Position numbers and translations under genes: made by a program. Of a DNA stretch of 41,168 nt, positions 1-41,168 are shown piece after piece. The stretch covers positions 1-41,168 of IMG/VR virus record IMGVR_UViG_3300032893_000130; one strand, given 5' to 3'. Every line of letters begins with the position of its first letter. Position 1 is the stretch's first letter. Under the pieces are notes generated by a model. The model had not been told where the DNA came from and searched no databases. It saw only the letters and a program-made list of their open reading frames with translations. Source of the stretch: a virus.

Positions 1-45
1 AGATTCTGTTCTTGGGACATGGAGCAAAATTGTGAACAAATTTAA
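1..45 (+). CDS. 3' fragment of sulfotransferase-like gene (duplicate end)
   Basis: Bases 2-45 encode the last residues of the sulfotransferase-like protein whose full gene is at 40449-41072. The fragment exists only because the window repeats its own end. It is not a separate gene. Confidence 0.9.
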   Translation, partial: RFCSWDMEQNCEQI

Positions 46-141
46 GCACGAGAACGCAGCGCCGAGTCGGTGACGCGCATGGAGAATGGAATGTCTATCA
101 TGACGGAGGAAAATCGTGGCTAAAGGCGTGTGTTTGACAAC
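1..141. repeat. Left copy of 141-bp terminal overlap
   Basis: Bases 1-141 match 41028-41168 at every position except 127 (C versus T at 41154) and 141 (C versus T at 41168). The copy holds the last codons of the sulfotransferase gene (stop ending at 45), the 70-bp spacer and the first codons of the MazZ-type gene. Because a gene reads continuously through the right copy, this is what a circular or circularly permuted genome looks like after linear assembly. A true short terminal repeat is the alternative. Confidence 0.95.
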
Positions 142-568
142 AAAGCCGGGACATGACGGATGGCATGAGAAAACGGAGGACTGCGCCTTTTGGACCTCTG
201 GTGAACCGTCGTTGTGGGCCTCAGGAGCGCCGTTGTCGGCAAAAGACATTAATACCGCACAGGATCGCATCGGCAATGCCGCCAAGCGCAAGGCCGCGCC
301 GGTCGCGACGGGCGTACTCGACTACTTCCCCGACGCGCTGATTGCCGTTGCCGAACTCAGCAAGATCGGCAACGAGCAGCACAACCCCGGCACGCCATTG
401 CACTGGGACCGTAGCAAGAGCGGCGACGAAGCCGATGCCCTCCTGCGCCACATGATCGATCGCGGGAAGCTGGACACGGACGGCGTGCGCCACAGCGCGA
501 AGGTTGCGTGGCGTGCTCTGGCAATGCTTCAGAAAGAGATCGAGGCGGAGAAGACCGCTAAATCATGA
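116..568 (+). CDS. MazZ-type dATP/dGTP diphosphohydrolase N-terminal domain protein (150 aa)
   Basis: The start is GTG at 116 with GGAGG at 106-110 in front. Residues about 50-145 carry the signature of the phage dATP/dGTP diphosphohydrolase N-terminal family (DUF5664 type): DYFPDAL, then GNEQHNPGTPLHW, DALLRHMIDRG, and GVRHSAKVAWRAL before a charged C-terminus. Family knowledge: in 2-aminoadenine (Z) phages MazZ hydrolyses dGTP/dATP and helps supply the Z pathway, but this N-terminal domain is also widespread in phages without Z-DNA. Here no PurZ-like adenylosuccinate synthetase or DatZ is visible, so a Z genome is not supported; a general dNTP-pool or host-defence role is equally possible. 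It is the last gene of the plus-strand block, after the sulfotransferase when the circle is closed, and ends at a strong terminator. Residues 1-45 are not recognised. Confidence 0.75.
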   Translation: MAKGVCLTTKPGHDGWHEKTEDCAFWTSGEPSLWASGAPLSAKDINTAQDRIGNAAKRKAAPVATGVLDYFPDALIAVAELSKIGNEQHNPGTPLHWDRSKSGDEADALLRHMIDRGKLDTDGVRHSAKVAWRALAMLQKEIEAEKTAKS

Positions 569-571
569 ATG

Positions 572-615
572 CCAACGGGTCTGGACTATCTGCTGATCCA
601 GACCCGTTGGACTTT
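572..615 (+). terminator. Rho-independent terminator, 14-bp stem
   Basis: A perfect 14-bp inverted repeat (572-585 and 597-610) encloses an 11-base loop and is followed on the plus strand by ACTTTT. It lies three bases after the stop of the MazZ-type gene and between two convergent operons. It should end the plus-strand block and may also act on late minus-strand transcripts. Confidence 0.85.
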
Positions 616-653
616 TCCCGGCGGCAGGCAGACCCCAACCGCCAGGACCATGA

Positions 654-665
654 GGCCCGAAGGCC
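654..665 (-). terminator. Small TTCG-tetraloop hairpin after the tail-fibre gene
   Basis: On the minus strand the sequence reads GGCC-TTCG-GGCC, a 4-bp stem with a very stable tetraloop, about 40 bases after the tail-fibre stop. No T-run follows, so it is more likely a 3'-end stabiliser or weak pause site than a terminator on its own. The rest of 616-703 shows nothing recognisable. Confidence 0.35.
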
Positions 666-703
666 AAACTAAATCGTTTTGTTCTGCGCCAAGCCAATTT
701 TCC

Positions 704-2266
704 TTATGTATTTTCCGTCACGGTGAACGTCGAGCCCACAAGAATGCTCGACGTTCCGCCAGCTGCGTTCTGCGCGAATTGCACGGTGAGCGTACCGGCC
801 GCGTTCACGGTGATTTCGCCTTCGATTATCGTGTAGTTTCCCGTCGAACCGGCTTGGCCAGCGGAGCCGCCGAGAGCAGTCTGGCGCGACGTGATGACAT
901 TTAGGTTAGAGGCGTTCGAGATCGTTGTGATTTGATAGATGATCGCTGTGGCTGTGGCGGTCCCAGCGATGGCATATTTCTGGCCTCCAACGGCATCGGC
1001 ATCACAGAAAAGGACCGCCCGGAAACGATAGGAGCGGCCCGCTTCAACCTTGAGCGCATTAAGCCCCGTCACATCGGCGAGCGTCGTACTGGTCGTGTTG
1101 AACTGCGTCGAGACGCGCGCTTCCTTCCCGTTGATGCGGCGCCAGCGCGAAGCGTCGTAATAGTACGGCGCGGAACCGGCGCCATCGTCCGTGACCTGGA
1201 TCAGGCCGTTCGCCGTTCCCGTTGGCTCGCTCGCGAGCGCGCAGGACCGAAGGATATGGGTGCGGTTCTGGTCAATGACTGGGTTGGCGCCGAACATAGA
1301 AAGGCCGGTGCCGGATTCAAGACGCATGATTTCGGCGTTGCTACCGGAGCCGATGGGCGTGACATTGAATGTCATCTGCGAGCCGCAGGCGCTCGGGCTC
1401 ACCGTGCCGGTCTCGATCAGCTTGCCCGCGATACCCGCGACCGGGGTGAAGGTCGGCGCCGTCGCGGTGCAGGCATAGAAGAAAATCTGTCCGAGGACAT
1501 CATTGAGCTGCGCGACCGCGGGAGATGCGATGGTGCCTCGGCTCTTTTCGAGCAACAGTAAAGGGCCTACAGTGTCATTGGAATACCGACGGGCAACCCA
1601 TTGAATGGTGTTTTCGCCCAAGAAGTTCATGGAAACTTGGTTTGATCCGGTCTCCTGGAATTGGAGTCCTCGATTGGTGAACCATCCGGTTTGCGCGCCG
1701 TTGAAAGCAATGCCTATAGCGCTATTCGTTGTGTCGTAGAAAAATCCGTATCCTGTGTGGCCGGTAAAGGTTATGCTCGGGGCCGACGCCGAGCCAACAG
1801 GCGCCTGGAGCGGGTTGCTCCAGGTATGCGTTCCGCTCCACGTTGGGGAAATGGATTGATCCAAAGCCGGCGCGGCGTCGCTTCGCATGGCAGTGGCCGC
1901 GCTGCCATTGATCGCGCTGAGACCGACGGAAGCAGAAGGATTCGCGAAGCCGTTAAAACTGCCGGGGAGTCGCGCGGCGGCCACGGTCCCGGAAGTCAGA
2001 TTACTAGCGTTGCTGGAATAGGCTTCTGCCGCTGATAGCGTGGAAGCGTCGCCGGCGTCGGCGTAACTTTTGGCGCTCACAAGAGCCGCCGCCGCTGCTC
2101 CGGCCGCGTCGAACGACGACGGCGAGTAGCCTCCGTCCTTCAGAATCTTGCCGGTTGTGCCGTCGAACTGCGCGAAATCGTTATTGGTCGCGGAGGCAGG
2201 TCCGGTGACGAAATTCACCACCGCCCCGGACTGGAGAAGCTGGTCTTTAACCTGCCGGGTCGTCAT
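704..2266 (-). CDS. Tail fibre / receptor-binding protein (520 aa)
   Basis: This is the last gene of the late operon; its ATG overlaps the previous stop as ATGA. The N-terminus (about residues 1-60) begins TRQVKDQLLQSGA and contains DFAQFDGTTGKILKDGG, a pattern common at the base of phage fibres. Residues about 60-100 are Ala/Ser-rich and heptad-like (AEAYSSNASNLTSGTV), probably a trimeric shaft. The segment SAINGSAATAMRSDAAPAL recurs in related form in the protein at 3764-4633 and is a typical fibre motif. The remainder is Gly/Thr/Ser-rich beta structure, and the last ~130 residues (from about VSTQFNTTSTTLADVTGL) resemble a C-terminal receptor-binding or knob domain. No enzymatic residues are evident. 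Function is inferred from composition, position and motif. Confidence 0.75.
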   Translation of the reverse strand: MTTRQVKDQLLQSGAVVNFVTGPASATNNDFAQFDGTTGKILKDGGYSPSSFDAAGAAAAALVSAKSYADAGDASTLSAAEAYSSNASNLTSGTVAAARLPGSFNGFANPSASVGLSAINGSAATAMRSDAAPALDQSISPTWSGTHTWSNPLQAPVGSASAPSITFTGHTGYGFFYDTTNSAIGIAFNGAQTGWFTNRGLQFQETGSNQVSMNFLGENTIQWVARRYSNDTVGPLLLLEKSRGTIASPAVAQLNDVLGQIFFYACTATAPTFTPVAGIAGKLIETGTVSPSACGSQMTFNVTPIGSGSNAEIMRLESGTGLSMFGANPVIDQNRTHILRSCALASEPTGTANGLIQVTDDGAGSAPYYYDASRWRRINGKEARVSTQFNTTSTTLADVTGLNALKVEAGRSYRFRAVLFCDADAVGGQKYAIAGTATATAIIYQITTISNASNLNVITSRQTALGGSAGQAGSTGNYTIIEGEITVNAAGTLTVQFAQNAAGGTSSILVGSTFTVTENT

Positions 2267-2451
2267 TGCCTAGCCCGCAGTATAGCGACGATCTCCTGAT
2301 CCCGGCGACGCCACGCCAGCCACGCTACGCGCGCCGACAGCGCCAGCCGCTCAAAGAGCGTAGGTTGGAGCACCGGCTTCGCAAGCACGTCTGCCGGACG
2401 ACGGAGAACCCCGAAGCGTGGCATCCGCACCGTATGGTTCTGGATATTCAT
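2263..2451 (-). CDS. Small hypothetical protein (62 aa)
   Basis: This gene has ATGA overlaps with genes on both sides (start 2451 in the stop of the preceding gene, stop in the start of the tail fibre), which supports a real, translationally coupled gene. The protein is basic, with FERLALSARVAWLAWRRRDQ forming one amphipathic or weakly membrane-associating helix. No family is recognised. Its place just before the fibre gene would suit a fibre-attachment or chaperone role, but nothing in the sequence shows this. Confidence 0.6.
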   Translation of the reverse strand: MNIQNHTVRMPRFGVLRRPADVLAKPVLQPTLFERLALSARVAWLAWRRRDQEIVAILRARQ

Positions 2452-2729
2452 TCGCCGGGCACCCGGACGATGCGCAAATAGACACCGCTATCGGTCACGA
2501 CAGTCCATTTGTACTGCCCCGGCGCCAGGTAGATTGTGTCACCGCCATCCGAGGAGAACGAATCCGTCATGGAGAGATAGGTCGTATCGTCAGGGCCGAG
2601 GACGTAGAGTGTCGCTGATCCCAAGGTGAACCCGGTAGCGAGCACCTGATAGATTCCGCCATTGAGTTGGATCGGGCCGTAATCGCCCGGCCCAACGTCC
2701 TGGTATGAGGAGGATTCACCTGCGCGCAT
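2448..2729 (-). CDS. Small beta-rich virion protein, paralogue of 16013-16342 (93 aa)
   Basis: The protein is beta-rich with no signal peptide. It shares an ordered set of motifs with the 109-aa protein at 16013-16342: GG-Y-V near residue 25, LGPDDTTYL near 45, SSDGGDTIYLAPGQYK near 60-75 and a VY...RVP ending. The two are therefore paralogues within one late operon, about 13 kb apart. The fold is probably a small beta-sandwich on the virion surface. Upstream is the Rz/Rz1 pair and downstream the 62-aa gene and tail fibre. Exact function is unknown. Confidence 0.7.
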   Translation of the reverse strand: MRAGESSSYQDVGPGDYGPIQLNGGIYQVLATGFTLGSATLYVLGPDDTTYLSMTDSFSSDGGDTIYLAPGQYKWTVVTDSGVYLRIVRVPGE

Positions 2730-2767
2730 GAGGTCATCCTAGCAACAAAATTGCCGGGAAAGCAACC

Positions 2768-3301
2768 CTACGGTTGGGCCGCTTTCTGCGCGGTGATCCA
2801 ACCCTGAACGGCCGTCAGTTGCTCGGCGTTGCCTTCGGCGGCGCTGTAATTGGCGAGGATGGCTTGTGCCAGAGCATTGGCGTCAACGGGCGCGCAGGCG
2901 TCATCAGATTGGCCGGCGGGGAGGGGTAGGGCGTCAGGACCGGTTTGTAGGACACTGGCGTCGAGCACGCGCACAAGGCCAAAAGGAATGCAGGGCAGAG
3001 CTTTGTCATGGACATAGACGGGCACCTTCTCGGTTATGACTTGGTGGACGGTCACGATCTTCTGTTGCGCGGCGGCTTCGGCCACGGCGGCCTTTAGGGA
3101 TTCGGCATCGGCGGACTTGACCGCCTTGTTCTGGAGATCGAGCGCGGCGGCATAATCCTTGGCGTCGGCAAGTTGTACGGCCAGGACTTTCGATTCCTCG
3201 AAATGATAGGTGGCATAACCGCCCGCGGCAGCGCATGAGACACCCAGGAGGACATAGCCCCATAGGCCATTCAGGAACGATGCAACTGGAGCCCACCACA
3301 T
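2768..3301 (-). CDS. Rz: Rz-like inner-membrane spanin subunit (177 aa)
   Basis: The start is ATG at 3301, preceded by GGAGG five bases away; longer readings upstream lack this site. The N-terminus has one membrane span (about residues 5-30, LNGLWGYVLLGVSCAAAGGYA) followed by a long Ala/Lys/Glu helix (35-85) and a proline-containing periplasmic part, the i-spanin layout. It links the inner membrane to Rz1 so that the outer membrane fuses and the cell bursts. Support comes from the neighbours: two holin-like proteins directly upstream and a lipoprotein ORF embedded in another frame. The protein is longer than lambda Rz (153 aa), with an extra Ala/Gln-rich C-terminus. Confidence 0.8.
   Translation of the reverse strand: MWWAPVASFLNGLWGYVLLGVSCAAAGGYATYHFEESKVLAVQLADAKDYAAALDLQNKAVKSADAESLKAAVAEAAAQQKIVTVHQVITEKVPVYVHDKALPCIPFGLVRVLDASVLQTGPDALPLPAGQSDDACAPVDANALAQAILANYSAAEGNAEQLTAVQGWITAQKAAQP
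2815..3015 (-). CDS. Rz1: Rz1-like outer-membrane lipoprotein spanin, embedded in Rz (66 aa)
   Basis: This gene is read in a different frame entirely inside Rz. The N-terminus MSMTKLCPAFLLALCAC is a short signal peptide ending in a lipobox-like LCAC, which would make the last Cys the lipidated residue. The mature part is proline-rich (STPVSYKPVLTPYPSPPAN), as expected of Rz1 o-spanins. Nested Rz/Rz1 arrangements are well known in lambda-like phages, so the embedding supports the call. Translation may start at M1 or M3. Confidence 0.8.
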   Translation of the reverse strand: MSMTKLCPAFLLALCACSTPVSYKPVLTPYPSPPANLMTPARPLTPMLWHKPSSPITAPPKATPSN

Positions 3302-3302
3302 A

Positions 3303-3539
3303 TCAGCCTCCCATTTTTGCCTTGATACCGGCGCCAGCGCCCACGGCACCGGCAATCGCGGCCACGCCCGTACCGAATGCCATTGGATCGAACATGCCGT
3401 GTGCGATCGCCATATAGACAGAATTGCCCGTCAGGGTCAAGAAACCGCCCGCGCCGATGACACGCACCGGGCAGAATATGGAGTTGGCGTCATCCTCGGT
3501 GAGGAGATCGCAAAAGAATTTCTTGGCCCCGGCCAGCAT
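3303..3539 (-). CDS. Holin-like membrane protein (78 aa)
   Basis: The N-terminus is charged (AGAKKFFCDLLTEDD), followed by a first hydrophobic stretch (about residues 27-45, VRVIGAGGFLTLTGNSVYMAI) and a Gly/Ala-rich second span (about 53-73), ending KAKMGG. The size, two spans and position directly before Rz suit a class II holin. The neighbour at 3544-3726 is also small and membrane-bound, so which of the two makes the lethal lesion cannot be decided from sequence. Confidence 0.6.
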   Translation of the reverse strand: MLAGAKKFFCDLLTEDDANSIFCPVRVIGAGGFLTLTGNSVYMAIAHGMFDPMAFGTGVAAIAGAVGAGAGIKAKMGG

Positions 3540-3543
3540 CGTT

Positions 3544-3726
3544 TTAGTCCCCTTCGGGATACCCGAGCCATTTCTGGACGGTCTTGCTCTCGTAGATCAT
3601 GAAGCACATCCACACGATGCCGACGACGAGCGACACGAATTGCAGGAATCCATTGAGCGTGAAGCCGCCGAGAAAGGCCGCCAAGGCACCGCAGAAGGAA
3701 GCTGGGTGGTGTGAGACCGAGTGCAT
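3544..3726 (-). CDS. Small membrane protein of the lysis cassette (60 aa)
   Basis: The protein has two hydrophobic segments (about residues 11-24 and 28-47, the latter FLQFVSLVVGIVWMCFMIY) and an ESKTVQKWLGYPEGD charged tail. It is spaced four bases from the next holin-like gene. It is likely a holin or antiholin partner by location and topology; no family is recognised by name. Confidence 0.55.
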   Translation of the reverse strand: MHSVSHHPASFCGALAAFLGGFTLNGFLQFVSLVVGIVWMCFMIYESKTVQKWLGYPEGD

Positions 3727-3763
3727 GGTTGAAATCTATGAAATAAAATTACTGCGGTCAACC

Positions 3764-4633
3764 CTAAAGCCGCAAGAAAACCATCGGCACGGATTTGTTG
3801 TGGGTGTAGGAAATCGTCGGGAATGTGGCTGGCAGATTGCCAGTGCTATAGGTCCACGATCCTGAAATTTCCAAGCCGACGCCTGACGGGTCGTCGTATC
3901 CCAAGAGAAAGTTCATGAGGTTTGAGGTCGTATTTGCGCAATAAAGTGTCGGCGCGCCATCGGACGCCACGACGAGGAAATGCCAGCCGGCCGACAGCGC
4001 CAGCGACAAACCTGTGATTTCTTTGTTACCCGTCGTGGCCGTTGCCACATTGCCACAGTCATATTCGAGCGAGTGCGGCACGCCATTGCTGTTGGAATAA
4101 ATTCCGAGTTCACAGTGCGTTCCCGCCGCGCCGGAGATCACCTGGCATGAAATCTTCGTGAAGGTCGTCGCCTGTGGCACATAGAACGGCGTGGCGTACA
4201 GGATATTGGCCGTCAGGGCCGTGAAGGACGTGTTCTCGGTCGGCGTCGAATAGTACTGCCCGGATTGGTAGCCGGGGTGAAATGCCGGGCTGCTGGTCGC
4301 GTTGGAACTGATGACGCCGCCGCTCGCGGTGATCGTCGTGCCATCGACCTTAGCAAGACCGAACACACTGCTGCTGCACTTCTGGACCGCCGGCGCCGCA
4401 TCACTCCGCATGAAGGTCGTGGCGGTGCCGTTGACCGCCACATCCGAAGCTGTCGCCGTCGGGTTTGCACCGACCGCCAGCTTGGGCGTGATCTGGTTGA
4501 CGACCGGCTGAATGATCTGGCCGTGGATGTCGATCAGGTGCGGCTGGCCGTGACCGGCGGCGGTGCGGCCGATCAGTTTTCCCGACGGGATCGAGACCCG
4601 CAGGCCGCGGATCATCTGGCTCTGGTCGCTCAT
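3764..4633 (-). CDS. Fibre-like virion protein (289 aa)
   Basis: The start overlaps the stop of the giant ejection protein (ATGA). Residues about 50-85 contain NPTATASDVAVNGTATTFMR then SDAAPAV, the same motif type found in the tail fibre at 704-2266, so both belong to the tail-adhesion apparatus. The C-terminal ~190 residues are beta-rich and aromatic/Thr-rich (for example FLLGYDDPSGVGLEISGSW) without an enzymatic signature. It could be a second fibre, a fibre-tip adhesin or a base protein bridging to the main fibre. Position between ejection genes and the lysis cassette fits a tail component. Confidence 0.65.
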   Translation of the reverse strand: MSDQSQMIRGLRVSIPSGKLIGRTAAGHGQPHLIDIHGQIIQPVVNQITPKLAVGANPTATASDVAVNGTATTFMRSDAAPAVQKCSSSVFGLAKVDGTTITASGGVISSNATSSPAFHPGYQSGQYYSTPTENTSFTALTANILYATPFYVPQATTFTKISCQVISGAAGTHCELGIYSNSNGVPHSLEYDCGNVATATTGNKEITGLSLALSAGWHFLVVASDGAPTLYCANTTSNLMNFLLGYDDPSGVGLEISGSWTYSTGNLPATFPTISYTHNKSVPMVFLRL

Positions 4634-7600
4634 GGCTGCGCCGGTTGTAAGTCCTGCTCGACCCGGCCTTCGAGTTCCGGTGCGCCGGACACGTCGCCTT
4701 TCCGCATGGCCTTCAAACCGAACTTTGCCACCAGCAAGGCGTCGTTGTAGATACGTTCGCTGAACTGGCGCTTCTCGTCAACCGTCATCTTCGGGTTGCG
4801 GTAGATCGCTTCCAGTGCCGTCCGCTGGACGTTAAGGGCGTGCTCGACGTGCAGGACGAGAGCGGTCTTCTCTCCCGCTGCGTCGGCCATAGCCTGCTCC
4901 GTCATGCCCTGCTTGATCTCTAGAACCTTGTCCTCGTGCAGCGCCGTGAACTGCTGCGCCTCGGTGTAGAAATCGTTGATCGGCTTTGTGTCCATCGCCG
5001 GGTTGCGAGCGACAAGGCCATGCACGAAGATGTTGTCGGCCAACTCGCTTGGCGGCCCGACATGCCCGAGCGGTGTGTCGAGCGCGTGCAGGACGGTCAT
5101 GCCGATCGTGCCGCCCCATCCCCGCACCAGATTGTCCATGAGGATCGGCGATAGGTCTGTGATGCCAAGACCGCGATGCGAGCCAATGGCCGCCGCGATC
5201 TTCTTGCTGACTTCGCTCGTGTTGTCGGTGTATTGCATGTCGCCGCTCGCCTGCTTCAGATGGTCGGAGATCAACGGCTGGCCGGTGTAGAAATTGTGAT
5301 TGGACACTGCCTCCAGACCGGGGCGCACCGCCGCCGGGATTGTGCTTGGCGTCAGGTCGCTGCCGATGGCTGACAGGATGCTGTCGAACGCATGAGGATC
5401 GTCCTCCCATTGCTTCTCCAGGAATCGCTCTAGCGGCACACCGATCATGGGGCCAATCACCCACGGCTTGCCAAGTTTCAGGCGTACCCCGTTGATCGGC
5501 GGCGTGATGAAGTAGTGGTCGCGCTCCCACTGCGGCAGGTTGACGTATTTGTCTTTGTCGGGAAGGTTCTGATCGGCAAGCCGGTTGAGCGCGTAGAGCC
5601 CAAGCTGCGGGACGATCAAGCCGAGCCCAGTATAGATCGCAGTCTTTCCGGGATTGTTGACCGCCGCCTCGGCGCCCTGCTTTAGGCCGAGAACGGAAGC
5701 TCGGAAGAACGGACACCACTTCGCGAGCATCTGCGCGAGGTTGGCAGTTGGCTGTTCCTTGAAATCGAGATAGGCTTTGCGGCCCATCATCGCGGCCTTG
5801 GTCGTTGACACGCCCATTTCCTGCGCGCGCTCGAAGTAGCCAATACGCGCGGCGGCCGTCATGCGCTCCGTAATCATCTGCGCGAACTGGATCGGGTGGC
5901 GCACGGTGTTCCACAGTTTGTCAGCGGCGCCGGTCTCGTCCATCAGATGCGCGAAGTCCACCTGCTTGTCGAGTTCGATCATCGAAGCGTTCAGACCGCC
6001 ATGCCGCACCAGTTCCCAAAACTTATCGCCCATGTTCCACGATTGCAGCGCGCCGCGGATCGCCGTCAAGTACGGTGGCGGGTGTAGCGGGTCGAGCACG
6101 AAGGCCGTCAACTGGTGGCGCAGCGGAACCGAGAACGCGAAGTCGATGTCGCCAACAATACCAGCGCGCTGCATCTTCGCCGGGAACTGGAGAATCTTAG
6201 AGACGATATTCGCTTCGCCAGGGCTGTCGGCACCGCGCATGAGCTTCGCAAAATCGGGGTCGGATGCTTCCCACAGTTCCGGCTTGCCATCCCGGTAGAA
6301 GACGAAGCGGTTGCCGGACATCGCGCCCTTGCGCGCCTGAACGACGAACGGCTGGAATGCCTCGGCCTCCTTGTTGTCCATGCTATACGGCTTGAACTCA
6401 TCGCTGCTCGGCTCGGCGAGCGTGGCCTTCGCTTCCGGCCCGGTGATCTGTTTGAGCCCCAAGATCATGCGCGCCTCCTCGGACCCGATGACATGGCCTA
6501 TGGCGCGGTTGCGGTCCGCAAGCCGGACGATCTGGCGGAGGTTATCCATGTCGGCTGTGAGCGGCTGCACGATCTGACGGTTCGATCCCTCCATCGCCTT
6601 GAGCGGGTTGCCGGTCTTAAAGCCGCGCCCCGTACCGCCGAAGGCTTCATTGTCGCCCATGATACGGCGCAAAGAGACGTGGCTGGTGTTCGCGGCCTGC
6701 ATCCGGTCCATTTGTGCCTGACTGATAGAACCACTGTCGCGCGCATACTCAAGGCCGCCATGCTTCCACTCCTGCATCTGCGCGTCGAGAGCCTTGTACT
6801 TCTGGAGGTTCGGGTCGTAGAAATTCGCTTGTGCTTCGGCAAGGCCGCCCTTGAAGACGCCCGTGTCGATACCCTGCTTCGCCTTCTCGATCGTGCGCGC
6901 AGCGACACGGTAGGCATTGAACTCGTCGATCGTGCCGCCTGCATCGTGAACCTGTTTCAGGATGTCCACGAGCGACGGGCCGCCCTTATCGGCGAAAGTG
7001 ATCGGATCGACCGCGCCCCGGAAGAAGAAATGATTTGCGCGGTCGTCGGAAGCGTAGGTCTGACGGAACATATCCTCGGTCGTCAAATCCTTCGACGGAT
7101 CGAGGAGGCCACGCCGGACCATCTCGCGGTCCACACCGCGGGCGCTCTCCAGTTCGCTCACCCACTGGCGCACGAAGCCGGACCATGAAGCGGACGGTTT
7201 TGCCGGTTGCTCACCAACGGCGTCCAAGAACCGCGACACGCGGCTCTCCGTGGTGAGCTTGTCAAAATTTGGTTCGCCATCCTCTCCCTTGGGAGGTTCG
7301 GTGTTCGGAGGTTCGGGCGGCTTGCCCCCGCCAGTGCCAAAGTTCTCACCCTCCCGCTCGGCGTGCGCGAGATAGTTCTGCGTCTCCTTCGGCAGTTCCG
7401 AGCGGTCGCGGCCGTCGCGAAGGAACGTCAGCGCGCGGCCGGGACCGGCGTTGTAGGCGATCAGGACCGCCTCTGTATCGCCATGGAAACGGCGGCTTAA
7501 ATCCGCCAGTATTGTGCGCGCAGCACGCTCATTGTAGGAGGGGTCGGTAAGTTTCGACGGATCGAACCCGTATTGGCGCGCGGTGCCGGGCATGATTTGG

Positions 7601-8715
7601 AATCGTCCGACTGCTCCGGCGGGAGAGACGGCGTCGTCTCCTGATCCTTCAAGAGTTCGGATAAGTGGCAGCATGTGCTCGACGTGGGCTGCGGTGTAGG
7701 CTTCACTGTGAATCTCCTGCATCTGTTGCTCGTGCTCATCCTGCACCTTGAAGGCGTTGGTCTTATACGGCTCCGGTTCGGGTGGCCGTTGAGAATTGAA
7801 CTTCACGGGGTTCGGCATACCGTTCACGTCCTGGGTTACGAGTTCGTCATTGAGGACCGGATCGCCCTTGGCAGCGTGCGCCTGCTCCCACGGCGGTATG
7901 CCGGAGCGCGCGTAGATTTCCTGGCTGTTGTCGGAGACGATCTTGCCAGCCTCGGAAGGTGTGAACTTGCCGCCGACATAGTGCCCGGCAGCGCCGAAGC
8001 CAAGGGCTGTGATCGCTGTCAGTGCAAAGTCCTGACCGTCCGGCACATGCTGATCCAGCACGCTCTGAACGCCCGTAGCGGACGCCGAGAAGGCAGCGAC
8101 ATTGGCAGCGGTCTTGGTGAAGGCCGTGCCGCCCAAGTCTTCCACGACGCTGCCGGTCTTGCCAGCAACGGGACCGGCAACACCGCCGATTACCGCCTGC
8201 TTACCGGTCTCCCATGCGGCGTGTGACACGTCGTGCAGGAAGTCCGCCCAAGTGTGGCGCTGGTCGGATTTGTAATAGAGCATCATCGTCTGGCGCACAG
8301 CTTCCGGCAGCGCAAAGGCTCCCGCGCCACCACCGGCGGCCCCGGTCACGATGGCACCCGGACCCGATTCCGAGCCAGCGGCAGCACCGGCCGTGGCACC
8401 AGTAATACCACCCACGATATTGAAGGGGAGATCGCCCAAGCCCTGACCGATCGTATTCGACAGTTTCATGAAGAAACTGGCGTTCTTCGGAACGTCCATG
8501 TCCGGGCGGCCGTGCAGAAGCCCGGTTGCCGACATCTGGAAACCCGCCGTCAGCGCCTCGAATGGTGTTGTGGCTTCCTTGATGCCTGGCGAGTTCGCGA
8601 CATGCTGGTCTATGACCGATGCACCAGACGGCTCTGGCGGCGGCCCATATTTTTCCCATGGGCCATGCTCAGGAGATTCAGAAGGCGCCGCGTATTTATC
8701 CCACGGCCCGTTCAT
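4630..8715 (-). CDS. Giant ejection protein with lytic transglycosylase domain (1361 aa)
   Basis: The start overlaps the preceding stop as ATGA. The N-terminus repeats a GPW(D/E)KY motif (residues 3-8 and 18-23), then has a long Gly/Ala-rich hydrophobic region (about 85-250) that could insert into membranes. Residues about 348-455 form an SLT-type lytic transglycosylase: LIRTLEGSGD with candidate catalytic Glu356, SPAGAVGRFQIMPGTA, and AYNAGPG near 420-426. After a Pro-rich linker (about 465-480), the remaining ~880 residues are mostly helical. They include RRIMGDNEAF and RGFKTGNPLKAMEGS, which resembles polyvalent-protein-type domains; I am not certain which. By analogy with T7 gp16 it would be stored in the capsid, ejected, and locally open peptidoglycan for DNA entry. 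It follows two other ejection-type genes. It is the only muralytic domain visible in the genome. Confidence 0.85.
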   Translation of the reverse strand: MNGPWDKYAAPSESPEHGPWEKYGPPPEPSGASVIDQHVANSPGIKEATTPFEALTAGFQMSATGLLHGRPDMDVPKNASFFMKLSNTIGQGLGDLPFNIVGGITGATAGAAAGSESGPGAIVTGAAGGGAGAFALPEAVRQTMMLYYKSDQRHTWADFLHDVSHAAWETGKQAVIGGVAGPVAGKTGSVVEDLGGTAFTKTAANVAAFSASATGVQSVLDQHVPDGQDFALTAITALGFGAAGHYVGGKFTPSEAGKIVSDNSQEIYARSGIPPWEQAHAAKGDPVLNDELVTQDVNGMPNPVKFNSQRPPEPEPYKTNAFKVQDEHEQQMQEIHSEAYTAAHVEHMLPLIRTLEGSGDDAVSPAGAVGRFQIMPGTARQYGFDPSKLTDPSYNERAARTILADLSRRFHGDTEAVLIAYNAGPGRALTFLRDGRDRSELPKETQNYLAHAEREGENFGTGGGKPPEPPNTEPPKGEDGEPNFDKLTTESRVSRFLDAVGEQPAKPSASWSGFVRQWVSELESARGVDREMVRRGLLDPSKDLTTEDMFRQTYASDDRANHFFFRGAVDPITFADKGGPSLVDILKQVHDAGGTIDEFNAYRVAARTIEKAKQGIDTGVFKGGLAEAQANFYDPNLQKYKALDAQMQEWKHGGLEYARDSGSISQAQMDRMQAANTSHVSLRRIMGDNEAFGGTGRGFKTGNPLKAMEGSNRQIVQPLTADMDNLRQIVRLADRNRAIGHVIGSEEARMILGLKQITGPEAKATLAEPSSDEFKPYSMDNKEAEAFQPFVVQARKGAMSGNRFVFYRDGKPELWEASDPDFAKLMRGADSPGEANIVSKILQFPAKMQRAGIVGDIDFAFSVPLRHQLTAFVLDPLHPPPYLTAIRGALQSWNMGDKFWELVRHGGLNASMIELDKQVDFAHLMDETGAADKLWNTVRHPIQFAQMITERMTAAARIGYFERAQEMGVSTTKAAMMGRKAYLDFKEQPTANLAQMLAKWCPFFRASVLGLKQGAEAAVNNPGKTAIYTGLGLIVPQLGLYALNRLADQNLPDKDKYVNLPQWERDHYFITPPINGVRLKLGKPWVIGPMIGVPLERFLEKQWEDDPHAFDSILSAIGSDLTPSTIPAAVRPGLEAVSNHNFYTGQPLISDHLKQASGDMQYTDNTSEVSKKIAAAIGSHRGLGITDLSPILMDNLVRGWGGTIGMTVLHALDTPLGHVGPPSELADNIFVHGLVARNPAMDTKPINDFYTEAQQFTALHEDKVLEIKQGMTEQAMADAAGEKTALVLHVEHALNVQRTALEAIYRNPKMTVDEKRQFSERIYNDALLVAKFGLKAMRKGDVSGAPELEGRVEQDLQPAQP

Positions 8716-10232
8716 TGCACCTTGACCCAGTTATGCTGATCGTGGGGATCGCCGCCTGTGAACTTGTAGCCGCTATCGACCTCTCCGACGGACGGCCCGG
8801 TAGAAACCTGCGCACCCTTACCCGCGATGAACGGCTTTGCCAGCTTGCCAAGGAAGTTCGGGTTCTTTGCATCGAGCATACCCTTCCAGTCGCCGCTCTG
8901 GTATGCCTGTTCGTATTGTTGGCGCGCGGCCTGCGAGAACTGATAGAACCGCTGATAGCCTGCCGGGTCTTTCACACCAAGCAATCCGGTCGTCGTGAAC
9001 GCGGGCTTCTGCGATTGTAGGAAGGCATTAAACTGCCGATCCGCTTCCTTCTTCACCGGATCGCGCTGCAACGTCTCAATGCCACCACGGAAGAAGCTGA
9101 AGTCCTTGTCGGACAACTGACCCTCCGTACGGGCCTGATAAAGCTGGCGCATCGACAGGGCGCGAGGGTCGGACGACGGCAGCAACATGCGCGTGCTGAA
9201 GTCTTCGTAGGTGTGCGGATCGGTCGTGGCCTTGATACCTGCTTCCTGCTCCTTCGACACCTTCGCGATCATGTCGATCATGGATCGCGCTTCGCCTGGT
9301 GCCGTGCCCGGCAGGAGCGAGTAGTTCACCGCCGCCTTCGGCATGTCCGGTGTCACGCGGAGTGAGCCGTCCGGCTGGATCATCGAGGCCATAATCGTGT
9401 TGGCCTGCTGGTCCGAATAATCCTTCTGCTTGCGTTTTAGATCGGCTTCCTGCGCACGGGCCTGAACGTCCTGCGCCTTCTCCATCTCGTCGGCGTGCCG
9501 CATGAGCGCGGTCGTCTGCTCCTGCGACAGGTACTTGTCGTACATGCCGCTGGAGATATCGGCCTTGGCTTGCGTCGGGTTCGCCTCGATCTTCCCGAGC
9601 GCGGCGGCAGCGGCGAACGACGAATGATACTCATCACGAAGTTTCGTTGCCTCACCAAGCGGCAGCGTGCCGGACTTCTGCAACCCATCGACAACCGTGT
9701 CGCCGAGTTGCATGACCGTCTCGAAGGATGAGGGATCACTGTGGAGCGCGTTGCCAAGCTGGTTCTTGACAGTGACGGCGTTGGAGATCGCACCGATACC
9801 TTGGAGATGAGCGGTATCCGCACTCGTCTTCGTAAAGATGTCGTCCGTCAGGGCGGCCGACGCCTTCGTGAACATATCCTGCGCGCCGCTCGTCGAGAGG
9901 TTATCGCCGAGCGCGCTGATCGCGGGCTGCGCTACCTTCTCGCGGAAATCGGCCGCTGCCTTCTCGATGTCGTTCGGATCGGTCTGCGACGCGATCTTGT
10001 TCCATTGCGCCGTCAGGTTTGCGTGCGTGGTCGCGAGGTTGGCGCTGAGTTGGGAAATCTCCTGCCTCTGGTTGTGCTCCTCGACGGCTTCGAGCCCGCG
10101 CTTGACGCCGGAGACGCCCTGGTCGATCGCACCCTGTTCGACACGGCCGAGCTTTTCCATCGAGTAGGCCGCCCCCTCGAAGGGCGCACCCGAGACTTCC
10201 GCTTCATTCGTGTATTGACGGATATTCGGCAT
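8712..10232 (-). CDS. Internal virion / ejection protein (506 aa)
   Basis: The start codon shares one base with the previous stop (TAATG). The protein is almost wholly helical, rich in Ala, Lys, Glu and Gln, with coiled-coil character around residues 50-90 and 230-270 (QDVQARAQEADLKRKQKDYS). There is no signal peptide and no catalytic motif. Length, composition and position between a 139-aa Gly-rich protein and the SLT protein match the three-gene ejection cassette of podoviruses (T7 gp14-gp15-gp16 order). It probably forms part of the channel across the periplasm; this is inference from context. Confidence 0.7.
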   Translation of the reverse strand: MPNIRQYTNEAEVSGAPFEGAAYSMEKLGRVEQGAIDQGVSGVKRGLEAVEEHNQRQEISQLSANLATTHANLTAQWNKIASQTDPNDIEKAAADFREKVAQPAISALGDNLSTSGAQDMFTKASAALTDDIFTKTSADTAHLQGIGAISNAVTVKNQLGNALHSDPSSFETVMQLGDTVVDGLQKSGTLPLGEATKLRDEYHSSFAAAAALGKIEANPTQAKADISSGMYDKYLSQEQTTALMRHADEMEKAQDVQARAQEADLKRKQKDYSDQQANTIMASMIQPDGSLRVTPDMPKAAVNYSLLPGTAPGEARSMIDMIAKVSKEQEAGIKATTDPHTYEDFSTRMLLPSSDPRALSMRQLYQARTEGQLSDKDFSFFRGGIETLQRDPVKKEADRQFNAFLQSQKPAFTTTGLLGVKDPAGYQRFYQFSQAARQQYEQAYQSGDWKGMLDAKNPNFLGKLAKPFIAGKGAQVSTGPSVGEVDSGYKFTGGDPHDQHNWVKVQ

Positions 10233-10651
10233 TAGAGGAAGGCCCCCACAATCCCGCCGATGGCGCCGAAGATGCCGCCGCCCTCTTGAGCCTGCGCCGC
10301 CGCTTCAGCCGCTTTGGCCTGCCCCTCATAGGCAGCTTCGCTGATCTGGCCTTGCTCTTGGATCAGTGACTTTGTGATGGAGCCTTGCGCGGTACTGGAG
10401 CGCATGAGTTCGGCCGCGCTACCGGCGTTCTTGAGACCGGACGCGGCGATGTCCGCACGCCCCGTGCCGAGCGTCTGATAAATCTGCCGGTTCGCCGCAA
10501 TCTCCTTGATCGCGGTTTCCTGCTTGGTGATCGCAGCGGCTTTCTCGTAATAGTTGGCGGCCTCGCGTGATCCTTCCGCACCAGCAAACCCGCCGAGCAG
10601 GTCGCCAACGCCGCCGAAGATGTCACTCGCTGCGCCAAACAGATCGGGCAT
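10232..10651 (-). CDS. Small internal virion / ejection protein (139 aa)
   Basis: ATG at 10651 overlaps the stop of the giant tail gene by one base (TAATG); an upstream in-frame extension to 10723 would lie inside that gene and is unnecessary. The ends are Gly-rich and hydrophobic (DIFGGVGDLLGGFAG near residue 10 and GGGIFGAIGGIVGAFL at the C-terminus), with an Ala/Gln helical centre. This layout is typical of gp14-like ejection proteins that enter the outer membrane. Family assignment is by composition and order only. Confidence 0.65.
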   Translation of the reverse strand: MPDLFGAASDIFGGVGDLLGGFAGAEGSREAANYYEKAAAITKQETAIKEIAANRQIYQTLGTGRADIAASGLKNAGSAAELMRSSTAQGSITKSLIQEQGQISEAAYEGQAKAAEAAAQAQEGGGIFGAIGGIVGAFL

Positions 10652-13600
10652 TATTTGTCGCTCAGTTCCAGATAGCCGCCGACCGCGAGAAGAACGCACG
10701 GATAGGGCCGCACGCTCTGCCACGCGATCTGCTCGGCGAAGCTGTCGCCGCTATTGATCGTATCCCACTTGATCTGCGTGGACAACCCCGGAGCCGGGAT
10801 GGGGTTTCCGCCCGGAGACAGGAGTTTCACCGGCTGCTGGACCGTGAAGTCCGTGCCGACCGTGACCTTGCGGCTGCGGTAGAATGAACCTGCCCAGGAG
10901 TGGATACGGCGCAGTTTGCCGAAGGCCGGTCCATTGCGCGGCCCGGCGTCCTCACCGTAGTCCGGGCGGAGAAGCTGGCCCTGCGCGGTGAACGCCGCAC
11001 CGGCCGACACCGGCACCTTGTAGTCCGTCACCGTATTGTCGGCCGTGTGATCGAGTCCGAGATACAGGCGCCCATATTGGCTGGACAGAGTATCGCTATT
11101 GGCCGGAAGCCAAGTTCCGAGATAGGTCATGGTCGGCCCGGTTCCCGGTGGCGTGAAGCTGCCCTTGAACGTGATCGAGCCGGACGCCGGGTCGTAGTAC
11201 TGCGGCGCCACACCAGAGAAGCCGGTGTTGATCGCCTGCGTCGTCAGCGACCCATTCGTCGTGTCGATGATATAAGCCTTGTGGTTCGACGCACCTGCAC
11301 GCATCAGAACCAATTTGCTCGTGCTGATGTCCGCAACCGACATGGACTGATAGCTGCCGAAGGAAGTCACCGCGTCGTCGAGCGCGCACTTCCAAAGCAC
11401 CGCGCCGCTCGTCACGTCGATCTTCACGACATAGTTCTGCGTCGTCACACTGTCGGTCGTCCCGACGAGGCAGATCATGTTGTGATCCGTCTTGTCGTAG
11501 GCTGGACCGATCAGTTGGCTGATCGAAGTCCACGTCGAATCAATATCTTTCGGACCGAGCTTCATCCCGATCTTGCGCAGCACAAAGCCGTCGCTTTCGA
11601 GCCCGGACGTGATGAAGCACTGATAGACGCCGATTGGTTTCGGCTCCAGTTCCCAATGCACACCGGCATCCGTCGTCGGATCGTTGCCAGTGTTCGAGTT
11701 CGCGAGCGATTCGTAGACGTTCCCATCCGACCCGAACACTTTGTCCCCAGTCGCGTAAGTCGTTCCACCCGCCCAGTTTGAATACCAGTTGTTCGGCCAG
11801 CCAAGCGCGAGCCACGATGTGTAGTCGTGCTTGCTAACCGCTGTACAGACCGACGCGCTGTACTCGTCGAGCCACTGTGCATCGAGAAACAGCATAGTGC
11901 TGTCGGTCGAGATCAGTGTCACCTGATAGCCGGGGCTGACACCACCGGACGTGATCCCGCAGAACACCAGATAGTTCTTGTAGGAATTGTCGTCCTGGAG
12001 CACGCGCGGCCCGGCCATCGAGAAGAAAGCGCCCTGGAGACGGCCGAGCACACTTCCGCTCAACTGCGACCCGGACGATCCATAGATCGCCGAGACCGTG
12101 AGAGCCGTCGCGTCGATCTTCGCCATCGGACACGAGTTCGTGAAGCCTGAGTGCTGCGGGCCGGCGTTGCAATAGATGTGGCCGTCGCGGTGCTTGTAAC
12201 TGACGGTCGAGATCAGCGTCGAGGCTGCGGCTCGCGCTTCCCAGTGGACACCGCCGTCACCGACCGGATTGTGATTGATGTTGCCACCGGCGAGCGAGCG
12301 ATAGAGAACCGTGTCGGACCCGGTGACGACATCATACTGCGCATAGGTCGTCCCGCTGTTCCACGCGCCGAGAGACGTGTCCGGCCCGAAGATCGAAGCG
12401 TTGTCGTTCGACAGGATTTCGGCGCCGGTATCGGAATTGAACTGCCGGATGCCGCCGCCTTCGCTGATCCCGATCGTGGGGTTTATCATCTCCCACACGC
12501 GCGAGTTCAGATTGTCGATGTGCGCGTAGGAACCGCTGGACCCAATGACGTTCGCGTCCGCGCCGACATAGGCGAGGAGGTTGTTCGCACCTACCGGGGG
12601 CGCGACGGGCTGACCTTGGACGACATAGCCGACATCGGACTGGAAGATGCCGTAGTCGGTGCCGTCGGACAGGCCAGTGAAGAATGCGAGAGTAAAGGCT
12701 CCTTCAGGGTCACTACCGAATGGAACGTCACAATAGCCGCTGCTGACAGAACGATCACCAAGATCGAGGCCGCCAATGACAGGCGAGATGGTCTGGCCGT
12801 TGAGCGGCCAAAGCCCGAAGATTCGGATGCCATCGAAACTGTCTCCGTTCGCGACTGCGTAGAGTTGACAGTATTTCGGGTTTGCTCCGCCGTCAACGAA
12901 ATAAGGCGACCAGTCCGCCTGGCTGTCGTCGAACACCGGCAATACGGTCTCGATCCAGCGCACGTTGTAGTCGGGGGCGTCTTCGTCTGGCTGGTTCGTC
13001 ACCAGATAGATTGCGTCGCTCAAGCCGTCGAAGGACGGCCCGGAGGAAATGCTTTCCACAACGCGGCCGTTGCCAAGATCGAACGTGAAGAAGCCACGGA
13101 AGGAAGCGTCGGCCGAGCCTGTCCGCATATAGACATTGTAGCCCTTCTGGAAGACACAGCCAAAGACCGTGCCGTCTTCGCAACGCGCCCAAATCGTCAG
13201 GGCCGGTTCCTGCTGCCAACGAATCTCGGCAACACCCGGCGCCGTGAGATCGTCGGCAAACTCCGACAGGTGGTCGGCGATGTAGTGCGTGTCGGTGACT
13301 TGCTGCTGCGCGAGCAGGCGGCGCTGCTGGCGCTGCACGAACACCAACTGACTGGCGCGGATGGGGTCGATGTTCGCGCAGCCATAGGCCGAGACCTGAC
13401 GCATCTGAATGCTGCTCGGCGAGATCGGATCGTCGAACGTCGAAGCCCGGATGCGCCACTCGCCACCTTGCGTTCCGAGCATCAAGCCATCTTCCATCGA
13501 GATCGCCCAGTGGAAGGCGTTTACCTCCCGAGAAGCAGCGATAGCAGATATGCCATTGTCGTCAGCGACAGTGCCATCGGTTGAAGTCGGCGTGAAAACG

Positions 13601-14877
13601 AAGTGTTGGCCGGACATAGAAGAATCCACCCGGTTGCCAACAACACCGTACAACCACAGACGATCCTCATGATACGCGCCTCCTTTAGGCCAGCCGGTCG
13701 TGTCGCTATAGAGCCCGAGTTGCCACGCCGACGAAGCGTTCGTCGCCGACAGGTCCGCGCCCATGACCGTGGCGACAACGACCGTCGTGCTGGTGATCGC
13801 CGTGATAAGCAGCCACGTCCATGTGACTGTCGTGGTGCCAATGATCCAGTAGAGCCCACTATCGGTCGTCGGATCGTGGTTCAGGTTAGAGCCTGCTACG
13901 GAAACATAGACGTTCCCGTCCGATCCCGTGACCGTGAAGTTCTTGGCATAGGTGATCGCGTTGCTCCACGTCGGCGGCCCACTCTGGAACCGGACGAGGC
14001 GGCCAACGTCAGTAGAAAGGAACCCAAAACCCCCGTTGATACCGGTTAGGGCTGAAGCTGTCAGATTGATCGAACCGCTCGTGCCGGAGGGCGTCAGCGT
14101 TGTCGTTGTCGTGTTCAGGTCGAGGTACGGGCCGTCCGTAAAGGCTTGGGCGGCGATTGAGAACGGGGCACCCGAGGAGATGACTCTCGGCTGGTAGCTG
14201 CCGTGCAGTAGCAACAAGGTCGTATCGTCCTGCACCCATCGCAAATCCTCCAGATCGTTCGCCGTGTAAGGCGTTGCCAGTTCAAAAATCTTCTCGACCG
14301 TATCGGGCGTCGTGTCCTCGCCACCGGGGACATAGCCGTAGCCGGTCGCGTCGATATACGCGCCGGTGATGGGGTCTTTCAAGAGGAAACTGTTATCGTC
14401 CGTATCTTTATCAGACAGGAGGAACGTGCGGCCAAGGAGCGGCGGGCAGGAGACCGGCACCGTCGGCATACGGAACAGGATCGTGTCGCCGTTCGACCAC
14501 GACGGCATCGCTGACGCGAGAATCAGCTTCGCGGGGTTGGTGTTCGTGACCTGATCGACATAGATCGGGCCGTCCTCAACCAGCGTCGTCAGATAGTCGA
14601 GACCGGCGATGAAGCGGACGTTCTGGTCCGTGAACTCCAGTTGATAGGGCTGCGTGATCGTGAAGTCGAATGGAACCAACCGCGCCTTGTCGCCAGCCTT
14701 AGACGTGCCGAGATAGCGGGTGCCGGAGCGCTTGGTCCACGCGCCGGAAACGGTCGGATGACCGTTGCGGCTGACGTTCATGGCCGTCTTGTAGGACGGA
14801 TCGGTCATGCGTCCTTGGCTGCGCGCCGACCACTTGCCGCCTAAAAAACTAGATTGGACAAACGACGCACCGGCCAT
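10651..14877 (-). CDS. Giant tail protein, gp12-like N-terminus with three carbohydrate-binding-like modules (1408 aa)
   Basis: The N-terminus (SFVQSSFLGGKWSARSQGR, then a YKTAMNVSRNG motif and LVPFDFTITQPYQLEFTD) matches a tail-tube/nozzle family common in podoviruses and sitting where T7 has gp12. Three modules with the pattern W...TYA...V..GSD..VY.S..G.N.NHDP...G..W lie at about residues 300-346, 835-881 and 1026-1079. They resemble CBM5/12-type chitin/carbohydrate-binding domains. Three related modules sit in the neighbouring upstream gene. The rest is beta-rich, with a C-terminal part ending KLLSPGGNPIPAPGLSTQI and a short tail. The protein is much longer than T7 gp12 (794 aa), the extra length being the modules and the beta regions between them. 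It likely forms the tail nozzle and adds surface adhesion. Confidence 0.75.
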   Translation of the reverse strand: MAGASFVQSSFLGGKWSARSQGRMTDPSYKTAMNVSRNGHPTVSGAWTKRSGTRYLGTSKAGDKARLVPFDFTITQPYQLEFTDQNVRFIAGLDYLTTLVEDGPIYVDQVTNTNPAKLILASAMPSWSNGDTILFRMPTVPVSCPPLLGRTFLLSDKDTDDNSFLLKDPITGAYIDATGYGYVPGGEDTTPDTVEKIFELATPYTANDLEDLRWVQDDTTLLLLHGSYQPRVISSGAPFSIAAQAFTDGPYLDLNTTTTTLTPSGTSGSINLTASALTGINGGFGFLSTDVGRLVRFQSGPPTWSNAITYAKNFTVTGSDGNVYVSVAGSNLNHDPTTDSGLYWIIGTTTVTWTWLLITAITSTTVVVATVMGADLSATNASSAWQLGLYSDTTGWPKGGAYHEDRLWLYGVVGNRVDSSMSGQHFVFTPTSTDGTVADDNGISAIAASREVNAFHWAISMEDGLMLGTQGGEWRIRASTFDDPISPSSIQMRQVSAYGCANIDPIRASQLVFVQRQQRRLLAQQQVTDTHYIADHLSEFADDLTAPGVAEIRWQQEPALTIWARCEDGTVFGCVFQKGYNVYMRTGSADASFRGFFTFDLGNGRVVESISSGPSFDGLSDAIYLVTNQPDEDAPDYNVRWIETVLPVFDDSQADWSPYFVDGGANPKYCQLYAVANGDSFDGIRIFGLWPLNGQTISPVIGGLDLGDRSVSSGYCDVPFGSDPEGAFTLAFFTGLSDGTDYGIFQSDVGYVVQGQPVAPPVGANNLLAYVGADANVIGSSGSYAHIDNLNSRVWEMINPTIGISEGGGIRQFNSDTGAEILSNDNASIFGPDTSLGAWNSGTTYAQYDVVTGSDTVLYRSLAGGNINHNPVGDGGVHWEARAAASTLISTVSYKHRDGHIYCNAGPQHSGFTNSCPMAKIDATALTVSAIYGSSGSQLSGSVLGRLQGAFFSMAGPRVLQDDNSYKNYLVFCGITSGGVSPGYQVTLISTDSTMLFLDAQWLDEYSASVCTAVSKHDYTSWLALGWPNNWYSNWAGGTTYATGDKVFGSDGNVYESLANSNTGNDPTTDAGVHWELEPKPIGVYQCFITSGLESDGFVLRKIGMKLGPKDIDSTWTSISQLIGPAYDKTDHNMICLVGTTDSVTTQNYVVKIDVTSGAVLWKCALDDAVTSFGSYQSMSVADISTSKLVLMRAGASNHKAYIIDTTNGSLTTQAINTGFSGVAPQYYDPASGSITFKGSFTPPGTGPTMTYLGTWLPANSDTLSSQYGRLYLGLDHTADNTVTDYKVPVSAGAAFTAQGQLLRPDYGEDAGPRNGPAFGKLRRIHSWAGSFYRSRKVTVGTDFTVQQPVKLLSPGGNPIPAPGLSTQIKWDTINSGDSFAEQIAWQSVRPYPCVLLAVGGYLELSDK

Positions 14878-14880
14878 AGA

Positions 14881-15996
14881 TCACCAGCGGGTTGCTATGT
14901 AGTCATCCAGCGGCGGCTGTGTAGCGCTCGTCTCGATACCGTTGATCGTGCGCGCCTCACCCATGAATTGCTTATACTCCGAAGCAATTGCCGCCAGCTT
15001 CGTTGCACTCTGCGTCAAGCGCTCGCAAAGTTCAAGGGCGAGCCGCGAGGCCAAACCTTCACAGAACAGGTCGTCCATGAGGGTCACGTCCGTTACGTCC
15101 GCCGAGAAGCGGAAGACCAGCGGCCCGGAGTCCATAGAGATCAGGTACGGCCCCTCGAACACATAGTCGTCCGCAAGCAAGTTGCTCGGGAAGCCAAGGA
15201 ACGAGTTCTGCCCGGCCTTCGGGTCTTGCGGTGCCTCGCGCAGATAGCCGTTCGGCAGCACAAAAATGTTCTTGGTCGCACTCTCCACAACCGGCCCGGT
15301 GCCTGCCGGCCACGTCACGACAAGCGGCGCCCCGGTCGCGGTAAGCAGCACCCACCCGATCCCGCCCTGCGGATCATAGTCGTTGCCGTTCATCGTTGAG
15401 GCATAGACCAAACTTGCATCGCTGGCCGGGAATACGAGTTCACCGACTGAATAGGTCGTAGTGCTATCCCACGCCGAAGCCGTGACATTTCCGAAATAGA
15501 GCGTCCAGCGCCCGGCCGTATCGGTCGTCGGATCGTGGTTCGTGTTGCTCCCGACCAAGGACAGATAGATCAGATTGTCCGAGCCCGTGACGACAGCGCC
15601 CTGCGCGTAGGTCGTCACATTGCTCCAGGCCGAGAACGTCACCTTCGTCGTAGTGTTGCCATTATAGACCGACCAGTATGTCGGAGATGTGTCCGGCTCC
15701 TGGTTCAGGTTCGTCGCGTGGATCGAGATATAGTTGACGGAATTGAACTGGACGAGCGCACCGACCGCGTATGTGACCGCGCTGTCCCAAACACTCAAGG
15801 CCGTGCCGACCGCTCGGGTCGCTACTCGGCGGATCGCGAAGCGCCAGACGTTGCGGCGCAACTCCGCACGCCGGAGTTTGTCGTAGAGGAAGTTGGCCTC
15901 GGTCGCGCTCGGGCTGTCCTCAGTCATGGAAGCGATCCGGGGAACACCGCAGCGCTGGAGCGCGCGGTTCACAATGTCGAGAGGTTGGGTGAACAT
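14881..15996 (-). CDS. Tail tubular protein A-like adaptor with three carbohydrate-binding-like modules (371 aa)
   Basis: I place the start at ATG 15996, which has GGAG nine bases upstream; an open extension to 16071 would overlap the preceding gene. The N-terminus (LDIVNRALQRCGVPRI, then FLYDKLRRAELRRNVWRFA) is the hallmark of gp11-like head-tail adaptor proteins, which ring the portal and carry gp12. In such proteins the adaptor is usually about 200 residues. Here three CBM5/12-like modules (about residues 68-111, 122-167 and 174-217) are inserted before the C-terminal adaptor part (DDLFCEGLASRLALELCERL). The modules share DNA-level identity with those in the next gene. Insertion of binding modules in an adaptor is unusual. 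Confidence 0.75.
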   Translation of the reverse strand: MFTQPLDIVNRALQRCGVPRIASMTEDSPSATEANFLYDKLRRAELRRNVWRFAIRRVATRAVGTALSVWDSAVTYAVGALVQFNSVNYISIHATNLNQEPDTSPTYWSVYNGNTTTKVTFSAWSNVTTYAQGAVVTGSDNLIYLSLVGSNTNHDPTTDTAGRWTLYFGNVTASAWDSTTTYSVGELVFPASDASLVYASTMNGNDYDPQGGIGWVLLTATGAPLVVTWPAGTGPVVESATKNIFVLPNGYLREAPQDPKAGQNSFLGFPSNLLADDYVFEGPYLISMDSGPLVFRFSADVTDVTLMDDLFCEGLASRLALELCERLTQSATKLAAIASEYKQFMGEARTINGIETSATQPPLDDYIATRW

Positions 15997-16013
15997 GGCA
16001 GGCGTCTCCTGCC
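15997..16013 (-). promoter_or_regulatory. Hairpin enclosing the ribosome-binding site of the adaptor gene
   Basis: A perfect 6-bp inverted repeat (GGCAGG / CCTGCC) with a 5-base loop ends immediately before the adaptor ATG. It overlaps the GGAG Shine-Dalgarno sequence. Formation in mRNA would hide the site, so translation could depend on ribosomes coming from the upstream gene, which ends inside the hairpin. Confidence 0.45.
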
Positions 16014-16342
16014 TATGCGAGCGGAACTCGTGCAACGACGGCGTAAACCGCCGTGGCCGTATCGATGGCAAACTGATACTGACCGGGCGCGAGATCGAAC
16101 ACCTTCACACCGTCTTGTGTGAACGTGGAAATCACGTCGTCCTGTTCGGTGCCGCCGTTGTCAAAAGGCTGCAACTGGTCGAGGAAAGTCGTGTTGTCGG
16201 GGCCAAGCTGCTGGAACTTCACCGTGCCGGACATATTCCATGTCGCCTTGATGGCAACGGAATAGCGGCCGCCGAGTTCGATACGGAACGCGCCGGTCGA
16301 AGCGGAAATGTTCGAGTATTGAGCCGATTCCTGCTGGTACAC
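16013..16342 (-). CDS. Small beta-rich virion protein, paralogue of 2448-2729 (109 aa)
   Basis: The motifs GGRYSVAIKATW, LGPDNTTFL, FTQDGVKVFDLAPGQYQF and VY..VARVP occur in the same order in the 93-aa protein near the end of the operon. A short extra insert (about residues 55-70) distinguishes this copy. It is beta-rich with no targeting signal. Location between capsid-associated proteins and the tail adaptor suggests a capsid or connector decoration protein. I cannot name a family. Confidence 0.7.
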   Translation of the reverse strand: MYQQESAQYSNISASTGAFRIELGGRYSVAIKATWNMSGTVKFQQLGPDNTTFLDQLQPFDNGGTEQDDVISTFTQDGVKVFDLAPGQYQFAIDTATAVYAVVARVPLA

Positions 16343-16351
16343 AAATGCTCC

Positions 16352-16552
16352 TTACAGCGGGAAGACCGCCGTGGTGCCGTCGTTCAGATACTCCAGCAAC
16401 CGCTCCGTGATGATCGTCACTTCCTGGCGCGTGAGGCCCTTGCCTGTGTCGATCCGAAGCTCGACATCGGTGCTGCCGGTGCTCGAACCTTCGGTCACAT
16501 CGCCGGGGCTGTCTTCCGCGCCCCGATTGAGGCCGAGGTAAATGGACGCCAT
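16352..16552 (-). CDS. Small hypothetical virion-region protein (66 aa)
   Basis: The start ATG at 16552 has an AAAGGAG-type site just upstream. The protein is acidic, with a Ser/Gly/Thr-rich centre (VTEGSSTGSTDVELRID) and a C-terminal helix (TRQEVTIITERLLEYLND). No family is recognised. It is tightly packed between two structural-type genes. Confidence 0.6.
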   Translation of the reverse strand: MASIYLGLNRGAEDSPGDVTEGSSTGSTDVELRIDTGKGLTRQEVTIITERLLEYLNDGTTAVFPL

Positions 16553-16564
16553 GAGAAGTCTCCT

Positions 16565-17059
16565 TTAGGGGGTAAGATAGCCCGAACCCTCGACGAAACG
16601 CAAGATGCTGTCGAGCGCTGCCTTCAGTTTCGTCCGGGTCACTACCTTCGTTGCGTTAAAACTGACCGCGACATCCGAGCCGGCTTCCGCCGCGATAACA
16701 GCGGCATCGGCAGCGATCGTCGCTGCGTCAGTCGTCAGTGTTCCGCTGTCGGTGGAGATCGCCGTCAAATCGGTCGCCAACGCCGTATAGGCATTGTTCA
16801 CAGCCGTCACATGCGCTTGGGTAGGGCTGGCACCGTCGGCAACAAGGGTCGCCAATGTGCTCGCCACGGTCGCGGCGTGCGTGGTCGCGCTGGTGTTGTG
16901 GGTCGCCAGCGCGGCCGTGTCGGTCGTCAGCGTGGCGCTGTCCGCCGTCAGGGTAGCAGAAGCCGCCGCAGGATCGGCCTTACCGGCGATAGAGACGGAG
17001 TTCGGCTGGCCGTAAGCACCCGTGGTGCCAAGCGTCGCGTTGAGTTGGATTGAAGCCAC
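16565..17059 (-). CDS. Ala/Thr-rich helical repeat protein of the virion region (164 aa)
   Basis: The start is GTG at 17059 behind AAGGA. Between a short beta-like N-terminus (ASIQLNATLGTTGAYGQPN) and a C-terminal segment (KLKAALDSILRFVEGSGYL) lies an Ala/Thr/Ser/Asp-rich run of about 110 residues with repeated LT.D.A/T.A..T patterns. This should form a long, coiled-coil-like helix. It may be a capsid fibre or a tail-shaft component. No homologue is recognised by name. Confidence 0.6.
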   Translation of the reverse strand: MASIQLNATLGTTGAYGQPNSVSIAGKADPAAASATLTADSATLTTDTAALATHNTSATTHAATVASTLATLVADGASPTQAHVTAVNNAYTALATDLTAISTDSGTLTTDAATIAADAAVIAAEAGSDVAVSFNATKVVTRTKLKAALDSILRFVEGSGYLTP

Positions 17060-17082
17060 CGCAGGTTCCTTTTAAGGCACCC

Positions 17083-17139
17083 GCGGCGGGGCCGCTGGCC
17101 GCTTCGGAGGGGCTGGAAAGCCGCCTCGGCGCCCGCCGC
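17083..17139 (-). terminator. Long GC-rich hairpin between capsid genes
   Basis: A perfect 8-bp inverted repeat GCGGCGGG / CCCGCCGC (17083-17090 and 17132-17139) encloses about 41 bases that contain smaller complementary stretches. No T-run follows on the minus strand. It sits after the abundant capsid-type genes and before the 164-aa gene, where a partial terminator or RNA-processing stop would lower expression of downstream genes. Confidence 0.5.
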
Positions 17140-17149
17140 AGGTATCTGG

Positions 17150-17686
17150 TTAATCGTAGTGCGCGGTGACGGAAATCTGGCCGCCGCCGGTCGTGATCGC
17201 GGTCGTATGCACAACCGCCACAACATCGATGAATCCGCCGGGGTCCGACGCCAAACCGAGCGCGTCCCAAAGTTCCTTATTCCGGTTCGCGGGCGGATTG
17301 TTGCCGCTCTCGTTGATCGCGTCGAAGGACGCAACCGCCGAAGCGCAGTCGATGTCGGACGCCCAAAACTGGTCGCCGGTCGTCGGGACGATGACGCCCT
17401 GATTGGCCGCCGCAGTGCCGTCGTTCGTGCTGTCGCTGTAGTAGGCGGACAGATTGAACTTGCCGGCGCCCTGCGCCTGGCTCTCGAAGAACAGATGCTT
17501 CAGGCGAACCGAGGACTTGAGGCGGATAAGGCGATAGGTCGAGCCGGCCGCCATCGAACCGGACGGAATGAGGTAGGCGCTGACCGTCTTGGAGCCCGCC
17601 GGGGCGCCCTCGCCCGCCGTGATGGCGAGGAAGGGCGTCGCGTCGAGGTCGGTAATCGGGGCAGACTTGAGGGCTTCTGTGGTCAT
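17150..17686 (-). CDS. Probable capsid accessory / decoration protein (178 aa)
   Basis: The gene has a good ribosome-binding site (AGAGGAC) before ATG 17686 and lies nine bases after the major capsid gene. The protein is beta-rich with no signal peptide: RLIRLKSSVRLKHLFFESQA, GKFNLSAYYSD, WASDIDCASAV and a C-terminal GGQISVTAHYD. In BPP-1-like phages the gene next to the capsid gene encodes a cement protein; the position suits that role, but I see no clear sequence match to Bbp16. Confidence 0.6.
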   Translation of the reverse strand: MTTEALKSAPITDLDATPFLAITAGEGAPAGSKTVSAYLIPSGSMAAGSTYRLIRLKSSVRLKHLFFESQAQGAGKFNLSAYYSDSTNDGTAAANQGVIVPTTGDQFWASDIDCASAVASFDAINESGNNPPANRNKELWDALGLASDPGGFIDVVAVVHTTAITTGGGQISVTAHYD

Positions 17687-17695
17687 GGTGTCCTC

Positions 17696-18646
17696 TTACG
17701 GGTTAATGTCTGCGCCGCTCGTATCGGCACAGGCGATTTGGACGACCTTGCCCGGCTGCGTGCGAGTCGCGCCGAAGGTGTAAACCGTGGAAACGTCCCA
17801 CGGGTTGCCTTCGAGAGTTGGCTGCTGGAAGATTTGCGTCTTCACATCCTGCCACATACCGAGATGCAGGCCGGACTTGACGAAGACAAGGGCGCCGCGG
17901 ACGTTCGTCGTGATGATCGGGAGACGTTCCATCACAACCACGTCGAAGCCGACGAAGCGGGAAACACGACCATCCACCAGCACTGAGTTCTCGGCGACGG
18001 AGCGGTTGTATTCCTTGTTCGTCACCTGAACCTGCTTGAGCAGATCGGCTTCCTGGCTCGAACCGATCACCAGCGTCGCCGGATCGTTTTCGAGGTCGTT
18101 GTGATACTTGCGCAACACGCGCCGCGCTTCGATCATCTTCGCGACGGTAAGACCCGTCGAGGCAGACGCGCCGTAGTTGACGGCGACCTGGAAGCCGCCT
18201 GAAGTCGAGGCGGTCGTGTCGAAAGTCTCGGGCGAAAGCGAACCGGCGTCCGCGCCAATCTGCGCCGTGCCGAAAGCGGCGGCGATGATCGCGTCGTCCC
18301 AGTCACGGCCGGCGGCCATAGCCGCGTTCTCGACGGCCTTGGACTGCGGCTGAACGATCGTGCGAAGCTGATCGAAGTTGTCGTACAACTGATCAATCGC
18401 CTTGTCCTGCGGGAAAACCCAACGCCGGGTATAGTCCTGCGGGTTGAAAACCTTGGGCGCCCCGCGGCCAAGCGGCGTGCGGCTCTGAACCGCGCCAACC
18501 TGCTGCATGGGGGAAGCCTGCTTGCCGACGTAACCGGAGTATTCATCGACGCGACCGCGCAGCTTCGAGCCCATTTGCTGAAGCTTCAAGTCCAGACGGG
18601 CGCTGAACTGGGTCGTAAAAATCGGGATCATGCCAAGATCGGCCAT
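17696..18646 (-). CDS. Major capsid protein (316 aa)
   Basis: The start is ATG at 18646 with GAGGA nine bases upstream; the open frame extends further to 18814 but that part is a structured leader. The N-terminus (FTTQFSARLDLKLQQMGSKL, then YVGKQASPMQQVGAV) and RRWVFPQDKAIDQLYDNFDQ match the phage capsid family that includes BPP-1, an HK97-type fold. Further support comes from ENAAMAAGRDWDDAIIAAAF and the C-terminal region with ENSVLVDGRVSRFVGFDVVV. No N-terminal propeptide is evident; a separate scaffold-like gene is upstream. This should be the most highly expressed late product. Confidence 0.85.
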   Translation of the reverse strand: MADLGMIPIFTTQFSARLDLKLQQMGSKLRGRVDEYSGYVGKQASPMQQVGAVQSRTPLGRGAPKVFNPQDYTRRWVFPQDKAIDQLYDNFDQLRTIVQPQSKAVENAAMAAGRDWDDAIIAAAFGTAQIGADAGSLSPETFDTTASTSGGFQVAVNYGASASTGLTVAKMIEARRVLRKYHNDLENDPATLVIGSSQEADLLKQVQVTNKEYNRSVAENSVLVDGRVSRFVGFDVVVMERLPIITTNVRGALVFVKSGLHLGMWQDVKTQIFQQPTLEGNPWDVSTVYTFGATRTQPGKVVQIACADTSGADINP

Positions 18647-18859
18647 CGTATTCCTCGTTTGGTTGGTGTCGTGGCCTTGTCCAAACGGGGGCCGAATCTC
18701 CGTCTCCGCCAGATGGTTCTGGAGACGCAGGGTCCACCGAGCAAGGGCCGGAGCGGGAGTCGCGCCCGCCGCCCACGAGCCACCCCTGCGCGAGCCGGGG
18801 CCTCGGTGGATCAATTACCTACGACAGAAGGAAACCCCTGTCAACAGGAAAAAGCAATT
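18647..18859 (-). promoter_or_regulatory. Structured untranslated leader of the major capsid gene
   Basis: This 213-base gap is the longest non-coding stretch inside the late operon. On the minus strand it can form two nested-order structures: a hairpin at 18702-18726 (GTCTCC-AGA / TCT-GG.GGAGAC with an ACCA loop) and a long-range 9-bp pairing TCCACCGAG / CTCGGTGGA (18802-18810 with 18733-18741). The order suggests mRNA processing or stability control that boosts capsid synthesis. No clear sigma-70 promoter was found here. Confidence 0.5.
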
Positions 18860-19030
18860 TTATTTCTTGTGCATCCCCATGAGCGTCAGAGCGAGGCGAG
18901 CACGCTTGCCGACCGTGCCTTTGGAGTGCTTGTGCTCCTCGGCATATTGGCGCGTGCTCTCACCGTGTTCCTTCGCGGCTTTCGAGAAGGAGCCCGGATG
19001 CTTTATGGCCTTGGAAATCCACTTGCTCAT
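18860..19030 (-). CDS. Small basic protein (56 aa)
   Basis: ATG at 19030 overlaps the previous stop as ATGA and the frame runs to TAA at 18860. The sequence MSKWISKAIKHPGSFSKAAK followed by EHGESTRQYAEEHKHSKGTV and KRARLALTLMGM is a recognisable small phage family of the KHPGALTR-type, found near capsid genes. The protein is basic and helical. Function is unknown. Confidence 0.7.
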   Translation of the reverse strand: MSKWISKAIKHPGSFSKAAKEHGESTRQYAEEHKHSKGTVGKRARLALTLMGMHKK

Positions 19031-19203
19031 TGCTTTTTCCTGACATGCTGGCTTTTGAAGTGCTTCCCCTTGTCGGCATGGCGGAACTCCGCCGCCACCG
19101 ATTGCGGGGGAATTTTCTTTCCCTCCTTGCGCAGCTTCGCGCGTCCGGCCGCCGTAGACGCCATCGCCATGAAACGGTGCTGCGCGCCGGACTCGCTAGG
19201 CAT
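19027..19203 (-). CDS. Small basic protein (58 aa)
   Basis: The frame starts at ATG 19203, overlapping the preceding gene by eight bases, and ends in an ATGA junction with the next one. It begins MPSESGAQHRFMAMASTAAG and contains KLRKEGKKIPPQSVAAEFRH, a pattern shared by small phage proteins with a KAQHRFM...SVA.EF signature. It is very basic, so nucleic-acid or capsid-interior contact is possible. Function is unknown. Confidence 0.7.
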   Translation of the reverse strand: MPSESGAQHRFMAMASTAAGRAKLRKEGKKIPPQSVAAEFRHADKGKHFKSQHVRKKQ

Positions 19204-19399
19204 CTGCGCCTTCTATTTTTGGCGCCGAAGCGTACAAAACGTGGCTCTGGTTGGGCGCGGCGCCGTCTCTGCGGAAAAACCCAAAGTTCACAGCCTGCAT
19301 GTCGCAGCCAGCGGCCTCCAGCGCTGTCAGTATCTCTTTCACGTCTTGAAAAGAGAACCGATGCCCGGCGATAAAACGATGAACCTCAGTCTCCGCCAT
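19196..19399 (-). CDS. Small hypothetical protein (67 aa)
   Basis: The ATG shares one base with the scaffold-like gene stop. The protein has an alpha/beta pattern (MAETEVHRFIAGHRFSFQDV, then ILTALEAAGCDMQAVNFGFF) with no membrane segment or motif I can name. Overlaps on both sides support that it is a real gene in the operon. Confidence 0.6.
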   Translation of the reverse strand: MAETEVHRFIAGHRFSFQDVKEILTALEAAGCDMQAVNFGFFRRDGAAPNQSHVLYASAPKIEGADA

Positions 19400-20244
19400 C
19401 AGACACCAGATGTCGCGATCAGGCGCGTGAGGTTGTCGAACTCCTCATTGGCCTTCACGTCGCCCTTGTTGAGTTTCGCGACCCAAAACGAATCCGCCTT
19501 GAGTTCGGCGAGACGGGCAGCGGCCTGGTCGGCGGACATGATGCCGGGGCGGCCAGGAGTGGGCGACTGGACGAACTTGTCCTCACCCATCATCTGCCCG
19601 ATCTTGAGGAACGCTTCCATCGTCGCCTTGTACCCGGCCGCGCTCTCGATTGTGTTGACGATTTCCTCATTGAGCCCGAGCTTTGCCACCGCCTGTTTGA
19701 CGATGAATTTGTTGGTCTCGGCGTTGGCGCCCCAGTTCTTCGCGAGCGCGTCCCGCTCGACCGCGAGTTTCGCCGTCGCCGCGGCTGTGTCGTCCGCTTC
19801 GGCACCTTCGAGGAACTTCACGAAGGTCTGTGCGATCGCCGGTGCCTTGTCGGCAGGAATGCCGGAGCCGTGGAACGCATTTCGCATCGTGTCCACGAAG
19901 CCGTCGTCGAGCGCCGTACCGTCGGCGAACTTGACCCCTGAGAAATCATAGCCCTTGGGCTCCTCTGGCACGCCGATGCGTTTGTTGAACGCCTTCCAAC
20001 CCTCAGCGTCGGTCGCGTCCTTCGGCAACCGGACGATCTGGTCCTTCGGGATGCCAACGAACTTCTCGGCCTCGCGGTAGGATTTCAGCGCCTCATAGGC
20101 GGCTTCGGCCGGGGTCTTCGCGTCCCAACCGTGGTTCTTGAACGCCCCTTGCGTTTCGGCATCGAACTTTGCGAAGGCCGGGTCTGCTGCCAGAGAACCG
20201 GCGAGCGGGGCAGCGGGAGTTTGCTGTTGTCCCTGTTCACTCAT
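19399..20244 (-). CDS. Scaffold-like head assembly protein (281 aa)
   Basis: The protein is acidic and helical, rich in Ala, Lys, Asp and Glu, located between portal and capsid genes as scaffolds are in podoviruses. The N-terminus is low-complexity (SEQGQQQTPAAPLAGSLAAD). A conserved-looking segment (YREAEKFVGIPKDQIVRLP, then IGVPEEPKGYDFSGVKFADG) is typical of this phage family. The C-terminus (AARLAELKADSFWVAKLNKG, then EFDNLTRLIATSGV) is the helical part that in scaffolds contacts the capsid protein. No protease motif is present. Confidence 0.75.
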   Translation of the reverse strand: MSEQGQQQTPAAPLAGSLAADPAFAKFDAETQGAFKNHGWDAKTPAEAAYEALKSYREAEKFVGIPKDQIVRLPKDATDAEGWKAFNKRIGVPEEPKGYDFSGVKFADGTALDDGFVDTMRNAFHGSGIPADKAPAIAQTFVKFLEGAEADDTAAATAKLAVERDALAKNWGANAETNKFIVKQAVAKLGLNEEIVNTIESAAGYKATMEAFLKIGQMMGEDKFVQSPTPGRPGIMSADQAAARLAELKADSFWVAKLNKGDVKANEEFDNLTRLIATSGV

Positions 20245-20498
20245 GGTTTGTCTTTCTCCGATGTTATTGCGAGCATTTCCTCGGGAGTGAGGTTCATAGC
20301 CCGCTCGATTCGTAGCCAGACCTGTCGCCGGCCTTCACGAATCGCCATTTCATGCGAACTGTCATTTAACGCTGTCGTGCGCGACGTGCAACAAAATTCC
20401 ATGAGGTCGGCAAGAACCTGCCGCCCCGCCGGTGAGCCAAACGTCAGCCGGAAGTTCGTCCGGCGACGATGAAAGTACGCAAGAATGTTGTCAATCAT
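20241..20498 (-). CDS. Bbp19-like small phage protein (85 aa)
   Basis: The sequence LAYFHRRRTNFRLTFGSPAG, RQVLADLMEFC and REGRRQVWLRIERAMNLTPEE fits the Bbp19 family named from Bordetella phage BPP-1. Function is unknown; the gene regularly lies next to the portal gene. It overlaps both neighbours by four bases (ATGA). It is a good marker of relatedness to BPP-1-type structural modules. Confidence 0.8.
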   Translation of the reverse strand: MIDNILAYFHRRRTNFRLTFGSPAGRQVLADLMEFCCTSRTTALNDSSHEMAIREGRRQVWLRIERAMNLTPEEMLAITSEKDKP

Positions 20499-22225
20499 TG
20501 CTGTCCTCCAGGCCCCTGTCCTTGCATGTTCGCGACGGCGCCGCCACGCTGTTGCACTTGCGCCTGCGCCTTGAGCATCGCGGCCTGCGCCGGCAATGCT
20601 TGAATCTGCTGCTGCTTCTCCTGCGCCTGCGCGCGCTGCTGGCCCTTGGCGGCGACTTCATCGTCCGACGCCATCCAGCTTTCCGGAACGTCCTGAATCT
20701 GCGCGATCGACTTGAAGGCAGTCGGGAAGTTGAAGATGTCGAGCACGGACGGATCGCCGGTCTGGCCCGCGATGTTCAGTGCGCTTTCCAGCGTGCGCAG
20801 GAAGCCGGACGCTTCGCCCGCACGCGCGGCCTTGAACAGCGGCGACGTGTAGACGATCTTGAACTCGCCCTTCGCCTCGCGAAGCAGCGGCGGCATCTGC
20901 GCGCGGAAGCGCGGCTCCTGCTGGAGTTCCAGGTCGATCTCTCGCTCCAGCATCGGGTCGAGATAGTCCGACGCCATGCCGCCGACCGTCGGGGCGAGGA
21001 AGATGCCTTTCTGGTTGATGAGTTCGATCACCTGCGTCGCCGTCATCTGCGGGTTCTCGACGAGCGTCTGGAATATCGTCGTCAGGAACACATCACCAAT
21101 CAGCGACCGCTCCTCGTCCATCATCTCCTTGCTGATCTGGATATTGCCGGGCTCCAGCGGGATCACCAGCGGCTTACCCTCGACGGTGACGCTGCCCTTG
21201 TTGAGCGAGCCAGGAATCAAGGAGAAATCGGACAAGCCATCATCGGCCGTCAGAAGCACTGGGTCCGCCGCGCGGTGCCCGGCCTTAAGGAACGTCGCCT
21301 TCTCGGCATTGAGGGTCTTGAGCGCCGGCAAAACCGACTGCGCAGGACCGCGGCCATAGATTTCGTTCGGCGCCTGCGCATAACGCGCATAAGCGAGCGG
21401 GAAGCTGTAGTAGCCGCCCTCCTGCATCAGGCGGCGACCGAGGCACGAAACGTAATAGGACACGAAAGGCTTTCCGTTCTTGGTCAAGCCTTCGTCCGGG
21501 TCGTAGTCTGTGTTCGGATAGACGCAGTGGAAGAAATCGAACAACTGCTCGCTGTTCTTGTCCTGCGCGTCGTCGAGTTCGGGCGGCAGCATATCGTGCC
21601 CCCATTCCTGCATCGCCTGGCGCGCTGTCATGCGGTAGGCGCGCACGAACGCATCGACCTGACCCTGATGGTTGGTGCGGATGTAGACCTCGCCGACCGG
21701 AAGGCCCTTGTAGCGGAAACCCTTGATCGGGCGGCCGTGCATGTCGCGCAACTGGTCGATGAACATCGGGCCATTGCCGAACGCGCCGATCGACTGGAAA
21801 AGCTGATTGTTCTGCTTGCGGAAGTTCGCCGCGCCCATGTAGCGCTTGGTGTAGATGCGTCGGCTCAACTCCTCCAGCCAGAGGCGCGTGCGCCGGTCCT
21901 TCTGGATATACGGGTTGCTGGCTTCAAGGTTGTGCCACTTCGAGGAGAAGGGCGTAATCATGCTGTCGCAGATCGCCGCGAACTTCAAGTTGGCGACCAT
22001 ACCACTGGCATCGACCTGACGGTCGGTTTTCTTCATGCCGGGGAAATTGTAATTCTCGCGGAAGAACGTGTTGCGCTGATCTGGCATGATAAGCTGCGCG
22101 GCTTCCTCCCACTGCATCGCGAAAGTCGCACGGTAGAGGTTGCACTGGGCGTGAATCTGGTAGACCTCATCAACGATCTTAGTCTCGCGCTCGTCGGCAG
22201 GCGGCCGTTCGCGTTCCTGTTTCAT
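20495..22225 (-). CDS. Portal protein (576 aa)
   Basis: I choose ATG 22225 because it overlaps the stop of the 30-aa gene as ATGA; GTG 22240 would add five residues. Early segments QWEEAAQLIMPDQRNTFF and ICDSMITPFSSKWHNLEA, then GNGPMFIDQL and RYAQAPNEIYGRGPAQSVLP are typical of podoviral head-tail connector/portal proteins. The ~576-aa length is close to T7 gp8 (536 aa). The last ~70 residues are Gln/Ala-rich (QRAQAQEKQQQIQALPAQAA). The protein forms the DNA entry ring and docks terminase; terminase genes lie just upstream. Confidence 0.85.
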   Translation of the reverse strand: MKQERERPPADERETKIVDEVYQIHAQCNLYRATFAMQWEEAAQLIMPDQRNTFFRENYNFPGMKKTDRQVDASGMVANLKFAAICDSMITPFSSKWHNLEASNPYIQKDRRTRLWLEELSRRIYTKRYMGAANFRKQNNQLFQSIGAFGNGPMFIDQLRDMHGRPIKGFRYKGLPVGEVYIRTNHQGQVDAFVRAYRMTARQAMQEWGHDMLPPELDDAQDKNSEQLFDFFHCVYPNTDYDPDEGLTKNGKPFVSYYVSCLGRRLMQEGGYYSFPLAYARYAQAPNEIYGRGPAQSVLPALKTLNAEKATFLKAGHRAADPVLLTADDGLSDFSLIPGSLNKGSVTVEGKPLVIPLEPGNIQISKEMMDEERSLIGDVFLTTIFQTLVENPQMTATQVIELINQKGIFLAPTVGGMASDYLDPMLEREIDLELQQEPRFRAQMPPLLREAKGEFKIVYTSPLFKAARAGEASGFLRTLESALNIAGQTGDPSVLDIFNFPTAFKSIAQIQDVPESWMASDDEVAAKGQQRAQAQEKQQQIQALPAQAAMLKAQAQVQQRGGAVANMQGQGPGGQQ

Positions 22226-22314
22226 CGCATCAAAGCCCACAGCGCGCCAAACGCCATCGCGGTAAAGACAAAGAACATCACTTCCTCGAAGAACTCAGGC
22301 GGCTCGTTGTTCAC
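22222..22314 (-). CDS. Tiny membrane peptide (30 aa)
   Basis: GTG at 22314 overlaps the 80-aa gene stop as GTGA, and its own stop overlaps the portal ATG as ATGA. The peptide has an acidic start (NNEPPEFFEEV) and one hydrophobic span (MFFVFTAMAFGALWALM). Perfect stop-start coupling on both sides argues for a real gene. Function is unknown. Confidence 0.55.
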   Translation of the reverse strand: MNNEPPEFFEEVMFFVFTAMAFGALWALMR

Positions 22315-22553
22315 GCCATCTGGCTCCCACTGGCCGAGTTCTGCCGCGCGCCGAACAGGAATTGCGTCGCGGTCTGGAAATCGTTCGACTGTCCGGCCGC
22401 CATGAGTTTCTTCTTGCGCGCCAGCCGTTCCTCGTCGCTGAGGGCGTTCATGTTGTCGCCGGCGAGATTGAGGTCTCCCCACACGGACGGCACGCCAGTC
22501 AGGTTTTTCGGTTGCGGCATCGGCGCCTCGAAAGAAAATTGCGCGGCGGTCAA
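22311..22553 (-). CDS. Small hypothetical protein (80 aa)
   Basis: ATG at 22553 overlaps the terminase stop (ATGA). The N-terminal half is Pro/Asn-rich (SFEAPMPQPKNLTGVPSVWG), the middle is a charged helix (SDEERLARKKKLMAAGQ) and the end is Gln/Ser-rich. No motif is recognised. It is between terminase and portal, where small head-completion proteins often occur. Confidence 0.6.
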   Translation of the reverse strand: MTAAQFSFEAPMPQPKNLTGVPSVWGDLNLAGDNMNALSDEERLARKKKLMAAGQSNDFQTATQFLFGARQNSASGSQMA

Positions 22554-24043
22554 TCTATGCCGAAGTGGCTCCCAAGGTCAACCCCGGCGGCGATCTTCAC
22601 CTTTTGGGCGCTCGGCCGCGCGTCGAACAGCACCGCACGGGCATGACGCCGGGCCATCCACGCGACGCGCGTGGCGGACATCAGGTCATCCTTTTTCTTC
22701 ACGATCTGCCCGTCAACCCGGTGGTAGAGGCGGTATTCGTCGAACCACTCCGTGCAGTCCTCGAAGACCTTGAACTTGAGAATCTTCATCGCCTCGCGCA
22801 GGCCTAGGATACCGGCTTCCGTCGAGTTCGAGCCATCCTCGAACGTCGCGTGGTGCGAAAGCATCTTCATGCCATGGCGGCGATAGATTTGCATGAGGGG
22901 CATGAGTTCGCCGCCGAACTCCTTGCGCTGCCAGGCGTCCTGGGGCCATGCCACCGGCGCAAGCAGGCCGTGATTGTTCAGGCATGGCTTCATCGCCGCT
23001 GCGTGCTGGAGCGGAAGCGCGTCGGACATGCGGACGCAGTGCGTGACATAGAAGGTTCCGGTGTCGCGGTCCCACGCCGTCAGCACCGCCGCGAACGGGT
23101 GGTCCACGCCGGGGTCGATGCCCCATAGCAACGCCCAGTGTTCGGGAATCTGGAAGGCCCGGCAGCGGATGCTATCCTCGGTCGCCTCGAAGACTCTACC
23201 GCTGCCGAACAGTGGGACGCCGCGCGCGCGGGCTTCGCGCTCGTGCGGCAGATAACCCGCTACGATCTTCTTTCGCTCCTCAACCGGAATGTGCTCGGCG
23301 TCGTCGATCGTCATGGTCACGACCGCGCGATCCGGCGACGGCTCGTCGAGATAGCGGCTAACGACATCGCTTCGTCCCTGCAACGGGGTGAAGGTCACGA
23401 ACACCATGCCGGCGCTCGCGCTGATACGCGCCATACCCTCGGCGTAGATGTCCTGCGGTGGCTCCTCATCATACCAGAGCCAGTCGAGCGTTTCGCCCTG
23501 CCACTTCTCGCGGCCACGCTCGTAGGACTTGAGCTTCATTTCGCTCCAGCCATCGGATACGCCGCGCTCATAGTCCTTGTTGGAGGCGAAGTGCTTCACG
23601 AGCACGGTATCGAACAGATCGCCGACGCCGCGCGCCGTGGTCATCTTCTCGCGCACCAGGCACTTCTTCGGGATCAAGCCCTGACCGGGACCGGACTCCG
23701 TGATCTGCGCCGTCGTGCCGAGCAATATACGCTGCGGGTTGTCGCGGGTTGATTCGCTCGTCACGCCAGCCACCCATCCGCGCGTCGGCCGGTTCCATCG
23801 CCGTCCCTGCCACCAGTCGGGATAGAGGCCAGTGAGATGGAAGGCGACCTCGGCACCGCCGCAATAGGTCTTACCGTTCTGGTTGCCCGCCATCAACAGC
23901 CGCTCGCGCTTCGTGGCGCCGAGCGTGTGAAACTCTTTTTGCTTCGTGTACGGAACATAGAGCGCAAGGCGTTCCTCGCGCGAAACCCGGTCGATCTCGC
24001 GCAGCGCTTTCTCGGTCTTCAGGAGGTCAAGACGCTGGATCAT
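22550..24043 (-). CDS. terL: Terminase large subunit (497 aa)
   Basis: Residues 52-59 are the Walker A-type loop AGNQNGKT, and DWLWYDEEPP at 187-196 gives Walker B with the following catalytic Glu. The C-terminal nuclease domain begins at GIDPGVDHPFAAV (about 308-320), with Asp310 as a likely metal ligand. GVDLGSHFG closes the protein. It packages DNA into the prohead by binding the portal. It overlaps the small subunit gene by ATGA. The packaging type (headful versus cos or direct repeats) is not readable from the sequence alone. Confidence 0.93.
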   Translation of the reverse strand: MIQRLDLLKTEKALREIDRVSREERLALYVPYTKQKEFHTLGATKRERLLMAGNQNGKTYCGGAEVAFHLTGLYPDWWQGRRWNRPTRGWVAGVTSESTRDNPQRILLGTTAQITESGPGQGLIPKKCLVREKMTTARGVGDLFDTVLVKHFASNKDYERGVSDGWSEMKLKSYERGREKWQGETLDWLWYDEEPPQDIYAEGMARISASAGMVFVTFTPLQGRSDVVSRYLDEPSPDRAVVTMTIDDAEHIPVEERKKIVAGYLPHEREARARGVPLFGSGRVFEATEDSIRCRAFQIPEHWALLWGIDPGVDHPFAAVLTAWDRDTGTFYVTHCVRMSDALPLQHAAAMKPCLNNHGLLAPVAWPQDAWQRKEFGGELMPLMQIYRRHGMKMLSHHATFEDGSNSTEAGILGLREAMKILKFKVFEDCTEWFDEYRLYHRVDGQIVKKKDDLMSATRVAWMARRHARAVLFDARPSAQKVKIAAGVDLGSHFGID

Positions 24044-24603
24044 GCCAGTATGTCCTCCAAACCTTCTGCCGATCCCTGCTCGACTTCCGTGAACTCGGCG
24101 TCGATCGCATCCACTTTTCGCCCAAGGAGCTTGGCAGGGTCAAGGCCGTGCTTCTTCGCCAGTGTCAGGATTGCCTGTTCGATCTCGCTGTCGGTGCGGT
24201 GATCCTCGATGATGTGGCGCTGGACGCTCTCGACCATGAGACCGGAGCGGTTCAGCAGTTCCGATGCCGCCTTGAAGCGATCCTTGTGGAATTTGTCCTG
24301 GGCGATCTCGACAAGCACGCTCGCCGCGAGGATCGCGCTGCCGCGGAGACGGCGATCGGCCTCCTCGCGGATGGCGGCTTGGACACGCGGTCGGCGCTGA
24401 ACTAGTGAGCCCGCTACCTGCGCCGCCTGGCGACTGTTGCCATAGCCCGCCATGATCGCGGATTCCGTGGCGTTTCCGCCGCCGATCTCCAGCATCGCAA
24501 TGACGAACCGGCGCTCGCTCTCATTACACGCCTTCATCGCCGGGCCGAGAATATCCTCGTCCGGCAGGGGAATCAGGCTTTCTCTGGAGATTGGGTGGAC
24601 CAT
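24040..24603 (-). CDS. terS: Terminase small subunit (187 aa)
   Basis: The central segment FVIAMLEIGGGNATESAIMA, then GYGNSRQAAQVAGSLVQRRP and VQAAIREEADRR, is the helix-turn-helix type DNA-binding fold of phage small terminases. A C-terminal helical region (SEIEQAILTLAKKHGLDPAK) would serve oligomerisation and contact with the large subunit. It is the first gene of the late operon. No clear Shine-Dalgarno sequence precedes ATG 24603, and a promoter -10 box lies only about ten bases upstream, so the mRNA may be leaderless. Confidence 0.88.
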   Translation of the reverse strand: MVHPISRESLIPLPDEDILGPAMKACNESERRFVIAMLEIGGGNATESAIMAGYGNSRQAAQVAGSLVQRRPRVQAAIREEADRRLRGSAILAASVLVEIAQDKFHKDRFKAASELLNRSGLMVESVQRHIIEDHRTDSEIEQAILTLAKKHGLDPAKLLGRKVDAIDAEFTEVEQGSAEGLEDILA

Positions 24604-24612
24604 TATTATGCC

Positions 24613-24641
24613 GTCATAGCCTTCGCCTAGGAAAGTGTCAA
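24613..24641 (-). promoter_or_regulatory. Sigma-70-type late promoter upstream of terS
   Basis: On the minus strand a perfect TTGACA (24641-24636) is followed after 17 bases by TATGAC (24618-24613). Transcription should start near 24606, nearly at the terS start codon. No other good promoter was seen in the 24 kb minus-strand block, so this could drive the whole late operon. Confidence 0.65.
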
Positions 24642-24669
24642 GGGCTTAGTTGGTAAATAGCTTTTCCTG

Positions 24670-24988
24670 CCGCTTTCTGTGAAATTTTCTTGCCGAGGCG
24701 TTCTGCGGGTTTTCTGTGGATGGTTAACGGCCTTCTGTGTCACTCCGCGAAAAAGTTGGGTGCCCCGCTTTCTATCTGGCTGATCGTTTTCGGGGACCCC
24801 CGCCGGCGTACCCCCGGTCTATTCCGTTGAAATAAAATATCAAGGGCGCAACTATCTTGCGTGACCGACGTGCCAGCCGGTAGCGATTTGAAACATTGTT
24901 TCACGATTGAAATTATATTGCTCGCCGTAGGGAAATTGCGTGGAAATGTTGAAATATTGTTGCGTGAGGAGAATATGCCCCGCTTTCT
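24670..24988. repeat. Three spaced copies of CCGCTTTCT plus three of TTCTGTG
   Basis: CCGCTTTCT occurs at 24670-24678, 24765-24773 and 24980-24988; the last two are part of an identical 13-mer, TGCCCCGCTTTCT (24761-24773 and 24976-24988). TTCTGTG occurs at 24675-24681, 24712-24718 and 24733-24739, the first overlapping a CCGCTTTCT copy. Such spaced direct repeats suggest binding sites for an initiator or transcription regulator. Confidence 0.5.
24889..24903. promoter_or_regulatory. Perfect 15-bp palindrome, operator candidate
   Basis: TGAAAC-ATT-GTTTCA is a perfect dyad in the A/T-rich control region. It overlaps a possible -35 element (TTGAAA at 24888-24893) for rightward transcription, though no properly spaced -10 box was found. 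Nothing in the window is an obvious cognate repressor, so a host factor or an unknown small phage protein would bind it. Confidence 0.4.
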
Positions 24989-25169
24989 CCTCATGAACGA
25001 ATGATTTAACCCGACATCCTGCTCATATTTATACAAGAGGACAAGATAAAATCAAAGAAAACTACGAAATAGCAATTTAATTTCACACGGAATTAGCGAT
25101 TTGTTTACGCCTACCGTGGCATGATCCATGCGCGCCAAGGAAGGCGCAAGCCAAAGAGGGACACTGAAA

Positions 25170-25373
25170 ATGCGGTATGAAGCGACACACCTAAAAGGTA
25201 ATCGCTACGTTATGCGACCCCAAGGAAGGCTTGGGACGTGCGGCTGGCAAGACGGCGAAGCGTGGCAAGCCGTCTTTCTCAATGCGCGCTCGCCTGCGGA
25301 AGCCCTTCTTAAATTCCACTGTTCCCACAAAGGGAAAGAGCCAATAACGGAGGAAACACATGAGCCCGCATAG
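25170..25373 (+). CDS. Small early protein (67 aa)
   Basis: ATG 25170 follows a GAGGG site; an open frame continues upstream to 25128 but has no ribosome-binding site. The protein starts MRYEATHLKGNRYVMRPQG, with GWQDGEAWQAVFLNARSPAE in the centre. It is the first gene of the rightward block. It is not recognised; early phage genes of this size are often host-takeover proteins, which is inference only. Confidence 0.6.
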   Translation: MRYEATHLKGNRYVMRPQGRLGTCGWQDGEAWQAVFLNARSPAEALLKFHCSHKGKEPITEETHEPA

Positions 25374-25539
25374 CAGCGCCGATACAAGCAAATATCGCTC
25401 TTTGGCCGTGATTCGTGCGGAAGCGGCCGCGCGCCAGGCGCAGATGAACCGTGACTTCGATCGCCAAGAGTTCATCGGCGGAATTGTCATGTTTCTGATC
25501 GCGGCCGGCACGGTTGCCGCTTACTACTTTGGAATCTAA
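25360..25539 (+). CDS. Small tail-anchored membrane protein (59 aa)
   Basis: ATG 25360 has CGGAGGAA upstream inside the end of the previous gene. The first ~37 residues are polar and helical (AEAAARQAQMNRDFDRQEF), followed by one hydrophobic span (IGGIVMFLIAAGTVAAYYFG) to the C-terminus. The topology suggests a cytoplasmic helix anchored in the inner membrane. Function is unknown. Confidence 0.6.
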   Translation: MSPHSSADTSKYRSLAVIRAEAAARQAQMNRDFDRQEFIGGIVMFLIAAGTVAAYYFGI

Positions 25540-25555
25540 GGCCAATTTATAGGAC

Positions 25556-25584
25556 TTGACAGAAGACTTCTTAATTGGTATGTA
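25556..25584 (+). promoter_or_regulatory. Sigma-70-type promoter, rightward
   Basis: TTGACA at 25556-25561 and TATGTA at 25579-25584 are separated by 17 bases. The box pattern TTGACA-N17-TATG is shared with the leftward late promoter upstream of terS. The -10 box overlaps the left arm of the large inverted repeat at 25567-25678, so cruciform formation or protein binding there could block it. Confidence 0.6.
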
Positions 25585-25678
25585 GGCTCCGCCCTATGGG
25601 CCAGCCAGCGGGAACGCGAAGCGTGCCGCCGCGCCCGCGTGGCCCATGAGGCGAGGGAGCCTACATCGAATTAGAAGT
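25567..25678. repeat. 112-bp imperfect inverted repeat with GC-rich branched interior
   Basis: TGTAGGCTCC (25581-25590) pairs with GGAGCCTACA (25656-25665) without mismatch. Inside it TATGGGCCA pairs with TGGCCCATGA after a small bulge, and outside it CTTCTTAATT pairs with AATTAGAAG with one bulge. The core holds further hairpins such as ACGC-GAA-GCGT (25614-25624). It ends two bases before the AGGAGGG ribosome site of the next gene. It could be a structured RNA leader, a terminator/attenuator without T-run, or a DNA cruciform over the promoter. Confidence 0.7.
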
Positions 25679-25691
25679 AAGGAGGGAAGAT

Positions 25692-25850
25692 ATGATCCAT
25701 TTCTATCTGCATCTCAGCGAACGCACGATGCGCGAGCTCCTGGCTGATCCTGAGACACCGGACAAACCGACGTTCGCGGATTTCCGGGCTGCCCTTCGCC
25801 GCGCCGACGAACGCAAATCACGCGAGCAATCGCCAACGCCCAAGGACTAG
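25692..25850 (+). CDS. Small early protein (52 aa)
   Basis: ATG 25692 has an excellent AAGGAGGG site just upstream, next to the large inverted repeat. The protein reads MIHFYLHLSERTMRELLADP then FADFRAALRRADERKSREQS; it is charged and helical. No family is recognised. The strong ribosome site and its structured leader suggest regulated, abundant expression. Confidence 0.6.
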   Translation: MIHFYLHLSERTMRELLADPETPDKPTFADFRAALRRADERKSREQSPTPKD

Positions 25851-25886
25851 CGCAACTTTCGTTCAACAACTCCAAAGGAGGAACAC

Positions 25887-26183
25887 ATGACGCCAGTGAT
25901 TTTCAAATACGAAAAAGGAAGCCGCACGCAAGTCTTTGCGGTGTTCCCGACCTTAGCGGGCGACGATGATCCCGAGACTATGGCCTGCTACGCCCATATA
26001 GGCCAGCATGGCACCGCGCACATGGCTTATGTGCGAGAGTGCCGCCCGGCGCCAACATCAGCCTATATCCCGCTTTTGCAGGAGCTTCAATCGATCGGAT
26101 ACGACGATCTCGTGATCCGATCGAGAATGACGTATAACGACTATCGGACGCGCCGCGATTTTCTGGCACAGAGGAACACATGA
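25887..26183 (+). CDS. Hypothetical early protein (98 aa)
   Basis: The gene has an AAAGGAGGAA site before ATG 25887. The N-terminal half is beta-like (TPVIFKYEKGSRTQVFAVFP, then CYAHIGQHGTAHMAYVRECR), and the second half is LLQELQSIGYDDLVIRSRMT followed by a basic tail. Similar small phage proteins with a QHG...Y motif occur near replication genes but have no known function. The stop overlaps the next ATG (ATGA). Confidence 0.65.
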   Translation: MTPVIFKYEKGSRTQVFAVFPTLAGDDDPETMACYAHIGQHGTAHMAYVRECRPAPTSAYIPLLQELQSIGYDDLVIRSRMTYNDYRTRRDFLAQRNT

Positions 26184-26596
26184 CAATCCGGCGATATGCG
26201 GACATGAGCGTGACACGCGCGGCCGATCGTGAAGCCATGGCGCGGCGGATAGAGGAAATCGCGGCCGACGAAGGCGCACAATGTGAGCGTGATGATTGTG
26301 TGGGTAAGCGGGAAATTGTCCTGCGGATCACGGCCGCGCGGAATTTACAGGTTCATATCACGCTCGACGGTGATTCCGCTCAGGATCGAAGTGGGACGTT
26401 CTGCCTGCCATGGTGCATCCATTGGTCAGCAGAAGAAGTTATTAAGCTGTCGGATGCTTTTGGCGAGTGCCAGCAGTCCGAAGTCAATCGGTTCCACCGC
26501 CGGAAGTGTACGGCTTTCGCTGACGGCTTCAATATCCTACAGGAAAAACTCTGCAAAGGTCTGATGATGGCCAAGGACGGGAGTGCCTTTCTATGA
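26180..26596 (+). CDS. Hypothetical protein (138 aa)
   Basis: The gene is coupled by ATGA to both neighbours. The protein has five or six Cys residues, several in the pairs CERDDC and CLPWC, and a pattern (VLRITAARNLQVHITLDGDS, then GTFCLPWCIHWSAE) resembling small beta-barrel phage proteins. A metal site is possible but the spacing is not a standard zinc finger. Function is unknown. Confidence 0.6.
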   Translation: MTIRRYADMSVTRAADREAMARRIEEIAADEGAQCERDDCVGKREIVLRITAARNLQVHITLDGDSAQDRSGTFCLPWCIHWSAEEVIKLSDAFGECQQSEVNRFHRRKCTAFADGFNILQEKLCKGLMMAKDGSAFL

Positions 26597-26961
26597 CAAT
26601 CCGCTCAAATGACTGGTGGTGCCAAGCGACGCAAGCCGACATGCTCGCCGAGGTCCGCCGCTTCCTGGACACGCAACCCCCGCATCGTGCGCTGACAACC
26701 GTGCTGCTTGTGGAGCGGGTTTACCCGGAAGCCACGGCGCGCGGCGGCGGTATCAACGCGCGCAAGGCGCTGTTCAGATTGCTCATGCGCCGCGCCGAGA
26801 TTGATCTTGCCGGCTACTTCACACGCAGTCCTGAGATCACGACGAGCTTCGGACGGAAGCGTCCCTATGTGTGGCACGCCTTCGACCCAACATGCCCCCG
26901 GTGCAATGGCACCGGGAAACTGCCGGCACTAACCCGAACTTCGACCGCGACCGATTCTTAG
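26593..26961 (+). CDS. Hypothetical protein with C-terminal CxxC segment (122 aa)
   Basis: The gene is coupled to the previous one by ATGA. A mostly helical N-terminal domain (ADMLAEVRRFLDTQPPHRAL, then ARKALFRLLMRRAEIDLAGY) precedes a short C-terminal CPRCNGTGK motif, a half zinc-ribbon of DnaJ type with only one Cys pair. A winged-helix-like DNA-binding role is conceivable. No family is recognised. Confidence 0.6.
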   Translation: MTIRSNDWWCQATQADMLAEVRRFLDTQPPHRALTTVLLVERVYPEATARGGGINARKALFRLLMRRAEIDLAGYFTRSPEITTSFGRKRPYVWHAFDPTCPRCNGTGKLPALTRTSTATDS

Positions 26962-26974
26962 CGGCCTGTCGCAT

Positions 26975-27100
26975 ATGACGCGAGCGCTCACCCTCATGCT
27001 GTCGGTGTTCCTGCTTGGCACGCTTCTCACTGGCCAAGCCGGGATCGCGCTGATAGCATGGGGGTTGCTCTACAAACATCAAACGGGGAACTGGAAATGA
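26975..27100 (+). CDS. Small membrane protein (41 aa)
   Basis: MTRALTLMLSVFLLGTLLTG then QAGIALIAWGLLYKHQTGNWK gives two closely spaced hydrophobic segments, or one long span. The stop overlaps the next start as ATGATG. The upstream ribosome site is weak, so translation is probably coupled to the gene before. Confidence 0.5.
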   Translation: MTRALTLMLSVFLLGTLLTGQAGIALIAWGLLYKHQTGNWK

Positions 27101-27189
27101 TGACCTTGGCGGAAACCGCACTCGTCGGCTTGACGGCGATCATTCTCGGAATCGACGCTGGCGTTTACCTGTTCCAACTCTTTCACTGA
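27097..27189 (+). CDS. Tiny membrane peptide (30 aa)
   Basis: ATG 27097 (or 27100) overlaps the previous stop. The peptide MMTLAETALVGLTAIILGID followed by AGVYLFQLFH is a single membrane span. Three small membrane-peptide genes occur in this early block, which points to early membrane remodelling or superinfection exclusion; this is inference. Confidence 0.5.
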   Translation: MMTLAETALVGLTAIILGIDAGVYLFQLFH

Positions 27190-27209
27190 AACCAACGGAG
27201 GAGCTATCT

Positions 27210-27815
27210 ATGACACTTCTTTACAAACTGACGGACGAAAACGGTCAAACCTACAACAAGACACAATGGGCCGAAGGCACAACGCATACAACCAATGGCG
27301 AGGGCGACCTTTGTGGGCCGGGATGGATTCATGCCTATACCGATCCGCTGCTTGCGGTTCTTCTCAATCCACTCCACGCCAATTTCAGAAGCCCAATTAT
27401 GTGGGAGGCAGAAGGGGAGATCGGAAAAACCGATAACGGCCTGAAGGTCGGAACGACCAAACTCACGACGCTACGGAAAATTCCTCTGCCGGAAATCACG
27501 CGGGAGCAACGTATCACCTTCGCAATTCTGTGTGTCAAAGAAGTCTGCTCCAACCAAAATTGGAACAAATGGGCTGATTGCTGGCTGAACGGAACGGACA
27601 GAACTGAAAAGGCGGCGGCGGCGTGGGCGGCGGCGGCGGCGGAGGCGGCGGCGGAGGCGAGGGCGGCGGCGGCGGAGGCGGCGGCGAGGGCGGCGGTGGC
27701 GGTGGCGGGGATGGCGGCTAAACAGCCATCAGATTTAGCCTCTATTGCCCGAAAAGCCGTGTCTCAAGAAACTGGCAGAAACCACCGCAGCGACTTGCCG
27801 GAGCCGCTGACATAG
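27210..27815 (+). CDS. DUF7666-type protein with Ala-rich low-complexity tail (201 aa)
   Basis: ATG 27210 has CGGAGGAG upstream. Residues 1-125 match a phage/bacterial domain with the signature GDLCGPGWIHAYTDPLLAVL, then LKVGTTKLTTLRKIPLPEIT, FAILCVKEV and WADCWLNGTDR; I believe this is the DUF7666 family, function unknown. Residues about 133-170 are an Ala/Glu/Arg run encoded by a GGC-repeat tract, a known variable tail in this family (AAWAAAAAEAAAEA). The last 17 codons overlap the convergent primase-helicase gene by 52 bases. Repeat-length change by slippage would alter the helix length without breaking the frame when it occurs in triplets. Confidence 0.7.
   Translation: MTLLYKLTDENGQTYNKTQWAEGTTHTTNGEGDLCGPGWIHAYTDPLLAVLLNPLHANFRSPIMWEAEGEIGKTDNGLKVGTTKLTTLRKIPLPEITREQRITFAILCVKEVCSNQNWNKWADCWLNGTDRTEKAAAAWAAAAAEAAAEARAAAAEAAARAAVAVAGMAAKQPSDLASIARKAVSQETGRNHRSDLPEPLT
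27611..27717 (+). repeat. GGC/GAG trinucleotide repeat tract, G-rich
   Basis: About 107 bases are almost only GGC, GAG and GTG triplets with repeated GG and GGG runs on the plus strand, encoding the Ala-rich segment of the 201-aa protein. There are many adjacent GG runs, so G-quadruplex formation on the plus strand is plausible. It is a likely site of replication slippage. Confidence 0.85.
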
Positions 27816-29677
27816 GCTTCCAGGCGCCCTGTCGCAAAGCGGCTCAGGTGGCGCACAGAACGCCGTATGGCCGCTTCCCGCGCCTCTGGCGTATCATCCT
27901 GGACGACCGGCACCAAGTGGCTGGCGAGGACTGTGGTGGTCACGGACGCTGCCTCTCCGACCGCGCCGAGTTCTCGTAGGGCGTGACCGATCACACCGGG
28001 AGAATAGGCGTCTTCCTGCCGTGTCATGCGCTGGTAGTCACCACGCTCGATCGGATAGAAGACAAGGGAGGGTCCGGTCAACCGACCCTCGAATGTCCAA
28101 GGCTTATCCGCTTCCGCCGCATTTCTCTGGTCGAGCACGTTGAGCGCCACCAACATGCTCTTTTCATGGCGAACGACTTCGAGCGTGGTATCGCAGTCGC
28201 CGTCAAACACATTCGACCCGCGCCCACCACGCCCGCTATCCTTGCCGGTATGGCGGATGACGATCACTGTGCAGCCAAGTGCTTCGCGGACGGTATCGCA
28301 CGCCTCACTGAATAGCCCCATGTCTCGAGCGTTGTTCTCGTCGAGCCCGCGCATGGCGCGTGTCATCGTGTCGAGCACCACGACGCCCGGATTGATCCCG
28401 CGCGCCTTGACCTCGGCGATCAGTTCCTTCGCTTCCTCGGCGAACATGGCCTTGGGAACGGCTGCAACAGTGTAGAACGGGAAATCCTCGCCGACGCCGC
28501 GCGCCAGGCGCCATGCCGGAACATGCTCAAGACCGAACGTGCTGGCGTTCTCGCCCACGGCATAGACGACCGGGCGGCTCTCGGGTGTGAACCCGAACGT
28601 CTCGCGCCCGCTGGCGATGCCAAGCGCCAGATCGAGCGCCAAGAACGTCTTGAACGATTTCTGCCGGCCGATGATCTGGACGACGCCCTTCTCGGGGATC
28701 AGTCCAGGGATGATCCAGCTAGGCGGTTTCAGCGCAGCCGGGAGTTCCGTGAGTGCGTGCGGATAGAAGCGGCTCGGCTTTTTCTGTGTTTGAGAAAGTT
28801 CCTCGGGTCGTAGGCTGGCTACGATATGCGAGAATATTTCCGCTGCCGGGGGAACCGCCCACGCGCCAATGTCGTTCTGCATGTAGTCGGCAGCGTTCTG
28901 CACCTTGACGGCGAGTTCGTCTTCCGACCACGGAGGTTGGCAATGCGGATTCCACTCGTCGCGCAGGAGTTCCCACGCTTTCGCAGGCGATATGCCTAGC
29001 TGGAGGATTTCACAGGCGATGCGGTAAGTCTGGTCGTCTCCGCCTGCCCCTTCAATGGCGACTGCCCCAACTTCGACTTGTATTTGCAGAGATCGCTTAG
29101 CTCGTTCCACATTTCCGGGCTCATCCAGCGATATGGAGTGTTCTGCAACTCGCTGAGCAATTCTAGATGCAAGCTGGCGTGGTATCCATTCTGGTCCAGC
29201 CGCGATGTCTTCGCTCTCGTTGGCATAGGTGTATTCCTTTCCATTGACGACTGATGGCGGCACGAGCACATAACCACCCTCGCCGCGCGTGTCGAGTTTC
29301 GGACCGAGCTTGCCGACCGACGATCGGCACGAGCCGGCGAACCAATAGTGCGTGTGGGCCGGCCCTCTCGGCGTCTGGATGGCGAGCGTCGGGGGTAACG
29401 CTCCAAATTCCAGTTCGAGCCGCGCCAGCGACTCTGCACCAAGAGGACCGTCCACGTCGAGGACCCACATGGCCGTCGGTCCTGGACTTATGCCAATGTT
29501 GTAGTCGGCTTCTTTCCACCATTGGTCAATTTTTTCGAGATCGGTTGTCGCTGCGTAGAGACCATTCGCGCACGCAGGCTCTTTCCCGTTCGGAACACAC
29601 GGGAAGACGTAAAATCCTGCCTGCGCCCAGGAACGGGCGGCTTCGTGCAGCGCACTGCGGAAGGTCTTGACGGCCAT
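27764..29677 (-). CDS. Primase-polymerase / RepA-like helicase fusion (637 aa)
   Basis: Residues about 10-165 are a prim-pol domain: GFYVFPCVPNGKEP, WVLDVDG with paired Asp (74 and 76), THYWF at 109-113 and DTRGEGGYVLVPPS at 129-142. The C-terminal half is a RecA-type, RepA-like hexameric helicase: GRQKSFKT (337-344) as Walker A and GVVVLDTMTRAMRG near 428-440 as Walker B, then VIVIRHTGKD. It would unwind and prime the fork for the phage polymerase. It is the only sizeable gene of the right block on the minus strand, divergent from the SprT-like gene and convergent with the 201-aa gene. Its start is ATG 29677 with weak Shine-Dalgarno. The unusual orientation suggests separate control. Confidence 0.88.
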   Translation of the reverse strand: MAVKTFRSALHEAARSWAQAGFYVFPCVPNGKEPACANGLYAATTDLEKIDQWWKEADYNIGISPGPTAMWVLDVDGPLGAESLARLELEFGALPPTLAIQTPRGPAHTHYWFAGSCRSSVGKLGPKLDTRGEGGYVLVPPSVVNGKEYTYANESEDIAAGPEWIPRQLASRIAQRVAEHSISLDEPGNVERAKRSLQIQVEVGAVAIEGAGGDDQTYRIACEILQLGISPAKAWELLRDEWNPHCQPPWSEDELAVKVQNAADYMQNDIGAWAVPPAAEIFSHIVASLRPEELSQTQKKPSRFYPHALTELPAALKPPSWIIPGLIPEKGVVQIIGRQKSFKTFLALDLALGIASGRETFGFTPESRPVVYAVGENASTFGLEHVPAWRLARGVGEDFPFYTVAAVPKAMFAEEAKELIAEVKARGINPGVVVLDTMTRAMRGLDENNARDMGLFSEACDTVREALGCTVIVIRHTGKDSGRGGRGSNVFDGDCDTTLEVVRHEKSMLVALNVLDQRNAAEADKPWTFEGRLTGPSLVFYPIERGDYQRMTRQEDAYSPGVIGHALRELGAVGEAASVTTTVLASHLVPVVQDDTPEAREAAIRRSVRHLSRFATGRLEAYVSGSGKSLRWFLPVS

Positions 29678-29696
29678 GTCCCGGTGAGGCTATACA
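29667..29696 (+). promoter_or_regulatory. Rightward sigma-70-type promoter for the replication operon
   Basis: TTGACG at 29667-29672 and TATACA at 29691-29696 are 18 bases apart. The -35 box is inside the first codons of the divergent primase gene. A start near 29703 makes ATG 29720, not ATG 29699, the first usable codon of the SprT-like gene. Confidence 0.6.
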
Positions 29697-29716
29697 CAAT
29701 GAAACGGAGTTTGCAA
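29689..29716 (-). promoter_or_regulatory. Possible leftward promoter for the primase-helicase
   Basis: On the minus strand TTGCAA (29716-29711) and TATAGC (29694-29689) are 16 bases apart. The -10 box shares the TATA core with the rightward promoter, so the two would compete for RNA polymerase. Confidence 0.4.
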
Positions 29717-29719
29717 GTC

Positions 29720-30076
29720 ATGGCCGGCCTGCACCTTACGCCCGACATTGTGATTGCGGCTTACGAGCTATTGCGGACAACCCCGCCTTTCCGGGGCTGG
29801 CGTCTTCCGCACGCGGACGAAGTGCGCTTCCGCATTGTCGCCGATCGCGGCGCTTACGGCACGCACCGCGTGGATGCCAGCGGCCACGAGATCAGCATCA
29901 GCCACCGCAACGCTCACCACATCGACACGCTCCTGCGCGTGATGGCGCACGAGATGTGCCACATGCAGGAAATCCGGCTTGGCTTCAAACGCAACGACGT
30001 GGTGCATGGCGCGCTGTTTCAACGACTGGCCGACAAGGTTTGCAAGTATCACAACTTCGACAGAGGGGCGTTCTGA
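29720..30076 (+). CDS. SprT-like zinc metalloprotease (118 aa)
   Basis: I place the start at ATG 29720, with GGAG ten bases upstream and a promoter -10 box at 29691-29696; ATG 29699 would fall before the predicted transcript. The HExxH motif AHEMCHMQE is at residues 76-84, with a downstream His96 in VVHGALF that could complete the zinc site, as in SprT/Spartan proteases. There is no signal peptide. Spartan-type enzymes digest DNA-protein crosslinks; in phages the target is not established, but the gene begins the replication operon. The protein is short, consisting of little more than the catalytic domain. Confidence 0.75.
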   Translation: MAGLHLTPDIVIAAYELLRTTPPFRGWRLPHADEVRFRIVADRGAYGTHRVDASGHEISISHRNAHHIDTLLRVMAHEMCHMQEIRLGFKRNDVVHGALFQRLADKVCKYHNFDRGAF

Positions 30077-30252
30077 TGTTTTATGTTGGTTGTGCGATCC
30101 TACCTTTTTTAGGGGCATTTCAGCTTTTTTGTGTTGATTACGGGTTTCGGGGGTATATGAAATTTTTTGCCCTCCGTCGTGCGTGGTCCTTATTTTTGAT
30201 GTTAGAAATTCTGGCGTTCTGTTTTGCCGGGCTGTATTTTTTTACCCGATGA
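30076..30252 (+). CDS. Small membrane protein (58 aa)
   Basis: The ATG shares a base with the previous stop, and the stop overlaps the helicase ATG as ATGA. Two hydrophobic spans (FYVGCAILPFLGAFQLF and SLFLMLEILAFCFAGLYFFT) flank a short basic loop. The segment is T-rich and differs in base use from the flanking genes. Function is unknown. Confidence 0.6.
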   Translation: MFYVGCAILPFLGAFQLFCVDYGFRGYMKFFALRRAWSLFLMLEILAFCFAGLYFFTR

Positions 30253-31934
30253 TCCTCGATTTCGTCGCATCGACCGGCGCTTACACGCTGCGGATTCCGC
30301 GCGCCGATAAGGATAAGATCGCCGCGCTGATGAATGAGCACGGCTTCGACTTCTCGGCGCCGGCGAGCAGTAGTTCGACGGCTGTGCTGTTCACAAAGTC
30401 GCCTTATGCCGCTGCCAGCTTCGGCGACTACGCGACGCCGCAGGCACGCGGGCAATTGCACGGGCTCCTCACCGAGATCGCGGCGTCATGGGCGCAGGAG
30501 AGCGGCGCGCACATCCGCTGCCCCGCCGACAAGGAACTCTGGCCCTTCCAGAAAGCGGGCGTCGAGTATGCCTTGCGCCGGAACAACGTCCTGTTCGGCG
30601 ATCAGCCTGGCCTCGGCAAGACGGAGCAAGCGATCTGTCTTGCCAATGAAATCAACGCCCGGCGTGTGCTGGTGATCTGCCCCGCCGCCGTGCGGCGCAA
30701 TGTGTGGGCCAAGCGTATCCCGCTGTGGACGACGATGCCTTGGCCCTATCATATCTATGTGACGGAGCACTCCTACCACGGCGTCCATCCGTCGGCGCAC
30801 TGGACGATCGTGTCCTACGATCTCGCGCGCACGGAAGGGATCGGCCGCGCGCTCGCCGCGGGCAAGTATGACCTATTGATCCTAGACGAACTGCATTATG
30901 CAAAAACTGTGGACACGGCGCGCACGCAAGCGGTGTTCGGCGACCATACCGGCATGTTCCGGCGCGCGATCCGAAATGACGCTGGCAAGATCATCGACTA
31001 TGAGGATTTGTTCAAGCCGCTGTCCCGGTCCTGCGGGATGATGGCCGGGCTTACCGGCACGATCATGCCAAACCGCCCGCGCGAAGCCTTCGTGGTGTGC
31101 AAGAACTTCAATCATGACGCAATCGACTGGATGAATGAGCGCGAGTTCGGGGAGCGATTCAACCCCGTGGCGCGCGTGACCGGCTTCCGCAAGGACGGCA
31201 GTGAATACACCTACACGAAAGAGGAAGTCGGCCGCACCGGAGAACTACAGAACCGGATGCGGTCGTCTTTCATGGTGCGGCGCCTCAAGCGGGACGTGAT
31301 GCCGCAACTCGACCTCCCGATCTACGATGTGATCCAGGTCGAGGAGACCAAGGCGGTCAAGCTCGCGCTCGAAGCCGAAAGCCTGCTCGGTATCGACGTG
31401 GAGCGGCTGGAAAGCGGCGACATCGAAACGCTCGGGATATGGGCCATCGTCCGGCGCCAACTGGGCTTGGCAATCGCGCCCCAAGTCGCGGACTATGCGC
31501 AGATGCTCCTCGATGGCGGCGAGGAAAAACTGGTGATCTTCGCGTGGCACATCAACGTGCTCGACATCTTACAGGAGCGGCTACACAAATTCGGCACGGT
31601 GCGAATCGATGGCGGCACGACCACCAAGCAGCGCGAGATACGCCTGAAGTCGTTCATGGAGGATCGCCGCTGCCAGATTCTCATCGGCAATACGCTTTCG
31701 CTCGGCACCGGCACGGACGGCTTGCAGGAAGTATCCTGTCATGCGTTGATTGCGGAGCCTGATCCCGTCCCCGGCAACAATCAGCAAGCGGTCGATCGCC
31801 TCGACCGTGGCGGCCAGAAGCGGACGGTGCAGGCCGATCTGTTTGTGGCGCCGAAGTCTCTATTGGAAAAGATATTGACAGGTGCGTTGCGGAAGGCACA
31901 TAACGTGCATAAAGCTCTCGATGAGAGACAATGA
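30249..31934 (+). CDS. SNF2-family DEAD-like helicase/ATPase (561 aa)
   Basis: ATG 30249 is coupled to the previous gene. Domains in order: an N-terminal ~95-residue region that resembles a HARP-like or accessory domain, then FGDQPGLGKTEQA (116-128) as Walker A, LLILDELHYAKT (209-220) as DEAD-type motif II, GLTGTIMPNRP as motif III region, and a C-terminal RecA-like lobe ending with QAVDRLDRGGQKRTVQADLF as motif VI with its Arg finger. This is the SNF2-like subfamily common in phage replication modules next to DUF2800, DUF2815 and family A polymerase. It probably remodels forks or assists recombination. The 163-base gap after it is discussed separately. Confidence 0.88.
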   Translation: MILDFVASTGAYTLRIPRADKDKIAALMNEHGFDFSAPASSSSTAVLFTKSPYAAASFGDYATPQARGQLHGLLTEIAASWAQESGAHIRCPADKELWPFQKAGVEYALRRNNVLFGDQPGLGKTEQAICLANEINARRVLVICPAAVRRNVWAKRIPLWTTMPWPYHIYVTEHSYHGVHPSAHWTIVSYDLARTEGIGRALAAGKYDLLILDELHYAKTVDTARTQAVFGDHTGMFRRAIRNDAGKIIDYEDLFKPLSRSCGMMAGLTGTIMPNRPREAFVVCKNFNHDAIDWMNEREFGERFNPVARVTGFRKDGSEYTYTKEEVGRTGELQNRMRSSFMVRRLKRDVMPQLDLPIYDVIQVEETKAVKLALEAESLLGIDVERLESGDIETLGIWAIVRRQLGLAIAPQVADYAQMLLDGGEEKLVIFAWHINVLDILQERLHKFGTVRIDGGTTTKQREIRLKSFMEDRRCQILIGNTLSLGTGTDGLQEVSCHALIAEPDPVPGNNQQAVDRLDRGGQKRTVQADLFVAPKSLLEKILTGALRKAHNVHKALDERQ

Positions 31935-32097
31935 TTTTCCCTCTTGACAGTGGTAGCTCCATTGGTAGAGGGTAATAGGGAGTGGCAGCAAGGGCTGACG
32001 CGAGAGGGCTTCCAACCTAAGCTCGCGAAATCTCGCTGGTCCTAGGACAGCGGACGGGAACCATACCGGCGCTCCCGAATTGAAACAGGAGAAGGGC
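31935..32097 (+). other. Structured non-coding gap with tRNA-Gly-like pieces
   Basis: There is no ORF here. TAGCTCCATTGGTAGAG (31954-31970) looks like a tRNA D-arm, and CTTCCAA (32009-32015) looks like the anticodon loop of tRNA-Gly(UCC). The spacing (38 bases instead of about 6), a mismatched D-stem and the lack of a T-arm (GGTTCGA) argue against a working tRNA. GCGAG/CTCGC (32000-32004 and 32021-32025) can pair, as can CCCTC/GAGGG around the D-like piece. It may be a decayed tRNA or an mRNA leader structure for the next gene. Confidence 0.3.
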
Positions 32098-32826
32098 ATG
32101 ACACAACTGATTACCGGCGGCATTGTTTCCGTCGAAGACGGCACCAAGAAATCCGAGGAGTTTGCGCCAGCACGCAAGGTGCGCGTGGAACTCCACTTCG
32201 ACGTGCCGGAAGGTACAGACGAAGGCCACCGGATGCTCGATAGCGTTGCCGCCCTTGCCGACGCCAAGGTCAAGGAACTCCTCGGGCACAAACCGGCGGC
32301 CAAGGCCGCCGCGCCGAAGCCGGAAGTGGCCGCTGCACTCGCGGCAGTGGAGACGACGCTGGTGCCAGGTTCGACCGCAGCGGTCCAGAACGCCAAGACC
32401 AAGGACGACCTTGCCCGCGAGGCCGGCGTCAGTGTCGGAGTCGTAGATGGCCCCAAAGCTCCGAAGCCTCCTGGACGGCCCAGGAAGGCCCAAGAGGCCC
32501 CGCCCGCGCCAGTGAACGATCCTGCGGCGATGGTTGAGGAACCGGCTCCTGAGCCCACTGTGGACGACTTTTCGGTCGAACCGGAGGTTCCGGCCGAGAT
32601 CATATCGGACGACGAGATCAACCGGGTGGTGAAGGTGGTTAACGACCGTCTCGGCGGCCCGAGTTCCGGTGCGCCGGTTCAGATCAAGACGGTCATCGCC
32701 CGCTTCCGGCCGGCGGACTGGGGAAACAAGCAGTTTACCCTTCGCGACATCCCGCAGGCGGTGCGGCAGGAGTTCAAGGACGAACTCAAGGCCCTCCTGC
32801 CAGACGAACAACGGAAGGGTCTGTAA
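32098..32826 (+). CDS. Hypothetical Ala/Pro-rich replication-region protein (242 aa)
   Basis: ATG 32098 has AGGAG six bases upstream; ATG 32080 is in frame but lacks a site. The N-terminal ~60 residues have alternating charged and hydrophobic positions (ARKVRVELHFDVPEGTDEGH), the centre (about 65-165) is an Ala/Pro/Lys/Glu-rich linker and the C-terminal ~70 residues (INRVVKVVNDRLGGPSSGAP, then IKTVIARFRPADWGNKQFTL) form a separate alpha/beta domain. Two folded ends joined by a disordered linker suggest a scaffold between replication proteins. I do not recognise a family. Confidence 0.7.
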   Translation: MTQLITGGIVSVEDGTKKSEEFAPARKVRVELHFDVPEGTDEGHRMLDSVAALADAKVKELLGHKPAAKAAAPKPEVAAALAAVETTLVPGSTAAVQNAKTKDDLAREAGVSVGVVDGPKAPKPPGRPRKAQEAPPAPVNDPAAMVEEPAPEPTVDDFSVEPEVPAEIISDDEINRVVKVVNDRLGGPSSGAPVQIKTVIARFRPADWGNKQFTLRDIPQAVRQEFKDELKALLPDEQRKGL

Positions 32827-32887
32827 GAACTCGCGTGGCCTTGCCGGGCGCCCCCAAGACCGTGGGTATGCCAGTAACACGCGACAG

Positions 32888-32938
32888 CCGGGATCAGCGC
32901 TTAAAAACTCCTCTGAACTGAGGGGCGCTGCATCCCGG
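32888..32938 (+). promoter_or_regulatory. Strong stem-loop before the DUF2800 gene
   Basis: CCGGGAT plus CAGCGC (32888-32900) pairs with GCGCTG, a bulged C, and ATCCCGG (32925-32938), a 13-bp stem. Inside, CCTC/GAGG (32910-32913, 32920-32923) forms an apical hairpin. It lies in the 132-base gap just before an AGGAGGG ribosome site. No T-run follows. An mRNA processing or attenuation element is likely. Confidence 0.6.
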
Positions 32939-32958
32939 CCCGGTTTCAGGAGGGAAGT

Positions 32959-34158
32959 ATGACCGACCAAGCCCACAGTCCGAAGGGAGCATCGTCCGCT
33001 GAGCGGTGGCTTCATTGCCCCGGCTCGTCGGTGCTGCTCGCGCAGTTGAAACTTCCCGAGACGGACGAGCCCGATTACCGCGGGCTCGGCACCGGCGCGC
33101 ACGAAGCTGCTGCCAAGTGCCTGCTCGAAGGGATCGACAGTTGGGAGATCGTTGGCGAGCGCTTCCACGGCTTCGAGTTGGGCGAGCCCGGCAAGTGCGC
33201 CGAGGGTAAGGAGCGCATCGACTTCAATGCCGTGCAGATGTATGTCAACGACGCGCGCCAGTTTATGACGAACAGCGCGACGGTCTACATCGAGCGGCGC
33301 ATCGGTGAAGACCCCGAGAAACGTCCACACCCGGACTTCTACGGCACCGTGGACTTCGCGGCCTATGACACCAACGAGACGATCGTGGAGGACTTCAAGT
33401 ATGGCGAAGGCATCGTGGTCGAGCCGGAGTGGAATGAGCAGATGCTCTACTACGCCTACGGTATCCTCATATCGCGTCCATCCGTTCGGTCTGACCGCGT
33501 GGTCCGCCTTCGCATATGTCAGCCGCGAGCTTTTCATGTTGATGGTCCAATTCGCGAGTGGGAAATTACGGCTGGCGAGATTATCCATTGGGGTGAGACT
33601 GTCCTGATCCCGGCGATGAACGCGGCCGAGATCGATAATGATTTCGACGCAGGCTCCTGGTGCCGGTTCTGTCCGGCGAAACTGTTCTGCCCGCTGCTCT
33701 CCGGCATCTTCGGCGCGGCAGCGAAGGCCGATCCCGCAGCGCTTCCGAACTTCAGCAACAAGCGGATCGGGCTGGAGTATCAGCAACGCGACGCCGTGAA
33801 GTTTTACATGCAGGCGCTCGAAGCGGAAGCCTACCGCCGCCTGATGACGGGCGCGGAAGTCCAGGGCATCAAGCTGGTCAACAAGAAATCCAACCGCGTG
33901 TGGAAGGAAGGCGCTCCGGCGATCTTCGCGGAACGCTTCGGGCAGGATGCCTACACGCCCGCCGAGATCAAGACGCCAGCCGAGATGGAGCGCGTCAGTC
34001 CCGACGCCAAGAAACTCGTGGCGGAATTTGCCTATCACCCCAACACCGGGTTCACTGTCGCGCTCGCCGATGACAGACGCCAAGCGGTAAAGATAGAGAA
34101 GGTTGAAGACACTTTTGCGCACATGATTCCAAAGGATGATGCGGATGCCGCATCGTGA
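32959..34158 (+). CDS. DUF2800 protein, Cas4-like PD-(D/E)XK nuclease (399 aa)
   Basis: The motif HSPKGASSAERWLHCPGSS (residues 6-24), then TGAHEAAAKCLL, is the DUF2800 N-terminal signature. A PD-(D/E)XK-type core is visible as YGTVDFAAYD near 129-138 and ETIVEDFKYGEG near 141-152. SWCRFCPAKLFCP near 234-246 supplies Cys residues as in Cas4/AddB iron-sulfur clusters. Similar genes lie beside DUF2815 and family A polymerase in many phages and are thought to be recombination exonucleases. The last ~20 codons (from Asp372) are duplicated downstream inside the following HNH gene, so this gene appears to have received a replacement 3' end. Its final residues (PKDDADAAS) differ from the tail attached to the HNH. 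Confidence 0.88.
   Translation: MTDQAHSPKGASSAERWLHCPGSSVLLAQLKLPETDEPDYRGLGTGAHEAAAKCLLEGIDSWEIVGERFHGFELGEPGKCAEGKERIDFNAVQMYVNDARQFMTNSATVYIERRIGEDPEKRPHPDFYGTVDFAAYDTNETIVEDFKYGEGIVVEPEWNEQMLYYAYGILISRPSVRSDRVVRLRICQPRAFHVDGPIREWEITAGEIIHWGETVLIPAMNAAEIDNDFDAGSWCRFCPAKLFCPLLSGIFGAAAKADPAALPNFSNKRIGLEYQQRDAVKFYMQALEAEAYRRLMTGAEVQGIKLVNKKSNRVWKEGAPAIFAERFGQDAYTPAEIKTPAEMERVSPDAKKLVAEFAYHPNTGFTVALADDRRQAVKIEKVEDTFAHMIPKDDADAAS
34072..34131 (+). repeat. Direct repeat copy A, end of DUF2800 gene
   Basis: The 60 bases 34072-34131 encode DRRQAVKIEKVEDTFAHMIP and align with 34541-34600 (43 of 60 bases, 18 of 20 residues). Most differences fall at third codon positions. Confidence 0.9.
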
Positions 34159-34630
34159 TCCTTTAGTCCGCAGAGCGTATGCTACGACTTATATGAGAGA
34201 TTGGAGAAAACGAAACCCGCAAAAAGTTTTGGCATCCGCTAGGAAAGAAAACAAAGATGTGCGCAGAAAAATCTCTCGGAAATCAGCCCTAAAGATACAC
34301 TTTGGACTTTCGGTGTCTGATTACGACAGCCTTCTTATAGAGCAGCGAGGGGTATGCGCAATATGCAAACACTCGGCCTCGGATTTGGAACTCTCTTGCT
34401 TGTCAGTGGATCACTGCCACATGACAAACAAGGTTCGTGAGCTTCTTTGTCGGCACTGTAACCTCCTCTTAGGATATGCCGCAGACAATATCACGATACT
34501 ACAAGAGGCGATCGTCTATCTGAGAAAACACCTTGACAGCGATCGCCGGCAGGCAGTAAAGGTGGAGAAGGTCGAAGATGTCTTCGCCCACATGATACCG
34601 CCTGATTCAACCCTCACAAATGGAGACTGA
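34136..34630 (+). CDS. HNH endonuclease VII-type homing endonuclease, fused to a DUF2800 tail (164 aa)
   Basis: Residues 74-108 carry the recombination endonuclease VII pattern: CAIC (74-77), LSVDHCH (89-95) with the D/H catalytic site, ELLCRHCN (102-109) with the second zinc-binding Cys pair, followed by LLLGYAADNITILQEAIVYL. This is typical of free-standing phage homing endonucleases. The start at ATG 34136 overlaps the DUF2800 stop by 23 bases (34139 or 34145 are possible). The segment is clearly less GC-rich than the genes on both sides, consistent with recent acquisition. Residues 136-155 repeat the C-terminal segment of DUF2800 almost exactly, so the HNH coding region has landed within that gene and kept its old 3' end as a fusion tail. 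Confidence 0.85.
   Translation: MMRMPHRDPLVRRAYATTYMRDWRKRNPQKVLASARKENKDVRRKISRKSALKIHFGLSVSDYDSLLIEQRGVCAICKHSASDLELSCLSVDHCHMTNKVRELLCRHCNLLLGYAADNITILQEAIVYLRKHLDSDRRQAVKVEKVEDVFAHMIPPDSTLTNGD
34541..34600 (+). repeat. Direct repeat copy B, end of HNH gene
   Basis: Bases 34541-34600 encode DRRQAVKVEKVEDVFAHMIP in frame with the HNH. This copy directly precedes the ribosome site of the DUF2815 gene, as the ancestral end of DUF2800 would have done. Confidence 0.9.
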
Positions 34631-34631
34631 C

Positions 34632-35300
34632 ATGACTGACAAGAAAGTATCCGGCGCCGGTTACACGTTCGTCGAGAAGGTTCGCGCCCCCTTCGTCACC
34701 CTCGTCACCCCGCAGAAGGTCGGCAAGAAAGGCCAGGAGAAAGGCGATCCCGTCTACTCCCTGACGGTGCTGTTGCCTGCCGCAAGCCCGGACCTCAAGA
34801 ACCTCAAGGCCAAAATGGCCGAAGTGGCGCGCGAGATGTGGCCCGGACGAGCATTGTCCGAACTAAAGTTCCCGATCTCGAACGGCGACCAGGAGGCCGA
34901 GAAGGCCACGGCCGCAGGCAAGGACGGCGCCTTCTTCAAGGGCATGGCAGTGTTCCGCGCCCGCTCCGGCGCCGACAAGCCGCCAGCGCTCGCCGTGCTG
35001 GAAGGCATCAAGATCGTCGAACTCGCCGGCCAGCAACGCGAGATCGTCGGCAAGCAGAAGTTTTATAACGGCTGCTATGTCGTGCCGTCCGTGTGGCTGG
35101 TTCCGTACAAGAGCAGCAAGGAAGGCGGCATCGGTGAGTTCAGCGGCATCAAGGCGTATGTCGGCTCGGTCCTGTGGGCCGGTGACGGCGAACGCATCGG
35201 CGGCGCCAGTGCGGCCGAGACCTTCCGTGCCTATGCCGGCGCGGTAAGCGACGAAGACCCGACCGCTGGCGGATCGTCGGACGACGAGATTCCGTTCTAG
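34632..35300 (+). CDS. DUF2815 / Enc34-type single-stranded DNA-binding protein (222 aa)
   Basis: ATG 34632 follows GGAG within the HNH stop region; ATG 34620 is in frame but lacks a site. The protein begins MTDKKVSGAGYTFVEKVRAP and has APFVTLVTPQKVGKKG, FFKGMAVFRARSGADKPPAL and FYNGCYVVPSVWLVPYK, the pattern of the DUF2815 family shown structurally for phage Enc34 to be an OB-fold ssDNA-binding protein. The acidic C-terminus SSDDEIPF resembles the protein-docking tip of bacterial SSB. It coats single strands during replication and may recruit partners through its tip. Confidence 0.88.
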   Translation: MTDKKVSGAGYTFVEKVRAPFVTLVTPQKVGKKGQEKGDPVYSLTVLLPAASPDLKNLKAKMAEVAREMWPGRALSELKFPISNGDQEAEKATAAGKDGAFFKGMAVFRARSGADKPPALAVLEGIKIVELAGQQREIVGKQKFYNGCYVVPSVWLVPYKSSKEGGIGEFSGIKAYVGSVLWAGDGERIGGASAAETFRAYAGAVSDEDPTAGGSSDDEIPF

Positions 35301-35310
35301 GTCGTACTCC

Positions 35311-35357
35311 TCAACCGTTATCGGCTGACTCCTCCCCGATCAGCCGATAACGGTTGA
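35311..35357 (+). terminator. Perfect 18-bp stem, 11-base loop hairpin
   Basis: 35311-35328 and 35340-35357 are exact inverted complements. The 11-base loop matches in length the loop of the terminator at 572-610. There is no T-run afterwards, so it could be a factor-dependent terminator, an RNA-processing or stabilising site for the upstream SSB mRNA, or a DNA cruciform. Confidence 0.7.
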
Positions 35358-35369
35358 CTGGGGCTGTCC

Positions 35370-35546
35370 ATGTGGATGCTGCTGTCAACGGTATACCTGC
35401 CGCTCTCGCAGTGCGAGACGAAGCCCTACGCCATGCGCGACATGCCACGCCACGTCGATTGCAAGGACTGTGAGTTCATGATCGAAGCGGTGCTCGACCT
35501 CGACATGGAGATGTTTACGTTCAAGACCTATGGGCGGCACAAGTGA
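35370..35546 (+). CDS. Small hypothetical protein (58 aa)
   Basis: The frame from ATG 35370 to TGA 35546 overlaps the methyltransferase start as GTGA. The protein (MWMLLSTVYLPLSQCETKPY, then HVDCKDCEFMIEAVLDLDME) has a CxxC pair. Stop-start overlap and location in the operon support it; family unknown. Confidence 0.55.
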   Translation: MWMLLSTVYLPLSQCETKPYAMRDMPRHVDCKDCEFMIEAVLDLDMEMFTFKTYGRHK

Positions 35547-36457
35547 AGGTCTATTACAACGAGAACGATCCCTTCGCTGCGGCGTGGCTTGCCGAGTTGA
35601 TGAAGGATGGTTTGATCGCAAAGGGCAAGATCGACACCCGCTCGATCGCAGACGTGAGAGGCGAAGATGTCAAAGGATTCGACCAGTGCCACTTCTTCGC
35701 CGGGATCGGCGGATGGGACTACGCGCTCGAAATCGCGCAGTGGGAAGGCCCGGTCTGGACGGGAAGCTGCCCCTGCCAACCTTTCAGCGCCGCCGGAAAG
35801 CGGCAAGGTGTCAACGACAAGCGCCATCTGTGGCCAGAGTTCCGGCGTCTCATCGGCCAGTGCAACCCTCCAATCGTCTTTGGAGAGCAGGTTGCGAGCA
35901 AGGATGGCCGTCTATGGCTCGCCGGAGTACGCGCTGACCTGGAAGCACTGGGATATGCCGTTGGGGCCGCCGATCTGTGCGCTGCGGGCGTTGGGGCGCC
36001 GCACATCCGGCAACGATTGTACTGGGTGGCCGACGCCCAATACGCCAAGCGGCGGGCCGAATGTGAAGTCATCGCCGAAGCCTACGGGCGGGATGGATTT
36101 GGAGGGCGCAGCGACCTTGGCAGGTTGGCCGACGCCAATGGCAGGCGCGAAGGGGACCGAGACTTACAACGAAGCGGGCAATACGGACAGCAGTCGCAAA
36201 ACTGTGGCGCTGGTGAGCGGCTGGAACACTCCGCGAGCGACGGACGGCAGCAACGGAGGCCCGAGTCAGGCCAATGGAGCCTTGAGCGCGGATGCTGCTT
36301 CATTTCATGCGCAGACGGAAAAGCGCGGCGCGTTGAACCCGGCATTTTCCCTCTGGCTCATGGGATTCCCAATCGCGTGGGCACTTTGCGCGGCGCGGGT
36401 AACGCCATCGTTCCGCAAGCCGCGGCGGAGTTCATAAGTGCGTTTCGTAGTTCTTGA
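35543..36457 (+). CDS. DNA cytosine-C5 methyltransferase (304 aa)
   Basis: The start is GTG 35543, coupled by GTGA. Motifs in order: FAGIGG (52-57, motif I, AdoMet), PCQPFS (77-82, motif IV with catalytic Cys78), FGEQV (113-117, motif VI), QRLYWVA (157-163, motif VIII), then a variable region about 165-265 and RGAGNAIVPQAAAEF (about 286-300, motifs IX-X). It should methylate cytosine in a short phage-DNA target, probably against host restriction; the target cannot be read. The variable region has little sign of a structured target-recognition domain (Arg/Gln/Gly-rich) and coincides with a second open frame that looks like a different known family. The last 20 bases overlap the polymerase gene. 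Confidence 0.85.
   Translation: MKVYYNENDPFAAAWLAELMKDGLIAKGKIDTRSIADVRGEDVKGFDQCHFFAGIGGWDYALEIAQWEGPVWTGSCPCQPFSAAGKRQGVNDKRHLWPEFRRLIGQCNPPIVFGEQVASKDGRLWLAGVRADLEALGYAVGAADLCAAGVGAPHIRQRLYWVADAQYAKRRAECEVIAEAYGRDGFGGRSDLGRLADANGRREGDRDLQRSGQYGQQSQNCGAGERLEHSASDGRQQRRPESGQWSLERGCCFISCADGKARRVEPGIFPLAHGIPNRVGTLRGAGNAIVPQAAAEFISAFRSS
35667..36437 (+). CDS. Overprinted ORF in another frame within the methyltransferase (256 aa)
   Basis: This 256-codon open frame lies fully inside the methyltransferase, offset by one base. Its sequence is recognisable as a recurring phage protein type: SSLESRLRARM, GSPEYALTWKHWDMPLGPP, GWPTP repeated, GWNTPRATDG and LNPAFSLWLMGFPIAWALC. It ends TAA directly before the polymerase GTG (TAAGTG), the sort of junction expected of a real gene. 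However, the same DNA also reads as conserved methyltransferase motifs VIII-X, so the family could be a persistent frame shadow that databases carry. Which frame is selected needs codon-level comparison. Confidence 0.4.
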   Translation: MSKDSTSATSSPGSADGTTRSKSRSGKARSGREAAPANLSAPPESGKVSTTSAICGQSSGVSSASATLQSSLESRLRARMAVYGSPEYALTWKHWDMPLGPPICALRALGRRTSGNDCTGWPTPNTPSGGPNVKSSPKPTGGMDLEGAATLAGWPTPMAGAKGTETYNEAGNTDSSRKTVALVSGWNTPRATDGSNGGPSQANGALSADAASFHAQTEKRGALNPAFSLWLMGFPIAWALCAARVTPSFRKPRRSS

Positions 36458-38522
36458 CTTCGAGAGTGCATCTCAGGCCGACCTGAAGAAGTGTGGTGCG
36501 TGGGTGTACGCCGAAGACCCCACGACCGAAATCATCTGCCTTGCATTCTCGATCGATGGTGGCGCGCCGGTTGTCCTGAGCGGCCCATCGCTAACCAATA
36601 ATACAGATTCTATACTATCGGCCGCCGTTAATAACGCAGAAGTGATCTTTATAGCGCATAACGTCGCTTTTGAGAAAGCAATCTGGCGATCGATCATGGT
36701 GCCGCAACTCGGGTGGCCGGACATCCCGAACGAGCGCTGGCATGACAGCATGGCAAGCTGTGCGATGAAGGCACTCCCCCTGAAACTGGAGCGCGCGGCG
36801 ATGGCGTTGCGCCTGCCGATGCAGAAGGACAAGGGCGGTCTCGCAGCGACGCTATCGCTCGGCCGTGCGAACAAGAAAACCGGGATGATCGACCGCACGC
36901 CGGACAAGCTCCAGCGGGTCTACGACTACTGCATCCAGGACGTGAAGACCGAACTCGATCTGCACCGCCGCGTGCGCGGGCTCGGCGCTGCGGAGCGCAG
37001 GGTCTGGCTCCTGGATCAGACGATCAACGAGCGTGGCGTCCGGCTCGACATGGATTTCGTGCGTCAGGCGCAGAAGATTTGCGACGACGCGGCGCTCCCG
37101 TTGCGCGAGGAGTTCATGGCGCTGACGGGTGGAATCGCGCCGACACAGGACAAGCAGTTCAAGGAGTGGCTTGTCAAGCAGGGCTGTCCGTTTCCGCTTG
37201 ACAGCGACGGGCAACCAATGGTCAATCTTCAGAAGGAAACCGTTCTGAAGTTGCTAGGAGAGAAAGATGAAAACGAAGAAGACAGTCTCGCCGAAACGGA
37301 GGACGATTATACTCGATTCGACGTTTCGCAACAGCCGTTGCCGTTTGCATACCGTCGCCCCCTTGAAATCCGAAATATCCTCGGCAGCGCTTCGATCAAA
37401 AAGCTCTCTGCTATGCGATCGTGTTGCGGCGACAATGGACGGGCTCGTGGGCTACTGCAATATCACGGCGCTGGCCCTGGTCGATGGGCGGGGCGATTGC
37501 TACAACCTCAAAATTTCCCTCGTCCGACGCTCAAAATAAGCGAGGGCTTCGACAAGGACGGTAACGAATTGTTCAAGGGCCACGACCCGGATCAACTTGT
37601 GTCTGCCATCATGTCGGGCGATGCCGAGTATGTCCGCCTGCTGTTCGGGGAACCGATCAAGGCGGTGTCGAACGGGCTACGCCACGCGATCATCGCGAGC
37701 GACGGCAATCTGCTTGAGGTCGGCGACTTCGCGACGATCGAGGCGCGGATCGTGCTCGCACTCGCCGGCCAGCATGACAAGACCCGATTGATGGCAGAAG
37801 GCAAGGACATCTACATCGACATGGCGCAGGCGATCTACAAGATGCCGGTCGATAAGAAGCGCGACCCCGAGAAACGACAGATCGGGAAAAATTCGGTGCT
37901 TGGCTGCGGCTTCCAGATGGGCTGGCGGAAGTTCAAGGCACGCTATGCACAGAACGAAAGCGACGAGTTCTGCAAGGCTTGTATCGATGCCTACCGCGAA
38001 GTGTTCGCCCCGGAAGTGCCGAAGCTCTGGCGGGCGCTGGAGAACGCGGCGGTGCGGACGGTGTGGGATCGCGTCGGCCATGAAGCCTACGGCATTGCCT
38101 ACAATCTGGAGGACGGCTTCCTTACGGCGCGGCTTCCGAGTGGGCGCAAGCTCTGGTACTATGACCCGCGCCCGGTGAAGAAGGCGATGCCGTGGGACAA
38201 GGACGACATCCGTCCCGGCTTCGAGTACAGCGCGTGGAAGATGGGCCAATGGAAGCGTGTCAGCGCATACGGCGGCCTGCTGACGGAGAACGTCGTCCAG
38301 GCCACGGCGCGGGACCTGATGGTCAATGGAATGTTCAATGCCGAGGCGGCGGGGCATGGGATCGTGCTGACGGTTCACGACGAGATTGTGACGGACGTTC
38401 CGGAAGCAATCGCTGCGGCGTCGGCGCTTGACGGTTTTATGACCGATGTGCCAGACTGGGCGAAGCGTTTGCAAATCCCAGTCTCAACCGATTGCTGGAC
38501 AGGAGGTCGCTATAGAAAATGA
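36438..38522 (+). CDS. Family A DNA polymerase with 3'-5' exonuclease (694 aa)
   Basis: GTG 36438 follows the overprinted ORF stop. The exonuclease domain begins at once with VVLDFESAS (Asp7 and Glu9), HNVAFEKAIW as Exo II region and YCIQDVKTELDLH as Exo III. Palm motifs: GDFATIEARIVL (near 427-438, motif A), KRQIGKNSVLGCGFQMG (near 475-491, motif B/O helix) and TVHDEIVTD (near 643-651, motif C). There is no 5' nuclease domain. It is the replicative enzyme of the phage. A segment around residues 275-300 (EKDENEEDSLAETEDDYTRF) is unusually acidic for this family and may be a lineage-specific insert. Confidence 0.93.
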   Translation: MRFVVLDFESASQADLKKCGAWVYAEDPTTEIICLAFSIDGGAPVVLSGPSLTNNTDSILSAAVNNAEVIFIAHNVAFEKAIWRSIMVPQLGWPDIPNERWHDSMASCAMKALPLKLERAAMALRLPMQKDKGGLAATLSLGRANKKTGMIDRTPDKLQRVYDYCIQDVKTELDLHRRVRGLGAAERRVWLLDQTINERGVRLDMDFVRQAQKICDDAALPLREEFMALTGGIAPTQDKQFKEWLVKQGCPFPLDSDGQPMVNLQKETVLKLLGEKDENEEDSLAETEDDYTRFDVSQQPLPFAYRRPLEIRNILGSASIKKLSAMRSCCGDNGRARGLLQYHGAGPGRWAGRLLQPQNFPRPTLKISEGFDKDGNELFKGHDPDQLVSAIMSGDAEYVRLLFGEPIKAVSNGLRHAIIASDGNLLEVGDFATIEARIVLALAGQHDKTRLMAEGKDIYIDMAQAIYKMPVDKKRDPEKRQIGKNSVLGCGFQMGWRKFKARYAQNESDEFCKACIDAYREVFAPEVPKLWRALENAAVRTVWDRVGHEAYGIAYNLEDGFLTARLPSGRKLWYYDPRPVKKAMPWDKDDIRPGFEYSAWKMGQWKRVSAYGGLLTENVVQATARDLMVNGMFNAEAAGHGIVLTVHDEIVTDVPEAIAAASALDGFMTDVPDWAKRLQIPVSTDCWTGGRYRK

Positions 38523-38523
38523 T

Positions 38524-38718
38524 GTGAGAGTGTCCGATCATGCTCTCGTTCGCTATATGGAACGGGTTCTGAAAATGGATTTAGAAATTTTTCGCCAACA
38601 GATATTAGCACCGAAAGTTATTTCGGCCGCACGATCCGGCGCGCACGCAATTACGTTGAAAGGCGGCGTGGAATTTCGTTTCAAAGATAAGACTATCACA
38701 ACGGTCATTCAACGATGA
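38524..38718 (+). CDS. Small DHALVRY-type phage protein (64 aa)
   Basis: The sequence VSDHALVRYMERVLKMDLEI, then a VEFRFKDKTITTVIQR ending, belongs to a small phage family found beside polymerase and resolvase genes; function unknown. The start is uncertain: GTG 38524 is 17 bases from AGGAGG (38501-38506), which is too far, while the well-spaced in-frame codon is ATA 38512, a very rare initiator. Its 3' end overlaps the next gene by four bases. Confidence 0.7.
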   Translation: MRVSDHALVRYMERVLKMDLEIFRQQILAPKVISAARSGAHAITLKGGVEFRFKDKTITTVIQR

Positions 38719-39056
38719 CCGTCAACTCCCGCGCTAAAGGCAAGAACGGCGAACTCGAACTCGCGAAGTTCCTGCGCGAGCACGGCGTCACGGCGCGGCG
38801 CGGCCGGCAGTACAGCGGCGGCGACGATAGCCCCGACATCGTGTGTGCGCTGCCCGGTATCCACTTCGAGTGCAAGCGTGTCGAACGCGGCGCGCTCTAC
38901 GACTGGCTGGAACAGGCGAAGACCGATGCCGGTCAGAAGATTCCCGTGGTTGCGCACCGTCGCAGCCGCAAAGATTGGGTGGCAATCCTGCCGCTCGACG
39001 ACTTCCTCAACTTCATTGTGAAACCGGAGACGACAGATGGAACGGAACAGAACTGA
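38715..39056 (+). CDS. Holliday-junction-resolvase-like PD-(D/E)XK nuclease (113 aa)
   Basis: NSRAKGKNGELELAKFLREH with a helix Glu, GDDSPDIVCALPG with Asp and HFECKRVE with the E-x-K pair make the classical PD-(D/E)XK order. VVAHRRSRKDWVAILPLDDF follows as in archaeal-type resolvases and their phage relatives. It probably resolves recombination or replication branches before packaging. The start overlaps the previous stop (ATGA). Confidence 0.82.
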   Translation: MTVNSRAKGKNGELELAKFLREHGVTARRGRQYSGGDDSPDIVCALPGIHFECKRVERGALYDWLEQAKTDAGQKIPVVAHRRSRKDWVAILPLDDFLNFIVKPETTDGTEQN

Positions 39057-40284
39057 CCGGCTGACGGATGCCGACCTTGTAGCTCGGCTGCAAGTTCTGA
39101 AAAAGCACAAAGGCAGTTACTCGAAGGCCGCGGCCGAACTTGGGATCGCAACCCGGAATCTGCAACAGTGTGCTGCTCGGGCGCGCGATCGAGGACTGAC
39201 GGCCGACACGATCATCCGCGACCCTATTGCCCTGAAGAACGCGGAGATCAGCCGTCTCAAGGCCGAGATAGCGGCGACCCATAAGCACAACGACACCGCC
39301 GCCGAAATCCGCAAGACGATCTATCGCCTGCGCGACATCCCGCTGGAGCCGCCGAAGTGGCTGAACACGAAGGCCAAGATCGAAGGCCCTGGCGTCCCGA
39401 TGATGCTGTGGTCCGACTGGCATTTCGGCGAGACGGTTGAGAAGCGCGAAGTCGGAGGCCTGAACGAGTTCAACAGTGAGATCGCCGAGAAGCGGGCTCT
39501 GGCTCTGGTCGATCGCAGCCTCGGGCTGATCCGCCACCACATGCCGAAGGGTATGCCCGGCGCCGTGATCTGCCTCGGCGGCGACATGATAACCGGAGAA
39601 ATCCACCAGGAACTCGCCGACACCAACGACAAATACATCTTCGAGACTGTGCGGCAGTTGAAGGGTATCCTCGCCGCCGGGCTCACGAAGATCGCGGATG
39701 AGTGCGGCAACGTGTTCGTGCCGTGCGTGGTCGGCAACCACGGCCGCGCCACGCTCAAGCCCCGTATGAAGGGCCGCGTGCTGACGAGCTACGAATGGAA
39801 CCTTTACACCGATCTGGAGGACCGGCTGCGCGGCGACAAGCGCATCCAGTTCTTCATTCCCGAGGAAACGGATGCCTACTTCTCAGCCCTCGGGCACCGC
39901 TTCCTGCTGACGCACGGCGACACGCTTGGCGTCAAGGGTGGCGATGGAATCATCGGCGCGCTCGGCCCGATCCTGCGCGGGTCATTCAAGGTCCATCGCA
40001 GTGAGAGCGAGATCGGCCGGGAGTTCGACACGATTCTCATGGGCCATTGGCACCAGTACATCTCGACCCGTGGGCTGATCGTCAACAACTGCCTTAAGGG
40101 CTATGACGAGTTCGCGCGTCTGGCGCTGCGTGCTCCGGCGACACCGGCGAGCCAGGCGCTCTGGTTCGTCCACAAGCATTACGGGATCAACACGCAGATG
40201 GAAGTCTATGTGCAGGACCCGAAAGCGTTCCGAGGTGGCAATGTGCCGTCCGGAAAGGGTTGGGTGGAAGTGTTTCAGAAGTAG
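39037..40284 (+). CDS. Calcineurin-like metallophosphoesterase with N-terminal HTH (415 aa)
   Basis: ATG 39037 has GGAG upstream and overlaps the nuclease gene by 20 bases. Residues about 8-50 form a helix-turn-helix (LVARLQVLKKHKGSYSKAAA, ELGIATRNLQQC), followed by a coiled-coil (60-95). The catalytic domain shows MLWSDWHFGE (123-132), LGGDMITGE (179-187), VVGNHGR (231-237), THGDT (292-296) and GHWHQY (335-340), the five metal-binding blocks of this superfamily. Relatives act as nucleases or phosphodiesterases (Mre11/SbcD type) or nucleotide phosphatases. With an HTH and its location after the resolvase, a DNA-linked role is the more likely reading. Confidence 0.85.
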   Translation: MERNRTDRLTDADLVARLQVLKKHKGSYSKAAAELGIATRNLQQCAARARDRGLTADTIIRDPIALKNAEISRLKAEIAATHKHNDTAAEIRKTIYRLRDIPLEPPKWLNTKAKIEGPGVPMMLWSDWHFGETVEKREVGGLNEFNSEIAEKRALALVDRSLGLIRHHMPKGMPGAVICLGGDMITGEIHQELADTNDKYIFETVRQLKGILAAGLTKIADECGNVFVPCVVGNHGRATLKPRMKGRVLTSYEWNLYTDLEDRLRGDKRIQFFIPEETDAYFSALGHRFLLTHGDTLGVKGGDGIIGALGPILRGSFKVHRSESEIGREFDTILMGHWHQYISTRGLIVNNCLKGYDEFARLALRAPATPASQALWFVHKHYGINTQMEVYVQDPKAFRGGNVPSGKGWVEVFQK

Positions 40285-40293
40285 GAGGGCAGC

Positions 40294-40452
40294 ATGGCTC
40301 AAGACGGTTGGGCGTCACGACAGTTACGCCGGCAGAACGAACGAGCGGAGCGCAAAGCTCGTGCCCGCGCGGAATACCTCAACAAACGGGCCGCGGGCAA
40401 GATCGACCTGAAACGGCGACGCGCTGCGAAGGCGAAAGCGAGGGCAACATGA
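40294..40452 (+). CDS. Small very basic peptide (52 aa)
   Basis: ATG 40294 has GGAGGG upstream, and the stop overlaps the next ATG as ATGA. The peptide is dominated by Arg, Lys and Ala (ASRQLRRQNERAERKARARA, then KRAAGKIDLKRRRAAKAKAR). It should be helical and nucleic-acid binding. No family is recognised. Confidence 0.6.
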   Translation: MAQDGWASRQLRRQNERAERKARARAEYLNKRAAGKIDLKRRRAAKAKARAT

Positions 40453-41072
40453 TAATTGTCCCAGAACTTAAGAAAGTATTTATTCTGGTGCCCCGCACAG
40501 GTAGCGGGACTCTTTATCGTGAGATACTTCGTGTTTACCCAAAGTCTATGCTATTGTACAGGCACATGGAAGCTGATGGGTGCCCTCGTGCTTATGACCG
40601 ATGGGAACGAATTGGTTTTGTTCGTCATCCGGTTTGTCGCCTACAGAGCCTTTATACATTCATGCAATCATTTTCTGGCGGCGCGCAAGTACAAGGCGGC
40701 GCTGCTTCTTTTGACGCTGAACGTGTAAGACGCCAAGTAAATAGGCCGTTTGAAGACTGGCTCTTAAACAACAATGAGCCGTGGACGGTTCCTTATGACC
40801 TCAATGGAGAAAACGCTTGGTGGCCGGTGTTGGCTCGGATGAACAGCGCTCCTGAAAATAAAACAAGCCAGTTTGTTTATTTGCGTCCTGATCTCGGCGT
40901 GAAAGTACTAAAATTTGAAAATTTACACACGCACATGCATGAATGGGGTTTGGACCCATCACGGGTTACAAACGCCTCAAAAAAACTCGTAGAAATTTTA
41001 TCAGAAAAAGCTAAAAATCACATCGCTAGATTCTGTTCTTGGGACATGGAGCAAAATTGTGAACAAATTTAA
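40449..41072 (+). CDS. Sulfotransferase-like protein (207 aa)
   Basis: ATG 40449 is coupled to the previous gene by ATGA. Residues 14-22 (VPRTGSGTL) match the 5'-phosphosulfate-binding loop of PAPS-dependent sulfotransferases, and residues 57-69 (FVRHPVCRLQSLY) match the 3'-phosphate-binding motif with Arg59 and Ser67. The remainder (FEDWLLNNNEPWTVPYDLNG, then TSQFVYLRPDLGVKVLKFEN) agrees with membrane-free sulfotransferases. It would transfer sulfate from PAPS to an unknown acceptor, perhaps a host surface glycan, lipid, nucleotide or modified DNA base. The gene is clearly AT-richer than its GC-rich neighbours and uses A/T-ending codons, so it was probably acquired recently. It is near the end of the right block, followed across the circle junction by the MazZ-type gene. 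Confidence 0.75.
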   Translation: MIIVPELKKVFILVPRTGSGTLYREILRVYPKSMLLYRHMEADGCPRAYDRWERIGFVRHPVCRLQSLYTFMQSFSGGAQVQGGAASFDAERVRRQVNRPFEDWLLNNNEPWTVPYDLNGENAWWPVLARMNSAPENKTSQFVYLRPDLGVKVLKFENLHTHMHEWGLDPSRVTNASKKLVEILSEKAKNHIARFCSWDMEQNCEQI

Positions 41073-41168
41073 GCACGAGAACGCAGCGCCGAGTCGGTGA
41101 CGCGCATGGAGAATGGAATGTCTATCATGACGGAGGAAAATCGTGGCTAAAGGTGTGTGTTTGACAAT
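41028..41168. repeat. Right copy of 141-bp terminal overlap
   Basis: This copy repeats bases 1-141 with T instead of C at 41154 (synonymous, glycine codon) and T instead of C at 41168 (last base). It contains the sulfotransferase stop at 41072, the 70-bp spacer and the beginning of the next gene. Confidence 0.95.
41143..41168 (+). CDS. 5' fragment of the MazZ-type gene (duplicate start)
   Basis: GTG at 41143 behind GGAGG repeats the first nine codons of the gene at 116-568, cut by the window end. It is the same gene seen twice because of the circular overlap. Confidence 0.9.

Follow-up and report, generated by a model that had tools for sequence, protein, structure and literature searches.

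A candidate homing endonuclease at the 3′ end of a phage exonuclease gene, with the probable old end of that gene as its own C-terminus

Gene content of the DUF2800 locus

The window, the whole 41,168-nt stretch of viral DNA that we analysed (IMG/VR record IMGVR_UViG_3300032893_000130), carries on its + strand the consecutive genes DUF2800, HNH and SSB, together with two copies of the DUF2800 gene end. The features of the locus are as follows.

32959..34158, + strand: DUF2800, the putatively invaded gene (PF10926, E = 9e-52; phrog_69 exonuclease, E = 2e-72)
34072..34155 (core 34072-34131), + strand: copy A, the DUF2800 C-terminal tail, read as an imported replacement
34136..34630, + strand: EndoVII-type HNH gene, 164 aa (PF02945, E = 1e-19; phrog_2914, E = 2e-30)
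34289..34528, + strand: HNH catalytic domain (PF02945, residues 52-131, profile positions 4-82 of 82)
34541..34600, + strand: copy B, read as the old DUF2800 tail in its native position, captured in frame by the HNH gene
34619..34626, + strand: AATGGAGA motif at the start of the SSB gene, conserved behind the sole tail of empty-site relatives
34620..35300, + strand: Enc34-like ssDNA-binding protein (SSB, DUF2815; PF10991, E = 9e-20; phrog_112, E = 5e-22)

Profile matches identify DUF2800 as a phage exonuclease, PD-(D/E)XK-like, and the Pfam family DUF2815 is now called Enc34_ssDNA-bd (PF10991). The SSB gene, which starts at 34620 or 34633 and ends at 35300, is the native downstream neighbour of DUF2800 and likewise comes after it in close relatives. 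The HNH gene lies between the two, its start overlapping the end of DUF2800 by 23 nt, with the DUF2800 stop codon falling early within it, and its C-terminus is copy B. DUF2800 thus has its own stop, and a search of positions 33700-35000 gave no Rfam match for a group I intron up to E = 1, so that the locus holds no recognised group I intron, in line with its first description as intron-free.

The HNH protein is a candidate free-standing homing endonuclease. Its catalytic residues D92, H93, H95, R101 and N109 and its zinc residues C74, C77, C105 and C108 are invariant across 13 relatives. The structure model is confident to approximately residue 135, beyond which pLDDT is 51-54, and the captured tail starts just at the end of the catalytic domain. 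Modelled outside the fold, the tail appears to have no evident role in the HNH enzyme.

The two copies of the DUF2800 end

The core of copy A encodes DRRQAVKIEKVEDTFAHMIP (34072-34131), corresponding to DUF2800 residues 372-391, while copy B encodes DRRQAVKVEKVEDVFAHMIP (34541-34600) in frame at the HNH C-terminus. The first-pass annotation had reported this in-frame copy, with 43 of 60 nucleotides and 18 of 20 amino acids identical and with mostly silent changes, and all of this holds: the counts are exact on recount, 13 of the 17 nucleotide differences lie at third codon positions, and 12 of the 17 fall in codons for the same amino acid. Copy B is recovered at E = 1.2e-7 in a tblastn search of DUF2800 against its own record, and the comparison of the upstream gene end with the HNH end gives a score of 103, whereas no more than 34 was reached in 5,967 mismatched pairs. 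The resemblance probably begins about three codons upstream of the core (LDS-DRRQ); the region just before the tail core reads LES-DRRQ or RES-DRRG in relatives. Copy A lies almost wholly beyond residue 375, the last of the DUF2800 Pfam domain.

It had further been proposed that the insertion supplied a recoded replacement tail. Replacement is supported by position and by the parallel cases described below. Purposeful recoding of copy A was considered and is not needed: 6 of the 17 degenerate codons shared by the two copies are identical, which fits the 8.4 expected from independent draws under phage codon usage and is not far from DUF2800 orthologs, in which 44-55% of shared degenerate codons are identical. 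Recoding is therefore not indicated, because the silent differences do not exceed ordinary ortholog saturation, and a donor ortholog with saturated silent sites would be enough to account for copy A. The diverged sequence of copy A may still block recutting. Third-position GC was rejected as proof that copy A is foreign, since it also drops there in the empty-site relative L003; 7% of 20-codon windows in the body of the host gene have values as low, and the lower third-position GC of copy A is at best a weak sign of foreign origin.

Empty sites and the native position of copy B

If the endonuclease was inserted, related phages should retain sites with a single DUF2800 tail directly before the SSB gene, as the first-pass annotation had predicted. 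Two such empty sites were found, L002 (58% identity) and L003 (59%), in which one DUF2800 tail runs straight into the SSB gene and whose records hold no PF02945 or EndoVII-type gene. The HNH gene is also absent between the conserved genes in L007 and L009, and is present in the window and in L001. The AATGGAGA motif follows the single tail in L002 and L003, copy B in the window and the leftover tail in L001; it is absent after copy A. Because the motif follows copy B and never copy A, copy B occupies the native position and copy A and the HNH gene form the added part, which agrees with the earlier placement of copy B where the original DUF2800 end belongs. Nucleotide comparison with the nearest empty allele, L002, places the two window copies equally close (39/60 nt for copy A, 38/60 nt for copy B), so the polarity of the window rests on position and on the parallel cases, from which we infer that copy A was imported. 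A degenerate tail pattern search gave no match to a donor phage with a copy A-like tail.

The relative L001 (75% identity in DUF2800) carries an HNH gene at the same place as the window. Its DUF2800 ends in IVQPIADVFAHMIPADEEV, and an orphan in-frame tail, VDKTADIFAHMIPADDDPAVG, stands directly behind the TAG stop codon of the HNH gene. Compared with the empty site in L002, the orphan tail matches at 30/36 nt and the working tail at 25/36 nt. In a tree of 140 HNH domains, the window HNH is sister to that of L085 (support 0.70) and the L001 HNH to that of L136 (0.79), both supports being moderate. Since the two HNHs belong to different clades, the window and L001 insertions are probably separate, and the DUF2800 site has probably received two independent insertions.

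At the same locus in L021 (4130-4371), a 42-bp repeat, 98% identical, spans the DUF2800 end and the next start site and flanks a 67-aa non-HNH ORF whose own last 13 residues are those of DUF2800. We read this, from the sequence, as a recent tail duplication without an endonuclease, and tail duplication at this locus accordingly does not require one.

Recurrence among EndoVII-type HNH genes

To place the window among other loci, gene ends around EndoVII-type HNH genes were compared, the genes being fetched regardless of their neighbours. The survey covered 130 HNH ORFs with a usable upstream gene, and the 5,967 mismatched pairs of upstream end and HNH end served as the null. An in-frame copy of the end of the upstream gene was found at the HNH end in 4 of the 130 ORFs, with scores of 52-112 compared with the null maximum of 34.

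L299: phrog_3704 protein, KWGRLGECDDYFW..., score 112
Window: DUF2800, score 103
L258: psbA, LAAASTTPVAMTAPSIG, score 80
L304: upstream protein of unknown kind, LGG[RK]FHHKP, score 52

The tail copies of L299 and L304 differ mainly by silent changes, as in the window. In L258 (positions 1-1800), a cyanophage-type contig, the last >50 nt of psbA recur without any change at the end of the HNH gene behind it, and psbA is preceded by a PhotoRC-II RNA. The psbA-HNH pairs of S-PM2, S-B05 and S-H68 have no psbA tail copy. With L001 included, the tail is in frame with the HNH in 5 of 5 cases, for which the chance expectation is (1/3)^5 = 0.004, and in every case the captured tail starts immediately past the end of the HNH domain or no more than a few residues from it. 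L299 can be compared with the isolate S-EIVl, which has no insertion: its leftover tail matches at 50/60 nt and its new tail at 44/60 nt.

In two further candidates, L129 and L079, the stretch in common with the end of the upstream gene is very short; their scores (26 and 28) lie below the null maximum of 34, and neither is included in the count. The flank repeats in L318, L277, L284 and L282 were set aside because they are entire paralogous tail genes, and they had also raised the null of a broad survey; in these four virus contigs the EndoVII-type HNH lies between paralogous tail-region genes of approximately 140-165 aa.

Counting cases of both the 3′ type and the 5′ type described below, there are six beyond the window and L001. 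Five involve other HNH lineages and host genes, and the sixth, L246, shares its HNH lineage with L139 and likewise lies at thyX. These cases make the history a recurrent pattern and, with the empty sites and L001, support the insertion and tail swap first proposed for this locus.

Mirror-image cases at gene starts

L139 has a 62-codon thyX start, then an HNH gene and then a full-length thyX. Its relatives L165 and L217 have thyX without the HNH, and in L165 the same upstream gene as in L139 stands directly before thyX. The leftover thyX N-terminus of L139 matches that of L217 at 43/46 aa and the working N-terminus at 27/46 aa, while the remaining 151 residues of the working thyX match at 115/151. 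As its start diverges from L217 while the remainder matches, the working thyX is a hybrid, and its start thus appears to have come from elsewhere, together with the endonuclease. L246 shows the same thyX pattern with a 48-codon relic. In L244 and L245 (approximately 2490-3600), whose HNHs are closely related to those of L139 and L246, the HNH gene overlaps the start of a full-length thyX and there is no relic, possibly the arrangement expected of a donor. L299 has an additional 5′-type case at its first HNH. In three loci that have empty-site relatives, L001, L299 and L139, it is thus the leftover copy that is native.

In L299 (1300-1335), 3′ of its first HNH, a stretch of 27 nt interrupts a DUF5872-like gene after a TCG codon; it starts with TAG, forms a perfect UAGCC-GUAA-GGCUA hairpin and ends with TCG, and the gene is uninterrupted in S-EIVl. 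The fold is not unusually stable (z -1.1). This interruption may resemble the translational bypass of T4 gene 60 next to mobA, or the gene may simply be broken.

Proposed mechanism and alternative explanations

On this evidence, we consider it probable (roughly 0.8) that an EndoVII-type HNH homing endonuclease entered the 3′ end of DUF2800 as a cassette comprised of a replacement tail and the endonuclease gene. The enzyme would break an endonuclease-free DUF2800 allele near codon 370, and a related phage with the endonuclease right behind its own DUF2800 would provide the repair template. Homologous copying on the left would bring in the donor tail (copy A) together with the endonuclease, whereas the join on the right would fall within the recipient tail and be made without homology. 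The old tail (copy B), along with its own stop codon and the start region of the SSB gene, would stay in place before that gene, and the endonuclease would come to read in frame into this tail. Such one-sided repair would account both for the foreign origin of one copy and for the native junction downstream of the other. DUF2800, read as a hybrid gene with an imported 3′ end, would remain intact though the insertion lies in its coding sequence, because a replacement tail is supplied.

An EndoVII-like resolvase or restriction-type nuclease gene might instead have been placed here by ordinary illegitimate recombination, without homing, given that the same domain is found in T4 endonuclease VII and in the restriction enzyme Hpy99I. 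This seems unlikely in view of the presence or absence of the gene between otherwise conserved neighbours, the two HNH lineages at one DUF2800 site, and the hybrid host genes, which point to break-driven conversion.

Somewhat less likely again is a plain local duplication of the tail and the SSB start region, with the HNH settling between the copies and the copies drifting silently under selection on the peptide. The L021 repeat around a small non-HNH ORF and the psbA copies of L258, identical over more than 50 consecutive nt, speak for such duplication. The silent sites of copies A and B, however, are saturated (6/17 identical, 8.4 expected), and drift to that point would call for selection of equal strength on a peptide that has no evident part to play in an HNH enzyme. 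The leftover copy in L001, although it stands after a stop codon, resembles the empty allele more than the coding copy does, and at the thyX duplication the affinity switches sharply.

That the HNH gained a tail like that of DUF2800 to serve a purpose of its own, such as binding a DUF2800 partner like SSB, is very improbable: 18 of 20 residues are kept and the tail lies outside the DUF2800 Pfam domain, where it could be a docking peptide, but captured tails come from unrelated hosts (the psbA D1 end, the phrog_3704 protein and an unknown protein), each matching its immediate upstream gene, the structure model puts the window tail outside the fold and gives it low confidence, and the L001 HNH lacks the tail owing to its stop codon.

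Returning to cassette insertion, we put at about even odds the broader proposal that phage EndoVII-type endonucleases act as natural home-and-rescue drives, repeatedly colonising coding sequences by means of a cut-resistant version of the end, 3′ or 5′, of the gene that they cut, often with the old end as their own C-terminus, which would let them spread through important genes without an intron or intein. Cassette insertion as such shows a way for a homing endonuclease to occupy the coding sequence of a replication gene without splicing, and the insertion itself then gives rise to hybrid genes and moves genes from phage to phage. Should the model hold, the leftover copy would show roughly where the cut was made, and the target of an uncharacterised endonuclease could be read from sequence.

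Comparison with known systems

One of the closest known systems is F-CphI of cyanophage S-PM2, a biochemically proven homing endonuclease of the EndoVII/DHHRN family that takes part in intronless and collaborative homing (PMC6083498). The two share the catalytic domain, and F-CphI is likewise a free-standing gene just 3′ of its conserved target, psbA. F-CphI self-protection is provided by a group I intron in psbA (PMC6083498), and there is no psbA tail copy, whereas in the window the replaced coding end would putatively protect instead.

Free-standing HNH endonucleases that split phage host genes are known from T4, with mobA in gene 39/60 (PMC2988022), and from Aeh1, with mobE in nrdA (PMC5009743). 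As far as the available portions of these two accounts go, they resemble the window in placing an HNH gene within the coding sequence of a phage gene for replication or nucleotide metabolism, and they differ in that the gene is split and no duplicated end is described, while DUF2800 is whole by virtue of its replacement end. The open-access literature yielded no description of the end-replacement form in phages, although absence is not thereby proven.

The strategy is not wholly new, since there is a precedent in fungal mitochondria, the mORFs of Allomyces macrogynus atp6 and of Glomus sp. atp6, atp9, cox2 and nad3 (PMC3630166). In these, an endonuclease ORF lies near the 3′ end of a gene, a foreign C-terminus replaces the native one, and the native C*-terminus is left downstream (PMC3630166). 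In Glomus atp6, identity between the two copies is 63.5% at the DNA level but 91% at the protein level; the native end left behind is nearest to a close relative, with a 91% match (PMC3630166). The window has the same in-frame tail on the host gene, endonuclease ORF and second tail downstream. It differs in that the mitochondrial endonucleases are LAGLIDADG or GIY-YIG, as opposed to an EndoVII-type HNH in a phage, and in that the old tail in the phage serves as the in-frame C-terminus of the endonuclease; the phage pattern also has mirror-image forms at the starts of genes. Phage end-replacement may thus be seen, from sequence comparison, as a variant of a process previously well described only in fungal mitochondria.

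Synthetic home-and-rescue (HomeR) drives combine a homing element in an important gene with a rescuing, differently encoded copy (PMC7968924). They are engineered and use Cas9, and their likeness to the phage case is an analogy only. On the reading favoured here, phage mobile genes are connected with a phenomenon of mitochondria, described first in Allomyces, and with the principle behind engineered rescue drives.
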